Assembly: GCA_029781035.1 (NCBI GenBank)
Contig: JAKOXK010000085.1
Coordinates: forward strand, 1-49,067
From: Armatimonadota bacterium
Lineage (GTDB): Bacteria > Armatimonadota > Fimbriimonadia > Fimbriimonadales > Fimbriimonadaceae
Direction: 5' to 3'
DNA: 49,067 bases
Shown in pieces: positions 1-49,067 of this stretch. Under the pieces are notes generated by a model. That model was not told the DNA's origin and made no database searches. It was given only the letters and a program-made list of their open reading frames with translations. The position numbers were made by a program, and so were the translations under genes. Each line of letters opens with the position of its first letter. Positions within the stretch are counted from its first letter, which is position 1.

Positions 1-1
1 C

Positions 2-610
2 CCCATTTTCAAGCAGTTCAAGCGGACAATCAATGACTACCGGAAGAAGAAGAACGACCGTCTCCTGCTGTACAAGGCGACCTACGAGTTCCTCATGTCC
101 CGAGGGCTCGACTGGAAGTGGCACCAAAGCGAGGCCGACCCAATTCTCGCCGAGTTGAGGCATGCTTGGTGGGACGCTCCCACGCTCCGTTCATTCGAAT
201 GGTCCCGTTTAGGCTACTGCCTGATGGTGGCTGCGGACTATTCGGTGCTCTACAAGTCCGACCTGGGCGACCGGCTTGTCCAATAGGCTCCCGAAGACTG
301 CTTCCTGCTCAGCGCCTATATCGGCGACACCTACTATAACTCCGTTGATCCCAAGCGAGCTGAAAGGGCCATCGGTTTCGCCCAGACTTGCATACGTAAG
401 TTCCCTGACCGCCTCTTCTACCTGAACCTGGCGGCGATGGCTTATGAACGGCTTTGGATGGATGCCAAATTCACCGATGGCGACGCGGTCCAGCACGCCA
501 TCGACTTCCGCGAGGAGTTCATCCGGCGAGCGCCCAAGGACTTCCCGCTCAAGGAGCACATCGAGTACGTGAAGTACCTGAAGGACATGAAGAGGAAATA
601 CGCCAAGTGA
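2..610 (+). pseudogene. 3' part of an unrecognised gene interrupted by an in-frame TAG
   Basis: One reading frame runs from the window edge to a TGA at 608-610 and looks coding throughout. It is cut by a TAG at 284-286, between ...GDRLVQ and APEDCFLLSAY.... The protein continues naturally after the stop (YIGDTYYN, YLNLAAMAYERLW, DFREEFIRRAPKDFPLKEH), so the downstream half is not a separate gene with its own start. The spacing of aromatic and Ala/Leu residues recalls tetratricopeptide-like helical repeats, but no family is recognised. The N-terminus lies outside the window. Since TAG is an ordinary stop elsewhere here (for example at 8325 and 35853), recoding is unlikely. A nonsense mutation or a sequencing error is the simplest reading. 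Confidence 0.6.
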
Positions 611-730
611 GGCTGACGGATCTGTACCCGGACAGAATGTGATCCAAAAGACAATGGTCTTGCTGCTCTCGTTGTTGACTGGAAACCAGCAGCGAGACGC
701 GTTCGCTCTAAACAAATATCTGGGATTCGG

Positions 731-744
731 GGCACCCCGGTGCC
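731..744. terminator. short GC-rich hairpin between converging genes
   Basis: GGCACC and GGTGCC flank a CC loop, midway between the end of the broken gene on the plus strand and the end of the PSD1 gene on the minus strand. There is no T-tract on either side, so a terminator role is a guess from position. The rest of 611-846 shows no gene. Confidence 0.25.
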
Positions 745-846
745 GGACTCCCTAGAAACAGCCAAGGCCACGGTACCCGACACCTCTGACCATCGTGACC
801 ACCTTGCCGTCCTTACCGCCCTGACGATCCTGTCAATCCCGCCCCC

Positions 847-3800
847 TCACTCCTTTGTCACAGTCTCGTCGAGGTTAAGGAGCGTGCTGCAGACGACGGT
901 CATGGCGGCAAGGGTTGGTCGGTCCAAAGACTTGTCGAGGGGGTACTCACCTTCGCTGCACAGGGAGTCAGTTGCTTTCGGATCAACCTGGTACTTGGCC
1001 AGTCTCTTTTGGAAGCCGTCCACCAGAATCGAGAGCTCTCTTTCGGTCGGCTCGCGGAGGAGCACGCGCTCAAAGGCAAGCCGGACGGGCACTTCCGCGT
1101 TGGTGCTGGGCTTGCCTGCCGCGTTTGCGTCCACGCCTGAGAAGCGCAGGTCAGCAGTCCGGTTGGCGGACTGGGTCTGTGCGCCGCGAAGGACGTTTTG
1201 GGCCAAGACCCGGGCAGCCTCAAGGTAGGTGACGTCGTTCATCAGGTCCAAGGCTTGAAGCGGCGTATCCGTGCGCGCCCGGCTCATGCGGCACGTCTCG
1301 CGCGTCGGCGCGTCGAACAGGAGCATGTTGGGCGGGGCGGCCGTCCGCTTCCAGATGGTGTAGAGTGAGCGCCGGTAGAGGTCGGCCCCGTGCTGGTTAC
1401 GATAGTCCCGTAAGTTGCCATAGAAGTTCGTCTCATCCCAGATACCGGGTGGCATGTAGGGATAGACCGATGGCCCTCCGGTCTTGTTAAAGAGCAGGCC
1501 GCTGACGGCCAGCGCTTGATCGCGGATCATCTCCGCTGGCAGCCGGAACCGGGGGCCCCGCTCGAGGAGACGGTTGAGCGGGTCGACTTTGAGCATTTCG
1601 GGCGTCACGGCGGACGACTGCCGGTACGTCGCGCTCATGACGATTTCCTTGAGCATGGCCTTGACGTTCCAGTGCAGTCGAACGAACTCGGTGGCAAGCC
1701 AATCGAGCAGTCTTGGGTGTGAGGGGAACTCGGCGCGGGTTCCGAAGTCCTCGACTGTGCTCACGATCCCGGTGCCAAACAACCGCTCCCACCATCGGTT
1801 CACGGTCACTCGGGCGGTCAAAGGATTGGTCGGAGAGGCGATCCATTCTGCGAGGCCGAGCCTGTTGTTGGGCGCCCCTTTGGGCAAAGGCGGGAGAAAA
1901 CCAGGAGTCGATGCCGTCACTTTGTCGCCGTGGTGGTCGTACTGGCCCCGGACTAGAACGTAGCAGTCGCGTGGCTTCTTCATCTCATCCATGACCATCA
2001 GCGTCGGGATGCTGGCGTCGATCCGGTCTCGCTCGCGTCTGGCAGCATCTTCTCTGGCGAGAGTCTTGGCGAAGTCCGAGTCGTGGGCCATCCCCCATTG
2101 CCGCGTGATCTCCTTCTTCTGCTCCGGTTTGCGGCTGCCAACGGGGATGCTGAGGAGCGGCTTGGCCGGGTTGACGTCGGCGATTGCCGCGACTTCTTCG
2201 GGCTTGAGCGCGCGATTGAACACAACGGGGTCGTCCACCATCCCTTTGAAGGTCTCGCCGCCGACCCGCCGCCCCACCATCATAGGGACCGTCGTGCGGA
2301 TCGAGCCCGTCAGCGTGTCCTTCTCGGTGACAGTCTCAACCGCCTTGCCGTCCAAATAGAGCTTGACGCCGTTCGGCTTGGCGCTCCCATCGTAAGTGAC
2401 CAATACATGGACCCACTTCTTGAGCGGAACCATCGTTTTTGAGGTCACTTTGAGGGCGTTGTCAGGCCAATGGCTCAGGATGTGGACCATGGGCGTTCCC
2501 CCTGCGAAGTAGATGTCCCAACCGCGATAGTCGTGGGGGGCATCCATGCGGGCTAAGGCTGCTCCGTTTCCGTCTTCCGAGTACACCCAGGCGCCATACG
2601 AGAACGAGTCCGTCTTCTCGAAGTCGCCCACGTCACCCAGCTCGACTTGAGTGTCGGGCCCAGTCACGATAGCACCGGTCGAGCGACCAAAGTTCGAAAC
2701 GACTTTGCCCACGGGCTTGGGGATCGGGAGCCAGTGCGCCGAGGCAGTCACTCTGGGCTTGTCCGAGAGCGCCCAGCGGCCGACGAGTGATGACGACAAG
2801 CTTGATGGCCAGGCTTTGTCTTCCACGTGCCAGTCTTGAGCTTGATCTTCGTGCCGAACGAGATAGGCGTCCACCGACTCATCGAGGGCGCGAAGGCGGT
2901 CGTTCGCCGATTTGAGTTGGGTTTCCTGGACGGACGTCGGCGCCTTGATGAGGGGCGGGTGATTGACCGGCTGTTCGACCCCCGTTCCTGACTCTGAGAC
3001 GTTGTTGAAGTACGCGAAAAGGCTGTAGAAGTCCTTCTGACTGATCGGGTCGAACTTGTGGTCGTGGCAGCGAGCACAACCGGCGGTCAGCCCGAGGAAC
3101 GCCTCTGACGTCGTTTCGACTCGGTCGATGACGTTTTCGACCCGCCACTCCTCGGCAATGACACCGCCTTCGGTGTTGATCCGGTGGTTACGGTTGAAGC
3201 CTGTTGCCATCACATCGTCGAGCGTGTGGTTGGGGAGAAGGTCGCCGGCCAGTTGCTTGACGATGAACTGATCGTACGGCAGGTTCTTGTTAAAGGCGTC
3301 GATCACCCAGTCGCGCCAGCGCCATTGGAACCGCTCGTAGTCAGCCTGATAACCGTTGCTGTCCGCGTACCGAGCAATGTCCAGCCAGTCCATCGCCATC
3401 CGTTCGCCATACCGGGATGATGCCAGCAAGCGGTCCACTTGCTTCTCGTAGGCATTCGGAGATGGATCGTTCTCAAAGGCCTGGAGTTCTTCTGGAGTGG
3501 GTGGCAATCCGGTTAGGTCGAAAGAGACCCTGCGGAGCAACGTCGCTCGGTCGGCTTCTGGCGAGGGGTGCAGCCCTTTCTTCTCGATGCCGGCAAGGAT
3601 GAACCGATCGATGTCGTTCTTTGGCCAAGCTGTGTCTTTGACTGCGGGAGCTGGGTACCTGACGGGCGGAACAAAAGCCCAGTGCTCCTTGTATTCGGCG
3701 CCCTCCTCAATCCACTTGGCGAGCGTCGCTTTGTCGTCAGCGGAGAGGATCTTGTGGGTGTCAGGAGGCGGCATCCGGTCGTCGTTGTCAAGGTTGATCC

Positions 3801-4089
3801 GTCGGATCAACTCGCTCTTTTCGGGATGGCCCGGGACGATGGCGATCTTGCCGTCCGAGAGCGGCTTGGTGGCGACCTCGCGTTTGTCGAGACGCAGGCC
3901 CATCATCACGGACTTGGGATCGTGCCCGTGACACTTAAGACAGTTGTTGGCAAGGATGGGGCGGACGTCTCGGTTGAACTCGATTGTCTTGCCGTCGTCC
4001 TGCTGGCCCCTGACCGGCACTGCCGCAGCCACGAACAAAAGGGCGACTGACGCCGCCAAGCTGAAGACCTTCACGACCCTGCCTAGCAT
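847..4089 (-). CDS. Secreted PSD1-type cytochrome c / DUF1549-DUF1553 protein with LamG domain
   Basis: This 1080-aa protein has a signal peptide (about residues 1-28). A PSCyt1 domain with heme motif CLKCH (C50, C53, H54) follows, then DUF1549 (DRFILAGIE and the LTGLPPTPEE segment). A second CxxCH (CARCHDHKFDP, C338, C341, H342) comes next, then a LamG/concanavalin-like insert around residues 470-640 (GAWVYSEDG, LYLDGKAV). DUF1553 ends it (NRWWERLFGTGIV, SATYRQSS, DTPLQALDLMND). The family is abundant in Planctomycetes and related phyla, usually beside a DUF1501 sulfatase-like gene and linked by context to polysaccharide use. No DUF1501 partner is visible here. The substrate is unknown. The protein probably acts in the periplasm or on the outer surface. 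Confidence 0.93.
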   Translation of the reverse strand: MLGRVVKVFSLAASVALLFVAAAVPVRGQQDDGKTIEFNRDVRPILANNCLKCHGHDPKSVMMGLRLDKREVATKPLSDGKIAIVPGHPEKSELIRRINLDNDDRMPPPDTHKILSADDKATLAKWIEEGAEYKEHWAFVPPVRYPAPAVKDTAWPKNDIDRFILAGIEKKGLHPSPEADRATLLRRVSFDLTGLPPTPEELQAFENDPSPNAYEKQVDRLLASSRYGERMAMDWLDIARYADSNGYQADYERFQWRWRDWVIDAFNKNLPYDQFIVKQLAGDLLPNHTLDDVMATGFNRNHRINTEGGVIAEEWRVENVIDRVETTSEAFLGLTAGCARCHDHKFDPISQKDFYSLFAYFNNVSESGTGVEQPVNHPPLIKAPTSVQETQLKSANDRLRALDESVDAYLVRHEDQAQDWHVEDKAWPSSLSSSLVGRWALSDKPRVTASAHWLPIPKPVGKVVSNFGRSTGAIVTGPDTQVELGDVGDFEKTDSFSYGAWVYSEDGNGAALARMDAPHDYRGWDIYFAGGTPMVHILSHWPDNALKVTSKTMVPLKKWVHVLVTYDGSAKPNGVKLYLDGKAVETVTEKDTLTGSIRTTVPMMVGRRVGGETFKGMVDDPVVFNRALKPEEVAAIADVNPAKPLLSIPVGSRKPEQKKEITRQWGMAHDSDFAKTLAREDAARRERDRIDASIPTLMVMDEMKKPRDCYVLVRGQYDHHGDKVTASTPGFLPPLPKGAPNNRLGLAEWIASPTNPLTARVTVNRWWERLFGTGIVSTVEDFGTRAEFPSHPRLLDWLATEFVRLHWNVKAMLKEIVMSATYRQSSAVTPEMLKVDPLNRLLERGPRFRLPAEMIRDQALAVSGLLFNKTGGPSVYPYMPPGIWDETNFYGNLRDYRNQHGADLYRRSLYTIWKRTAAPPNMLLFDAPTRETCRMSRARTDTPLQALDLMNDVTYLEAARVLAQNVLRGAQTQSANRTADLRFSGVDANAAGKPSTNAEVPVRLAFERVLLREPTERELSILVDGFQKRLAKYQVDPKATDSLCSEGEYPLDKSLDRPTLAAMTVVCSTLLNLDETVTKE

Positions 4090-4239
4090 CCCGACCTCGT
4101 TGACATTAGCGTTAAGTATTACTCGTCGGGAGCGTCCGAGTCTAAGTTTTCTCGAATGGGTTTGAATTTGAACCGAGGAGACCGCCGGAGTGACGTTCTC
4201 GGAATCCAGATTGGTCAGGACAGGGGCGACGCACCGCTT

Positions 4240-6128
4240 TCATTTGCTGACCGAGAGCCTGATGGCCCCGAACCATGCGCTCGGAGCATCGTGCGCCGGG
4301 CCACCGAGACCGAAGGAGACCGCTCGGTCCTCCGGATTCACCGTGACGACGACTTGGGAACGGGCAAGGAAGCCTTCGAAACCAGGATGTCGTGCGAACG
4401 AAACAAAGTCGACGTCGGGATCCCGTCGCGCTATTCCCAGCGAGCACGCGCGGATGGCTCTGGCAAGCGTGGGCATCTGAAAAGGCGACAGCGTTAGGGT
4501 TACCTTAGTGTCCTTGTTCGAGCCCTCCTTGACCGCTGCCAGGTCGTTGGTCGAGCAACCGGAGAGCCAACGCAGAAGTGGATAAACGGTGCCGAGGTGC
4601 GCCGACACCGCAGGTGATGCCGAACCAGGCTAGAACGGCGGCATCGCCGGGGGAAGTTGCCTTGGCAAACTTGATTGCGGCCTGAAGGGGCACGCTCGGC
4701 TCAGACCCTGCGCTGCTGCTGACGACCGCCCTTCGCATCTCGACAAGTGGTCCGGCCTTGACGGCGCATTTCCGATACAGGAACCCCTTGACGGGCATCA
4801 CAAGGAGAGCGCCGTCCACAGTTTCTGCGGCCTAGTGTCCAGGGTCGGGAAGGCCTCGGGCCGAGTAGTGTTTTCGGTCGACCTTGCGGGCTTGGAACCA
4901 GGGCAACGCCGTCGCCAATGAGATGGGTGGTGGCGCCGACGCCCGGTGCCAGGCTCGTGTCGGCGTCTCGCTGGGACTCTCCGTCACAACGTTCCACTCC
5001 ATGACGACGTCTTGCCCCGACGTTCTCCGCCCAAGCTTGTACGACGTCCGTCGCCCCTGAGACAGGATGTTTCGGACTGATCGCAATCGAGGATTCCTTC
5101 GGTGCCAGATACTGAGACGTGGTCATCATCCAGTTCTCGAAGCTCTTCTTGGCTCCTGCCTTCTCATAGATGGACTCAAGGTGGAAGATGTTGAGGTTCG
5201 TCAGATCGCTGAAAGCCAACCCCGTCTGTCCAAGGACGAGGTTGGCAACCAGTGGGTTGCACGACTTCACCAGGCTCGTTGCCCGCTCGCGAGATGGGTC
5301 GAAGTTGATGTCTACAACGTACACAGTGTCGCCGAGCGCCTGTTGGAACTCCTGGAGGCTCCTGGCACGGTGAAAGAGCGTGGAGGCACTGTCGACGTCC
5401 TGCGTTGAGTCGACTTCATCCAGTGCCTTCTGGACAAGGGCCTCAATGTAGGTTCGGTCTGACAGTCGTTGGGAGTTAGTGCCCGCCCAGTCGCGGGTCG
5501 TGCGCGCGGTTGTCACTCTGCCTGGGATCAGGTTAGCCATTCGGCCCCCGTCGGCGAAACAGTTGATGGCCGGGTTTTGTCGCCGGATCCCGTCGCGACT
5601 CAGGTCGAACAAAGCAAAAAGGGCCGCCTGTTGAGGACCTGGAAGATCACTTTCGAGGACGCGCACCCAGGCCCGGCTGTCCTCGCCAACTCTGGCTGGG
5701 TCAACGGCCTCGTCCATCAGAGCTTCGGCCTCGTTGGTGTCTTGAGGAAGTCCGCTCGACGCATATTGACGCATCCACCTGAGGCAGTCGGCTATATCGT
5801 GGTCGCATCCGGTTGTGTACGTCCTGTACAGGCGGCCGTCCAGGGCGGAAGCGGAAGGGTCAGCCTCGTGCCAGTACAGGTTTGGATGGTGGTCGTCCTT
5901 GCGAAACCGGATCCCGAGTCCCTTCGAAAGAAGTGCCGTGGCCGATTCCCAAGAACGGTCGGTGAGCCTGACGAGCGCCGCTCGGTCTTGAACGTTGCCA
6001 GCGCATTGGATCTTCCGCTCGTCAAAGCACTTCGACTGGGCGATCTCCGGGTACGTCCTCAGATCTGCAGGCAGAGTCTACTCCTTGGCCAGGACGGACA
6101 CAGTCCAAGCAATCATTGTGGTCAGCAT
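4240..6128 (-). pseudogene. Decayed gene for an unrecognised, possibly exported protein
   Basis: On the minus strand a coding-like reading starts at ATG 6128 (MLTTMIAWTVSVLAKE), hits TAG at 6078-6080, and continues in the same frame through RTYPEIAQSKCFDERK and YTTGCDHDIADCLRW. A long open stretch follows (5774 to about 5025). Near 5020 the natural reading moves to another frame (QDVVMEWNVVTESPSET), which meets a TAG at 4832-4834 and then resumes (AAETVDGALLVMPVKGFLY). Near 4610 it shifts again (SAHLGTVYPLLRWLSG ... FGAIRLSVSK) to a stop at 4240. Between 4880 and 4960 the first frame again looks more natural, so there may be four shifts. With two nonsense codons and at least two frameshifts this is a fossil gene of roughly 620 codons. 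No domain was recognised. Confidence 0.65.
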
Positions 6129-6288
6129 CGTGCGCGGTCCTCGTGTCGGTCAAAGAAGAGACGCTCAACGAATCTGTCTGTGTCGACGGAGAAGCTCTCA
6201 AGACAGAGACGGCCTACTGCGGGATCCAGGAGTCAAGGAGACAGCGCCGGCCCGGATCAGGGGTCGGGGCATCCGATTCGCCCAAAGG

Positions 6289-6294
6289 TACAAT
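6289..6294 (+). promoter_or_regulatory. TACAAT -10-like box before atpC
   Basis: TACAAT lies 13 bases before the atpC start codon. No good -35 hexamer or Shine-Dalgarno sequence is visible. A transcript beginning about 7 bases after the box would have almost no leader. Confidence 0.4.
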
Positions 6295-6307
6295 CGGACT
6301 TCGCCCC

Positions 6308-6736
6308 ATGGCCAGTCTTTTCAAGCTCAGCGTAGTCGCGCCGGACCGGACGGTATTCGACGACGAAGTCACGTCGTTGGTGGCGCCCGGAGTCGAAGGT
6401 TATCTTGGAGTCATGGCGGGGCACGAACCGGCGATCATTGCGCTCTGCCCAGGTGTGTTGGAGATCGAGGACCGAACGGGCCAGCGCGAGCATGTGGCGA
6501 TTGCGGGAGGGTTCCTCGAGGTAAGCAGCGGCCAAGCCATCGTCTTGGCCGACAATGCCCGGCTGGCCAAAGAGATCGACATCGCCGACGAACAACAGGC
6601 CCTGGAACAGTCTCGACGCGCCCTGCGTGGAGAGGACACCGAGATCACCCAGGAAGTCGCCCAACACGAACTGGAGCTGGCGATGGCGCGCATTAAAGCC
6701 GCGAAAATGGGTGGTTCCGACGCTAGAAACCTCTGA
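6308..6736 (+). CDS. atpC: ATP synthase F1 epsilon subunit
   Basis: This 142-aa protein has the normal length and layout of the F1 epsilon subunit. The N-terminal beta-sandwich shows KLSVVAPDRTVFDDEV, the glycine-rich GYLGVMAGHEP turn and HVAIAGGFLEV. A two-helix C-terminal domain follows (RLAKEIDIADEQQALEQSR, QHELELAMARIKAAK). In F1Fo ATP synthase this subunit sits on the central stalk with gamma and can inhibit ATP hydrolysis through its C-terminal helices. The frame is open upstream to 6116, but the ATG at 6308 gives the family N-terminus. No other ATP synthase gene is nearby: a decayed gene lies upstream and a secreted protein downstream, so atpC appears separated from the main atp operon. 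Confidence 0.95.
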   Translation: MASLFKLSVVAPDRTVFDDEVTSLVAPGVEGYLGVMAGHEPAIIALCPGVLEIEDRTGQREHVAIAGGFLEVSSGQAIVLADNARLAKEIDIADEQQALEQSRRALRGEDTEITQEVAQHELELAMARIKAAKMGGSDARNL

Positions 6737-6803
6737 ATTGGGTCAAGACTTTTGAACGTCGAACCTAGAGTTCAAAGCCGTCTCCGCCGAAAATCCTGAT
6801 ATC

Positions 6804-8327
6804 ATGCCGACAATGGCGCTGGTGCGCACTGCCGGGTTCCTCTTGGTCTGCGGGACGCTCATGGCGTCCGCCCCTGGCCCCTTGGTGTCCGCCTTCTCCG
6901 ATCAGGAGCGTCAAAGTCTGGTTCAGTACTGGGCCGACCAAGTGAGGTACGTCAGCGTGCCGGCAGGTGCACCTGGGCAGGAATGGTGTGTCCGACTGAC
7001 CCCAATGGGATCCAAGTGGATAAGGGAGGTCTACAAGCAGTTCCAATCAGGCAAAGTGGTCCCGACGTTCGACCCGGCCGGCAGCACGCCCCAGCAAAAG
7101 GCTTGGGTTGCGTGGATTGATCGCCAGGTCCAGCGTGATTGGGCCGAGGCCGAAACTCAGGCCGCCAAGCTGAACTCAGGAATCCAACAGGAAACGAAGT
7201 CGGTGCCGCCGGCCGATCGTCCCGACCACGCCACTTTCGACCGCAAAATCGGTTCTGACGAGGCGGGCGGCAGCCCCGACCCCAAGCCGACGGCAGTCCA
7301 AGACCCATGCCCAGGAGACCTCGCGGCGCTCGTGGGGCCGGCTCCTCGGTTCGCTGCTCCGGTTCGGCCGATGAACCACAACGTCACGTTCCCAGACGGC
7401 GCAACGTTCACCTACACAGACAATGTCAAAGTCAGACCCAAGTACGCTTATTACCGGTTTCCTGACGGAGTGACATCTCCGGGCCAGAGCGTCAAGTCTA
7501 TGCCGGCATCATCGCTCGAGTCCTTGATCGAGAAGGCCGGTATCTCGGGCAGCGAGGAGAAGGTCATGAAGGCTGTCTCCGTACTGGAGGGCGGGTTCGA
7601 CTCGGTGAACACGTACGACACGGGGTTTGTCAGCGTTGGGTTCATTCAGTTCGCTTGCCTTTCGGACGGCTCTGGGTCATTGGGTGAGACGATGGCCCTG
7701 TACAAATCGACCAACCCGCAGGGCTTTGACGCCGACTTCCACAAGTACGGCATCGACGTCGACGGCATTCGCCTTGTGGTTGTCGATCCAGAGACGGGTG
7801 ACGAGCGAGTCGGCCCGGATGCTGCCTTGACTGTCATCCACGACAAGCGTTTGACGGCGGTGTTCCAAAGGGCTGGCCGGTCTAGCACCGGCTTCCAGGT
7901 GGCTCAATTGCAGGCGGCCAAGCGTCAGTTCTATCCGGCGGACGACACGGTCTCCGTGGATCTAAGCGGCGTCAATTATCAGGTGCGCGTAGGAGACGTC
8001 GTCAAAACCGAAGCGGGTATGGCGACTCTCATGGATCGCAAGGTGAACACCGGCAAACTTGCTGGGCTCAAGGAGTCCCTGGAGAAGTATGCAGCCCAAT
8101 ATGGACTGACGCAACCGAGTGACCTGTCGGATCTGGAGTACGTCGTGACGAAGTCCTTGATCTATCGGGCCGACTACATGGGGATGAGCGGGTTGACCAA
8201 GCCAAGGGACAACACGGTCGACCTGTCTCGCCGGGGCAAACGACTCGGACGCTCCAACGGCCCGGTCGGTGATCCGGCTTCCGACGGCGGCGGATCACGA
8301 CGAGGAAAGCGCTCTCGAGGTCTTTAG
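6804..8327 (+). CDS. Secreted protein with a lysozyme/chitosanase-like segment (putative)
   Basis: This 507-aa protein has an N-terminal signal peptide (to about residue 30, with a second possible start at 6813). An unrecognised domain follows (YWADQVRYVSVPAG), then a Pro-rich linker around 160-190. From about residue 235 comes a compact domain with VLEGGFDSVNTYDTG (E262) followed by VGFIQFA. An acidic residue in EGGFD.xNTYD, then a GxIQF strand, recalls lysozyme/chitosanase-like hydrolases that act on peptidoglycan or chitosan, but I cannot confirm the catalytic residues. The tail is very basic (RRGKRLGRS, RRGKRSRGL), as in wall-binding proteins. It ends in a 4-base convergent overlap with the next gene. 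Confidence is high that it is a gene, low for the function. Confidence 0.75.
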   Translation: MPTMALVRTAGFLLVCGTLMASAPGPLVSAFSDQERQSLVQYWADQVRYVSVPAGAPGQEWCVRLTPMGSKWIREVYKQFQSGKVVPTFDPAGSTPQQKAWVAWIDRQVQRDWAEAETQAAKLNSGIQQETKSVPPADRPDHATFDRKIGSDEAGGSPDPKPTAVQDPCPGDLAALVGPAPRFAAPVRPMNHNVTFPDGATFTYTDNVKVRPKYAYYRFPDGVTSPGQSVKSMPASSLESLIEKAGISGSEEKVMKAVSVLEGGFDSVNTYDTGFVSVGFIQFACLSDGSGSLGETMALYKSTNPQGFDADFHKYGIDVDGIRLVVVDPETGDERVGPDAALTVIHDKRLTAVFQRAGRSSTGFQVAQLQAAKRQFYPADDTVSVDLSGVNYQVRVGDVVKTEAGMATLMDRKVNTGKLAGLKESLEKYAAQYGLTQPSDLSDLEYVVTKSLIYRADYMGMSGLTKPRDNTVDLSRRGKRLGRSNGPVGDPASDGGGSRRGKRSRGL

Positions 8328-8962
8328 CGGCGGTTGCTTGAGTCTTCGGTCGCTCGCTCGAACCAGTCCTCGACTTCGTGGAGTTGGTCGTCGATCGATC
8401 GCTGTGCTTCGAACAGGCTCCGCGTCCTTGCGTCAAGATCGCGCATGCGCCAAACGGCTCGGTCGGTAGCCTCGCGGTCCTCAGTCGCCACAGCCCTCGC
8501 GAGCTCGAACTCGAGCCGCACAGACTCGCCCAGCGCCCGCCCCAGACCCAGTTCAAATCGTTGAGTGTGAAGCTCGGCCCGACGGGCCCATTGCCGCTCC
8601 CAGAGCCTCTCGGCATAGAGTCTCAGGTGTGGCGGAAAGCTCTTGATGAAGTTCGACCGCTGCCATCGGCCGACTTCCTCTTCGATCTCCCGACAGGTGT
8701 TCTTGGCATGTTCTGCCTTCGTCGCCAGAGCCAAGGAGAGCGCTTCGAGGGCTGCAGTAGGCTCTCCCCGTTCCCGAGCTCTGTCAAGTCGAGCGAGGAT
8801 GCGGTTCTTTTCGGTGATCGCGTCAACCCCAGCCTGCCGTGCCCGTTCCAGTGCGAGTACAGCCTCAACGGGCCGGCGCTTTGGCCCTGCAGGGGCCACT
8901 CGGTTCTCGCGCCACCACGGAACAAAGTCCAGATCAGGCTCTCTGTGCATCTCCAACTGCAT
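8324..8962 (-). CDS. Coiled-coil protein of unknown function
   Basis: This 212-aa soluble protein is dominated by charged helices rich in Arg, Glu and Ala (VLALERARQAGVDAI, ALATKAEHAKNTCREIEEEV, FEAQRSIDDQLHEVEDWFER). There is no signal peptide or membrane segment. It lies 34 bases downstream of the glycosyltransferase gene on the same strand and is probably co-transcribed. Its stop shares bases 8324-8327 (TTAG) with the stop of the converging secreted protein. No family was recognised. The start could also be the internal ATG four codons in (MHREPDLDF). Confidence 0.7.
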   Translation of the reverse strand: MQLEMHREPDLDFVPWWRENRVAPAGPKRRPVEAVLALERARQAGVDAITEKNRILARLDRARERGEPTAALEALSLALATKAEHAKNTCREIEEEVGRWQRSNFIKSFPPHLRLYAERLWERQWARRAELHTQRFELGLGRALGESVRLEFELARAVATEDREATDRAVWRMRDLDARTRSLFEAQRSIDDQLHEVEDWFERATEDSSNRR

Positions 8963-8996
8963 CTACCGCCGAAGAGGGGGAAGGTTGCAGCACGAA

Positions 8997-9911
8997 TTAA
9001 AGAAGCTTGCGGAACAAAGGCCGGGGAAGGAACGTCGCCCAGTACCGCAATCGACTCTGCCAGCGCTCAGGGTTGATCAGCAGCGACTTCGCATAGGCCG
9101 CTCGGCCGCCCTTGGCGTCGCCGTTGAGCGTTCGCACCGTGCCCAAACACGCCCAGTTATGGGACACCGCACGATTGAGGTCCTCATCGGGAAACCGGCC
9201 CCTGTAGCCCTCGGCGCGCTCGGCGATCCATTCGCGCAGCAATTGGTCGTCGCGCCAAATCCGGTCCAACTTGTGGGAGGCGTTCCCTCCATGAACTCGA
9301 TAGAAGGTCAGGGGCTCGTCAACGTACCCGACGTCCCACTTTTCGGCAATCCGGTACCACATCTCCCAGTCTCCCGAGCCGAAGTACGCTTCGTTAAAGG
9401 GGCCCAGTGTGTCGAAACACTCCCTGCGGATGAGGGCCGCACTGGCAATGATCTTGTTGGCGTAAAGCAGCGCAAGCAACACGTTGCCGCTCTCAGTCCG
9501 TGGGAATTCGAAACCGAGGGGCGAGCCCTCCATTCGCTGCCCCTGTCTATCGATGAACCACCCATCGGTGTGGACCAATCCCACGGCAGGGCTCGCGTCC
9601 ATCATCGCAACTTGTCGCTCAAGCTTCGTTGGCGCCCACACATCGTCGTCGTTGAGAATGGCCACAAACTCACCTCGCGCATGACGAAGGCCTTCGTTCA
9701 GCGTGCCGTACGTCCCAAGATTGCGCTCGTTGAACACGACGGTGTCGTCCGGAAGGTTGGACCTCAGCCAGTCGCGTGAACCGTCTGTCGAGCCATCGTC
9801 GAGCGCTATCAACTCGAAGTCCTCGAACGACTGTGAGCGGACTGACTGGACGCACGCCGGCAGATAGGCGAGATGGTTGAAGCAGGTAAGGAGCACGGAG
9901 ACCCGCGGCAC
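8997..9911 (-). CDS. Family 2 glycosyltransferase
   Basis: This 304-aa GT-A fold enzyme has the classic family 2 signatures: VSVLLTCFNHLAYLPAC at the N-terminus, ALDDGSTDGSRDWL (D38, D39) for nucleotide-sugar binding, and the DxD-like NDDDVW (D88-D90) for metal. GSGDWEMWYRIAEK is typical of the acceptor side. It has no membrane helices, so it likely works at the inner face of the membrane or in the cytosol, adding sugars to a cell-surface glycan. Donor and acceptor cannot be read from sequence. It is the first gene of a two-gene minus-strand unit. Confidence 0.92.
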   Translation of the reverse strand: MPRVSVLLTCFNHLAYLPACVQSVRSQSFEDFELIALDDGSTDGSRDWLRSNLPDDTVVFNERNLGTYGTLNEGLRHARGEFVAILNDDDVWAPTKLERQVAMMDASPAVGLVHTDGWFIDRQGQRMEGSPLGFEFPRTESGNVLLALLYANKIIASAALIRRECFDTLGPFNEAYFGSGDWEMWYRIAEKWDVGYVDEPLTFYRVHGGNASHKLDRIWRDDQLLREWIAERAEGYRGRFPDEDLNRAVSHNWACLGTVRTLNGDAKGGRAAYAKSLLINPERWQSRLRYWATFLPRPLFRKLL

Positions 9912-9921
9912 AGCCCATTAT

Positions 9922-9944
9922 GCAAGCGCCTTCGGCGGGCTTGC
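9922..9944. promoter_or_regulatory. Hairpin upstream of the glycosyltransferase
   Basis: GCAAGC (9922-9927) pairs with GCTTGC (9939-9944), with GCC/GGC pairing inside a TTC loop. It begins 11 bases before the glycosyltransferase start, in the 109-base divergent intergenic region. It could be a leader structure or operator; nothing decides between them. Confidence 0.3.
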
Positions 9945-9981
9945 GCGGGGACTCTCTTCTGCATGCGGTTACCAGGTTTTC

Positions 9982-10010
9982 TTGGGGTTCATCAGGCTGG
10001 GCTGTAAACT
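9982..10010 (+). promoter_or_regulatory. Sigma-70-like promoter, TTGGGG-N17-TAAACT
   Basis: The -35 TTGGGG (9982-9987) and -10 TAAACT (10005-10010) are separated by exactly 17 bases. The box is followed at 10-20 bases by the GTG (10021) and ATG (10030) candidate starts of the DUF4198-like gene, so the leader would be very short. Confidence 0.5.
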
Positions 10011-10020
10011 AAAGGGCTGA

Positions 10021-10836
10021 GTGTTCTTTATGCTGTTCAGACTGTCAGGGATCGTTCTAGCGGGAGTCTTTGGAGGGCTCGCCGTGTTCGCGTACGCTCA
10101 AGATCCAGCGTTTCTGGTTCCCAAAGCGTTCACCGTCTCGCAGAAGACCGCGAAACTGAGTTTGGTGCTCGGCGACGCGTCAGCGCCCGTGTCCGCGGCT
10201 TGGGCCAGTTGGCCGGTGCGTTGGGTCTTCGTCAAAACTGGCGAATTCCAGGAAAACCGAGACACAGTCAATCAGTGGCTCGGATCGGACGGCTCCTTCG
10301 ACCCGCCCATCCCGGCGCCCGGGGCCGTCATGGTCGGAGTCGACTTTCAACCACGCCTGGAACAAGTGGACTCATCCCGGCTGGCTGGGTTGGTGTTGTT
10401 GAGGTCGAATTCGAACCCCAGCCTCGTCGTCCGACACTACCGGTCAGCGATTGCTTTGCTCAGAACCCAGACGGGAACCGCTCAAGACGAGGAGGGGTCA
10501 GCGGTCGCCACAACCGAAACGTCGCTCTCAGCCACTGTTCACGCGTTTATGGATCCAACCCGCTTGATGTTAGGCGGCGCCATAGCCTTTGAGGTGTCTG
10601 TCCAAGGTGAGGAGGTCGAGGGGAGCCGCCTGTTCGTGAAGTGCCTGGCCACCGGGGAGGTGACCCAGCTCGAGACCGAGACCAACATGTGCCACTTCAC
10701 CCCGAAGAACGCCGGCGCCTATGAAGTCTGTTTCCAGTACGCCCGGAGGACGACCAACGACCCTGAAGCTCAATACGACCTGTTCTCGGGCACGATGACG
10801 TTCTCGATTCCCACGCCGCAGGGGGTGAAGAAGTGA
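10021..10836 (+). CDS. Secreted DUF4198-like protein of unknown function
   Basis: This protein of up to 271 aa has a signal peptide (LSGIVLAGVFGGLAVFAYAQ) and two beta-rich halves. The segment after the signal (FLVPKAFTVSQKTAKLSLVLGD) and the C-terminal part (TPKNAGAYEVCFQY) resemble DUF4198-type extracellular beta-sandwich proteins, a weak assignment. Start: GTG at 10021 or ATG at 10030; the ATG seems more natural. The final codons overlap the next gene by 4 bases (GTGA), so the two are translationally coupled. A partner role with the propeller protein encoded next is inferred from this coupling only. Confidence 0.65.
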   Translation: MFFMLFRLSGIVLAGVFGGLAVFAYAQDPAFLVPKAFTVSQKTAKLSLVLGDASAPVSAAWASWPVRWVFVKTGEFQENRDTVNQWLGSDGSFDPPIPAPGAVMVGVDFQPRLEQVDSSRLAGLVLLRSNSNPSLVVRHYRSAIALLRTQTGTAQDEEGSAVATTETSLSATVHAFMDPTRLMLGGAIAFEVSVQGEEVEGSRLFVKCLATGEVTQLETETNMCHFTPKNAGAYEVCFQYARRTTNDPEAQYDLFSGTMTFSIPTPQGVKK

Positions 10837-12929
10837 TCCTCTTGAGCTTGGCTTTGACGGCAAGCCTCAAATCGCTTCCCGCCGATTTGAATTGGCGCGA
10901 ACTCGGCCCCTCACCGATTTCGGGTGGATTCAGTGGACGTGTTGCCGCGATTGGGTGCAGTGCCACCGATGCCAACAAGTACTACGTCGGAGGCGCCGAC
11001 GGTGGTGTCTGGAAGACGACCAATGGCGGTACCACCTGGATCAACTTGACCGATGAACAGCCGACGAGCTCTGTCGGGGCCATCGCGGTCGATCCGACCA
11101 ACGACAACGTGGTGTACGTGGGTACGGGTGAGGCCAACTATGCCAACCACAGCCGTTACGGACTTGGCCTCCTGAAAACGACTGATGGCGGATCTTCATG
11201 GTCGTTGCTGGCTCAGTCGACCTTTGCGGGACGCACGTTCTCCAAGATCGTGATCGATCCGACCAACACCCAGGTGCTCTTTGCCTCCATTGCCGCGGCC
11301 GGTGGATTTCCCGAGAAAGCTGCGGCCAAGGGGCATCCGTCGAAAGACGGGCCCTTGGGCGTGTTCAAGTCGACTGACGGAGGCGTCACGTGGACGCAGC
11401 TGCTGAACGGGATCCCCAACCAGGCGGGCACGGACATCTCCCTTTGTTCCAGCAACCCGAGCATCGTCTATGCGGCGATCGGCCGGCCTTTCGGCTCGAC
11501 TCAGAACGGGGTCTATCGCTCGACAGATTCCGGTGCGAACTGGTCGAAACTGGGGGGCGGACTTCCGACGGGCAACGTCGGACGTGTCGCCGTCGCGGTG
11601 TCTCCAGACGACTCGAACCGGGTGTATGCCCTTTATGTGAACCCGTGTGACTCGGCTGGGAACAACGGAACGACACTCAATGGCTATAAATCCACTGATG
11701 GCGGCGCCACTTGGACCACGGCTCCTGTCGGGAGCTTTCAGGCCACGTATGGCTGGTACCTTTGTGCAGTCGGTGTCCAGCCAGGGAGCCCCTCGACGGC
11801 GGTCTATGCCGGCTATGACCTGTTACGGACCACTACAGGCGGGGCGTCCTTCTCGACCATCACCACTCAACACGTGGACAACCACGCCATTGCTTGGGAT
11901 GCGAGCGGCCGATTGTTGTGCGGTTGCGACGGCGGGCTGTTCCGATCGGCCAACAATGGGAGCTCGTGGATCAACCTCAACACGGGATTGGGGATCACGC
12001 AGTTCTACGCTGCGATATCGTTGAGCCCGGCCAATACGGACCTCGTCCTGGGCGGACTGCAGGACAATGGCACCGTTCAGCGGAACGGCAACACCAGCAC
12101 GTGGGGCAACTATATCGGCGGTGACGGTGGTTACACGGCCATCGATCAGCTCCAGCCAAGCCACGAGTTCGCCCAGTACCAGGGCGCAGGCGATATCTAC
12201 CGCTCCACGAACACGGGCGGCAGTTGGAGCCCGGTCGGAACCGGGATCAGTGGAGCCGACAGGGCCGCCTTCTTCACCCCGGTTGAGATCGATCCCACGA
12301 ACTCCAATAGAGTTCTCTTGGGGACTCAGCGGGTCTACAGGAGCACTAACGGTGGAACCTCTTGGGCAGCCATCAGTGGCGACGTCACGAACGGGGCCGG
12401 TGCGATTCGCGCCATGTCGATCTCAGCCTCCAATCCGAACACCGTCTGGCTCGCCACGACGGACGGCAATGTTTCGCGGTCCACAGACGGTGGAGCGACG
12501 TTCACGAAGATGCTGACCGGTGTGCCGGGCTGGCCTCGAGTGACTCGGGAAGTGACGGTTGATCCGATCAGTGACCAAACGGTCTACCTGGCGGTTTCGA
12601 ACTTTGGGATCGACCAGGTGAGGCGAACGATCAACGGTGGATCGACCTGGCAGACGTTGGACGGTGACCTCCCGGACGTTCCTGTGAACGTCGTGGTTCC
12701 GGACCATCGCTATCCCAAAGTGATCCTCTATGCCGGAACGGACGACGGTCTCTATGCAACGATGGACGAAGGATCTCATTGGGCGCGGTTTGGCAGAGGC
12801 TTGCCTCATTGCCCTGTGATCGACATCAAGATCGATGTGCCGCACAACCGGATGGTTGTCGGGACGCAGGGCCGCGGTGCGTGGCAGATCACCCTCCCAC
12901 AGCTCATTGGCCCGGGCATAAAGAAGTGA
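10833..12929 (+). CDS. Secreted BNR / sortilin-type beta-propeller protein
   Basis: This 698-aa protein has a short signal peptide, then many BNR (Asp-box) repeats of the form S/TxDGGxTW spaced roughly 50-70 residues: TTNGGTTW, TTDGGSSW, STDGGVTW, STDSGANW, STDGGATW, STNGGTSW, STDGGATF, TINGGSTW. Between them lie the strands typical of sortilin/VPS10-like ten-bladed propellers (IAVDPTNDNVVYVGTGE). Such domains occur in sialidases, xyloglucanases and adhesive surface proteins. No catalytic residues could be assigned, so glycosidase activity is possible but unproven. The GTG start at 10833 overlaps the preceding gene by 4 bases. An imperfect hairpin (AACCCC ... GGGGTT) follows the stop. Confidence 0.85.
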   Translation: MILLSLALTASLKSLPADLNWRELGPSPISGGFSGRVAAIGCSATDANKYYVGGADGGVWKTTNGGTTWINLTDEQPTSSVGAIAVDPTNDNVVYVGTGEANYANHSRYGLGLLKTTDGGSSWSLLAQSTFAGRTFSKIVIDPTNTQVLFASIAAAGGFPEKAAAKGHPSKDGPLGVFKSTDGGVTWTQLLNGIPNQAGTDISLCSSNPSIVYAAIGRPFGSTQNGVYRSTDSGANWSKLGGGLPTGNVGRVAVAVSPDDSNRVYALYVNPCDSAGNNGTTLNGYKSTDGGATWTTAPVGSFQATYGWYLCAVGVQPGSPSTAVYAGYDLLRTTTGGASFSTITTQHVDNHAIAWDASGRLLCGCDGGLFRSANNGSSWINLNTGLGITQFYAAISLSPANTDLVLGGLQDNGTVQRNGNTSTWGNYIGGDGGYTAIDQLQPSHEFAQYQGAGDIYRSTNTGGSWSPVGTGISGADRAAFFTPVEIDPTNSNRVLLGTQRVYRSTNGGTSWAAISGDVTNGAGAIRAMSISASNPNTVWLATTDGNVSRSTDGGATFTKMLTGVPGWPRVTREVTVDPISDQTVYLAVSNFGIDQVRRTINGGSTWQTLDGDLPDVPVNVVVPDHRYPKVILYAGTDDGLYATMDEGSHWARFGRGLPHCPVIDIKIDVPHNRMVVGTQGRGAWQITLPQLIGPGIKK

Positions 12930-13032
12930 ACCCCTTCGACCATCATGGGGGTTGGCGCACAAGCCGCCCCCACCTGCCTTGATGACCACCCTCATGTTTC
13001 AGGGTTGCGGCACGTGACAGAATCAGGACACC

Positions 13033-15291
13033 ATGACTGGCTCGACCCTTGTCCTCGGTGCCCTCTTGACCGCCAGCCCTGCGCCCACGGTCATCCCGGA
13101 GCCTGTCTCTTTGCATCTCCGCGGTGGCCCGAGCTTTGTGTTCAGCCGTACGACGAGCCTTGAGAACGACGGTAAGTCCGCTGCTCCGGCGTTCCTGAAG
13201 GAGATGCTCTCCCGTTCTGCTGGAATCTCACTCGGCGGCAAGAGCCGCAGCAACCGGGTCGTGTTCAAGCTCGTCACACTGGGCGGGCAGTTGCCACCGA
13301 ACTGGTACTCGCTCAAGGTCACGCAGCACGAGGTTCTGGTTCAATACGCCGAGGAGACTGGCGCTTTCTACGCCGTCCAGACATTGCGCCAACTGCTGCC
13401 AAAGGAGATCGACAGTCCGATACGGGTCAGCGGAGTGCAGTGGTCGGTGCCACAGGTCGAGATCGAAGACTACCCACGCTTCCAGTGGCGGGGAATGATG
13501 TTGGACTGCTCGCGCCACTTTTTCCCCGTCAGTTTCATCAAGAAGACTCTCGACAACTGCGCGATGATGAAGCTGAACGTCTTCCATTGGCATTTGGTGG
13601 ACGATGGCGGCTGGCGGCTTGAGATCAAGAAGTACCCGAACTTGACCAAATTCGGAGCATGGCGCGTAGACACAGGCGAAGTGTGGCCAGGTGGTGGGTG
13701 GAACTTCGGGAACCTGCAGTTCTGTGGTGAAGACGGGGCCAAGAAATACGGTGGCTACTACACACAGGATCAGGTGAAGGACATCGTTCGGTACGCTGCC
13801 GCCCGGCACATCACGATCGTGCCGGAGATCGAGATGCCTGGTCACTCGCTGGGTGCTGTCGTCAGCTATCCCGAGATCATGTGCGAGAACGTTCCTCCTG
13901 CCGACAAGCCCGGCAAATCTGTGAGCAACGTTTATTGCGCGGGCAGTGACAAGGCGATCGCCTTTCTTGAAGAGGTGCTGTCGGAGACGATGCAACTGTT
14001 CCCCTCAAAGTTCATCCACATTGGGGCGGACGAGGTCACGAAGACTTATTGGCACAACTGCCCACTCTGTCAAGACCGAATGAAGAAGGAGGGCCTCAAG
14101 GACGAGAACGAACTCCAAAGCTGGTTCGTGAAACACTTTGACAACTTCCTTGCCCAACACGGCCGCCGGTTGGTCGGTTGGGACGAGATTCTTGAGGGTG
14201 GCCTGGCTCCCGGCGCAACGGTCATGTCTTGGCGAGGCATTGACGGCGGCATCGAAGCGGCAAAGCAGGGCAAGGACGTTGTCATGAGCCCGACCAGTCA
14301 CTGCTACTTTGATTACAGCTACCAATCGATCTCCACTGAGCACGTCTACGGGTGGAACCCCGTGCCCGCCGCACTGAACGCCACCGAGGCCAAGCATGTC
14401 CTTGGTGGCCAGTACAACGTCTGGACTGAGTGGATCCCGACAGAGAGTCACTGCGAGGAGATGCAGTTTCCTCGTGCGCTCGCCATGGCCGAGGACCTGT
14501 GGACTCCGCCTGCGCGCAAGGATTGGAGCGATTTCTCGCGAAGGTTGGCGGCATGGCTTCCACGCCTGGACGAACTCGGGATAACCTACATGATGCCCGT
14601 GCCGACCGTTCCGTTCACGACCTTGTTCTTCTCGGGTTCGGTACAAGTGAAGTGCAATGCTCCAACCGGTCTGTCGCAGACGCTGCGGTACACGACCGAC
14701 GGGACAGTGCCCAATAGCGCTTCCAAGGCCTACACAGGGCCCTTGACCGTGAAGAAGCCTTGTACGGTGACGTTCGCGTACGTGAACTCGCACGGAGTGG
14801 CTGGCGGGGTCGCGAAGGTGGACTGCCGAAACAGCCTAAGGACCGAGTTGCCGTCTTTGGACAGTGGCGTAACCGTCCAGCAGTACCTTCTAACGGGCGA
14901 ACCGTCGACCATCCCTGATTTGACAAACATGAAGCCGACAGCGACTACCGTCGCCCCTTTGCCGACGGAAGGCGCACGGCCACGCGATGCCAAGTTTGCC
15001 GTGCGTTGGTCGGGATATATCAGAATACCAACGGCCGGAGCGTACACCTTCTCGCTCAAGAGCGATGACGGATCACGCTTGTGGCTCGGTGATGCCCTGG
15101 TTGTGGACAACGACGGGCCCCATGGCGCGGTCGAGAAGTCAGGCACGGCTTGGTTGCCCGCAGGCCTCTATCCGTTCGACGTTCGCTGGTTCGACCAGGG
15201 CGGGGCCAACTCGTTCAGCGTCTCTGTCGCGGGACCAGGACAAGCGAAAGGGCCGATCCCGGCGAAATGGCTGTTCCACTACAGCGGCTAA
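13033..15291 (+). CDS. Beta-N-acetylhexosaminidase (GH20) with chitobiase C-terminal and PA14 domains
   Basis: This 752-aa exported enzyme has a short hydrophobic N-terminus. A GH20b-like domain (ending about residue 145; FYAVQTLRQLLP) precedes the GH20 TIM barrel, with RGMMLDCSRHFFPV, NVFHWHLVDDGGWR, VPEIEMPGHS and the catalytic pair in HIGADEV (D333, E334). These act by substrate-assisted hydrolysis of terminal GlcNAc or GalNAc. Around residue 550 is a chitobiase C-terminal module (YTTDGTVPNSASKAYTGP). Around 655-750 is a PA14 carbohydrate-binding domain (YIRIPTAGAYTFSLKSDDGS). The layout points to extracellular removal of amino sugars from chitin-like or glycoprotein glycans. It follows the propeller gene by 103 bases. 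Confidence 0.95.
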   Translation: MTGSTLVLGALLTASPAPTVIPEPVSLHLRGGPSFVFSRTTSLENDGKSAAPAFLKEMLSRSAGISLGGKSRSNRVVFKLVTLGGQLPPNWYSLKVTQHEVLVQYAEETGAFYAVQTLRQLLPKEIDSPIRVSGVQWSVPQVEIEDYPRFQWRGMMLDCSRHFFPVSFIKKTLDNCAMMKLNVFHWHLVDDGGWRLEIKKYPNLTKFGAWRVDTGEVWPGGGWNFGNLQFCGEDGAKKYGGYYTQDQVKDIVRYAAARHITIVPEIEMPGHSLGAVVSYPEIMCENVPPADKPGKSVSNVYCAGSDKAIAFLEEVLSETMQLFPSKFIHIGADEVTKTYWHNCPLCQDRMKKEGLKDENELQSWFVKHFDNFLAQHGRRLVGWDEILEGGLAPGATVMSWRGIDGGIEAAKQGKDVVMSPTSHCYFDYSYQSISTEHVYGWNPVPAALNATEAKHVLGGQYNVWTEWIPTESHCEEMQFPRALAMAEDLWTPPARKDWSDFSRRLAAWLPRLDELGITYMMPVPTVPFTTLFFSGSVQVKCNAPTGLSQTLRYTTDGTVPNSASKAYTGPLTVKKPCTVTFAYVNSHGVAGGVAKVDCRNSLRTELPSLDSGVTVQQYLLTGEPSTIPDLTNMKPTATTVAPLPTEGARPRDAKFAVRWSGYIRIPTAGAYTFSLKSDDGSRLWLGDALVVDNDGPHGAVEKSGTAWLPAGLYPFDVRWFDQGGANSFSVSVAGPGQAKGPIPAKWLFHYSG

Positions 15292-15617
15292 CGCCTTGGG
15301 GTTTCGGGCTTTTCAGGTGGTGGGAAGGACAGGCCCGTGTCCATGCTCGCGAGTGGAAGGGCCCGCCTGCCATGGATCGTCGACCGACTGCAGGTGATAC
15401 ATTCCAGCGTGTCCAGATCGCAAAGTCACAGGCTTCCAACTCGTCGGCGCAGGTATGCGTACTCGTGCGGAAAGTAGGAGGCCGCCTAACCGTCACTTAG
15501 GGCTCAGATCCGAACTCGTCACCGGCCTATGAATGCGCCGTCCGTGACTCTCAAACCGGGGTGCGGCGAACGAGCTGAAGGTAGCATCTTGGCAACCATG
15601 AACATGGAAGGGGCGAC
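15292..15617. other. Intergenic region without a convincing gene
   Basis: Short open frames on both strands lack coding character. A plus-strand stretch ending near 15500 (IAKSQASNSSAQVCVLVRKV) might be a scrap of a lost gene. A strong Shine-Dalgarno GGAAGGGG at 15606-15613 belongs to the next gene. Confidence 0.4.
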
Positions 15618-17690
15618 ATGTCGCTCTTGATCTCTGTCGCGATGGTCACGGCATCGTCGAAACTCTGGATCGTGCAGTCGGGATCGAATGACCTGGTTCC
15701 GGCTCTCTCCAAAGCGAGGATAGCCATAAACCGGGTAGGCAACCTGGATGAGGCTCTGTCGAGAGCGGGACAGGGGGATGGAATCCTTGCCTTGGGGGTG
15801 ACACCCGGTTTGACAGTCGGCCAGAGGAAGAGCGTGGCCTCAAAAGGGCTTCACATTTACCTTGAGAGCCCATCGAAACCGTCAGTCGGTACTGCCTTGG
15901 CCCGCATCGTTGTAACGTCTGGTTGGTTTGGTGAAAACCTTCCGGAGGGGAGACTGCTCACCATCCGGGCAGACCACGTTGCCGAGCTCCCTGGTGGGCA
16001 GCCTCTCCTCTCGCTCTCCAAGGTCGCAGGTTTCAATACGGCCGTCTTTGGGTTGTCGCAGGAATCGTGGCCCGTTTTGGCACAGCCCGACGGCGAACCA
16101 GGAGTGCTCTTGGCCTCGGCACCCCTGAGCTGCTATAGCTCACTGCGCTTCGCTCCCGAGATGGCATGGACAACAGTCTGGAAGCGCATTCTCGGATGGG
16201 TGGGAGTCGGCAAGGCCGTCAGTCGTGTGCAGATTCAGACAAGCATTGAGCCTAGCTATACGAAGATCGAGCCCATCAAGCCCGACGCAGCTACAGATGC
16301 GGTGCGCAGGGGTGTCGGCTGGTTCTCGAAGGCGGCCCTTTTTCTGACTCCGGACTCCAAGAAGACGTTCGACAAGGAGGCATCCAACTGGTACGACCGA
16401 GTTGGCCCGATGCCTCCTGGCTCTGCGGGTGACGGCTCTCTCGGGATGCTGGAGGGATTCAACTCGCAGGTTCACGAAGGCGGCAGCCAGTATCTGCGTT
16501 GGTGGCGGCGCGCCGACTGCAACGGCGAAGCAGCTATGGCGCACGCACTGGCCGGCCGTCTGCTCAAAGACAAGCGTTTGGGTCAGGTGGCGCACAATCT
16601 TGGCGACTTCCTTTGCTTCCAGTCACCGTTCACCAATGGCCCCCGCAGTGACCCAGCCAACTCGGCCTACGGCTTGGTGGGCTGGAGCGATCCCGGTGCG
16701 ACGGGCACCTACTATGGTGACGACAACGCACGGTTCCTACTCGGCATGGTCGCGGCAGAGTCGGTGACTCATGAACCCAAATGGGACGACGTGATCGCCC
16801 GGTGCTTGTTAGCGAATTTGCGAACGTCGGGGCAGAATGGTTTTCGCGGTGACAACATCGTGCAGAGCGACCTCGACAAGCTGGGCTGGCGAGCGTTCTA
16901 CGACCGAAGGCTCGTCAACCCCTCGCCGCACTTTGAGAGTTGGCTTTGGGCCTGCTATCTGTGGGCGTACGAGCGGTCGCACGTCAAGCTGTTCCTTGAG
17001 CGCGCCAAAGCTGGCATCACCGTCCAGATGGCGCTGCCCGAAAGCCAGTGGAGGTGGACAAACGGTGTCCAGCAGGAGCGGGCGCGGATGCTCCTGCCAC
17101 TGGCCTGGCTGGTTCGCGTCGAAGACACGCCGGAACACCGAGAATGGCTCGACCGAGTCGCAGACAAGTTGCTGGCCTCACAAGACCGGTGCGGCGCTAT
17201 TCGTGAGGAGCTTGGGCCACCTGGTTTCGGCCTTTGCCCGCCACCGGCCTCGAACGCTGCCTATGGGATGGCCGAGGCGCCCCTCATCCAAGAGAACGGC
17301 GATTCCTGCGCCGACATGCTGTACACCTCCAATTTCGCGTTCCTTGGACTTCACGAAGCGGCGGCAGCGACCGGTGACAAGCGGCTGAAAGCAGCAGAGG
17401 ACAAGTTGGCCGACTTCCTCGTGCGGATCCAGGCAAAGTCAACAGCGCACCCGGAGCTCGACGGTGCATGGTTCCGGGCCTTTGACTTTGCAGACTGGGA
17501 CGTGTGGGGGAGTGACGCGGACGCCGGATGGGGAGCGTGGAGCGTGGAGAGTGGCTGGACTCAGAGTTGGATCGTCTCCGTTTTGGCCTTGCGGCAGATG
17601 AAGACAAACTATTGGGAACTGACTCGGGGAGAGTCGATCGGTCAGGCTCTGGCTGAGAACGCACGAACCATGTTGCCAATAGGAAGCTAG
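15618..17690 (+). CDS. Secreted protein with six-hairpin glycosidase-like domain
   Basis: In this 690-aa protein, the N-terminal 200 residues look like a class I amidotransferase/ThuA-like Rossmann fold (IVQSGSNDLVPAL, then GVLLASAPLSCYSS ahead of a Trp-rich helix). From about residue 225 a long alpha-helical region has the repeated Trp/Tyr-rich hairpins of (alpha/alpha)6 glycosidases: GSQYLRWWRRADCNGEAAM, ALAGRLLKDKRL, RFLLGMVAAESVT, FESWLWACYLWAYERS, LLPLAWLVRVEDTPEH. No catalytic acid could be assigned, so a specific activity is not claimed. A strong Shine-Dalgarno site supports the ATG at 15618. Next to a GH20 enzyme and a propeller protein, glycan processing is the likely context. Confidence 0.75.
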   Translation: MSLLISVAMVTASSKLWIVQSGSNDLVPALSKARIAINRVGNLDEALSRAGQGDGILALGVTPGLTVGQRKSVASKGLHIYLESPSKPSVGTALARIVVTSGWFGENLPEGRLLTIRADHVAELPGGQPLLSLSKVAGFNTAVFGLSQESWPVLAQPDGEPGVLLASAPLSCYSSLRFAPEMAWTTVWKRILGWVGVGKAVSRVQIQTSIEPSYTKIEPIKPDAATDAVRRGVGWFSKAALFLTPDSKKTFDKEASNWYDRVGPMPPGSAGDGSLGMLEGFNSQVHEGGSQYLRWWRRADCNGEAAMAHALAGRLLKDKRLGQVAHNLGDFLCFQSPFTNGPRSDPANSAYGLVGWSDPGATGTYYGDDNARFLLGMVAAESVTHEPKWDDVIARCLLANLRTSGQNGFRGDNIVQSDLDKLGWRAFYDRRLVNPSPHFESWLWACYLWAYERSHVKLFLERAKAGITVQMALPESQWRWTNGVQQERARMLLPLAWLVRVEDTPEHREWLDRVADKLLASQDRCGAIREELGPPGFGLCPPPASNAAYGMAEAPLIQENGDSCADMLYTSNFAFLGLHEAAAATGDKRLKAAEDKLADFLVRIQAKSTAHPELDGAWFRAFDFADWDVWGSDADAGWGAWSVESGWTQSWIVSVLALRQMKTNYWELTRGESIGQALAENARTMLPIGS

Positions 17691-17870
17691 CGGTTTCGAC
17701 TCGCAATCCAGGGCTTTGGACGCACTCGTGGAGTCTCGTGCCAGGATGCCGAACGCGCCTGCGGCCATTGAGACTGATGAAACTGGCTCCTTCGACTCTG
17801 AGAACGATCGAACTCGTCACCTCCGTCTGGAACTGAGATGGAGATCCCTAGATAGCTCGCAATCGTCTGC

Positions 17871-18303
17871 ATGAGTGCGCTTCTGCTGGGTGGTCTCGTC
17901 CTGGTGGCGTCGTACCTAGACATACGAACATCGGCGTTCTTCGCCGAGGACAGCCGTTTTCGGTCGCCAGCTATGGAGCGCCGTCCAGTTTTGGTGGGGG
18001 CGACATTTACCCTCCCGGCACCGTCTGGACGCTTACCGCTTCAGCCAGAGAGGTCTTGACTTCGCTCAGTTGAGACATGCAAAGGCCAGCGTGGGTGACG
18101 GGATACCGTTATCTCGATTGCGTAGTCTTCGCCGTGCGCAGGGAGATTCCCGTCGAGGATCTGCCTGTGGTCGTGTTCAGAAGAGTCTGGCGACCACCAG
18201 CGCGTGTGAAGTGTTCCTGTACATCCCGCCCTAGACAGTCGCTCGTCTGTTTTGTAGGGTTACCGTTCAGGAGGATCGGTACATCATCGGCCACTCCAAT
18301 TGA
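17871..18303 (+). pseudogene. Remnant of a small secreted-protein gene (tentative)
   Basis: Between two large genes, plus-strand frames give protein-like pieces only if shifts are allowed. A signal-like start at 17871 (MSALLLGGLVLVASYL) comes first. A +2 frame then gives SVASYGAPSSFGGGDIYPPG and REVLTSLS, then a TGA at 18071. The same frame continues as YRYLDCVVFAVRREIPVEDL. Another shift gives SACEVFLYIPP, a TAG at 18232, and VTVQEDRYIIGHSN with a TGA at 18301-18303. Together they suggest a roughly 140-residue exported protein that has decayed. An alternative is random open frames in GC-rich DNA. The rest of 17691-18381 shows no gene. Confidence 0.38.
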
Positions 18304-18365
18304 AAAACCAGAACCGCAAGTTGGGGCTCGCGGCCAAGTCAAAGGATGAGCCCCGGGTGCAGGGG

Positions 18366-18371
18366 TAGGAT
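18366..18371 (+). promoter_or_regulatory. TAGGAT -10-like box before the tricorn-like gene
   Basis: TAGGAT lies 10 bases before the ATG at 18382, with no clear Shine-Dalgarno site between them. It is one of several such boxes in the window. Confidence 0.3.
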
Positions 18372-18381
18372 TCCCTTCACC

Positions 18382-21300
18382 ATGGCCCGATTCGTGATGT
18401 CTCTTCTCTGCCTTCCGGCCGCCGCCGCCGCGCAGATCTCGCCACCCAGGATGGTGAGGATGCCGGACATACACGGGGACAGCGTGGTTTTCTGTGCTGA
18501 GGGAGACGTTTGGCTTGGATCGGTCGCCAAAGGCACGGCAGAGAGACTCACGACCGACCCCGGCGAAGAAGCGAGACCGAAGTTCTCGCCTGACGGGAGG
18601 GCCATTGCCTTCACTGCTTCCTATGAAGGCGGGCGCGACGTCTACGTCATGCCGACCGAAGGTGGGATGCCTCGGAGGCTCACCTTTGATCCCGAAGGCG
18701 CCGACATGGTCTGTTGGACACCGGACAGCAAGAACGTCGTTTTTCGGTCACGCAGGGACTCGTACGTTGGCCCGCGGCTGTTCCAGGTGCCTGTTGGAGG
18801 CGGACTGCCGGAGGCTCTTCCGATGGAGAAAGGTGCTCAGGCAAGCATCTCACCAGATGGTGAAAGGATGGCCTATTGTCCGTTCCCGATCGAGGACCAC
18901 TGGTGGAAGCGATACCACGGTGGATTGGCCAACCACATATGGATCGAGGACATTGCGGCCCACACGTTCAGACGCATTGACGACAGCGACGTCAATGAGC
19001 AGTATCCGGCATGGGCAGGCGGGAAACTGTATTTCGTGACCGAGCGGGACGGGAGTGCCAACCTTTGGGTGTACGACACGGCAAACAGAACAGAGAGGAG
19101 ACTGACCGACCACAAGGGCGTTGACGTCAAGTTTGCTTCGACCGACGGCAAGAAGGTCGTGTACCAGTTCGGCGATGAGCTTTGGGCTTACGACATTGCA
19201 TCAGGAGTCGACGAAGAACTGAAACTCGCTTTGCGGACAGACAGCCTGCATTCCATGCCAACCACCGTGCCAGGCAAGGTGGGTGAATGGGCTCTCGGGC
19301 CGACGGGCGCCAGGATCGCTATGGTGGGCCGCGGCCAGCTTTTTACCGCCCCTGCAAAGGAGGGCGACATACGGCCCATCTCTCCGTCGATCGCCTCTAT
19401 GACAAAACAGCCGGCGTGGTCGCCGGATGGTAAGACGCTGGCCTTTGTTAGTGACCGTGACGGCGAAGAGAATGTGTACTTGGCGCCGACTGACGGTAAC
19501 GGAAAGGCGCGAAAACTGACGAGCGAATCGAAACTCGTGCTAGGCGGGCTGAGGTGGTCGCCAGACGGCAAGCGGCTGCTCATGGAGGATGTCGCGCAGA
19601 ACCTGTGGATTGTCGACGTTGCCACGGGAGCGAAGACTCTCGTGGTCCACAACGCCTTCCAGGAGGTCACCGACGCCGTGTTCTCTCCCGACAGCAATTG
19701 GGTGGCGTTCTCGCAGCAAGAGAACCTCTTCGTCCAGTCCCTCTATCTCTACAACTCGCAGTCGAAGTCACTTACAAGAGTCACCCAATCTCCGACGAGG
19801 GATTCGATTCCGGCATTTGACCCAGACGGGAAGTTCCTGTACTTCCTCAGCGAGAGGAAGGTCGAACCAAAGTGGGATGCGTTCGACTTCCAACTCGACG
19901 TACAGGATGCGACCAAGGTCATGGCTGTGACGCTGACAAAGGAGGGACAGTCACCGTTCCTCATCGGCAGTGACGAAGAGCCTAAGAAGGAGGACAAGGA
20001 AGATGCGGGCAAGCACGATGCCAAGTTCCGTATCGATGTCGACGGCCTCCCGGACCGGGTGTTCGAGCTACCTTTGACCGAGGGTGCATACAAGTCCCTC
20101 ACAGCCGTGCCTGGCGGCAAGGTCTACTACTTGGCGAAGGATGACTTGAAGGCATACAGCCTGTCGGACAAGAAGGAGACGACGATCACATCAGGTGTCG
20201 CGTCGTTCCAAGTGTCGCAAGACGGCAAGTCGGTCGCGGTCGACAAGGCGGGTGCGATCAGCATCGCACCCGTGGGTTCGCCCATGGGCGACGATGCCAA
20301 GAAGGTCGATCTGAGTACATGGCGGGTGGCGGTCGAACCTCAAAAGGAATGGCATGAGATGTTCCTGCAGGCGTGGCGCAACGTCCGCGACACTTTTTAT
20401 GACCCGAACACGCACGGGCAGGATTGGAACGAGGTGAAGACGAGGTACGAAGCGCTCTTGCCTGCAGTGGGTTCACGGGGAGAACTCAACGAGATCCTCG
20501 GACAGATGATCGCTGAACTGAACGTTTCGCACTCGTTCACGGGAGGAGGCTGGACTCGGCTAAGCGATCCGCCGGTTCCCAAAGTCGGGTTCCTCGGGGT
20601 GACTTTGAAGTGGGACGGCGGTGCGTACAGGATTGAGCATATTGATCGCGGTGATGGGTTCGACGACAGCGACCGATCTCCACTGGCCAGTCCTGGTCTT
20701 GGGGTGAGCGAAGGCACCTACCTATTGTCGATCGGCCGCACCGCACTCAGCCAGGCGCACGATCCGTACGAGTCGTTGGACGGTATGGCGGGCCATGTTG
20801 TCACGTTGACCGTCAACGACAAGCCATCGCCGGAAGGCGCCCGGACCATTCGCGTCCGAGCGATGGAAAGCGGCCGACAAGCCGAGTATTGCGACTGGGT
20901 CGGACGGAATCGGTCTTATGTGTCCAAGGCCTCACCGAACATCGGTTATGTCCATATCCCAGACATGGGAGAAGAGGGAATGGCTGAGTTCAGCAAGTGG
21001 TTTTACGCCAACCTTGACAAGGACGGCATGGTGATCGACGTGCGGTACAACGCGGGAGGCATCACCAGCGGCATGGTGCTTGAGCGACTGCGGCGGGTCA
21101 TCTTTGAGTACGACCAGAGCCGCTACGGCGTCCCAGAGCCCTACCATCGAATGGGATTTCTGGGAAGGGTAGTGGTGTTGTGCAACGAGGGCACCTCAAG
21201 CGATGGTGAGTACTTCTGTACGGGGTTCCGCGCCATGAAGTTGGGCAAGACAATCGGGACACGGACGTGGGGAGGGTTCATGGCAGTCGGTGGCGTCCAG

Positions 21301-21555
21301 TTGCTCGATGGGGGGTTTGTCGCAACGCCTGTCGAAGGCTCCTTTGCCCCCGACGGGAAGTGGCTTCCGGACGGATACGGGTTTGAGCCCGACTATGTCG
21401 TGCAGGACGATCCGAACGCCTTCCGGGCTGGCCGAGACCCACAGCTCGACAAGGCTGTCAGCGTGGTCTTGGACGAGATCCGTCAAGACCCCATAAAGAG
21501 GCCTGTCCGCATGGCGCCTCCGACTGACCAGAAGAGGTTCAAGGGAGGCGGCTAG
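18382..21555 (+). CDS. Tricorn-like S41 family protease
   Basis: This 1057-aa protein has an N-terminal signal peptide (MARFVMSLLCLPAAAAAQ), six- and seven-bladed propeller halves built of TolB/WD-like repeats (KFSPDGRAIAF, AWSPDGKTLAF, RWSPDGKRLL), a tricorn C1 domain (DTFYDPNTHGQDW), a PDZ domain (GFLGVTLKWDGGAYRIEHID) and an S41 C2 domain. Catalytic candidates are S716-H717 in LNVSHSF and the nucleophile S940 in NEGTSSDGEYF. The Glu of the tricorn tetrad falls where this protein has D997 (WLPDGYGFEPD). Tricorn proteins cut peptides handed down a channel; bacterial members are exported. The frame is open upstream to 18346, but ATG 18382 precedes the signal peptide directly. Confidence 0.93.
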   Translation: MARFVMSLLCLPAAAAAQISPPRMVRMPDIHGDSVVFCAEGDVWLGSVAKGTAERLTTDPGEEARPKFSPDGRAIAFTASYEGGRDVYVMPTEGGMPRRLTFDPEGADMVCWTPDSKNVVFRSRRDSYVGPRLFQVPVGGGLPEALPMEKGAQASISPDGERMAYCPFPIEDHWWKRYHGGLANHIWIEDIAAHTFRRIDDSDVNEQYPAWAGGKLYFVTERDGSANLWVYDTANRTERRLTDHKGVDVKFASTDGKKVVYQFGDELWAYDIASGVDEELKLALRTDSLHSMPTTVPGKVGEWALGPTGARIAMVGRGQLFTAPAKEGDIRPISPSIASMTKQPAWSPDGKTLAFVSDRDGEENVYLAPTDGNGKARKLTSESKLVLGGLRWSPDGKRLLMEDVAQNLWIVDVATGAKTLVVHNAFQEVTDAVFSPDSNWVAFSQQENLFVQSLYLYNSQSKSLTRVTQSPTRDSIPAFDPDGKFLYFLSERKVEPKWDAFDFQLDVQDATKVMAVTLTKEGQSPFLIGSDEEPKKEDKEDAGKHDAKFRIDVDGLPDRVFELPLTEGAYKSLTAVPGGKVYYLAKDDLKAYSLSDKKETTITSGVASFQVSQDGKSVAVDKAGAISIAPVGSPMGDDAKKVDLSTWRVAVEPQKEWHEMFLQAWRNVRDTFYDPNTHGQDWNEVKTRYEALLPAVGSRGELNEILGQMIAELNVSHSFTGGGWTRLSDPPVPKVGFLGVTLKWDGGAYRIEHIDRGDGFDDSDRSPLASPGLGVSEGTYLLSIGRTALSQAHDPYESLDGMAGHVVTLTVNDKPSPEGARTIRVRAMESGRQAEYCDWVGRNRSYVSKASPNIGYVHIPDMGEEGMAEFSKWFYANLDKDGMVIDVRYNAGGITSGMVLERLRRVIFEYDQSRYGVPEPYHRMGFLGRVVVLCNEGTSSDGEYFCTGFRAMKLGKTIGTRTWGGFMAVGGVQLLDGGFVATPVEGSFAPDGKWLPDGYGFEPDYVVQDDPNAFRAGRDPQLDKAVSVVLDEIRQDPIKRPVRMAPPTDQKRFKGGG

Positions 21556-21594
21556 GCTGACTTGTAGAGCCAGAATTTACTCTAAATATTGGCA

Positions 21595-21640
21595 TAAATA
21601 CCCTTAGTCAGCCCATCTTAAGAGTAAGATATCAATCGTT
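21595..21640 (+). promoter_or_regulatory. AT-rich glnA promoter region
   Basis: The 85 bases before glnA are much more AT-rich than the surroundings. TAAGAT (21625-21630) lies 10 bases before the start codon, and a second box TAAATA sits at 21595-21600. No -24/-12 sigma-54 site fits well. No Shine-Dalgarno sequence is seen close to the ATG. Confidence 0.35.
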
Positions 21641-23146
21641 ATGATCTCCGACCCCATCCGACGTTCAATTGAGAGTGCCGGGCGATTGACAGGCGAGGGA
21701 CCCTATCCGCCCACGCGGCCCCTCAAGAACTTCCTTGAAATCCCCTATGACGAGCTCGAGGACCTGAACATAGAGGCGAAGAGGAGGCAGTTGGCGAGGA
21801 CACCTGCCGCGGAACTCCAGGACCACTATCTGAAGTACCTATCCGACGCTAAGGAGATCAAGGCGGTCACGGTCTGCTTCACAGACATCGAGGGTCGGTT
21901 CCACACTCTGGACTACGACAAGAAGTTCCTGCTCAGGAGTTGGGACAACCTGACGTTCGACGGCTCTAGTATCCGAGGCTTCAGTCTGGTTAACGAGTCC
22001 GATTTGCGGTTGGGGATTGACTGGGGGAGCTTCCGTTGGCTTCCCAGCGACATCTTCGGCCCTGGCAAGGTGATCGTGTTCGGACTGATCTTGGACAAGG
22101 ACGGGAGCCCGTACACGAGCGACATGCGCGGCATGCTCAAGTCCCTCAGCGACGAACTCGCCAAACAAAAGATGGTGGCGAACATCGCCGTCGAGTGCGA
22201 GGGTTTCCTTTTCGAGGGGCTGAACGCTGAACAGAACTACAACTCTCACGAGGGCTTTGCACCAGTTCACAGCGGTGGTTATTTCCACTGTCTGCCTAAC
22301 GACCCCCTTAAGCTGTTCATCGACCGTCTGGCTGAGTGTCAGCGCGCCCTCGGGTTCGAGAACGAGAAGGATCACCCTGAAGTCGCTCCCAGCCAGTTTG
22401 AACTGAACTACTCGTACACCGAGGCGTTGATCGCGGCTGATCAGCTTCAGTTGTACAAGCTGACGGCCCGCCAGGTGGCAGCGAACATGGGCTGCACGGC
22501 GAGTTTCCTCCCCAAGCCTGTGGCCGGTATCAACGGTAGCGGCATGCATACGAACATGTCGATCAGCAAGGATGGTAGGAACTTAATGTTCGATGCCAAG
22601 GGTGAAGACAATCTGAGCAAGTTCGGGTGGGATTTCATCGACCGGATCCTCAATAGCGCCAATGACATCTGTCTGGTTCTCAACCCTTCGGTGAACGCCT
22701 ATCGAAGGCTGGATCCGCACTTCGAGGCACCGAACCAGATCAAGTCCAGCGCGGTCGACCGGACGTCAATGGTCCGAATCCCGCTGGGCAATGAAAAGTC
22801 GGCCCGTATCGAAGTCCGGACCGTGGCACCCGACGCCAACCCGTACATGGCCTTCTACACCCTGATCAAGACAGGGCTTGAGGGCCCCATGACCGAGAAG
22901 ATCACGTCAGAGGAACGTCGCACTCGGACGCGCTACCTTCCGGGGAACATCTATGACGCGATCCGACACATGAAGGGCTCATCGTTCGTCGGTCAAATCC
23001 TCGGTGAGTCCAACAAGGACAAGTTCATCGAGCGGAAAGAGGCCGTTGCAGAACGGGCGCCCAAGGAGCTCGGTTCGCTGATCAAGACAACAGAGATACT
23101 CTTCCACCATGAGGTGACCAACCAGTACCTCTGGTCGCGCTTCTGA
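21641..23146 (+). CDS. glnA: Glutamine synthetase
   Basis: This 501-aa enzyme ligates ammonia to glutamate with ATP. Motifs in order: FDGSSIRGF (the loop after the beta-grasp domain), the metal and ATP ligands in ECEGFLFEG and HEVAPSQFELNY (given as DHPEVAPSQFELNYS), the NGSGMHTNMSI signature, NPSVNAYRRL, and the glutamate-binding RIEVRTVAPDANPY. Y438 in GNIYDA is at the place of the adenylylated tyrosine of type I enzymes, so modification is possible but no modifying enzyme is encoded here. An N-terminal extension of about 45 residues precedes the normal start of the domain. It forms a single-gene unit closed by a strong terminator. Confidence 0.96.
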   Translation: MISDPIRRSIESAGRLTGEGPYPPTRPLKNFLEIPYDELEDLNIEAKRRQLARTPAAELQDHYLKYLSDAKEIKAVTVCFTDIEGRFHTLDYDKKFLLRSWDNLTFDGSSIRGFSLVNESDLRLGIDWGSFRWLPSDIFGPGKVIVFGLILDKDGSPYTSDMRGMLKSLSDELAKQKMVANIAVECEGFLFEGLNAEQNYNSHEGFAPVHSGGYFHCLPNDPLKLFIDRLAECQRALGFENEKDHPEVAPSQFELNYSYTEALIAADQLQLYKLTARQVAANMGCTASFLPKPVAGINGSGMHTNMSISKDGRNLMFDAKGEDNLSKFGWDFIDRILNSANDICLVLNPSVNAYRRLDPHFEAPNQIKSSAVDRTSMVRIPLGNEKSARIEVRTVAPDANPYMAFYTLIKTGLEGPMTEKITSEERRTRTRYLPGNIYDAIRHMKGSSFVGQILGESNKDKFIERKEAVAERAPKELGSLIKTTEILFHHEVTNQYLWSRF

Positions 23147-23171
23147 GCCGATACTGGCAGATCGACCGTCG

Positions 23172-23205
23172 GGCCCGGAGTCCAGTTGCTCCGGGCCTAG
23201 CTTTT
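23172..23205 (+). terminator. Rho-independent terminator of glnA
   Basis: Nine-base arms GGCCCGGAG (23172-23180) and CTCCGGGCC (23189-23197) enclose an 8-base loop and are followed by TAGCTTTT. It begins 25 bases after the glnA stop. The rest of 23206-23423 shows no gene. Confidence 0.8.
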
Positions 23206-23423
23206 GGTGACAGCGACACGTGCCCGGCCATTGTGCGGACCGTACGGGCAGTCCGCCCTGGAAGTGGCCAAGACGGATGAGTTCCGAGACGTCAGATCCG
23301 CCGTTACAGACTCAACGGAATGAGGGGATCAAGAGGCGACCGCCGAGGCTTCTGGCAAACATGGCAACGGGCCATAGGAGTGACGCCCCGCTCTCGAATA
23401 GACATACGTGACATGCTGGAGGC

Positions 23424-24380
23424 ATGAAGAGGTTTCAGGATCTGACCGACCAGGAAGTGTTAGCTCTGGCAGTTTCCTTGGAAGAAGAGGACGAACGCAT
23501 CTACGCGGACTTCGCCGATGGCCTGCGCGAGCAATTCGCAGCGACAGCATCGATCTTCGAAGCCATGCAACGGGAGGAGAGTGAGCACAGACGGCGGCTC
23601 ATAGAACTGCACCGAGCGAGGTTCGGCGAGCACATTCCGCTCATTCGGAGGCAGGATGTCCGCGGCTTCGTTCAGAGGAGGCCGGTCTGGCTATACCGAC
23701 CTCTCAGCCTGGAAACCGTACGCAGGCAGGCCACCGCGATCGAGTACGAGACTCGAAAGTTCTACGAGCAAGCCGCCCAGCGGTCACAAGACGCTTCCGT
23801 GCGCCAGTTGCTGGGCGACCTGGCCCTAGCTGAACGCCACCACGAGCAGACAGCGCAAGCGTTGACCAGCGCTGTCGTCGACTCGCATCTGGGGGAGAGT
23901 GAAGACACGGCCCGGCGAAAGCTTTTCGTGATGCAGGTCATTCAGCCGGGTCTGGCAGGACTGATGGACGGGTCAGTCTCGACTTTGGCACCGGTCTTTG
24001 CTGCTGCTGCCGCTACCAAGAGCACTCACGAAGCGTTTCTGGTCGGGCTCGCGGCGTCACTGGGCGCTGGCATCAGCATGGGTTTTGCAGAGGCCCTCTC
24101 TGACGATGGCGCCCTGACCGGCCGGGGCCACCCCTGGATCCGGGGAGTGGTCTGTGGCGCGATGACGACGGGAGGGGGCATTGGTCACACGTTGCCATTC
24201 CTGATCATTGACTTCCGGGCGGCCATGTTCGTCGCACTGGTGGTCGTGGTTCTGGAACTTGCGGCGATCACTTGGGTGCGCAAGAAGTACATGGACACGC
24301 CGATGTGGTCGGCTGCACTGCAAGTGGCGGTTGGTGGCGCCTTGGTGTTCGCGACGGGCATCCTGATCGGAAACGCCTAA
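23424..24380 (+). CDS. MbfA-like membrane ferritin (erythrin-VIT1 iron exporter)
   Basis: This 318-aa protein has an N-terminal ferritin-like/rubrerythrin domain carrying di-iron ligands ([53 protein letters not shown]). A C-terminal VIT1/CCC1 domain with five membrane segments follows, starting at [22 protein letters not shown] and including [16 protein letters not shown]. Known members (MbfA) oxidise and export iron to protect against iron and peroxide stress. GGAGG lies only one base before the ATG, an unusually short spacing. No Fur or Irr box was recognised in the 277-base upstream region. Confidence 0.92.
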
Positions 24381-24428
24381 GCGCGTCACCGGCCCTCAAG
24401 GCTGCAACCACCGACGACGGGAGACAAC

Positions 24429-24677
24429 CTATCGTCTCTTGTTTCGAGCATGATCCCAGGCTCTGCCGAGGCTGTAGCCGAGGGCGTAACCGATGGCGAC
24501 GCCCGAGGCTCCCACGAACAAGAGCACAGACCGCACCTGAGTGGATCCGCCAGGCGCATAGGAACTCGGATTTGAAGGGCTCAGCACGAGGACGGTCGTC
24601 CAAATGGCAAGGTAGACCAAGCAAGCGAGGCACCCAAATCGCACGGGCCCTCCAGACTCCTTCCCGGGTCTGGCCAT
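24429..24677 (-). CDS. Small two-helix membrane protein
   Basis: This 82-aa protein has a first membrane segment (CLACLVYLAIWTTVLVLS), a Ser/Pro-rich loop and a second segment with small-residue packing (LFVGASGVAIGYALGY), ending in a basic tail (RAWDHARNKRR). The positive-inside pattern supports a real gene. No family was recognised. It diverges from the ECF sigma gene, with about 100 bases between the two starts. Confidence 0.6.
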   Translation of the reverse strand: MARPGKESGGPVRFGCLACLVYLAIWTTVLVLSPSNPSSYAPGGSTQVRSVLLFVGASGVAIGYALGYSLGRAWDHARNKRR

Positions 24678-24775
24678 GACGACAGTCTAGACCAGCCCTG
24701 CTGATACACTTTTCCGACGCGCTGACGGAACTTTCGACTCTCGCCTTGTCTTCTAGCTGCGTGATTGCCTTCGCC

Positions 24776-25363
24776 ATGTCGAGTCCACCTGGGAGCACCG
24801 CAAGGAGCGGGGAAACACCTGCCGCCTTTGACAAGGAGGCCTTCATGCGTCTAGCGCGGGCCAACGAGTCCGTGCTAGTTCGCGTGGCGCGCCGACTCTG
24901 CGGCCACGACGTGGATTTCGCCGACGATTGTGTCCAAGAAGCCCTCATATTGGCGTACAAGGCGATGGCGGACGGGAAGTTCACTGACGTTGGGAACTTC
25001 CGACCCTGGGTGTTGCGCATCATGACCAATCACTTCTTCCGCGAGTCGGGTCGCAGGAATCGGTTCACGACGTCAGATGAAATCGAGTCGATCATAGACA
25101 GGCAATCCGCATGGGATAGTCATCGAGACATCGCCAGCGTCGTCGAGACAGCGGCCTTGCGGGACGAGATCGAGCTGGCATTGGGTGAGCTGTCGGAAGA
25201 CCAGAGGGCCTGTGTCGTACTGGTCGATCTCGAGGAAATGGAGTATGCCGATGCCGCCCAAGTTCTCGGCGTACCCGTGGGTACCGTCCGTTCCCGACTC
25301 AATCGGGCTCGTCTCAAGATGGCTGACGTCATCACCCGGAAGCGTTTGGGAGAGTTGATTTGA
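24776..25363 (+). CDS. ECF-type RNA polymerase sigma factor
   Basis: This 195-aa protein has sigma region 2 (VARRLCGHDVDFADDCVQEALILAYKAM, FRPWVLRIMTNHFFRESGRR) and region 4 (ALGELSEDQRACVVLVDL, YADAAQVLGVPVGTVRSRLNRAR), as in group IV sigma factors that direct transcription of stress or envelope regulons. ATG 24776 is chosen over the TTG at 24746 because region 2 then has a normal lead. Its stop lies next to or overlaps the start of the following zinc-finger gene, a standard sigma/anti-sigma arrangement. Confidence 0.93.
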   Translation: MSSPPGSTARSGETPAAFDKEAFMRLARANESVLVRVARRLCGHDVDFADDCVQEALILAYKAMADGKFTDVGNFRPWVLRIMTNHFFRESGRRNRFTTSDEIESIIDRQSAWDSHRDIASVVETAALRDEIELALGELSEDQRACVVLVDLEEMEYADAAQVLGVPVGTVRSRLNRARLKMADVITRKRLGELI

Positions 25364-25365
25364 CC

Positions 25366-25629
25366 ATGAAGCACAAAGTCCGGCCCGTCATCAATCCGTG
25401 TCCCTGGATGAAGGGTCTCTTGGCTCGTCTCGTCGAAGGCACGCTCACGGGGCCTTTAGGATGGTACGCCCGGAAGCACGTCGACCGCTGTGACAAGTGT
25501 GGTCCGGCTTACAAAGCCCTGCTGGCTCTGAGGACGGGGCTCAAGAGCCTTGGCCAAGGCAAAGTCGCTGACGGCCTCTTGAGCGAAGATCGGTGGAAGG
25601 CGATCGAAAACGTTTGCGACCACGTTTGA
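25366..25629 (+). CDS. Small zinc-finger anti-sigma factor (putative)
   Basis: This 87-aa protein contains the HxxxCxxC signature of zinc-binding anti-sigma domains (HVDRCDKCG), with a further Cys upstream (NPCPW) and Cys and His near the C-terminus (VCDHV). There is no membrane helix, so it would be a soluble anti-sigma factor. The start is ATG 25366, or TTG 25360, which would overlap the sigma stop by 4 bases. Its tight coupling to the ECF sigma gene makes it the probable cognate inhibitor. Whether it senses redox is not visible. Confidence 0.78.
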   Translation: MKHKVRPVINPCPWMKGLLARLVEGTLTGPLGWYARKHVDRCDKCGPAYKALLALRTGLKSLGQGKVADGLLSEDRWKAIENVCDHV

Positions 25630-25682
25630 GGCCCAAGAAGCGAGTGCCGCACTCCACGACGGCGATGTTCGCCCGACCGTTC

Positions 25683-26510
25683 CTACCTCTTGATGCCTGG
25701 TACCGAAGGTAGTCGGTTCAAAAGGCGCTGGATGACCAGTTGACCGATCTGGGCATATCCGGCATCGTTCGGGTGCACGTCGTTTTGGGCGATCCAGGTC
25801 CACTCGAGCTCGTGGCCCAGGAAGAGGCCATAGGTGTCCGCAAAGGTACCTCCGAACCGGAACGCGTCCACGAGAAGGATGCTGTTGAGGCGTGGAATGG
25901 CATAAAGCGAAATGATGTCGACGGGTGTTCCTGGGTAGGCGTTGTAAGGGTTGTAGTAACCAGGCACGACGAGCACTGCGTTCGGCAGCTGCTGTCTGAT
26001 GAGAGTGAACTCGCTGTACGCATTGGCGGCGATTACAGCAATGACCTGATCTACCTGGGCTTTCTGTTCGTCAAGCGGCAGAGCGAGGAACTGCGTGGTC
26101 TCGAGGTTAAGCAGGTCGTTCGCTCCTATGGCGAACGTGACATGAGTGGGAACATGCCCTTTTGACAACTCGGAAGCCACCTTGGCCTTGAACGTGTCCG
26201 CCTGGCTCTTGCGGCCTAAGAGGGGGTAGTTGCTGTTCAGGAGACCCCCTACTTCGCTCGTGTCGAAAAAACTCGCACTCGTCTCTCCAGGAATGGCCAG
26301 GTTGATCACGGTCGGGCGGACGCCCCCTTGCTGGGTGCCTAACCAGTCCGCGACCGGTTTGACATACCCCTTATCACCGTTGTTCCGGCTGTAGTCATTT
26401 GGCTGGAACCCGAACGCCACCGAGTCTCCAAGGGCGAAGTACGTCTTCGTCTGGGCGGACGAAGCGACAGCAAGAAGAAGGAAGAGGGATGCAAACGACA
26501 GGCGCTTCAT
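25683..26510 (-). CDS. Secreted SGNH/GDSL hydrolase
   Basis: This 275-aa protein has a signal peptide (MKRLSFASLFLLLAVASSAQ), block I GDSVAFG with nucleophile S30, the block III-type GANDLL, and block V DVHPNDAG with D244 and H246. The family hydrolyses esters of lipids or acetylated sugars; the substrate cannot be told. The frame is open to 26627, but ATG 26510 precedes the signal peptide. It diverges from the kinase gene. Confidence 0.92.
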   Translation of the reverse strand: MKRLSFASLFLLLAVASSAQTKTYFALGDSVAFGFQPNDYSRNNGDKGYVKPVADWLGTQQGGVRPTVINLAIPGETSASFFDTSEVGGLLNSNYPLLGRKSQADTFKAKVASELSKGHVPTHVTFAIGANDLLNLETTQFLALPLDEQKAQVDQVIAVIAANAYSEFTLIRQQLPNAVLVVPGYYNPYNAYPGTPVDIISLYAIPRLNSILLVDAFRFGGTFADTYGLFLGHELEWTWIAQNDVHPNDAGYAQIGQLVIQRLLNRLPSVPGIKR

Positions 26511-26611
26511 GGGGACACCCCTATTATCCGCCAGTTCACAGAAGGAAGCCCACCGTAGATTCACGGATATCAGCGTGAGCCGACTCTCCGGCTGTGACCT
26601 GGGTGCTGTCG

Positions 26612-26617
26612 TAAAAT
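26612..26617 (+). promoter_or_regulatory. TAAAAT -10-like box before the kinase gene
   Basis: TAAAAT lies 8 bases before ATG 26626, with no Shine-Dalgarno site in the gap. Confidence 0.35.
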
Positions 26618-26625
26618 CCGCCCTC

Positions 26626-27531
26626 ATGTCTTATTCTCCCAGCCTCATCCGGGCCATCGCGCTTCGCCATGGTCTTAGTGGCGAGGTCTCACCCCTCCCG
26701 GCGGGCGGCATGGTGAACGAGGCCTGGGCGATAGGGGACGACCACATCCTGCGGATCGTGATGGAAGGCTCTGACCCAGCCTGTGATGGCGAAGCAGTGC
26801 GAGAGACGGCCGTAGTGGCTCTCGTGCGGAGAGCTGGGATCAAGACCCCTCGGCTCGTCGCATCCGACACGACCCAGACGTTCGCCCCGAGGCCCTACAC
26901 GGTTTATGAGCGCGCCCCGGGTGAGACGATCGGTTTTAGTCGTCTCCAACTCGCCGACTGGGACAAGGCATGGCGCCAGTTGGGGGCTGAATTGGCGACG
27001 CTCCATTCGATCCCCGTTGACGAGGTGGTTGCCCCGACACTCCTGCCAGAGCGCGCGCACGACGTGTCCAATTGGTCTCTCCGGGCCACCGATGCAGGCG
27101 TCTTGACCGAGTCTCAGGCACAAGACCTCGCGATGGTTGCCAGGCGCGTAATGGAAATCGGCGGATCCGCTGAGGCTAGGTGTTTGACGCACTGCGACAT
27201 CCATCCATGGAACCTCATGGGATCGCCGTCCGACGGGTCGCTGGCGGCGATCCTCGATTGGGGAGACGCGACCTATGGGGATCCGGCTGCCGACTTGGCG
27301 TCCATGCCGCTTGAGAGCGTTCCGGCCATCCTGGCGGGCTATCGCAGTGCTGGTGGAAACGCAAGCGCGAGCTTTGTCGCGCGCTCGATCGTGATCGGCT
27401 TGACCACGGCGCTTTGGGAGGCTTGCGCACCCGAGATGGCTTCGTTCGAACGTAGCTGGTGGCGCATGCCTCGAGGGGGCTGGGAAGAGACGCGTCTTTT
27501 CATCTCGCAAATGCTTCCTGGCGCTGTGTGA
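26626..27531 (+). CDS. APH-family phosphotransferase
   Basis: This 301-aa kinase of the aminoglycoside phosphotransferase/choline kinase fold has a glycine-rich start (LPAGGMVNEAW), catalytic loop HCDIHPWNL (H189, D191, N196) and metal-binding ILDWGDA (D211). Substrates in this family range from antibiotics to homoserine, choline and sugars; the neighbours give no hint. Nothing shows that it confers resistance. The frame opens earlier (26509), but the ATG at 26626 matches the fold start. Confidence 0.9.
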   Translation: MSYSPSLIRAIALRHGLSGEVSPLPAGGMVNEAWAIGDDHILRIVMEGSDPACDGEAVRETAVVALVRRAGIKTPRLVASDTTQTFAPRPYTVYERAPGETIGFSRLQLADWDKAWRQLGAELATLHSIPVDEVVAPTLLPERAHDVSNWSLRATDAGVLTESQAQDLAMVARRVMEIGGSAEARCLTHCDIHPWNLMGSPSDGSLAAILDWGDATYGDPAADLASMPLESVPAILAGYRSAGGNASASFVARSIVIGLTTALWEACAPEMASFERSWWRMPRGGWEETRLFISQMLPGAV

Positions 27532-27621
27532 CTCAGTGCCGTCCTCAGGAGACTCTGGCAAGGAGCTCGTCGAGTTAGGCGTAATCCCGGTGTTTCGGAT
27601 CGAGACGTGCGGGCCCGCTAC

Positions 27622-29178
27622 CTAAAGGCCGAGCCTCGGCCACAGCTCGTCGACGCGCCGCTTCACGTCTTCGGACATCGTGATAAGTTTCGGGTAGTCG
27701 CGAGAGAACCCGTTCTCTCCGGGCCACTTGTGGGTGCAGTCAAATCCGATTTTTCCGCCAAATCCCTCTTGCTGGGCCGCATGGTCCAACTGGTCTACCG
27801 GTCCCCGCGAGTGGATCACGTCTCGACCCGGGTCGCAGTTCGCACCCAGCCGGAACAAGACCTCGTCGCGGTCTTGGACATTGCAGTCCGAGTCGAAGAC
27901 GAACACGAACTTGGTGAAGGCTAGCCCACCGAGTCCCCAGAGCGCACTCATCACCTTGTAGGCGTGCCCGGGGTACTTTTTCCTGATCGAGACGAACGCT
28001 ACGTTGTGAAAACAGGCTTCGACGGGCAGATTGATGTCAACGATTTCGGGCACCGTCATCTGGATCAAGGGCATGAAGATCCTCTCAACGGCCTTACCCA
28101 TCCAACCGTCTTCCATCGGTGGTTGTCCGACGATCGTGGCCGGCCAGACGGGCCTTTCACGATGGGTCACACACTCGACGTGGAGCACGGGGAAGTCCTC
28201 GGCCAGCGAGTAATAACCGGTGTGGTCGCCAAAGGGCCCCTCGAGACGCCGCTCGTTCGGATCGACCCAGCCCTCGAGCACGTACTCGCAGTCGGCGGGA
28301 ACGCTCACGTCGACCGTCTTGCACTTCACCATCTTGACCCCTTCTCTGCGAAGAAATCCGGCAAAGACCATCTCGTCAATGCCGGGTGGGAGGGGCGAAA
28401 TGGCGCTGAACATGTAGGCGGGATCGCCGCCAAGCGCGACCGCGACTTCGATCCGCCGTCGTTTGGCGCCTGCCTCTTCCATGTGCCTGGCGCCGGTCTT
28501 ATGCATTTGCCAGTGCATGCCGCACTCGTTCCGGCCCTGGATCTGCACGCGGTACATGCCCACGTTCCTTTTTCCTGTCGCCGGATCGTGAGTGAACACC
28601 ATCGGCAGAGTCACGTAAGGGCCTCCGTCTTCTGGCCAGCAGGTCAGGACGGGCAACTGAGTCAAGTCGACCTCTTGTCCCAACTGGACGACCTCTTGGC
28701 ACACGCCGTTTCTGACCGCCACAGGTTTCGTGGCTTTGAGGATTTCGATGAGCTTGGGCGCCAGGTTCAGGGCACTGCGGACACCCTGAGGAGGATCTGC
28801 GGGTAACTGGATCAATTCTCTGAGACGCGTGGCATGGTCTTCAAAGTCCGATGTACCGAGCGCGATCGACATGCGCAGTCGTGAGCCCATCGTGTTGATC
28901 GCGACGGGCACGCCAAAATGCCGTGGCGTCAGCAGGTGGGCAGTGACCTCATCATGGATGCTCGGTCGCCCCATTACCGCGCTGTCCGGACAGGGAGAGC
29001 CGAGACGGTGGGGCGGGCCAACGACATTGTCGAACAGCAACGCCGGTCCGCCAGCTTTCATGACCCGGTCCGCCACTTCCGTGATCTCAAGATAAGGCGA
29101 GACTGGTTCCGTGATCCTTTTGAGCTCGCCCCGTGACTGGAGTTCTTCCAGGAAATGCTGGAAATCGCGATACGCCAT
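27622..29178 (-). CDS. UbiD family decarboxylase
   Basis: This 518-aa prenylated-FMN-dependent decarboxylase has FLEELQSRGELKRITEPV at the N-terminus, GMYRVQIQGRNECGMHWQ and HKTGARHMEEA, PFGDHTGYYS, and VGQPPMEDGWMGKAVERIF. Members act in ubiquinone or menaquinone synthesis or in aromatic acid decarboxylation. The protein fits the menaquinone-type group in length, but no men or mqn gene nor UbiX prenyltransferase is in the window. The last codons form a GGCCGAG/CTCGGCC stem (27627-27641) that could help end transcription. Confidence 0.92.
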   Translation of the reverse strand: MAYRDFQHFLEELQSRGELKRITEPVSPYLEITEVADRVMKAGGPALLFDNVVGPPHRLGSPCPDSAVMGRPSIHDEVTAHLLTPRHFGVPVAINTMGSRLRMSIALGTSDFEDHATRLRELIQLPADPPQGVRSALNLAPKLIEILKATKPVAVRNGVCQEVVQLGQEVDLTQLPVLTCWPEDGGPYVTLPMVFTHDPATGKRNVGMYRVQIQGRNECGMHWQMHKTGARHMEEAGAKRRRIEVAVALGGDPAYMFSAISPLPPGIDEMVFAGFLRREGVKMVKCKTVDVSVPADCEYVLEGWVDPNERRLEGPFGDHTGYYSLAEDFPVLHVECVTHRERPVWPATIVGQPPMEDGWMGKAVERIFMPLIQMTVPEIVDINLPVEACFHNVAFVSIRKKYPGHAYKVMSALWGLGGLAFTKFVFVFDSDCNVQDRDEVLFRLGANCDPGRDVIHSRGPVDQLDHAAQQEGFGGKIGFDCTHKWPGENGFSRDYPKLITMSEDVKRRVDELWPRLGL

Positions 29179-29187
29179 GTCGATCGG

Positions 29188-29193
29188 ATTGTA
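29188..29193 (-). promoter_or_regulatory. TACAAT box 9 bases before ubiD-like gene
   Basis: Read on the minus strand, TACAAT is followed by nine bases and the ATG at 29178. There is no Shine-Dalgarno site, so a leaderless transcript is possible. Confidence 0.4.
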
Positions 29194-29254
29194 CGTGAGG
29201 CGTCGAAGCCGGGCGGGGACAAACCCGGCTCCGACGCGGCAGCCAATGCTATTC

Positions 29255-29413
29255 AGGCATCCGCCGCTTGGTGAGTAGAGCGATCACGGCCAGGATCAGG
29301 AAGAAGACGAAGAGGATCTTGGCGATCCATGCAGCCAGGCCAGCAATGCCTCCAAAGCCGAGGAATGCCGCAATGATCGCGATGATGAAGAAGACGACAG
29401 CATAGTGCAACAT
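29255..29413 (-). CDS. DUF1328 (YtjA-type) small membrane protein with altered C-terminus
   Basis: This 52-aa protein has two membrane segments and the DUF1328 core ([33 protein letters not shown]). GGGAGG five bases before the ATG gives a strong start. The family C-terminus is normally hydrophobic and then basic, but here the frame ends in ATHQAADA. The alternative frame at the same place reads LLTKRRMPE and stops at 29249-29251, which looks like the original tail. A one-base deletion near 29280 is therefore likely. The gene follows csbD by 13 bases. CsbD and DUF1328 proteins are often neighbours and linked to general or envelope stress. Confidence 0.75.
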
Positions 29414-29426
29414 GGTGGCCTCCCTG

Positions 29427-29642
29427 TCACGCCCGGATCACATCTTTGAGCTTGTCAGCCCAGCGGTCAATCTGCTCTGCTGCAGCTTCTTGAGTGAGGC
29501 CGTACTTCTGTTTCAGCAGTCCTTCCAGTCTCTCGCGCTTCCCATCGACCTGGAGGATTTCGTCGTCTGTGAGGTCTCCCCACTTTTCTTTGACGGCGCC
29601 AGTGATCTCGCGCCACTTTCCTTCAACGATGTTCCAGTTCAT
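29427..29642 (-). CDS. CsbD family stress protein
   Basis: This 71-aa protein shows the CsbD pattern [22 protein letters not shown] followed by [17 protein letters not shown] and a C-terminal amphipathic helix. These are small, abundant, stress-induced proteins of unknown mechanism. AAGGA seven bases before ATG 29642 selects this start over the longer frame from 29660. It is the first gene of a two-gene stress unit with DUF1328. Confidence 0.92.
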
Positions 29643-29760
29643 GTTTTCGTCCTTGGGCAAGACTCATTGCCCGGCCATTCTTTAGACTTCTGTCAAGAAT
29701 GCCGCGACGAAAACGTCCCAGTGAGGGGCTCTCGCTGCACTCACTTGGGGCCCTGAGAGC

Positions 29761-30618
29761 CTAGCTGGACAACGCTGACTCTGCCGCACGCACGGTGTTT
29801 TCGAGCAAGCTCGCGACCGTCATCGGACCGACGCCTCCAGGGACTGGCGTGATCCAAGATGCCACAGCAGCACATTCCTCGTACTGGCAGTCGCCGACGT
29901 CGTGGTTTCGGCCTTCAACCTTGTTGTATCCAGCGTCGACCACGACCGAGCCGTGTTTGATCCAGCTTCCCTGAACAAACTCTGGTTTTCCGACTGCAGC
30001 CACGACAATGTCTGCCATCGCGACGAGGTCGGGCAAATTGCGTGTGCGTGAATGGGCGATGGTCACGGTCGCGTTCTTTTCTAGCAACATGAGGGCAGCG
30101 GGCTTGCCGAGGATCACAGATCGTCCGATCACGACAGCATGTTTGCCCTGGCAATCGATTCCGTAGTGGTCGAGCAGAGTCATGATGCCCATTGGAGTCG
30201 CGCAACGAAAGCCTTTGAGCCCGGCCGTAAGCCTACCGAGCGAAGCCGAGGTGATGCCGTCAACGTCCTTGTCTGGATCCAGCGCGTTGAGGCACGCGTC
30301 CTCGTCGATGTGCGAGGGGAGTGGATGCTGGATCAGGACGCCATGGACACTGGGATCTCGGTTGAGCTTCCAGATCTGCTCCATGATCTGATCCTGGTGG
30401 GTGTCACCGTGCACTTCGAAACTCCCACTTTCCATGCCTGCCTTTTCTGCCCACGTCCGTTTCATCTTCACGTAGGCGAGGCTGGCCGGGTCTTGAGCGG
30501 CCACGATGGCCTCGATTCTTGGAACGATCCCCTTCTCTCTCAGCGCGGCCACGCGCTCGGCGAGCCGGGCGCGGATCTCAGTCGAGAGTGCCTTTCCGTC
30601 TAGGATGTGCGCTGCCAT
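29761..30618 (-). CDS. folD: Bifunctional methylene-tetrahydrofolate dehydrogenase/cyclohydrolase
   Basis: This 285-aa enzyme oxidises 5,10-methylene-THF to methenyl-THF and hydrolyses it to 10-formyl-THF, which feeds purine and formyl-Met-tRNA synthesis. Motifs: YVKMKRTWAEKAG with the catalytic YxxxK lysine, GVLIQHPLPSH, the substrate-pocket DVDGI, RCATPMGIMTLL, the NADP-binding GRSVILGKPAALML and the closing TPVPGGVGPMT. ATG 30618 is preferred to GTG 30624. It lies 44 bases after purE, a sensible pairing because 10-formyl-THF is used in purine synthesis. Confidence 0.96.
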   Translation of the reverse strand: MAAHILDGKALSTEIRARLAERVAALREKGIVPRIEAIVAAQDPASLAYVKMKRTWAEKAGMESGSFEVHGDTHQDQIMEQIWKLNRDPSVHGVLIQHPLPSHIDEDACLNALDPDKDVDGITSASLGRLTAGLKGFRCATPMGIMTLLDHYGIDCQGKHAVVIGRSVILGKPAALMLLEKNATVTIAHSRTRNLPDLVAMADIVVAAVGKPEFVQGSWIKHGSVVVDAGYNKVEGRNHDVGDCQYEECAAVASWITPVPGGVGPMTVASLLENTVRAAESALSS

Positions 30619-30662
30619 AGCCACCAGTTTATTGGGGCCAGCTCCAAGGGCATGGGGCGGAC

Positions 30663-31157
30663 TTAGCCCTGGCGCCTCGTCTCGGCAGCTTGCTTCAACA
30701 CGGAAGCCGTTTGGCTTTCACGGAAGCCCTGGATCTTGGCGGCCAGGTCCGGATCTTGGAGGGCCAGGATCTGTACGGCCAGTAACCCAGCGTTCCGGGA
30801 GTTCCCGATCGCAACGGTCGCCACAGGTACGCCGGGCGGCATTTGGACGATCGAATAGAGAGAGTCGACACCGGACAGAGACCGGCTCGACACCGGCACC
30901 CCGATCACGGGCAGCGTCGTCAAAGAGGCGATCATTCCTGGCAGGTGGGCTGCGCCACCTGCTCCAGCGATGATCAACTTGAGTCCGCGCGTCGCGGCCG
31001 ATTTCGCATACTCAACCATCCGGTCAGGAGTACGGTGTGCACTGACTACTTCGAGCTCATACGGTACACCGAACTCCTTCATGGTCTCCTCGGCGGCGAC
31101 CATGGTGTCTAGGTCGCTGTGTGATCCCATGACGATGCCGACGAGGGGGTCAGTCAT
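30663..31157 (-). CDS. purE: N5-carboxyaminoimidazole ribonucleotide mutase
   Basis: This 164-aa enzyme catalyses the N5-CAIR to CAIR step of purine synthesis. Signatures are [26 protein letters not shown] (catalytic His), [18 protein letters not shown] and [22 protein letters not shown]. It is class I (mutase) by the SAHR motif and length, so it would need PurK, which is not in the window. A TACCAT box lies 6 bases before the start, divergent from ftsZ. Confidence 0.96.
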
Positions 31158-31354
31158 GTCTCGATGGTACCGCCTTTGGCGCGAGAACTCCGTGTGGCAG
31201 CCTGGGTTGGCCGATGGGGCGTGGCGTTTGATTCCCTATCAGCCCGTCGGCAGGGGCGGATTCGACCGCAGGATGGCCAAGACGCGCCTAGCCCCGTCAA
31301 TGTGGAAAAGTTCCCGCTCCTTTTGCTTTCGCTGCGGCGTCTTCAAACACGATT

Positions 31355-31372
31355 CACAACCACTTGGTTGTG
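31355..31372. promoter_or_regulatory. 18-bp palindrome upstream of ftsZ
   Basis: CACAACCACTTGGTTGTG has perfect 8-base arms around CT. It ends 17 bases before the ftsZ start and sits just ahead of a weak -10-like TACGGA (31377-31382). The position suits a repressor operator; the binding protein is unknown. Confidence 0.5.
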
Positions 31373-31389
31373 CCAGTACGGAATCTGAT

Positions 31390-32514
31390 ATGAGCCCGAA
31401 GAACCTGTTTGAGACCCAGGCGATCATCAAGGTCATCGGCGTCGGTGGCGCCGGGTGCAACGCTGTCAACCGCATGGTCAGCACGGGAGTGCAAGGCATT
31501 GAGTTCATTGCCATGAACACTGACCGCCAAGCCTTGGAGACTTGTCTCGCGACAACCAAAGTCGTGCTTGGGGAGAACCAGACTCGCGGCCTCGGTACTG
31601 GCGGCGACCCTGAGCGCGGTCTCCAGGCGGCCAAGGAGAGCGAAAAGACGATCATCGAGCTTGTCGAGGGTGCGGACATGGTCTTTGTCACCGCCGGCAT
31701 GGGTGGAGGAACCGGCACTGGTGCGGCACCGCACGTGGCGGAACTTGCCAAACGACTCGACGTCCTCACCGTCGGCGTCGTGACAAGGCCCTTCGGCTTT
31801 GAAGGTCCGAGACGGAAACAAAACTCGCTGAGCGGCCTTGATCGGCTCCGCGACCGAACCGATACCCTCATTGTCATCCCGAACGACAACCTCATGAACG
31901 TCGTCGAGCGCAAGACGTCGCTTCAAGACGCGTTCCTGGTAGCGGACGACATCCTCCGTCAAGGCGTCCAAGGGATCAGCGACATCATCCTTCGGCCTGG
32001 ATTGATCAATGTGGACTTTGCCGACGTGAGATCAGTCATGAAGGACGCGGGTGTCGCCCTCATGGGGATGGGACACGGCGTGGGAGAGCAGAGGGCACGC
32101 AACGCGGCCGAGGCTGCGGCCAACTCACCGCTTCTGGAGACGGCCATCTTGGGAGCGAAACGCCTCCTGGTAAACCTGACCGCTGGTCCGGACTTCACGA
32201 TCGGTGAGGCCCATGACGCCATGGAGTATCTCCTACAACTCACTGACGCCGACGATGCATCAATCTTCATGGGCCAGGTGATCGACGACTCCATGGACGA
32301 CGAAGTGGTCGTCACCCTCCTGGCGGCGGGCATGAATGGCCAAGCGCGGCACGTCATCGATCAAGACATGTTCTCGGCGCCGGCTCCCCGAAGCCGCCGC
32401 GAGCCCGAACTGGAGCCTGCACCCTCTTCGCGCGGCGTGCCGAAACCGATCGAGATCGAGGAACTGGAATTGGATATCCCGACCTTCTTGCGAAGGCAAA
32501 GAACCGGCAACTAG
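31390..32514 (+). CDS. ftsZ: Cell division protein FtsZ
   Basis: This 374-aa tubulin-like GTPase forms the division ring. Motifs: IGVGGAGCNAVNRM, tubulin signature GGGTGTG (residues 105-111), the T7 synergy loop NVDFADV (N207-D212), then an Arg/Pro/Glu-rich linker and the conserved C-terminal peptide DIPTFLRRQ that binds FtsA or similar anchors. The frame is open far upstream (30970), but ATG 31390 gives the normal N-terminus. No mraZ, mur, ftsA or ftsQ gene is nearby, so ftsZ is outside a dcw cluster here. Confidence 0.97.
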   Translation: MSPKNLFETQAIIKVIGVGGAGCNAVNRMVSTGVQGIEFIAMNTDRQALETCLATTKVVLGENQTRGLGTGGDPERGLQAAKESEKTIIELVEGADMVFVTAGMGGGTGTGAAPHVAELAKRLDVLTVGVVTRPFGFEGPRRKQNSLSGLDRLRDRTDTLIVIPNDNLMNVVERKTSLQDAFLVADDILRQGVQGISDIILRPGLINVDFADVRSVMKDAGVALMGMGHGVGEQRARNAAEAAANSPLLETAILGAKRLLVNLTAGPDFTIGEAHDAMEYLLQLTDADDASIFMGQVIDDSMDDEVVVTLLAAGMNGQARHVIDQDMFSAPAPRSRREPELEPAPSSRGVPKPIEIEELELDIPTFLRRQRTGN

Positions 32515-32579
32515 CAGGATTGCATCTGACACGTACTGGTCCAACATCGCCCTGCGTCGAAAGGCGCGGGGCACCTTTT

Positions 32580-33383
32580 TCAGCGATTGTCAAAGCCTTG
32601 GTCTTCCAGAAAGCCCTTGAGTGCCTCCCGACCAGTCAGATGGTTTTCGTCGACCCGGCGTCCGCTCCGCATGGACCAGGTGACGCTCCCTTTCATCTTC
32701 TGCGTTTCATAGAATCCCGCCATACGCTCGTCATACTCTGATACGTCGGCTTGACTGTCGTACACCTCGCGGTGCCAGACCGCGTTCTGAGCGAGTCGGG
32801 GTTTGATGGCCGCTCGCGACTCCTCCGACGGCCAGCCCAGACAAAGCCCGAAGAGACCGACCGTGCCCCTGGGCAACTGCAAGAGCCGTTTGACACCCCG
32901 CACATCGTTCCGCAAGGCTCCGATATAACAGATCCCCAGTCCGACCGATTCGGCTGCGCAAACCATACGCTCTGCGGCCAAGGCGACGTCCAATACGGCC
33001 ATCGTATAGAACTCGTTGTAGTCGAGACCGAGGCAGCTCTCGCCGACCCGAGCCGCCGCTGTCCGGACACGATAGTGGTCTGCCAAGAATGCGAAGAACC
33101 AGGGCGCTTGATGGACTTGCCGCTGATCGTCGCAGAGTTTGGCCATTTCAAGGCGCCGTGCCGGATCCTGAACGCTCACGACGGTCCAAAGCTGTAAGTT
33201 GCTGCTGGTGGCGGCACTTTGTGCGGCCGCAACAAGTCCAGAAACGAGACTCTCTGGAACCGGCCGATCGGCATAGTCTCTTACGGACCGGTGGTTGAGG
33301 AAACGGGCCAGTCGTGGCAATTCCTCCGGCGGCTTGAAACCGTACCGAAGCTCCCACGCTTGTTCTGGCGACTCGTCGAACAT
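32580..33383 (-). CDS. NADPH-dependent nitroreductase-family oxidoreductase
   Basis: This 267-aa FMN enzyme of the NfsA-like branch shows FLNHRSVRDYADRPVPE, SAATSSNLQLWTVVSVQDP, the AVLDVALAAERMVCAAESVGLG helix and ICYIGALRNDVRGVKRLL. Such enzymes reduce nitroaromatics, quinones or flavins with NADPH; the natural substrate is unknown. It starts 5 bases after the thioredoxin-like gene and is the last gene of a four-gene operon, which suggests a redox theme. Confidence 0.92.
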   Translation of the reverse strand: MFDESPEQAWELRYGFKPPEELPRLARFLNHRSVRDYADRPVPESLVSGLVAAAQSAATSSNLQLWTVVSVQDPARRLEMAKLCDDQRQVHQAPWFFAFLADHYRVRTAAARVGESCLGLDYNEFYTMAVLDVALAAERMVCAAESVGLGICYIGALRNDVRGVKRLLQLPRGTVGLFGLCLGWPSEESRAAIKPRLAQNAVWHREVYDSQADVSEYDERMAGFYETQKMKGSVTWSMRSGRRVDENHLTGREALKGFLEDQGFDNR

Positions 33384-33388
33384 CGAGT

Positions 33389-33967
33389 TCAGGCTTTGGC
33401 CACGATCTGCTTTAGGTTCTTCTTCAGCCAGTCAAGTCCTGCATAGCCGACGATATGCCCGAAGCTCTTACCGTCCGGCTTAAGGAACTCAAGCCTCGGT
33501 ATCGTGTCCGCTTTGAACTCGGCAGAGAGCTTGCCGCCTTCCGGAGAGTCGACGTCGATCGGGACGATGATGGCTTTCCTCAGGATGTCGGCGACGTTCT
33601 TGTCCTCAAAGGCCTCACGCTTCATGATCTGACACGGTCCGCACCACGAAGCTTCGAACTTGAGGACGACGTACTTGTGTTCTGATTTGGCCTGTTTGAG
33701 GCCCTCGTCCTTTGAGAACGCCCAGTGGAACAGTGTCGATTCCGCAGTCTTGTCGTCTTTGGCAACGGTGTCGGTCGTGGACCGGACATCTTTGGAGGTC
33801 GGTTCATCGGCCGCTGGTTTGGCGGGTTCGGCCTTGGAGCCAGTGGTTTGTGTGGAATCGACCGAAGGCGAGGGCGACGACTCGTTGGGTGTCGGGTTCT
33901 GGCAGCCTGAGCCGAGGCCCAACAGGATAAGCCAGGTTGCGGGAAACAGGGCTTTGAGGCGCTTCAT
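33389..33967 (-). CDS. Membrane-anchored thioredoxin-fold lipoprotein
   Basis: This 192-aa protein has an N-terminal hydrophobic signal ending in LGLGSGC (C22), an imperfect lipobox with Gly at -3. A Ser/Pro/Thr/Lys-rich linker to about residue 75 follows, then a thioredoxin domain with active site WCGPC (C109, C112) and a downstream DTIPRLEFL cis-Pro region. It resembles DsbD C-terminal or thioredoxin_7 domains that reduce or protect periplasmic thiols. The preferred start 33967 precedes the signal; the frame is open to 34165. It lies 10 bases after the preceding gene of the operon. Confidence 0.9.
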   Translation of the reverse strand: MKRLKALFPATWLILLGLGSGCQNPTPNESSPSPSVDSTQTTGSKAEPAKPAADEPTSKDVRSTTDTVAKDDKTAESTLFHWAFSKDEGLKQAKSEHKYVVLKFEASWCGPCQIMKREAFEDKNVADILRKAIIVPIDVDSPEGGKLSAEFKADTIPRLEFLKPDGKSFGHIVGYAGLDWLKKNLKQIVAKA

Positions 33968-33977
33968 AAATGGCTCT

Positions 33978-34547
33978 CTATTTCTTTCGGGAAATGTCGA
34001 CGAGTAGGTCGTAACAGAGCGGATCCATGAGGACAGCCTGTACCCAGCGGCGAAGCTTGTCCCGGTCCGAAAGCTTGCCACTCTCGCTTTCAGGCACGGA
34101 CAGCGAGTTGGAGGCAGCCTTGATCTGGCCCGCGTCAAATGTCTCCTCGACGACCTTGAGCACACCCTCGGTTTGTTCGATCACCATCGCCTCTCTGCGC
34201 TTCTGAAAACTCTGCAGCAGAACGAAAACGGCCTGCTGGACATTCTTTGGTGGAAGTTCGCCCTTCTCCTTGGCCGCCTTGAGGGCCGAATCGACACTGG
34301 GCTCTACCTTCTTCATCTCTTCGAGCTCTTTCTTCTCGATGTCTGCGACAGCTTGCCTGGCCTTTTCGATGGGCGTCAGGAGTTTCTTGGCCTGGTCGTT
34401 GGTCAGGAGAACCGGCAACAATTGGTTCATCAGGTCGAGCTGTCGCATCTTCGCCATGATGTTCGAGGCATCGTCGGCGCGCGCCAGGCCAGGCGCCATG
34501 AGTACGGTCACCATCAAGGGAAGGAGCCACAGGAGCTTTTTGTTCAT
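33978..34547 (-). CDS. Secreted alpha-helical protein of unknown function
   Basis: This 189-aa protein has a clear signal peptide (MNKKLLWLLPLMVTVLMAPGLARA). A charged helical body follows (LLPVLLTNDQAKKLLTPIEKAR, DIEKKELEEMKKVEPSVDSAL, LLQSFQKRREAMVIEQTE). The spacing recalls periplasmic Spy/CpxP-like or LTxxQ helical proteins, but the fit is only general. The start overlaps the preceding membrane-protein gene by 4 bases (ATGA). Placed before a thioredoxin-fold lipoprotein, a periplasmic role is likely. Confidence 0.75.
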   Translation of the reverse strand: MNKKLLWLLPLMVTVLMAPGLARADDASNIMAKMRQLDLMNQLLPVLLTNDQAKKLLTPIEKARQAVADIEKKELEEMKKVEPSVDSALKAAKEKGELPPKNVQQAVFVLLQSFQKRREAMVIEQTEGVLKVVEETFDAGQIKAASNSLSVPESESGKLSDRDKLRRWVQAVLMDPLCYDLLVDISRKK

Positions 34548-34900
34548 TGGTGTTCCTCGCTAGGGAGAGACGGCCGAGACTTCGTCTGAGTTTCCGGTCG
34601 AAGCATGTTCATGGTAAGGCAGACAGCACCCCAGGCTTGAAAGTGCACGAATACGCATCCGGCCATGAGGGTGGCTGCCCACGCCCAGGGAGTCAAGGCC
34701 CCGTTGTGCAGGCCGCCCATGGAACCGACAGCGAACAGGCCGGCAACGAGGAGCCCGGCACCAAGAAGCAGCAGGAGCGCCCCAGACAGTGTGCTCCTGC
34801 GCAACGGTCTCAATAGCCGGCGCCCAACAGTGGATCGGGCGAGCCAAACACCGTATCCGCACCAAGCCAGAAAGCAGACCCCAGCCTGAGCCCACAGCAC
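34544..34900 (-). CDS. Small membrane protein of unknown function
   Basis: This 118-aa protein has three predicted membrane segments (AGVCFLAWCGYGVWLA, SGALLLLLGAGLLVAGLFAV, AWAATLMAGCVFVHFQAWGAV) and a hydrophilic tail. It starts with GTG, six bases after a TAAAAC -10-like box. It is the first gene of the minus-strand operon: membrane protein, secreted helical protein, thioredoxin lipoprotein, nitroreductase. No family was recognised. Confidence 0.7.
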   Translation of the reverse strand: MLWAQAGVCFLAWCGYGVWLARSTVGRRLLRPLRRSTLSGALLLLLGAGLLVAGLFAVGSMGGLHNGALTPWAWAATLMAGCVFVHFQAWGAVCLTMNMLRPETQTKSRPSLPSEEHQ

Positions 34901-34929
34901 ACCGTGGTTTTACCGCTCTCTGGTTCAGT

Positions 34930-34935
34930 CACAAT
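34930..34935 (+). promoter_or_regulatory. CACAAT -10-like box before the PfkB-type gene
   Basis: CACAAT sits 8 bases before the ATG at 34944 in a 43-base divergent gap, without a Shine-Dalgarno site. Confidence 0.3.
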
Positions 34936-34943
34936 GGGGCGCG

Positions 34944-35855
34944 ATGATTGTCGTCTATGGGACGATATGCCTCGACCGAATCCATCGAGTACCCAGGTTG
35001 CCAGAACTGGGAGGCTACGTTGACATCGACGAGGAGCTTGATCTCGTCGGGGGAGAAGCAGCCAACACGGCTCTAGCCCTGTTGAAGTGGGGAGCCGCGT
35101 TTGTCCTGGGTGGAAACTCACTGGGAGATGGAGAGCTCGGGCGACGGCTCACCACTTCTGGACTGACCCTCGACCATCTGCCCCAAGGTGACCACTTCGA
35201 GCCTGTCTGCGACATCTACGTGACCCCAGATGGACAGCGCACGATGTTCGGTCGTGGTTTTCGTGAGATGGCGGAATGGGGGGATCCTGGACTTGTCGCG
35301 GCAGTCCCGGGCGACTGGTTCACCGTCGATGCGAATCACGGTGAAGCTGGTCTGCACGCGGCGCGGGACGCCAAGTCACGAGGCCATCGTCTGTACCTAG
35401 AGGATCTGCACTCGGCGCCTCAAGAAGGTGATTTCTGGCAAAGCAGTACGGACTGGGTGGGCACGAAAGGGAGTCTGAGCGCCTGCGAGACCTGGCTTGC
35501 GGGCTGGCTGTCGGGCAACGGGGGTTTTGGAATACTCAGCGATGGAGCCAACGGTTTTGTGGCTGGTGGCGGCCTGGCGGGCGGGGCGCGGTGCCCCATG
35601 CGCAGTTACCCACCCTTCCCGTGTCCCCGCGTCGTGGATTCGACCGGAGCCGGAGATGTGTTCCGAGCCGGTGTGCTCTACGGCTTGGTCAACAGCTGGG
35701 CCATCGGCCGATGTTTGGCCTTTGCATCAGCTGCCGGCAGCTTGAGCTGTACAGGGCTAGGAGCCAACACCGCGATCCCTTCCGTCGCAGAGGTTCTTGC
35801 ACTGATTGCCCGACACCCGGAGGTGTCCCGCCACTATGAGCCGCACGACTGCTAG
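34944..35855 (+). CDS. PfkB family carbohydrate kinase
   Basis: This 303-aa ribokinase-like protein shows an N-terminal VYGTICLDRIHRVPRLP, a GGEAANTALALLKWGA substrate loop, and the C-terminal PfkB signature DSTGAGDVFRAGVLYGL with catalytic base D238. Substrates in the family include sugars, nucleosides and sugar phosphates; this one is not predictable. The stop lies within CTAG, which also forms the stop of the converging dapF. Confidence 0.9.
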   Translation: MIVVYGTICLDRIHRVPRLPELGGYVDIDEELDLVGGEAANTALALLKWGAAFVLGGNSLGDGELGRRLTTSGLTLDHLPQGDHFEPVCDIYVTPDGQRTMFGRGFREMAEWGDPGLVAAVPGDWFTVDANHGEAGLHAARDAKSRGHRLYLEDLHSAPQEGDFWQSSTDWVGTKGSLSACETWLAGWLSGNGGFGILSDGANGFVAGGGLAGGARCPMRSYPPFPCPRVVDSTGAGDVFRAGVLYGLVNSWAIGRCLAFASAAGSLSCTGLGANTAIPSVAEVLALIARHPEVSRHYEPHDC

Positions 35856-36703
35856 AACAGGTTGGCGCTGGTCGCTTGGAGCCTTACGTCGGTGGGAACG
35901 ACAGCTTGTCCGGCAAAAAGCCGCTTGGGTCGTGACGTCGACACGATCGGTGACCTCCAGTCTTCCAGAAAGATCTTAAGTTCGCCCCCAGGATTATCGA
36001 CAATGATGTGCCCTCGGCTTCCTGAGAGTCGGCTCCAGACGACGGCAGCGGCCGAGCTGCCCGTACCGCACCCAAGGGTCTCACCAACACCTCGCTCCCA
36101 GATCCGGAGCCGCAGGTGCGACTGGCTCACCGGTTCGGCGTATATGACCGAAGTCCGCGACGGGAACAGGGGGTCGACTTCAATCAGCGGGCTGACTTCG
36201 TGGAAGAAGCCATCGTCTGGAAGTCGGTCCACGATAGCTACGAAATGCGTGCTGCCCGTCGTCAGAGCCGTCCCCTTGACGCCGTGAACGACTTGCTCGA
36301 CAAAGCTGCCGGACGACTGGATCGGGACGTCCTTGGGCTCAAACGACGCGGCGGGGAGTTCAATACTGACGTCACCCTCGTTCGACACTCGTGTTGCCAC
36401 TCGTCTTCCGCCATGGAGTATCGAGAACTCACGGGACACCCATCCTTCGAGGTGACCGTGCCAACCGGCGCAACGTAGTCCGTTGCCACAGAAGTCCTCA
36501 GTACCGTCCGGATTGAACATCCTTAAACTGAGGCCGAACTCGGCTGGCGACGCAACGAGCAGACCGTCCGAGCCGACGCCGAATCGACGTTCACACAGCC
36601 ACCGTGCAAGCGGAGCCAAGTCGCACTCTGAAAGACCGTTGGGCCGTATCAAGACGAAATCGTTCCCGATCGTCTCGGTCTTCCAGAACTCGAGATGCGT
36701 CAT
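35852..36703 (-). CDS. dapF: Diaminopimelate epimerase
   Basis: This 283-aa enzyme converts LL- to meso-diaminopimelate for lysine and peptidoglycan synthesis. The two-fold fold carries the catalytic cysteines C72 in DFCGNGLRC and C212 in LGCGTGSSA, with GNDF near the N-terminus and FNPDGTE before the first Cys. The start overlaps the end of the upstream 650-aa gene by 4 bases (ATGA), so the two are translationally coupled. No other lysine-pathway gene is nearby. Confidence 0.95.
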   Translation of the reverse strand: MTHLEFWKTETIGNDFVLIRPNGLSECDLAPLARWLCERRFGVGSDGLLVASPAEFGLSLRMFNPDGTEDFCGNGLRCAGWHGHLEGWVSREFSILHGGRRVATRVSNEGDVSIELPAASFEPKDVPIQSSGSFVEQVVHGVKGTALTTGSTHFVAIVDRLPDDGFFHEVSPLIEVDPLFPSRTSVIYAEPVSQSHLRLRIWERGVGETLGCGTGSSAAAVVWSRLSGSRGHIIVDNPGGELKIFLEDWRSPIVSTSRPKRLFAGQAVVPTDVRLQATSANLF

Positions 36704-38652
36704 ACGATAGGCTCCAATCGGTAGTGGCTTCGACGGTGGGTCGCGCGGAACCAGGTTCCGTCAGGGCAAACGAGCGAGAACCACCAGGCTGCAGGTCGGT
36801 GTCCCGCCTTCTCCAAGCCGTCGGCAGTGATGATGATCTCTCGGATCAAGCGTGCTCGAGTGAGTTCGGCCTCAAAGGCGATGTTGCGACGGAGCATACG
36901 GCCCTTCTCAGCCTCTTCGGACTTAACGATCGCCTCTTGTTCCGCTTGCAACTCCCGCCATTCTTGGCGGGCGGACTCAAGGCGCTCAGTGGCGGCTTTC
37001 ACCTCGCCGCTGAGCCGCTCGCGTTCGGCCCAATCGGCATGGCTGGCATCTCGTTCGAAGATCTTCGCGCGCCAATGGTCGCCCTTGGCCTCTTCAGCCC
37101 GAATGCGGTCACGGACGGCGGCTCGGCACTTCTCAACCACCTCTTTCTTGCGCGTTTTGACTTCAGCGACCTGCTCGTTGAGGCGACCCATGTCTTTGTG
37201 GAGCCCTTCGTACTGTGAAGCCAGGCAGCTCCATGTACCGCCCACCGACTTGTCCAGGTATCGCACGAGCTCAAGAGGACGGCGCAGTTCGGCGAGATCA
37301 AAGAGCATTTGTCGCTGTTCGCTCACGACTTCACGCCAGCGGGCAGACAGGCTGCATCCAGAGAGTTCGTCTACGCCGAACGGCCGTCGCATCGGCTCGG
37401 GAAGCTTGAACCAGGCACAGCAGTCGATCAGGGCGTCCCAAGGCTCTAGACCGATCCGAAGGATCGGGTTCACCGACAAGGGGTGTCCCTTAGAGGCCAG
37501 GTTTTGATGCAGGATTCGGCTCCGTTTGACATAGGAACTCGCCCCCTCGTGGAACACGAAGACGAACTCCTGAGCCAGCATTCCGATCAGCGTCACCGCC
37601 TTGCCCACAACGACGCAGTCCTTGCCGAACCGCCGCTCAAGGATTGATGCCAGCTCGGCCAAGTTGGTCGGTGCTTTTTTGTAGCTGAAGCCGACGGGGG
37701 AGGGGGTCATCACGACACCGCCCCTCGTGCCCAGCCGCAACGTACCTCGGCCAATGCCAGGGATGTACAGATCGAACGGCACTGCCCCGGTTCCAAACCT
37801 GTCCAACGTGTAAATCTCAGTGCCTTTGATCGCGGCGTCGTATGCGGCGCAGGCGGCTTCGCGAGTCTCAGGCGAAACGAACAGCCCAAAGATCTCGAAC
37901 CGCGGTCGCTGACAGGTTTCGGAGTTGAACCGAAGGAGCTCAGTCGTCGTCGTCGTTTCGATCGGTACCTCTCGGCCCGCCGCCAAACGATAGATATTGG
38001 GCAAGAGGCGCCGGTAGTACGCAGCCAAAGTTTGAAATTGGTCGACGTCCGACACGTCGCATACCATGGCCAGCATGTGGTCGGCGGCCTGCTCTGAGTC
38101 TTGACGGTGGGGTCCAGCGATGAGTTCAAGAGAGGATCGGACGGCCCACTCAAGGGTCTCATACAGTGCGGGAAACAGGGGAGCTAGCGGCTTCTCCGCC
38201 GTGATCCGAGACTCTTCATTGAGAGCGACGACCCCACGCCAACCGTAGGCCTCCGTGATCTCGTCCATGTAGCCGGGACGCTCGGCTTGGATCCGCCCAA
38301 GCTTTGCCCCCGCAGCGAGAAGGGCTTCTCTCGTGACGACGGTCTCGGAGCCGAACAAACTGGAGAACTCACCGGCAGCGCTCCAAAGGCCCTTGGTCGA
38401 CGTGTCGTTGTGAGCCAGCGCCTTGTAACCCGAATCCCGTCCTGCCAAGTGGACCTTGGCGAAGTAGTCGGTGTCGTGGACTCCAGCGATGAACTGGCGT
38501 TGGTGACCAAGCTCCATCGAACGCAAGAGGACGCCCGCCTTCATCGGCTCGTCCCAAAAGACAGTCTGGCCGAGGGCGAGGAAGGGCACACCCGGTGCGA
38601 CCTTCTCCAGTTCGGCCAGGACATCCTGTTGGGTCGGACAAGGAACGTCCAT
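36700..38652 (-). CDS. Large protein of unknown function with C-terminal coiled coil
   Basis: This is a 650-aa protein from ATG 38652; a TTG at 38685 would add 11 residues. It has no signal peptide or clear membrane helix. The N-terminal part is globular with distinctive stretches (ALGQTVFWDEPMKAGVLL, FIAGVHDTDYFAKVH, AHNDTSTKGLWSAAGEFS, YGWRGVVALNEESRI). A middle region holds DRFGTGAVPFDLYIPGIGRG and FVFVFHEGASSYVKRS. From about residue 480 an extended coiled coil runs (VAEVKTRKKEVVEKCRAAV, ATERLESARQEWRELQAEQE), followed by a short C-terminal domain (WWFSLVCPDGTWFRATHRRS). I do not recognise the family. The 4-base overlap with dapF suggests co-regulation with cell-wall precursor synthesis, an inference only. 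Confidence 0.8.
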   Translation of the reverse strand: MDVPCPTQQDVLAELEKVAPGVPFLALGQTVFWDEPMKAGVLLRSMELGHQRQFIAGVHDTDYFAKVHLAGRDSGYKALAHNDTSTKGLWSAAGEFSSLFGSETVVTREALLAAGAKLGRIQAERPGYMDEITEAYGWRGVVALNEESRITAEKPLAPLFPALYETLEWAVRSSLELIAGPHRQDSEQAADHMLAMVCDVSDVDQFQTLAAYYRRLLPNIYRLAAGREVPIETTTTTELLRFNSETCQRPRFEIFGLFVSPETREAACAAYDAAIKGTEIYTLDRFGTGAVPFDLYIPGIGRGTLRLGTRGGVVMTPSPVGFSYKKAPTNLAELASILERRFGKDCVVVGKAVTLIGMLAQEFVFVFHEGASSYVKRSRILHQNLASKGHPLSVNPILRIGLEPWDALIDCCAWFKLPEPMRRPFGVDELSGCSLSARWREVVSEQRQMLFDLAELRRPLELVRYLDKSVGGTWSCLASQYEGLHKDMGRLNEQVAEVKTRKKEVVEKCRAAVRDRIRAEEAKGDHWRAKIFERDASHADWAERERLSGEVKAATERLESARQEWRELQAEQEAIVKSEEAEKGRMLRRNIAFEAELTRARLIREIIITADGLEKAGHRPAAWWFSLVCPDGTWFRATHRRSHYRLEPIV

Positions 38653-38829
38653 GAGCGGTTGTTCTCGGCATTCTACGGCAAGCAACGCAAGCCCTCGGGC
38701 CAGATGGAGCCCTATCCCAATAAGGCAGTTTCTGTAGTGTCAGTTCCCAGTCGGGCCCGGTTGCCCTGCAAAACATGCCAGGATGGGCCGAGAATCCCTG
38801 TGGGGCCGGTCGCGAGCCGGTCGAGGGAA

Positions 38830-39111
38830 ATGTCGGGAATGTCGCAGACTAGCCGGAACAGGGCCGAACAAGTGGTCAGCATCAGCATGGCGAGCCGAAT
38901 CACGGGCGTGGAAGTCCACACGCTCCGCTACTGGGAGCGCGAATTCGCGGGACACTTGAATCCAGTCCGCACCAAGGGCGGCCAGCGCCGCTATCGGCCC
39001 GAGGACATCCAGACCGTCTTCACGCTTAAGCGGCTGTTACGCGACGAAATGTTCTCGATCGCAGGCGCACGCAAGCATCTTCAACGGATGCGCGAGAGCT
39101 TGGCGGCGTGA
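38830..39111 (+). CDS. Small MerR-type transcriptional regulator
   Basis: This 93-aa protein is almost entirely a MerR winged-helix domain: ITGVEVHTLRYWEREF, HLNPVRTKGGQRRYRPEDI, VFTLKRLLRDEMFSIAGARKHL. It lacks the long dimerisation helix and any effector domain, so it may act as a short constitutive regulator, as some HspR-like or GlnR-like proteins do. The start is uncertain: ATG 38830, 38839 or 38887. The frame is open upstream only because it runs opposite the previous gene. Its target is unknown. Confidence 0.88.
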   Translation: MSGMSQTSRNRAEQVVSISMASRITGVEVHTLRYWEREFAGHLNPVRTKGGQRRYRPEDIQTVFTLKRLLRDEMFSIAGARKHLQRMRESLAA

Positions 39112-39251
39112 TCCGCGCCCGAGCGGGTATCACGACAGCGGAGACGCATCGCTTCTGATCGTCCCGTCTCGTCGGATGGTGCCCTGCCATAAGAGCTGTC
39201 AAGGAGATCGTCGACCCCGCCATTGAGGGTGTCAAACGGAATTGGCGTCCC

Positions 39252-39878
39252 ATGCTGTTGGTGTGGGTTCTGGCCGTCGGCATTGCGCTCTCCTACTACC
39301 ATTGGCCACCCGTTTCGGCTGCGGCCCGAGGGCTGCAGACATTCAAAGCTCACATTGGCCTTGTCTTCGCGGCCATGGCAGGATTCATCGCGGGCGGTCT
39401 TCTGCCCGAGGTAGCTAAAGCCCTGACCGGGACTCTCAAGAAGAACGAGAATGTCGTGAGCGAGACCCTGTTCATCGGTCTCGTCTGGGCAGGTCTCGGC
39501 GTCATGGTGGACGTCTTTTACGGATTTCAGGCCCGCTGGTTTGGGACGGGCATCGATCCGCTGACACTAGTCCGGAAGACTTGTGTGGACATGTTCGTGT
39601 TCGCGCCGACAGTCTTCGTGCCGTATACGGTCGGCGCGTTCGTCTGGCGCAAAGCACGCTACAAGCCCGGTGGGTTCTTCCGGGCATGGACACCCAAGGG
39701 TTGGCGTAAGGACGTCTTGCCGACATACGTGCCGAACACCATCTTCTGGACGGTCGTGCTCTTTGCGGTCTACTCGATGCCGACTGACTTGCAGTACCCT
39801 ATGTCGGCATTGGCTACGGCCTGCTGGAGCCTGGTGTTCACGTTCATCAACCGGGACGCGGGGAGAGGGGGGAGCTAG
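39252..39878 (+). CDS. Multi-pass membrane protein, distantly Mpv17/PMP22-like
   Basis: This 208-aa protein has about four membrane segments (LLVWVLAVGIALSYY, HIGLVFAAMAGFIAGGLLP, ETLFIGLVWAGLGVMVDVFYG, FWTVVLFAVYSMP). The second half matches the Mpv17/PMP22 layout: a Lys then Asp before APTVF (VRKTCVDMFVFAPTVFVPY), a basic amphipathic stretch, then PNTIFWTVVLF with a Pro before DLQYP and a final helix starting with Trp (CWSLVFTFINR). This is by-eye similarity, not proof. The frame is open upstream without an ATG, so an alternative codon such as ATT could add up to about 10 residues. Confidence 0.7.
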   Translation: MLLVWVLAVGIALSYYHWPPVSAAARGLQTFKAHIGLVFAAMAGFIAGGLLPEVAKALTGTLKKNENVVSETLFIGLVWAGLGVMVDVFYGFQARWFGTGIDPLTLVRKTCVDMFVFAPTVFVPYTVGAFVWRKARYKPGGFFRAWTPKGWRKDVLPTYVPNTIFWTVVLFAVYSMPTDLQYPMSALATACWSLVFTFINRDAGRGGS

Positions 39879-39931
39879 CAGTTGGGAGATGGCAGCTGGC
39901 CCCTGTGCGGCGGGCCATCCACGTTTCTCTC

Positions 39932-40927
39932 TTAGTCGTTCACGTACCGTGACGTCCAAAGGGATTCCGTGAGCCCGGTGCGGAGCCACTCCAAGTCTCG
40001 TCCGTCAGAGTGGCTCTGGTACATGTGGACGCAGGCTTTCATCTCGTCCTCTCCGTTGACGAAGGACACTATCCAGGTGTCCAGACTTTGATCCGAATGT
40101 TCCTTGCTGACCTTGTCGTGAGTGTGCTCCACTGACACTGGCAGAACGCCCGCCCTGCCTGTGAGCGGCCGTTCGTCGACCGGCTTCCAATAGCAGGTCA
40201 CGAATATCACAGCACCTGACACGCTGGGAGCGAACCGCATGAATGGATCGGAGAACGCATTTTCCCCCTGGAACCGCCATCCGCGCGGCAACTGGACAAC
40301 GAAGGACTGGTGGGGACCGATTGTCCACCGCATCCCTGGTGCAGGCTCTCCGTACCAGGTGACCAACCATGATGCCGCCTCCATTCCGTTAAAATGGGCC
40401 ATGGGTTCGTTGACACTGGTCGAGGTCGTCTGCTCCTTGCCAAGGTCAGGAAGCTCTGACGGCAAGGGTTCATCGGGCGACAGTTCGATCAACCTCATGT
40501 GTGTCCTGTGAACGCTCCAGGCTTCACCCGGCCACAACTCCCACTCGGTGCTGTCCATGGGGTTGAGGAACATCGACATCTCGGACACCGTGTAGGCAGC
40601 CCCGTCCCATGATTCGCGCCACGCCGCTGAGTGGGACTCTCCTCGATATTCGTTGGCAATTCGAGATTGCCCACCGAGCAGGGAGAGCGCAGCGTCACAT
40701 GCTTCCTTGGCCGTCTCGAAGTGCCCGTGCCAATCGGGCGCATCCAGGAGATATGGCCGTTCGTCCATTTTGGGGTAGATCGACAGTCGCAATGCGATCG
40801 GCCTTACTCCGCCACCGACAGCGATCACGCCCGGTTCTGCGTCCCCCACGAACAAGCTGGGAACCCTTGCCTCCCACTCTCGAAGGGCGTCTCGAAACTC
40901 CTCCAATTGAGGCGGAGGCTTATCCAC
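39932..40927 (-). CDS. Cytoplasmic protein of unknown function
   Basis: This 331-aa protein has no signal or membrane segment and mixed alpha/beta character. Notable stretches are WEARVPSLFVGDAEPGVIAV, ERPYLLDAPDWHGHFETAKE, EWELWPGEAWSVHRTHMRL and GPHQSFVVQLPRGWRFQGEN. The family was not recognised. Its start overlaps the end of the xylose-isomerase-like gene by 8 bases, so it is the second gene of that operon. Confidence 0.75.
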   Translation of the reverse strand: MDKPPPQLEEFRDALREWEARVPSLFVGDAEPGVIAVGGGVRPIALRLSIYPKMDERPYLLDAPDWHGHFETAKEACDAALSLLGGQSRIANEYRGESHSAAWRESWDGAAYTVSEMSMFLNPMDSTEWELWPGEAWSVHRTHMRLIELSPDEPLPSELPDLGKEQTTSTSVNEPMAHFNGMEAASWLVTWYGEPAPGMRWTIGPHQSFVVQLPRGWRFQGENAFSDPFMRFAPSVSGAVIFVTCYWKPVDERPLTGRAGVLPVSVEHTHDKVSKEHSDQSLDTWIVSFVNGEDEMKACVHMYQSHSDGRDLEWLRTGLTESLWTSRYVND

Positions 40928-42050
40928 CGTAAACGGCCCGCTTCACAATCTGGATCGTTTTCACCGCGTCGCCCGTTGCCTGTGCTTTCTGTAGTTCCGG
41001 CTTCTGCGAGTAGATCTTCAATGCCCGCTTCATGCAGTTGGCGAAGAACTCCATGCTCAGCCGCATCGAGACCGTTTGCTCTGTGCGATAGGTGAACTGG
41101 TCCTCGCCGAACCAGCCCTCATAACCTGTATCGATCGCCGCATAGCAGAACTCCACTAGCCGCCAGATGTCGTCGGTGCCTGCGATGCGGTCTTCGTCGT
41201 TGCTGTTGTACTTGGCGCCATTGATGTGGAAGTTGGCGATGGGCACGCCGATCGTCTTCAGTAGGTAGAGCGAATCGGCTGGCGTGTTGCCCACCATCTG
41301 CTCGTGGCCATAGTCGATCGCCACGCCCATGACCGTCTTGCCCAGGTTCTTATTGACCTCAGTGCAAACACACGCCGCTTTGGCGACCGTGTTCGTGATC
41401 ATATTGCCCTCGCGCGGCTCCTTTTGTTTGGGTTCTGTGCCGAATTTGAGCCCGACCCGGTCGCAGTGTTCAGCGAACTCCGTGCAGCCGTCGATGAACC
41501 ACCTCAGCCGCTGGCCGTAGTCGACTTCGAAATGGTAGTCCCACCCGTCGCTGCCTGGCCAGAGCCCGCAACTCTCGCACCCGATCTCTTTGGCGATGTC
41601 GATCCCCTCATGGACCTGGCGAATCGCTCTCGCCCGGATGCCCGGGTCTGGGTTCGTCACCGCGCCCCACTTATAGACCGGGTCGCTCCACAGGTTGAAG
41701 TTCATGTTCGTCGGCACCACACCGTTCGCCTTCATGGCGCTGGCGATGGCCCCGATGCGTGGCACGTTGCGGGTGCCGTCCTTGTTCAGGAACACCATCT
41801 CGTGCCACTCGATGCCCTTGATCCCCGCCTTCGCCACGCGCGCGATCTGGGCCTCCTCGCTGGGGTCGAAGCTGGGGTCGTTGCTGTTGTAGCCCGCCGG
41901 GGCAAAGCGGTCGAAGAACTCCCCCGCGCACCAGTGCCCGGCCGCGAACTTGATGCCGAAGTCGATGAGGAAGCTGTCCACAGCCTCCCCTTCCAGATAG
42001 CCCTCGTACTTCGTGTCGATCAAGGCAAGAGAGGAAGCGTCCGTCTTCAT
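40920..42050 (-). CDS. Xylose isomerase-like TIM-barrel sugar isomerase
   Basis: This 376-aa protein has the metal-site layout of xylose/rhamnose isomerase-like enzymes: GIKGIEWHEM, the Trp- and Gly-rich GLWPGSDGWDYHFEVDYG, GTEPKQKEPREGN with the metal Glu, VAIDYGHEQMVGNTP, FHINGAKYNSNDEDRIAGTDD with metal His and Asp, and YEGWFGEDQF. This supports divalent-metal aldose-ketose isomerase or epimerase activity. The natural sugar is unknown; the protein is shorter than classical XylA. It shares a 66-base divergent region with the macrodomain gene and leads a two-gene operon. Confidence 0.88.
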   Translation of the reverse strand: MKTDASSLALIDTKYEGYLEGEAVDSFLIDFGIKFAAGHWCAGEFFDRFAPAGYNSNDPSFDPSEEAQIARVAKAGIKGIEWHEMVFLNKDGTRNVPRIGAIASAMKANGVVPTNMNFNLWSDPVYKWGAVTNPDPGIRARAIRQVHEGIDIAKEIGCESCGLWPGSDGWDYHFEVDYGQRLRWFIDGCTEFAEHCDRVGLKFGTEPKQKEPREGNMITNTVAKAACVCTEVNKNLGKTVMGVAIDYGHEQMVGNTPADSLYLLKTIGVPIANFHINGAKYNSNDEDRIAGTDDIWRLVEFCYAAIDTGYEGWFGEDQFTYRTEQTVSMRLSMEFFANCMKRALKIYSQKPELQKAQATGDAVKTIQIVKRAVYGG

Positions 42051-42105
42051 GGTGCGAGCTTATCACCGCTCGTCGGGCTCTAGGTCTTATTGGGCTGATA
42101 CGACC

Positions 42106-42111
42106 TATACT
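42106..42111 (+). promoter_or_regulatory. TATACT box 5 bases before the macrodomain gene
   Basis: TATACT is followed by only five bases and the GTG start at 42117, so transcription should start at or inside the start codon. No good -35 hexamer was found. Confidence 0.4.
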
Positions 42112-42116
42112 CGAGC

Positions 42117-42644
42117 GTGGACTTCGAGTTGATCTTGGGAGACGTCAACCCTGACCTCTGCCACGAATGGCGCCTGGCGTTCCGGCCCCATCGCGTCGCG
42201 GTGCAACATGGCGACTTCTTTGACATCGCCGCCGACGCCTACGTCTCGCCCGCCAACAGCCACGGCATCATGGACGGTGGGTTCGACCTCCTCCTTCGCC
42301 AGCGCTTCCCCGGCGTCGACGTGCGCGTCCAGCGGGCCATTGACGCTCTTGGCGGCCTTTTGCCGGTCGGACGGGCGCTGGTGGTCGAGACTGACGACTG
42401 GGACGTCCCTTACCTCGTCTGCGCCCCGACCATGGAGGTGCCCGGCTCGGTCGTGAGCTCGCGCAACGTCTTTCATGCCATGCGCGCCGCCCTTGGTGCC
42501 GTCCATGCCTTTAACGCTGAGAACGATGGGGCGATCCAGAGCCTCGCTGTCCCCGGCCTCGGCACCGGCGTCGGCCGAGTTCCGCCCAGCGCCGCCGCCG
42601 CGCAGATGTTGGAGGCTTTCGAGCACTTCTTGGAGGAACGGTGA
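42117..42644 (+). CDS. Macrodomain protein (ADP-ribose-binding type)
   Basis: This 175-aa single-domain protein has VQHGDFFDIAADAYVSPANS leading into the ligand loop HGIMDGG (to residue 55), then VRVQRAIDALGG, and the second loop VPGLGTGVGRVPP near residue 144. Macrodomains bind or remove ADP-ribose from proteins, nucleic acids or metabolites. Asn at SPANSHG and the GGF turn are conserved features of the binding pocket. The GTG start at 42117 is set by the first hydrophobic strand (FELILGDV). It precedes a toxin-antitoxin cluster by about 120 bases; a functional link is possible but unproven. Confidence 0.9.
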   Translation: MDFELILGDVNPDLCHEWRLAFRPHRVAVQHGDFFDIAADAYVSPANSHGIMDGGFDLLLRQRFPGVDVRVQRAIDALGGLLPVGRALVVETDDWDVPYLVCAPTMEVPGSVVSSRNVFHAMRAALGAVHAFNAENDGAIQSLAVPGLGTGVGRVPPSAAAAQMLEAFEHFLEER

Positions 42645-42730
42645 CCAAGATCCTCCCCGTCTGCGGACGGTTCAAGCCGCCATGACGAACTGTCAGGGAA
42701 GGCGGAAGGGGGAACGCGACATAGCAGAAT

Positions 42731-42755
42731 CAGGCCACACGGCCTGTTGTACAAT
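42731..42755 (+). promoter_or_regulatory. Palindromic operator and -10 box of the HicB-like operon
   Basis: CAGGCCACACGGCCTG (42731-42746) has perfect 6-base arms around ACAC. It directly precedes TACAAT (42750-42755), which lies 7 bases before the ATG of the first HicB-like gene. This is the expected place for autorepression by an antitoxin complex. Confidence 0.55.
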
Positions 42756-42762
42756 CTGCGCC

Positions 42763-42969
42763 ATGACCGAGATCGTCTTTGAGGCCAGGACTGATCCAGA
42801 AGGCGGGTTCACCGCCCGCGCCGTCGGCGACTCCATCTTCACCGAGGCCGACACGCTGGAAGAACTCCGCGAAGCCATTCGCGGAGCGATCCGGTGCCAC
42901 TTTGAGCCTGACTCGATGCCGAAGGCGGTCCGGCTGGTCGTCCTCAGCGAAGAGACCTTCGCCGCATGA
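42763..42969 (+). CDS. HicB-like antitoxin of the short type
   Basis: This 68-aa protein has a HicB-like fold: MTEIVFEARTDPEGGFTARA, then SIFTEADTLEELREAIRGAI and a C-terminal strand. Small proteins of this type are often misnamed 2-oxoisovalerate dehydrogenase subunits in databases but sit beside hicA. It has no ribbon-helix-helix or HTH tail, so DNA binding would need help from another subunit. It overlaps the HicA gene by 4 bases (ATGA). Confidence 0.82.
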   Translation: MTEIVFEARTDPEGGFTARAVGDSIFTEADTLEELREAIRGAIRCHFEPDSMPKAVRLVVLSEETFAA

Positions 42970-43208
42970 GGCTGCCTCGGAACGTTTCCGGCCGTGACTT
43001 AGCCAAAGCACTCGAAAGGTACGGCTACGCCGTCGACCGGCAGGTTGGCAGCCACATCAGGCTGACGACGCAGCAAAACGGCGAGCACCACGTGACCATT
43101 CCCGACCACAATCCCATGAGGATCGGCACGCTCAGCCAAGTCATAGGAGATGTTGCAGCGCACTTAGGGAGGAAGAAGACGGACGTCCAAGAGGAACTGT
43201 TCAGTTGA
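42966..43208 (+). CDS. hicA: HicA-like mRNA interferase toxin
   Basis: This 80-aa protein has the HicA double-stranded RNA-binding-like fold: VSGRDLAKALERYGYAVDRQ, the active-site GSHIRL (H30), HHVTIPDHNPMRIGTL and VIGDVAAHLG. HicA toxins cleave mRNA and are blocked by HicB. The start codon is within the overlap with the short HicB-like gene, so translation of the toxin is coupled to that antitoxin. Confidence 0.92.
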   Translation: MRLPRNVSGRDLAKALERYGYAVDRQVGSHIRLTTQQNGEHHVTIPDHNPMRIGTLSQVIGDVAAHLGRKKTDVQEELFS

Positions 43209-43257
43209 GCCTTCTGGGAGAAGCCAGTGCTGGACGAACGTGCCGGGTGGCTGCCCA

Positions 43258-43476
43258 GTGAAACGCTATCCCGTCATCCTTGAGCGCGAGGAGGACGGCC
43301 GGTACTCGGTCCATGCACCCGACCTACCCGGCTGGGCCAACTTTGGAGACACGAGGTCGGAAGGGGTGGCGAACATCCGAGAGGCCGTCGAACTATGGAT
43401 CGAGACGGCGCGCGAAGCCGGGCACGACATCCCCGAGCCAGGCACGAGCGTCGACTACGTTTCTGTTGCGTCGTAG
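43258..43476 (+). CDS. HicB family antitoxin-like protein
   Basis: This 72-aa protein has KRYPVILEREEDGRYSVHAP, DLPGWANFGDTRSEGVANIR and ELWIETAREAGHDIPEPG, the classical HicB N-terminal domain. The GTG at 43258 is preferred to the GTG at 43240. It follows hicA by 49 bases, making a HicB-HicA-HicB-like row. It lacks a C-terminal DNA-binding domain. Confidence 0.88.
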   Translation: MKRYPVILEREEDGRYSVHAPDLPGWANFGDTRSEGVANIREAVELWIETAREAGHDIPEPGTSVDYVSVAS

Positions 43477-43542
43477 CATGCGTAGCCGCAAGTCGCGAGA
43501 GGGGACGCGAGCCGATTCGAGGCCCTGCATGAGAACCCTCAC

Positions 43543-44013
43543 CTAACCTGGGGCCCGCGACTCTCGCCGTCGTAGCTCAGCCACCATCCAACGACCGTAC
43601 ACCAGCCACTTAAGAGCTAGGCCAACGCCCAGCAACAGACCAACGCCGGCGGACGCCGCCAGAAAGCGGATATCGCGCCCTGTCACGCTTGCAATCGTTC
43701 CGAGGATTATCACGGCACCTGCTAACGGCAGGACGTTCGATCTCACGCCTTCGACGACATACTTGACGGCGAAGGAAGGGTCTTCCCTGCCGAATTGAGC
43801 AATCTGACTGGCCTCACGGCCCGCCCGCCGCACCGCAAACCATGCTGTTGCCGCCCACATCGGTGCTTGCAGGAGAAGAGTCGCCCCCCACGATCCTGGC
43901 CGAAGCCGTTCAACCACGATCAGCCACACCACAAGCACTGGGGCAAACTCGAGCAATCCCGACAGGATGTACCTGGCGCGGAATGCAGAAGGAAGTCCAT
44001 CTGACTTTGCCAT
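43543..44013 (-). CDS. Membrane protein of unknown function
   Basis: This 156-aa protein, counted from ATG 44013 (the frame is open to 44031), has four membrane segments (LLEFAPVLVVWLIVVERL, WGATLLLQAPMWAATAWFAV, VLPLAGAVIILGTIAS, FLAASAGVGLLLGVGLAL) and a basic C-terminus (RRRESRAPG). No family was recognised. It converges on the HicB-like cluster. Confidence 0.65.
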   Translation of the reverse strand: MAKSDGLPSAFRARYILSGLLEFAPVLVVWLIVVERLRPGSWGATLLLQAPMWAATAWFAVRRAGREASQIAQFGREDPSFAVKYVVEGVRSNVLPLAGAVIILGTIASVTGRDIRFLAASAGVGLLLGVGLALKWLVYGRWMVAELRRRESRAPG

Positions 44014-44333
44014 AAGTGAGTTTAGGATCAATTGTTGGGCAGTCTTCTCCGCCCTAACCGCACGCCACAGATTCTACTGGCAAATCAGCCCAGCCCGGCG
44101 CCTCAGTAGACTCCGACCGTCCCAAGCACGATCAGCCCGCTCGTCTGCCCCGTCGAGGGCCGCAGAAACCGGACCGCACAGGACACCCTTGGGTAACCGT
44201 GAGGCCGGGACGGCGAGAGAGCGTCGAAGGTGAGCGAGCCCTCGCTGAACGGAACAACTTATCAGGAAGACGGGGGAGGATCACGCGGTCCAATCCCCAA
44301 CCCCTAGGCTCCAGTCCCGCATAATCCCCTCAT
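44014..44333. other. Intergenic region before gltX
   Basis: No gene is supported in these 320 bases. A CATAAT -10-like box at 44320-44325 lies 8 bases before the gltX start. No tRNA-like cloverleaf or T-box leader was seen. Confidence 0.5.
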
Positions 44334-45965
44334 ATGTCCGTCCGAGTCCGCTATGCGCCGAGCCCGACCGGAAGCCCGCACGTGGGCAACATCCGCACCG
44401 CGCTCTACAACCACCTCTTCGCCAAGCGGCACGGGGGCGTGAACATCCTCCGCTTGGAGGACACCGACCGGGCCCGTTTCGTCCTCGGATGCGAGGAGGA
44501 GATCGAGGAGAGCATGCGCTACGTGGGCATCGAGTGGCAGGAAGGGGTCGGAGCCACCGCGGAAGGCGGGGGCCGGTTCGGTCCATACCGGCAAAGTGAA
44601 AGGAACGAAGCGGGAATCTACGAGCCGCACTGGCGGAAGCTCCTGGATGACGGCTCGGCTTATTGGGCTTTCGACACGCCGGAGGAACTCAAGGAGATGC
44701 GCGAGTTCCAGGAACTCAACAAGCAGTCCACCGGCTACTATGGGGGACAGTGGAGAGACGCGACCGAGGCGCAGGCGGAGGTGGCTCGGGTAGCCGGTAA
44801 GCCAGGTGTCGTTCGGCTCAAAGTGCCGCGTGGCGAGAAGATCGTCGTCGAGGACGCGATCCGGGGCCGCATCGAGTACGAGAGCGACGTTGTTGACGAT
44901 CCTGTACTGATCAAGGCCGACGGAATGCCGACCTACCACTTCGCTGCGATGGTGGACGACCACCTCATGGAAGTCAGCCACATCTTCCGCGGAGAGGAAT
45001 GGATCAGCAGCGCGCCGAAACACGTTGTGCTCTTCAAGGCTCTCGGCTGGGCTCCTCCCGTGATGGTTCACCTACCCGTCATCAAGGGCAAAGACGGCAG
45101 CAAGCTGAGCAAGCGGCATGGCGACACGGCTTGTCTGGATTTTCGGCGGGCCGGTTTCATGGGAGAGGCACTCGCCAACTTCATCGCGCTCATCGGCTGG
45201 GCTCCAGGCGGCGACCGCGAGGTGATGTCTTTGGACGAGATGGCTGAAGCGTTTGACCTTAAGGGGCTACAGCCATCAAGCGGAGTGTTCGACTTTGACA
45301 AGCTGGTCTGGATGAGTGGCATGCATGTCCGCCGGACCGATCCCCGAGTGCTGTTACAAAAGGTGGTCGAATACGCCAGACGGCCAGAGACCGAGCACTA
45401 TTGGAGTAGCCGAGTGCCCGCGCCCGGCGAAGTGGACCCCCACGTGCGGCTGAGGGGTCTGCGCTTACTGGCCGAATCGGCGAAGCCCCAAGAGCCGTCT
45501 AGCCATGACAGCCCAGCTGGGCCTACGGTTGGTGTCGGACAAGCGAGCATGCCCCGATTCACGGAAGACTACGCGTTGGAGGCCGTCAAACTCGAGCAAG
45601 AGAGGACGTCCAGCCTCGCAGAGTTCGGCGAAAAGTGTGAGTTCTTCTTTGTCGATGCTGTCGAGTTTGATCCGAAAGCGGTGGAGAATTGGCTCCACGA
45701 GCCGCATGTGGCCCCGTTGTTCGAGTGGATCGCAGACCAGATTGGGAACCGAGGCTGGGAGTCTCATCAGGTCGCCGCCGCAGACTGGGAGGCCCTGTTG
45801 CGCGAGGCCCAAGCGGTCTTGAACCTGGACAAGTTAGGCCCCGTCGTGCATCCAGTGAGGGTCGCGCTAACGGGGAGCACGGCGGGGCCGGGGCTGTTCG
45901 AACTCATGGCTGTCCTCGGGCCGGTTCGCGTCAAGACGCGGCTGGCTGCAACTCAGGGGTACTGA
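44334..45965 (+). CDS. gltX: Glutamyl-tRNA synthetase
   Basis: This 543-aa class I synthetase charges tRNA-Glu (and possibly tRNA-Gln in organisms with GatCAB). The HIGH-type motif is PSPTGSPHVGNIRTAL and the KMSKS-type loop is KLSKRHGD (K257-R261). YHFAAMVDDHLMEVSHIFRG and FIALIGWAPGG are typical of bacterial enzymes, and the C-terminal anticodon-binding cage ends in GPVRVKTRL. Compared with the usual length of about 480 residues it is longer. Part of the excess is a Ser/Pro/Gly-rich insert around residues 384-406 (EPSSHDSPAGPTVGVGQ), which looks like a disordered linker. Confidence 0.97.
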   Translation: MSVRVRYAPSPTGSPHVGNIRTALYNHLFAKRHGGVNILRLEDTDRARFVLGCEEEIEESMRYVGIEWQEGVGATAEGGGRFGPYRQSERNEAGIYEPHWRKLLDDGSAYWAFDTPEELKEMREFQELNKQSTGYYGGQWRDATEAQAEVARVAGKPGVVRLKVPRGEKIVVEDAIRGRIEYESDVVDDPVLIKADGMPTYHFAAMVDDHLMEVSHIFRGEEWISSAPKHVVLFKALGWAPPVMVHLPVIKGKDGSKLSKRHGDTACLDFRRAGFMGEALANFIALIGWAPGGDREVMSLDEMAEAFDLKGLQPSSGVFDFDKLVWMSGMHVRRTDPRVLLQKVVEYARRPETEHYWSSRVPAPGEVDPHVRLRGLRLLAESAKPQEPSSHDSPAGPTVGVGQASMPRFTEDYALEAVKLEQERTSSLAEFGEKCEFFFVDAVEFDPKAVENWLHEPHVAPLFEWIADQIGNRGWESHQVAAADWEALLREAQAVLNLDKLGPVVHPVRVALTGSTAGPGLFELMAVLGPVRVKTRLAATQGY

Positions 45966-45973
45966 TGGGACAA

Positions 45974-46000
45974 CGGGCTCGGGACAATGTCCCGAGCCCG
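45974..46000. terminator. Strong hairpin between converging gltX and lipoprotein genes
   Basis: Thirteen-base perfect arms CGGGCTCGGGACA and TGTCCCGAGCCCG are separated by a single A. It begins 8 bases after the gltX stop and 25 bases beyond the end of the converging lipoprotein gene, so it could end transcription from both sides. No T-tract follows. Confidence 0.65.
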
Positions 46001-46024
46001 ATCCAGCTTTGTAGTGGAGGTCTG

Positions 46025-46228
46025 TCAGCCGCGTTTGGGTGCGCCAGGCGGCGTGCCTGCCTTCGGGGTATAGCCCTCCAGCGGCGACGGCATGTCTGGC
46101 GTCTTCGGGTCGCTCTTGGGCATCTCTTTCTCCAGTTTCTTGGTGTCCACGGCGTCTCCACCGCCGGGGCCGCAACTGGCGACCAGTCCGAACGAGAGGA
46201 CGAGACCGATCAAGAGAAAGCGGATCAT
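46025..46228 (-). CDS. Small lipoprotein linked to a pseudopilin
   Basis: This 67-aa protein has a lipoprotein signal ([19 protein letters not shown], lipid Cys C19) and a short Lys/Pro-rich tail with [10 protein letters not shown] and [15 protein letters not shown]. It overlaps the 3' end of the upstream pseudopilin gene by 4 bases (ATGA). It resembles two other small proteins downstream on this map (47289-47513 and 47667-47897) in layout and in the VDTKK segment, but has diverged in the tail. Function unknown. Confidence 0.78.
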
Positions 46229-47139
46229 CGAAGATCCCAGAGGTACTTGGTCGGATCGGTGACGCGGCCAGCCCAGTACGCGCGGACGTCGCAGCCTGCG
46301 GTGAGTTGACCCAGTGCAAGCGAGCCGACGTGCGAGTCCATGTAGCTGACGCGGAATCGTTGCGTGAACCACGGCCAGCAACCACCGAACTCCAACCAAG
46401 ACGTGTGGTCACCGACCCACCATCCACCTGGAGGATAGCTGTACCAGTCGCCCGCGTCTTTATGCTGCTTCATCGGTTGTTCAAGAACGCCGTTCTCATC
46501 GTAGACGCAAGGGGGTTCGACGACCCAGTTTCCACCTCCCGTGGGATTCCCGCTTGATGTGCGGTCCCACAAGGAGTCGACCTGCATGAGGGTCTGGGAA
46601 GGGTTCGCCGCCGTCCCGATCGAAATCGGCGCTGATCCAACGAACGGTTGCCCATTACGGGTCGTGTAGATCCAGGGGCTCATGAACTCGTAGTTGTAGC
46701 CCATGTTGGCTCGAGCCGCGATGGCGTACCAGTAGTTCTCGTTGTTCGGGCCAATCGGTTGGCCGGTCCAGTCGAGGTGGCGTTGGTTCAGGGTGAATCC
46801 GTCACCGGGGCAGTAGCTGATGTCCCAGTTCTTGGTGTACGGTTGGACAAGTTCGAACCACGTGTAGTCGGGTCGACCGCAACCCCAACAGAGCGGGATG
46901 CCATGTTGGCTGAATTCGGCTTGAGTGCCGCCCCTGTTGACAAAGGGAAGCCCGTCGTCGTAGTCGCCGACGTACATCTGAGTGGAGAGGTTGGTCTGGC
47001 GGACGTTGCTGAGCCAGAGGGTGGCTTTGGCCGCACTCTTCGCCTGCGCAAAGACAGGGAAGAGAATGGCAGCCAAGATCGCAATGATCGCGATGACCAC
47101 CAAGAGCTCGATCAACGTGAAGGCACGTGAGCGTCGCAT
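46225..47139 (-). CDS. Pseudopilin with N-terminal methylation domain
   Basis: This 304-aa protein has a class III signal, basic MRRSRA before [13 protein letters not shown], then [11 protein letters not shown]. Ala instead of Gly precedes the cleavage site. The globular part shares [16 protein letters not shown], a PC pair, GGCWPW, YMDSH, AGCDV and a final YLWDLR with the pseudopilin at 47897-48790, so the two are paralogs. Such proteins assemble in type IV pilus or type II secretion-like fibres; their role in Armatimonadota-type bacteria is unknown. GAGG 8 bases before ATG 47139 gives the start. Confidence 0.9.
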
Positions 47140-47162
47140 GATAATTGCCTCTGATAGATATG

Positions 47163-47195
47163 CGGGCTGATTTCCAGCCCGTGTCCAACATTATA
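47163..47195 (-). promoter_or_regulatory. -10 box and 5' leader hairpin of the pseudopilin gene
   Basis: On the minus strand TATAAT (47190-47195) has no good -35. In the leader a perfect 7-base stem CGGGCTG/CAGCCCG (47163-47181) with a 5-base loop lies before the Shine-Dalgarno site. The paralogous pseudopilin has a similar leader hairpin. Confidence 0.5.
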
Positions 47196-47288
47196 GTGGA
47201 CAAAAGTCCTATTGGTGGCTGGATATCCGCAATTCGAGGTGGTTTTTGGCGACGCGGTGCTGTTGTGGCCTGCAGGGTCAGGTGAGTG

Positions 47289-47513
47289 TCACTTTCCAGT
47301 AGGTCTGCCGAGCGCGATCCCCTTCTGCATCTCCTTGGGCACGGTCGGGTCTCCAGGCCGGTTGTGGGACTGGATCTCCTCCACTTGCTTTTTCACGGCT
47401 GTCTCCGACCCGTTGAAATCAAGCGGGGTCTGATTTTTGAGTACGAAGACGAGCGCTGCCGCTGCCGCGAGAACGAACAATACGGCAAGCGGAACCTTGA
47501 GCTTATCGTTCAT
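47289..47513 (-). CDS. Small membrane-anchored protein of the NRPGDP-VPK family
   Basis: This 74-aa protein has an N-terminal membrane anchor (VPLAVLFVLAAAAALVFVL) and a 45-residue outer tail with KKQVEEIQSHNRPGDP, VPKEMQKGI and GRP. The tail aligns closely with that of the protein at 47667-47897 (KKQAEDITKNNRPGDP, VPKSMQTGI, GRPG). AAGGA 8 bases before ATG 47513 selects the start. It lies between the two pseudopilin genes as an apparently separate unit. No known domain was recognised. Confidence 0.78.
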   Translation of the reverse strand: MNDKLKVPLAVLFVLAAAAALVFVLKNQTPLDFNGSETAVKKQVEEIQSHNRPGDPTVPKEMQKGIALGRPTGK

Positions 47514-47620
47514 GGCTTCGTTCCTTAGTGAGGCGTGGTGCGCCGCACGGGCGCCAGCCACATCATTATGGACGCCAAGGAGCCATTATTTGTGGCTTCT
47601 AACCAGCGGCTTAAAGCAGG

Positions 47621-47646
47621 GAGCCCAGGAGAATTCTCCTGGGCTC
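47621..47646. terminator. 26-bp perfect palindrome after the small lipoprotein gene
   Basis: Two 13-base perfect arms meet at GAATTC (arm 1 GAGCCCAGGAGAA, 47621-47633). It lies 20 bases beyond the stop of the minus-strand lipoprotein gene. It would form a long stem in RNA and is probably its terminator, although no T-tract follows. Confidence 0.6.
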
Positions 47647-47666
47647 TTGCCGACCGAGAGTCGAAG

Positions 47667-47897
47667 TCAGTTCTTGCTGGCACCGGGGCGGCCCATTTGG
47701 ATTCCCGTTTGCATTGATTTGGGAACCTCAGGATCGCCTGGCCGATTGTTCTTCGTGATGTCTTCGGCTTGCTTCTTCGTGTCGACGCCGCTAGAGGCGT
47801 CAGGCGCACAGCCTTGGGCAAGCAACAGGACGGCGGTGGCTGCAAAAGCAGCCACCAGCGCCGACGCGACTTTCCTCGTCTTGTCGGTCATGGTCAT
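47667..47897 (-). CDS. Small lipoprotein of the NRPGDP-VPK family
   Basis: This 76-aa protein has a lipoprotein-like signal ending at LLLAQGC (C30) and a tail VDTKKQAEDITKNNRPGDP, VPKSMQTGI, GRPG. The start ATG 47897 overlaps the stop of the upstream pseudopilin by one base (TGATG); a second ATG lies at 47891. It is a close paralog of 47289-47513 and a distant one of 46025-46228. Translational coupling to the pseudopilin implies a shared task at the cell surface. Confidence 0.82.
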   Translation of the reverse strand: MTMTDKTRKVASALVAAFAATAVLLLAQGCAPDASSGVDTKKQAEDITKNNRPGDPEVPKSMQTGIQMGRPGASKN

Positions 47898-48790
47898 CAC
47901 TGGGTGATGTCCCACTCGTACTTGTCGAGGTCGTAGGCAGTTCCGGACGACCCGTCCTTGACGTTACAGCCAGCTGCCACGGAGACCATCGGCTTGGTGT
48001 GAGCGTGAGAGTCGCAGTAGACGATGACGACTTGCGTGCCACCGAGGTGCCAGGGCCAGACGCCGCCATAGACGTTCCAAGCGAGCGGGGAACCCGGGTT
48101 CCAGCCGCCGTACCAGTAGTAACCCTCCGATCCCGTGAAGCCGGGGCGGAGGTCCTTCAGGCTCGTGTCCTTCCAGCACGGAGCGTCAACTTCGTAGTTG
48201 CCGCCACCGACGGGGGCGCCAGCCGAGGTGCGGTCCCACAGCGAGCTGATCGAGTAGATCGTCTTGGCTGAGTTGCCCATCATGGTCTGGCTGACCGGGT
48301 GCATGATGATCTTGCCGTTGATGACGGCTGCCGGGTGCATGAACTGGCAGTTCACGCCGAAGTCGGTCTTGAGGCCGAGGTTGAAGATCAATTGCTGCTG
48401 AGTGAAGCCGCTCGGAGCGGAACTCGACGGATAAGTGGTCTCAAACGTGTCGCGCGTCTTCTGATCGACGGGATCCATCGGGTCAGACCAGAAGTTGTAG
48501 TTCTTCTGGTAGGGATACAGCGCGTAGTGGACGTTGGAGTCCGCACCGCCAGCGATCGTCGGCCAAACGCCCTGTGAGTTCGTGAAGAACCACAGCGGGT
48601 AGAGGTCGTCCGAGTCTTCCTGATAAATGAATGTGGACGTGCCCTGCTCCTTCGCATGCGTAAGAGCTTGGGTCTTCTTCGCGGCGGCCTTGGCCTGGGC
48701 GAAGACAGGGAAAAGGATCGCAGCTAGAATGGCGATGATCGCGATCACCACCAAGAGCTCGATTAGCGTGAAGGCATAATTGCGTTTCAT
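47897..48790 (-). CDS. Pseudopilin with N-terminal methylation domain
   Basis: This 297-aa protein has class III signal MKRNYA then [20 protein letters not shown] and [13 protein letters not shown]. The globular domain shares SLWDRTSAGAPVGGGN, a PC pair, GGVWPW, YCDSH, AGCNV and a final YEWDIT with the pseudopilin at 46225-47139. Cys at PC and AGC are conserved in both and could form a disulfide. The frame is open to 48820, but GAGG 9 bases before ATG 48790 fits the start. It is the first gene of a two-gene unit with the small lipoprotein. Confidence 0.9.
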   Translation of the reverse strand: MKRNYAFTLIELLVVIAIIAILAAILFPVFAQAKAAAKKTQALTHAKEQGTSTFIYQEDSDDLYPLWFFTNSQGVWPTIAGGADSNVHYALYPYQKNYNFWSDPMDPVDQKTRDTFETTYPSSSAPSGFTQQQLIFNLGLKTDFGVNCQFMHPAAVINGKIIMHPVSQTMMGNSAKTIYSISSLWDRTSAGAPVGGGNYEVDAPCWKDTSLKDLRPGFTGSEGYYWYGGWNPGSPLAWNVYGGVWPWHLGGTQVVIVYCDSHAHTKPMVSVAAGCNVKDGSSGTAYDLDKYEWDITQ

Positions 48791-48810
48791 GAGGCTGTCC
48801 TCAAATGGGG

Positions 48811-48830
48811 GGACCGCCACACGGCGGACC
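48811..48830 (-). promoter_or_regulatory. Leader hairpin of the first pseudopilin gene
   Basis: GGACCGCC and GGCGGACC around ACAC form an 8-base stem with one mismatch, between the promoter and the Shine-Dalgarno site of the pseudopilin gene. Confidence 0.45.
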
Positions 48831-48840
48831 CACTCCGCCT

Positions 48841-48869
48841 ATTATAAGGGACTTTCTGCCCAAGAACAA
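48841..48869 (-). promoter_or_regulatory. Sigma-70-like promoter, TTGTTC-N17-TATAAT
   Basis: Read on the minus strand, -35 TTGTTC (48864-48869) and a consensus -10 TATAAT (48841-48846) are 17 bases apart, about 50 bases before the pseudopilin start. This is the best promoter in the window. Confidence 0.65.
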
Positions 48870-49067
48870 GGGCTTTTGAGCAAGACCGGTTTTTTTTGTT
48901 GGCCGACAGTCCAAAAAAGTCGCCCTTTGGTCCACTGGGTGGGCTGCACCTGGAAATGAGTCTGATGTCGCGGCCCCTACTCCCAAGCTCGTCGAGGAAA
49001 AGGGAACTATGGGGTAGCTACGCGGCGTAGGAAGATTTTCTGCGTGCCGGAAGGCCCAGTTGCGGGG
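48870..49067. other. Window end without a recognised gene
   Basis: The last 198 bases hold an eight-T run at 48891-48898 without a clear preceding stem, and no credible reading frame. Confidence 0.4.

Follow-up and report, generated by a model that had tools for sequence, protein, structure and literature searches.

A second ftsZ gene of an Armatimonadota bacterium with a conserved two-block promoter element, a putative leader hairpin and a probable link to an ECF sigma factor encoded with dnaN

Results

The ftsZ2 locus

The window analyzed here is the whole stretch of 49,067 nucleotides, and the features under study lie in and around the upstream region of an ftsZ gene within it (Table 1). 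Judging by its named relatives, the window belongs to Armatimonadota, close to Fimbriimonadia. A reading made from the sequence alone (the sequence-only reading) had named the gene ftsZ, had placed it outside a division cluster, and had pointed to an 18-bp palindrome with perfect 8-base arms, 17 bases from the start codon. All of this was upheld: the product scores 396 bits with TIGR00065 (cut-off, 295.2), the gene does stand apart from a division cluster, the arms of the palindrome (31355-31372) enclose a 2-base centre, and the ATG is at 31390. The product also exceeds the curated cut-offs of PF00091 (tubulin/FtsZ GTPase domain, 165.9 bits) and PF12327 (FtsZ C-terminal domain, 84.5 bits), and its translation contains GGGTGTG, NVDFADV and LDIPTFLRRQR, which we take to be, respectively, the GTP-binding motif, the T7 loop (NxDFADV) and the C-terminal anchor peptide of FtsZ.

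Table 1 Features in and around the ftsZ2 upstream region (positions in the window)
Feature	Position	Strand	Basis or remark
purE, divergent neighbour	30663..31157	-	not a required part; found divergent in only 21 of the 81 loci
DnaA-box-like site TGTGGAAAA, reverse complement TTTTCCACA	31301..31309	+	motif search among upstream regions of ftsZ2
-35-like block GCTCCTTTT of the conserved promoter element	31316..31324	+	EM model, GnnnC(T)TTT
-10-like block CGTC of the same element	31338..31341	+	EM model; G-N3-C-N17-CGTC counts
Palindrome CACAACCACTTGGTTGTG	31355..31372	+	read as a putative 5′ leader RNA hairpin
ftsZ2, second FtsZ paralogue, 374 aa, C-terminal peptide LDIPTFLRRQR	31390..32514	+	

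The same reading had further proposed that an operator of this gene would be the main control point for division. This view is not supported, because the genome carries a second ftsZ in an ordinary division cluster. The latter gene, the usual ftsZ of this genome (ftsZ1), is located on contig C82 in the order murC-ddl-ftsQ-(unknown)-ftsA-ftsZ, where the names other than ftsZ were recognized by eye from the translations. The presence of ftsZ1 rules out that the gene in the window is the only ftsZ of the genome, and the window gene is called ftsZ2 below.

Two FtsZ matches were found in nearly all good genomes of the family, and the ftsZ2 type formed one clade (43 rows, support 96) in a tree calculated from 122 FtsZ proteins. 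Genes of this type were found in the families f1 and f5 and in one f3 genome, all belonging to the same order, and each of the 14 f2 genomes searched had at most one FtsZ match. We regard ftsZ2 as an old FtsZ paralogue; Armatimonadetes are named among the phyla with two FtsZ copies in an excerpt of PMC8178401. A separate observation concerns genome G038 of family f3 (L131/L305, G038:C5:7200-11249): an ftsZ2-like gene is followed there by a dprA-like gene and then by dnaN, and a DnaA-like AAA reading frame lies divergently upstream of the ftsZ2-like gene. An ftsZ paralogue and the clamp gene are thus in physical linkage in that genome, which lacks the sigma factor described below.

As for the divergent neighbour, a role in purE regulation was rejected: the 60 loci (among 81) that have no divergent purE still keep the ftsZ2 arrangement.

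A two-block promoter element upstream of ftsZ2

Comparison of the ftsZ2 upstreams showed that the arrangement around the palindrome is kept in about 80 family genomes, with a conserved element of the form GnnnC(T)TTT-N13-CGTC(C/T), whose copy in the window spans 31316-31341. In an EM model in which spacers of 9-18 were allowed, the spacer of 13 received a weight of 0.96 among 81 dereplicated ftsZ2 upstreams, and the log-likelihood was 551, as compared with 42 for shuffled sequences; the search was seeded with a pattern spotted by eye, the same seed was used for the control, in which the letters of each sequence were shuffled, and the 81 loci were dereplicated by upstream k-mers only, so that they do not count independent events. 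The exact pattern G-N3-C-N17-CGTC was present in 82 of the 88 ftsZ2 upstreams, as compared with 142 of 2670 shuffles and 2 of 20 ftsZ1 upstreams. The weight matrix gave a best score of 3.9 upstream of the 20 ftsZ1 genes; for 69 ftsZ2 sites the leave-one-out median was 18.5.

The upstream region of ftsZ2 is under selection. The sequence-only reading had let the palindrome abut the likely -10 box, which was not confirmed: the conserved -10-like CGTC (31338-31341) lies 13 bases upstream of the palindrome. No sigma-70-type site was found in 31160-31460.

The -10-like block is of the CGT type expected of ECF promoters, CGTC being present upstream of both ftsZ2 and the sigma gene described in the following section. 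The -35 block, GnnnC(T)TTT, does not have the AAC that most ECF promoters carry and that the original ECF criterion required; this requirement has since been relaxed, later versions keeping the domain criterion only (PMC8103513, in part).

An ECF sigma gene preceded by the same element

The matches of the element pattern in the relatives led to a gene for a sigma factor of 181 residues. This first lead was one of 57 pattern loci inspected, and the test over all orthologues was made afterwards. The protein contains PF04542 (residues 30-96) and PF08281 (residues 118-169), scores 79 bits with TIGR02937 (cut-off, 42.9), and belongs by its domains to the ECF class. A single-copy orthologue (E ≤ 1e-50) was found in 76 of the 85 family genomes, and the sigma factor was present in all 8 f5 genomes; the 14 f2 genomes and the families f3 and f4 yielded weak paralogues only or none. 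Among the orthologues in these 76 family and 8 f5 genomes, 38 loci (30 of the family and 8 of f5) were fetched and examined.

The same element precedes ftsZ2 and the sigma gene. CGTC lies 7-11 nt before the sigma ATG in all 30 family loci, and the G and C of the -35-like block are correctly spaced in 29 of them. With the matrix trained on ftsZ2 alone, the best site fell 7-16 nt ahead of the sigma start in 36 of the 38 loci; 16 of the 38 sites exceeded the 99.9% level of the shuffled maxima and 25 exceeded the 99% level, while the remaining 13 were below the 99% level, yet correctly placed. The score was 5.7 or less for six weaker ECF paralogues. As these upstream sequences stand, the mRNA of the sigma gene would have almost no leader and would lack the hairpin. 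In most of the sigma upstreams (L254-L283), a TATACT/TTAAACT-like box was also seen about 20-30 nt upstream of CGTC, which is perhaps a housekeeping promoter of the sigma-dnaN operon.

The 88 ftsZ2 loci were then grouped according to the occurrence of the element and of the sigma gene: 76 have both, 3 have neither (G031, G092 and G038), 6 have the element only, and 3 have the sigma gene without the exact element. This co-occurrence is the strongest support for the link between the sigma factor and ftsZ2, with the qualification that it counts genomes, not evolutionary changes, and that related genomes are not independent. Five of the six element-only genomes (G000, G015, G016, G036, G081 and G084) are without any dnaN, and in G081 dnaN is cut at the contig end; since dnaN is also missing or cut, the absence of the sigma gene is very probably an assembly gap. 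One of the six is the assembly from which the window comes (G000, a 96%-complete MAG), where the missing sigma gene and dnaN apparently reflect such a gap. Several other MAGs of the family are without the same sigma-dnaN segment, as if it were hard to assemble or bin. Among the loci having the sigma gene without the exact element, G014 and its near copy G091 show a 14-base spacer (L098), and G094 has no element at ftsZ2.

These comparisons argue strongly that the conserved ECF sigma factor drives ftsZ2; it would then bind both promoters. The common element in itself shows co-regulation, not the identity of the protein that reads it. Another sigma factor or an activator, common to ftsZ2 and the sigma-dnaN operon, could be the reader, the sigma factor found here being a fellow target, and many ECF paralogues are available for this role (at least 12 candidates per genome, few in g29). 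We regard this alternative as possible but much less probable: g29 and f3 have neither the element at ftsZ2 nor this sigma factor, and ECF sigma factors are commonly autoregulated (PMC8103513, in part). Reading of the element by the sigma factor itself is most likely.

Genome-wide, the promoter pattern was counted in the genus together with a reversed control (12 vs 8, 12 vs 8, 5 vs 5 and 24 vs 10), and the counts are only slightly above the control, so that the regulon looks small. In G009 the pattern occurred 17 times against 3 in the reversed control, which may point to a larger regulon in the genus of G009. The same element was also seen before the gene of a DUF5684 small membrane protein in two species of the own genus (L218, own genome C43:14669; L210, G002), making this gene another candidate target of the sigma factor.

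DnaA-box-like sites upstream of the element

The motif TG[TG]GGA[AT]AA, on either strand and no more than 70 bp upstream of the -35-like block, was found at 40 of 81 loci, against a background of 0.015 per 75 bp. Its forward sites are concentrated around -15, -25, -35 and -45 relative to the block: 31 of the 36 forward sites are located at -15/-16, -25/-26, -34 to -36 or -44/-45. When distinct positions alone were used, off-phase sites at -61 and -71 to -73 among them, 36 of 5000 random draws reached the observed phasing value. A protein that binds along a single face of the helix would require spacing of this kind, in steps of ten bases.

The sequence TGTGGA[AT]AA resembles the DnaA box, the 9-mer TTATCCACA bound by DnaA (PMC8203912, in part). 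The window site is TTTTCCACA, and the exact TTATCCACA is present at the corresponding place in some relatives. No convincing oriC-like cluster of TGTGGA[AT]AA was found around dnaA in the own genome or in three complete relatives, nor was oriC itself found; for want of such a cluster the assignment to DnaA stays putative. The 10-mer contexts in the own genome fall mostly within reading frames, with no obvious regulon. In L224 (G105:C1:2710041 and 2710171), two nearby TGTGGAAAA sites were seen beside an nrdR-like gene (named by eye).

The palindrome as a putative leader hairpin

The palindrome is the sole inverted repeat of 7 bases or more within 31160-31400, arms up to 30 bases apart being considered. 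In RNA it would fold into 7 pairs with an ACUU loop (22 nt, -9.2 kcal/mol); Rfam gave no match on the window. Longer perfect palindromes occur elsewhere in the window at 47622-47645, 45976-45998 and 20249-20272, an example being AGCCCAGGAGAATTCTCCTGGGCT.

The corresponding region of the orthologues, just downstream of the element, has differing sequences that tend to fold into a hairpin. Over 77 orthologous leaders, the mean fold z was -1.08 (se 0.16) at +5 to +40 from CGTC, with values close to 0 at most other positions and about 0 downstream, and the signal was weaker when the leaders were anchored on the start codon than on CGTC. In the same genomes, 134 leaders of other genes had no dip at the equivalent distance from their start codons. 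It was also found that the sense strand of the 77 leaders folds more stably than the antisense strand by 0.41 z (se 0.11) and that G-T pairs number 80 against 62 in the leaders; the two results speak for a structure in RNA rather than a symmetry of the DNA. The hairpin of the nearest relative (L084) keeps the core CCACTTGG, and, as seen by eye, an outer A-T pair is changed to C-G. Transcription from ECF promoters usually starts 6-10 nt after the -10 block, and a start at this distance from CGTC would bring the hairpin to the very start of the ftsZ2 leader. The best reading of these data is that the ftsZ2 mRNA carries a short RNA hairpin close to its 5′ end and that the palindrome is the version of it found in this species. 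The simplest idea of its role is that it may protect the mRNA or tune its translation.

Could the palindrome be a chance inverted repeat, the average fold signal coming from a subset of genomes and the leaders merely varying? Perfect 8-base arms with a centre of 0-8 bases are common, with 26 nested matches in the window against 8-14 in five dinucleotide shuffles, so that only its position makes this palindrome notable. In addition, only 15 of the 77 leaders fold individually better than 95% of their shuffles, and some have no clear hairpin. This explanation nevertheless seems unlikely to us, because the leaders show the fold signal only at a single position with respect to the promoter element, and the 134 control leaders lack it at the equivalent position.

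The sequence-only reading had interpreted the palindrome as an operator of ftsZ, for which its conservation upstream of orthologous ftsZ genes and its occurrence elsewhere in the genome were the proposed checks. Binding of a dimeric repressor of ftsZ2 would suit the perfect symmetry and the promoter-proximal position. However, the sequence is absent in the 3 other genomes of the genus and in the rest of the family, and no other ftsZ2 locus has it among the 30 upstreams, and then the 89, that were searched. The exact sequence is single-copy in the genome, the search of which yielded one 2-mismatch copy at position 12843 of the window, within an unrelated 698-aa reading frame. Furthermore, the palindrome lies downstream of the conserved promoter element, and folding in the 77 leaders favours the RNA strand over its complement. 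With its sequence unconserved in the orthologue upstreams, an outcome that the sequence-only reading had itself named as refuting, the palindrome was rejected as a DNA operator of ftsZ, which we now consider improbable. That the palindrome terminates transcription on the strand towards purE is hardly credible: the only terminator-like match of the region is indeed on the minus strand at the palindrome (tail AATCGTGTTT), but the shuffled mean for such matches is 0.4 (sd 0.8), the tail is a poor T run, the minus-strand purE starts beyond the palindrome at 31157, so that the stopped transcript would have to originate inside ftsZ2, and the arrangement is kept, as noted above, at the loci that have no divergent purE.

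The sigma-partner-dnaN operon

The gene dnaN is located downstream of the sigma gene on the same strand in 37 of the 38 loci, and the 38th ends at a contig edge. Between the two genes lies a partner gene encoding about 95 residues, which overlaps the sigma stop codon in most loci. The NF052375 'anti-sigma factor' model matches 19 of the 37 partners weakly (best E 1.8e-5), and zf-HC2 matches 9 of them, also weakly; the HxxxCxxC zinc motif is absent in all 37. The AlphaFold2 model of the partner consists of four helices and a loose tail (pLDDT 79, pTM 0.48; tail pLDDT about 57-60). Its top Foldseek matches are the anti-sigma factors ChrR, RseA and RslA, at E values without significance (E ≥ 1.1), and a sequence search of solved structures with the partner profile gave nothing convincing.

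The C-terminal tail of the partner shows QxxLP[LIMF] in 34 of the 37 proteins and QxxLF in 1, in agreement with sliding-clamp-binding motifs, of which QLSLPL (Hda) and QxxLF are known examples (PMC3836487 and PMC12309361, both in part). No such motif was found in the first 70 residues of the 37 partners or in 89 ftsZ2 proteins. Because the next gene, dnaN, encodes the clamp, we read the partner as a putative clamp-binding anti-sigma factor.

Discussion

The palindrome is thus interpreted as the hairpin of the ftsZ2 leader, and ftsZ2 itself as a gene under an ECF-type promoter, which is most likely read by the putatively autoregulated sigma factor of the sigma/partner/dnaN operon. We consider this interpretation as a whole probable. 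The sigma factor encoded with the clamp would drive its own operon and ftsZ2, the latter being transcribed from GnnnCTTTT-N13-CGTC with a start about 6-10 nt after CGTC. Several further roles are hypothetical: the clamp may relieve or strengthen the hold of the partner on the sigma factor through the tail of the partner, a DnaA-like activator at the phased TGTGGA[AT]AA sites may add to the ftsZ2 promoter, and the leader hairpin may protect the ftsZ2 mRNA or tune its translation.

On a more tentative level, and with less than even confidence, the circuit may be a replication-sensing switch. The amount or loading state of the clamp would, via the partner, free or hold the sigma factor, which would set the synthesis of the clamp and of the second FtsZ; the DnaA-like protein would be a second input, and the hairpin would set the mRNA output. 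The sigma-ftsZ2 circuit would tie cell division to DNA copying.

How bacteria couple division to replication is a long-standing question, and even for E. coli and Caulobacter a route through transcription is contested. If true, the present scheme would provide a compact, testable wire from replication to division, by way of a sigma factor that shares an operon with the sliding clamp and controls a second FtsZ. Gating by the clamp, if real, would add a new type of input to ECF systems, in which the clamp would act as an intracellular signal to sigma factors whose class is associated mainly with envelope and stress signals. In the open-licence literature searched, we found no report of an ECF sigma factor encoded with dnaN or controlling a second ftsZ.

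Comparison with known systems

Archaeal FtsZ1/FtsZ2 and the other two-FtsZ systems likewise have two FtsZ proteins per genome. The ftsZ2 of the present study differs from them in being confined, in our sample, to some families of one order, and separate regulation of the copies does not appear in the excerpts of PMC8178401.

In Caulobacter crescentus, a replication protein (DnaA) has been proposed to act at the ftsZ promoter (PMC8203912, in part), which resembles the arrangement considered here. The present case differs in having a single, helically phased DnaA-box-like site at the ECF-type promoter of a second ftsZ, with DnaA as a putative binder only.

Clamp-dependent control of DnaA by Hda/HdaA (RIDA) also employs a regulator with a QxxLPL hexapeptide, QLSLPL in Hda (PMC3836487 and PMC12309361, in part). 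Hda is an AAA+ protein that acts on DnaA, whereas the motif here ends an anti-sigma-like protein encoded beside dnaN, for which clamp binding is only predicted.

The autoregulated systems of an ECF sigma factor with an anti-sigma factor are similar in several respects: the sigma factor has sigma-70 regions 2 and 4 only, the -10 block is CGT(C), an anti-sigma-like gene overlaps the sigma gene, and the promoter element of the sigma gene is shared with the putative target genes. The present system is distinguished from the known ones by a -35 block of GnnnC(T)TTT in place of AAC and by a partner that is small, soluble and without zinc ligands. Moreover, its operon runs on into dnaN, and its conserved far target would be a paralogous ftsZ.
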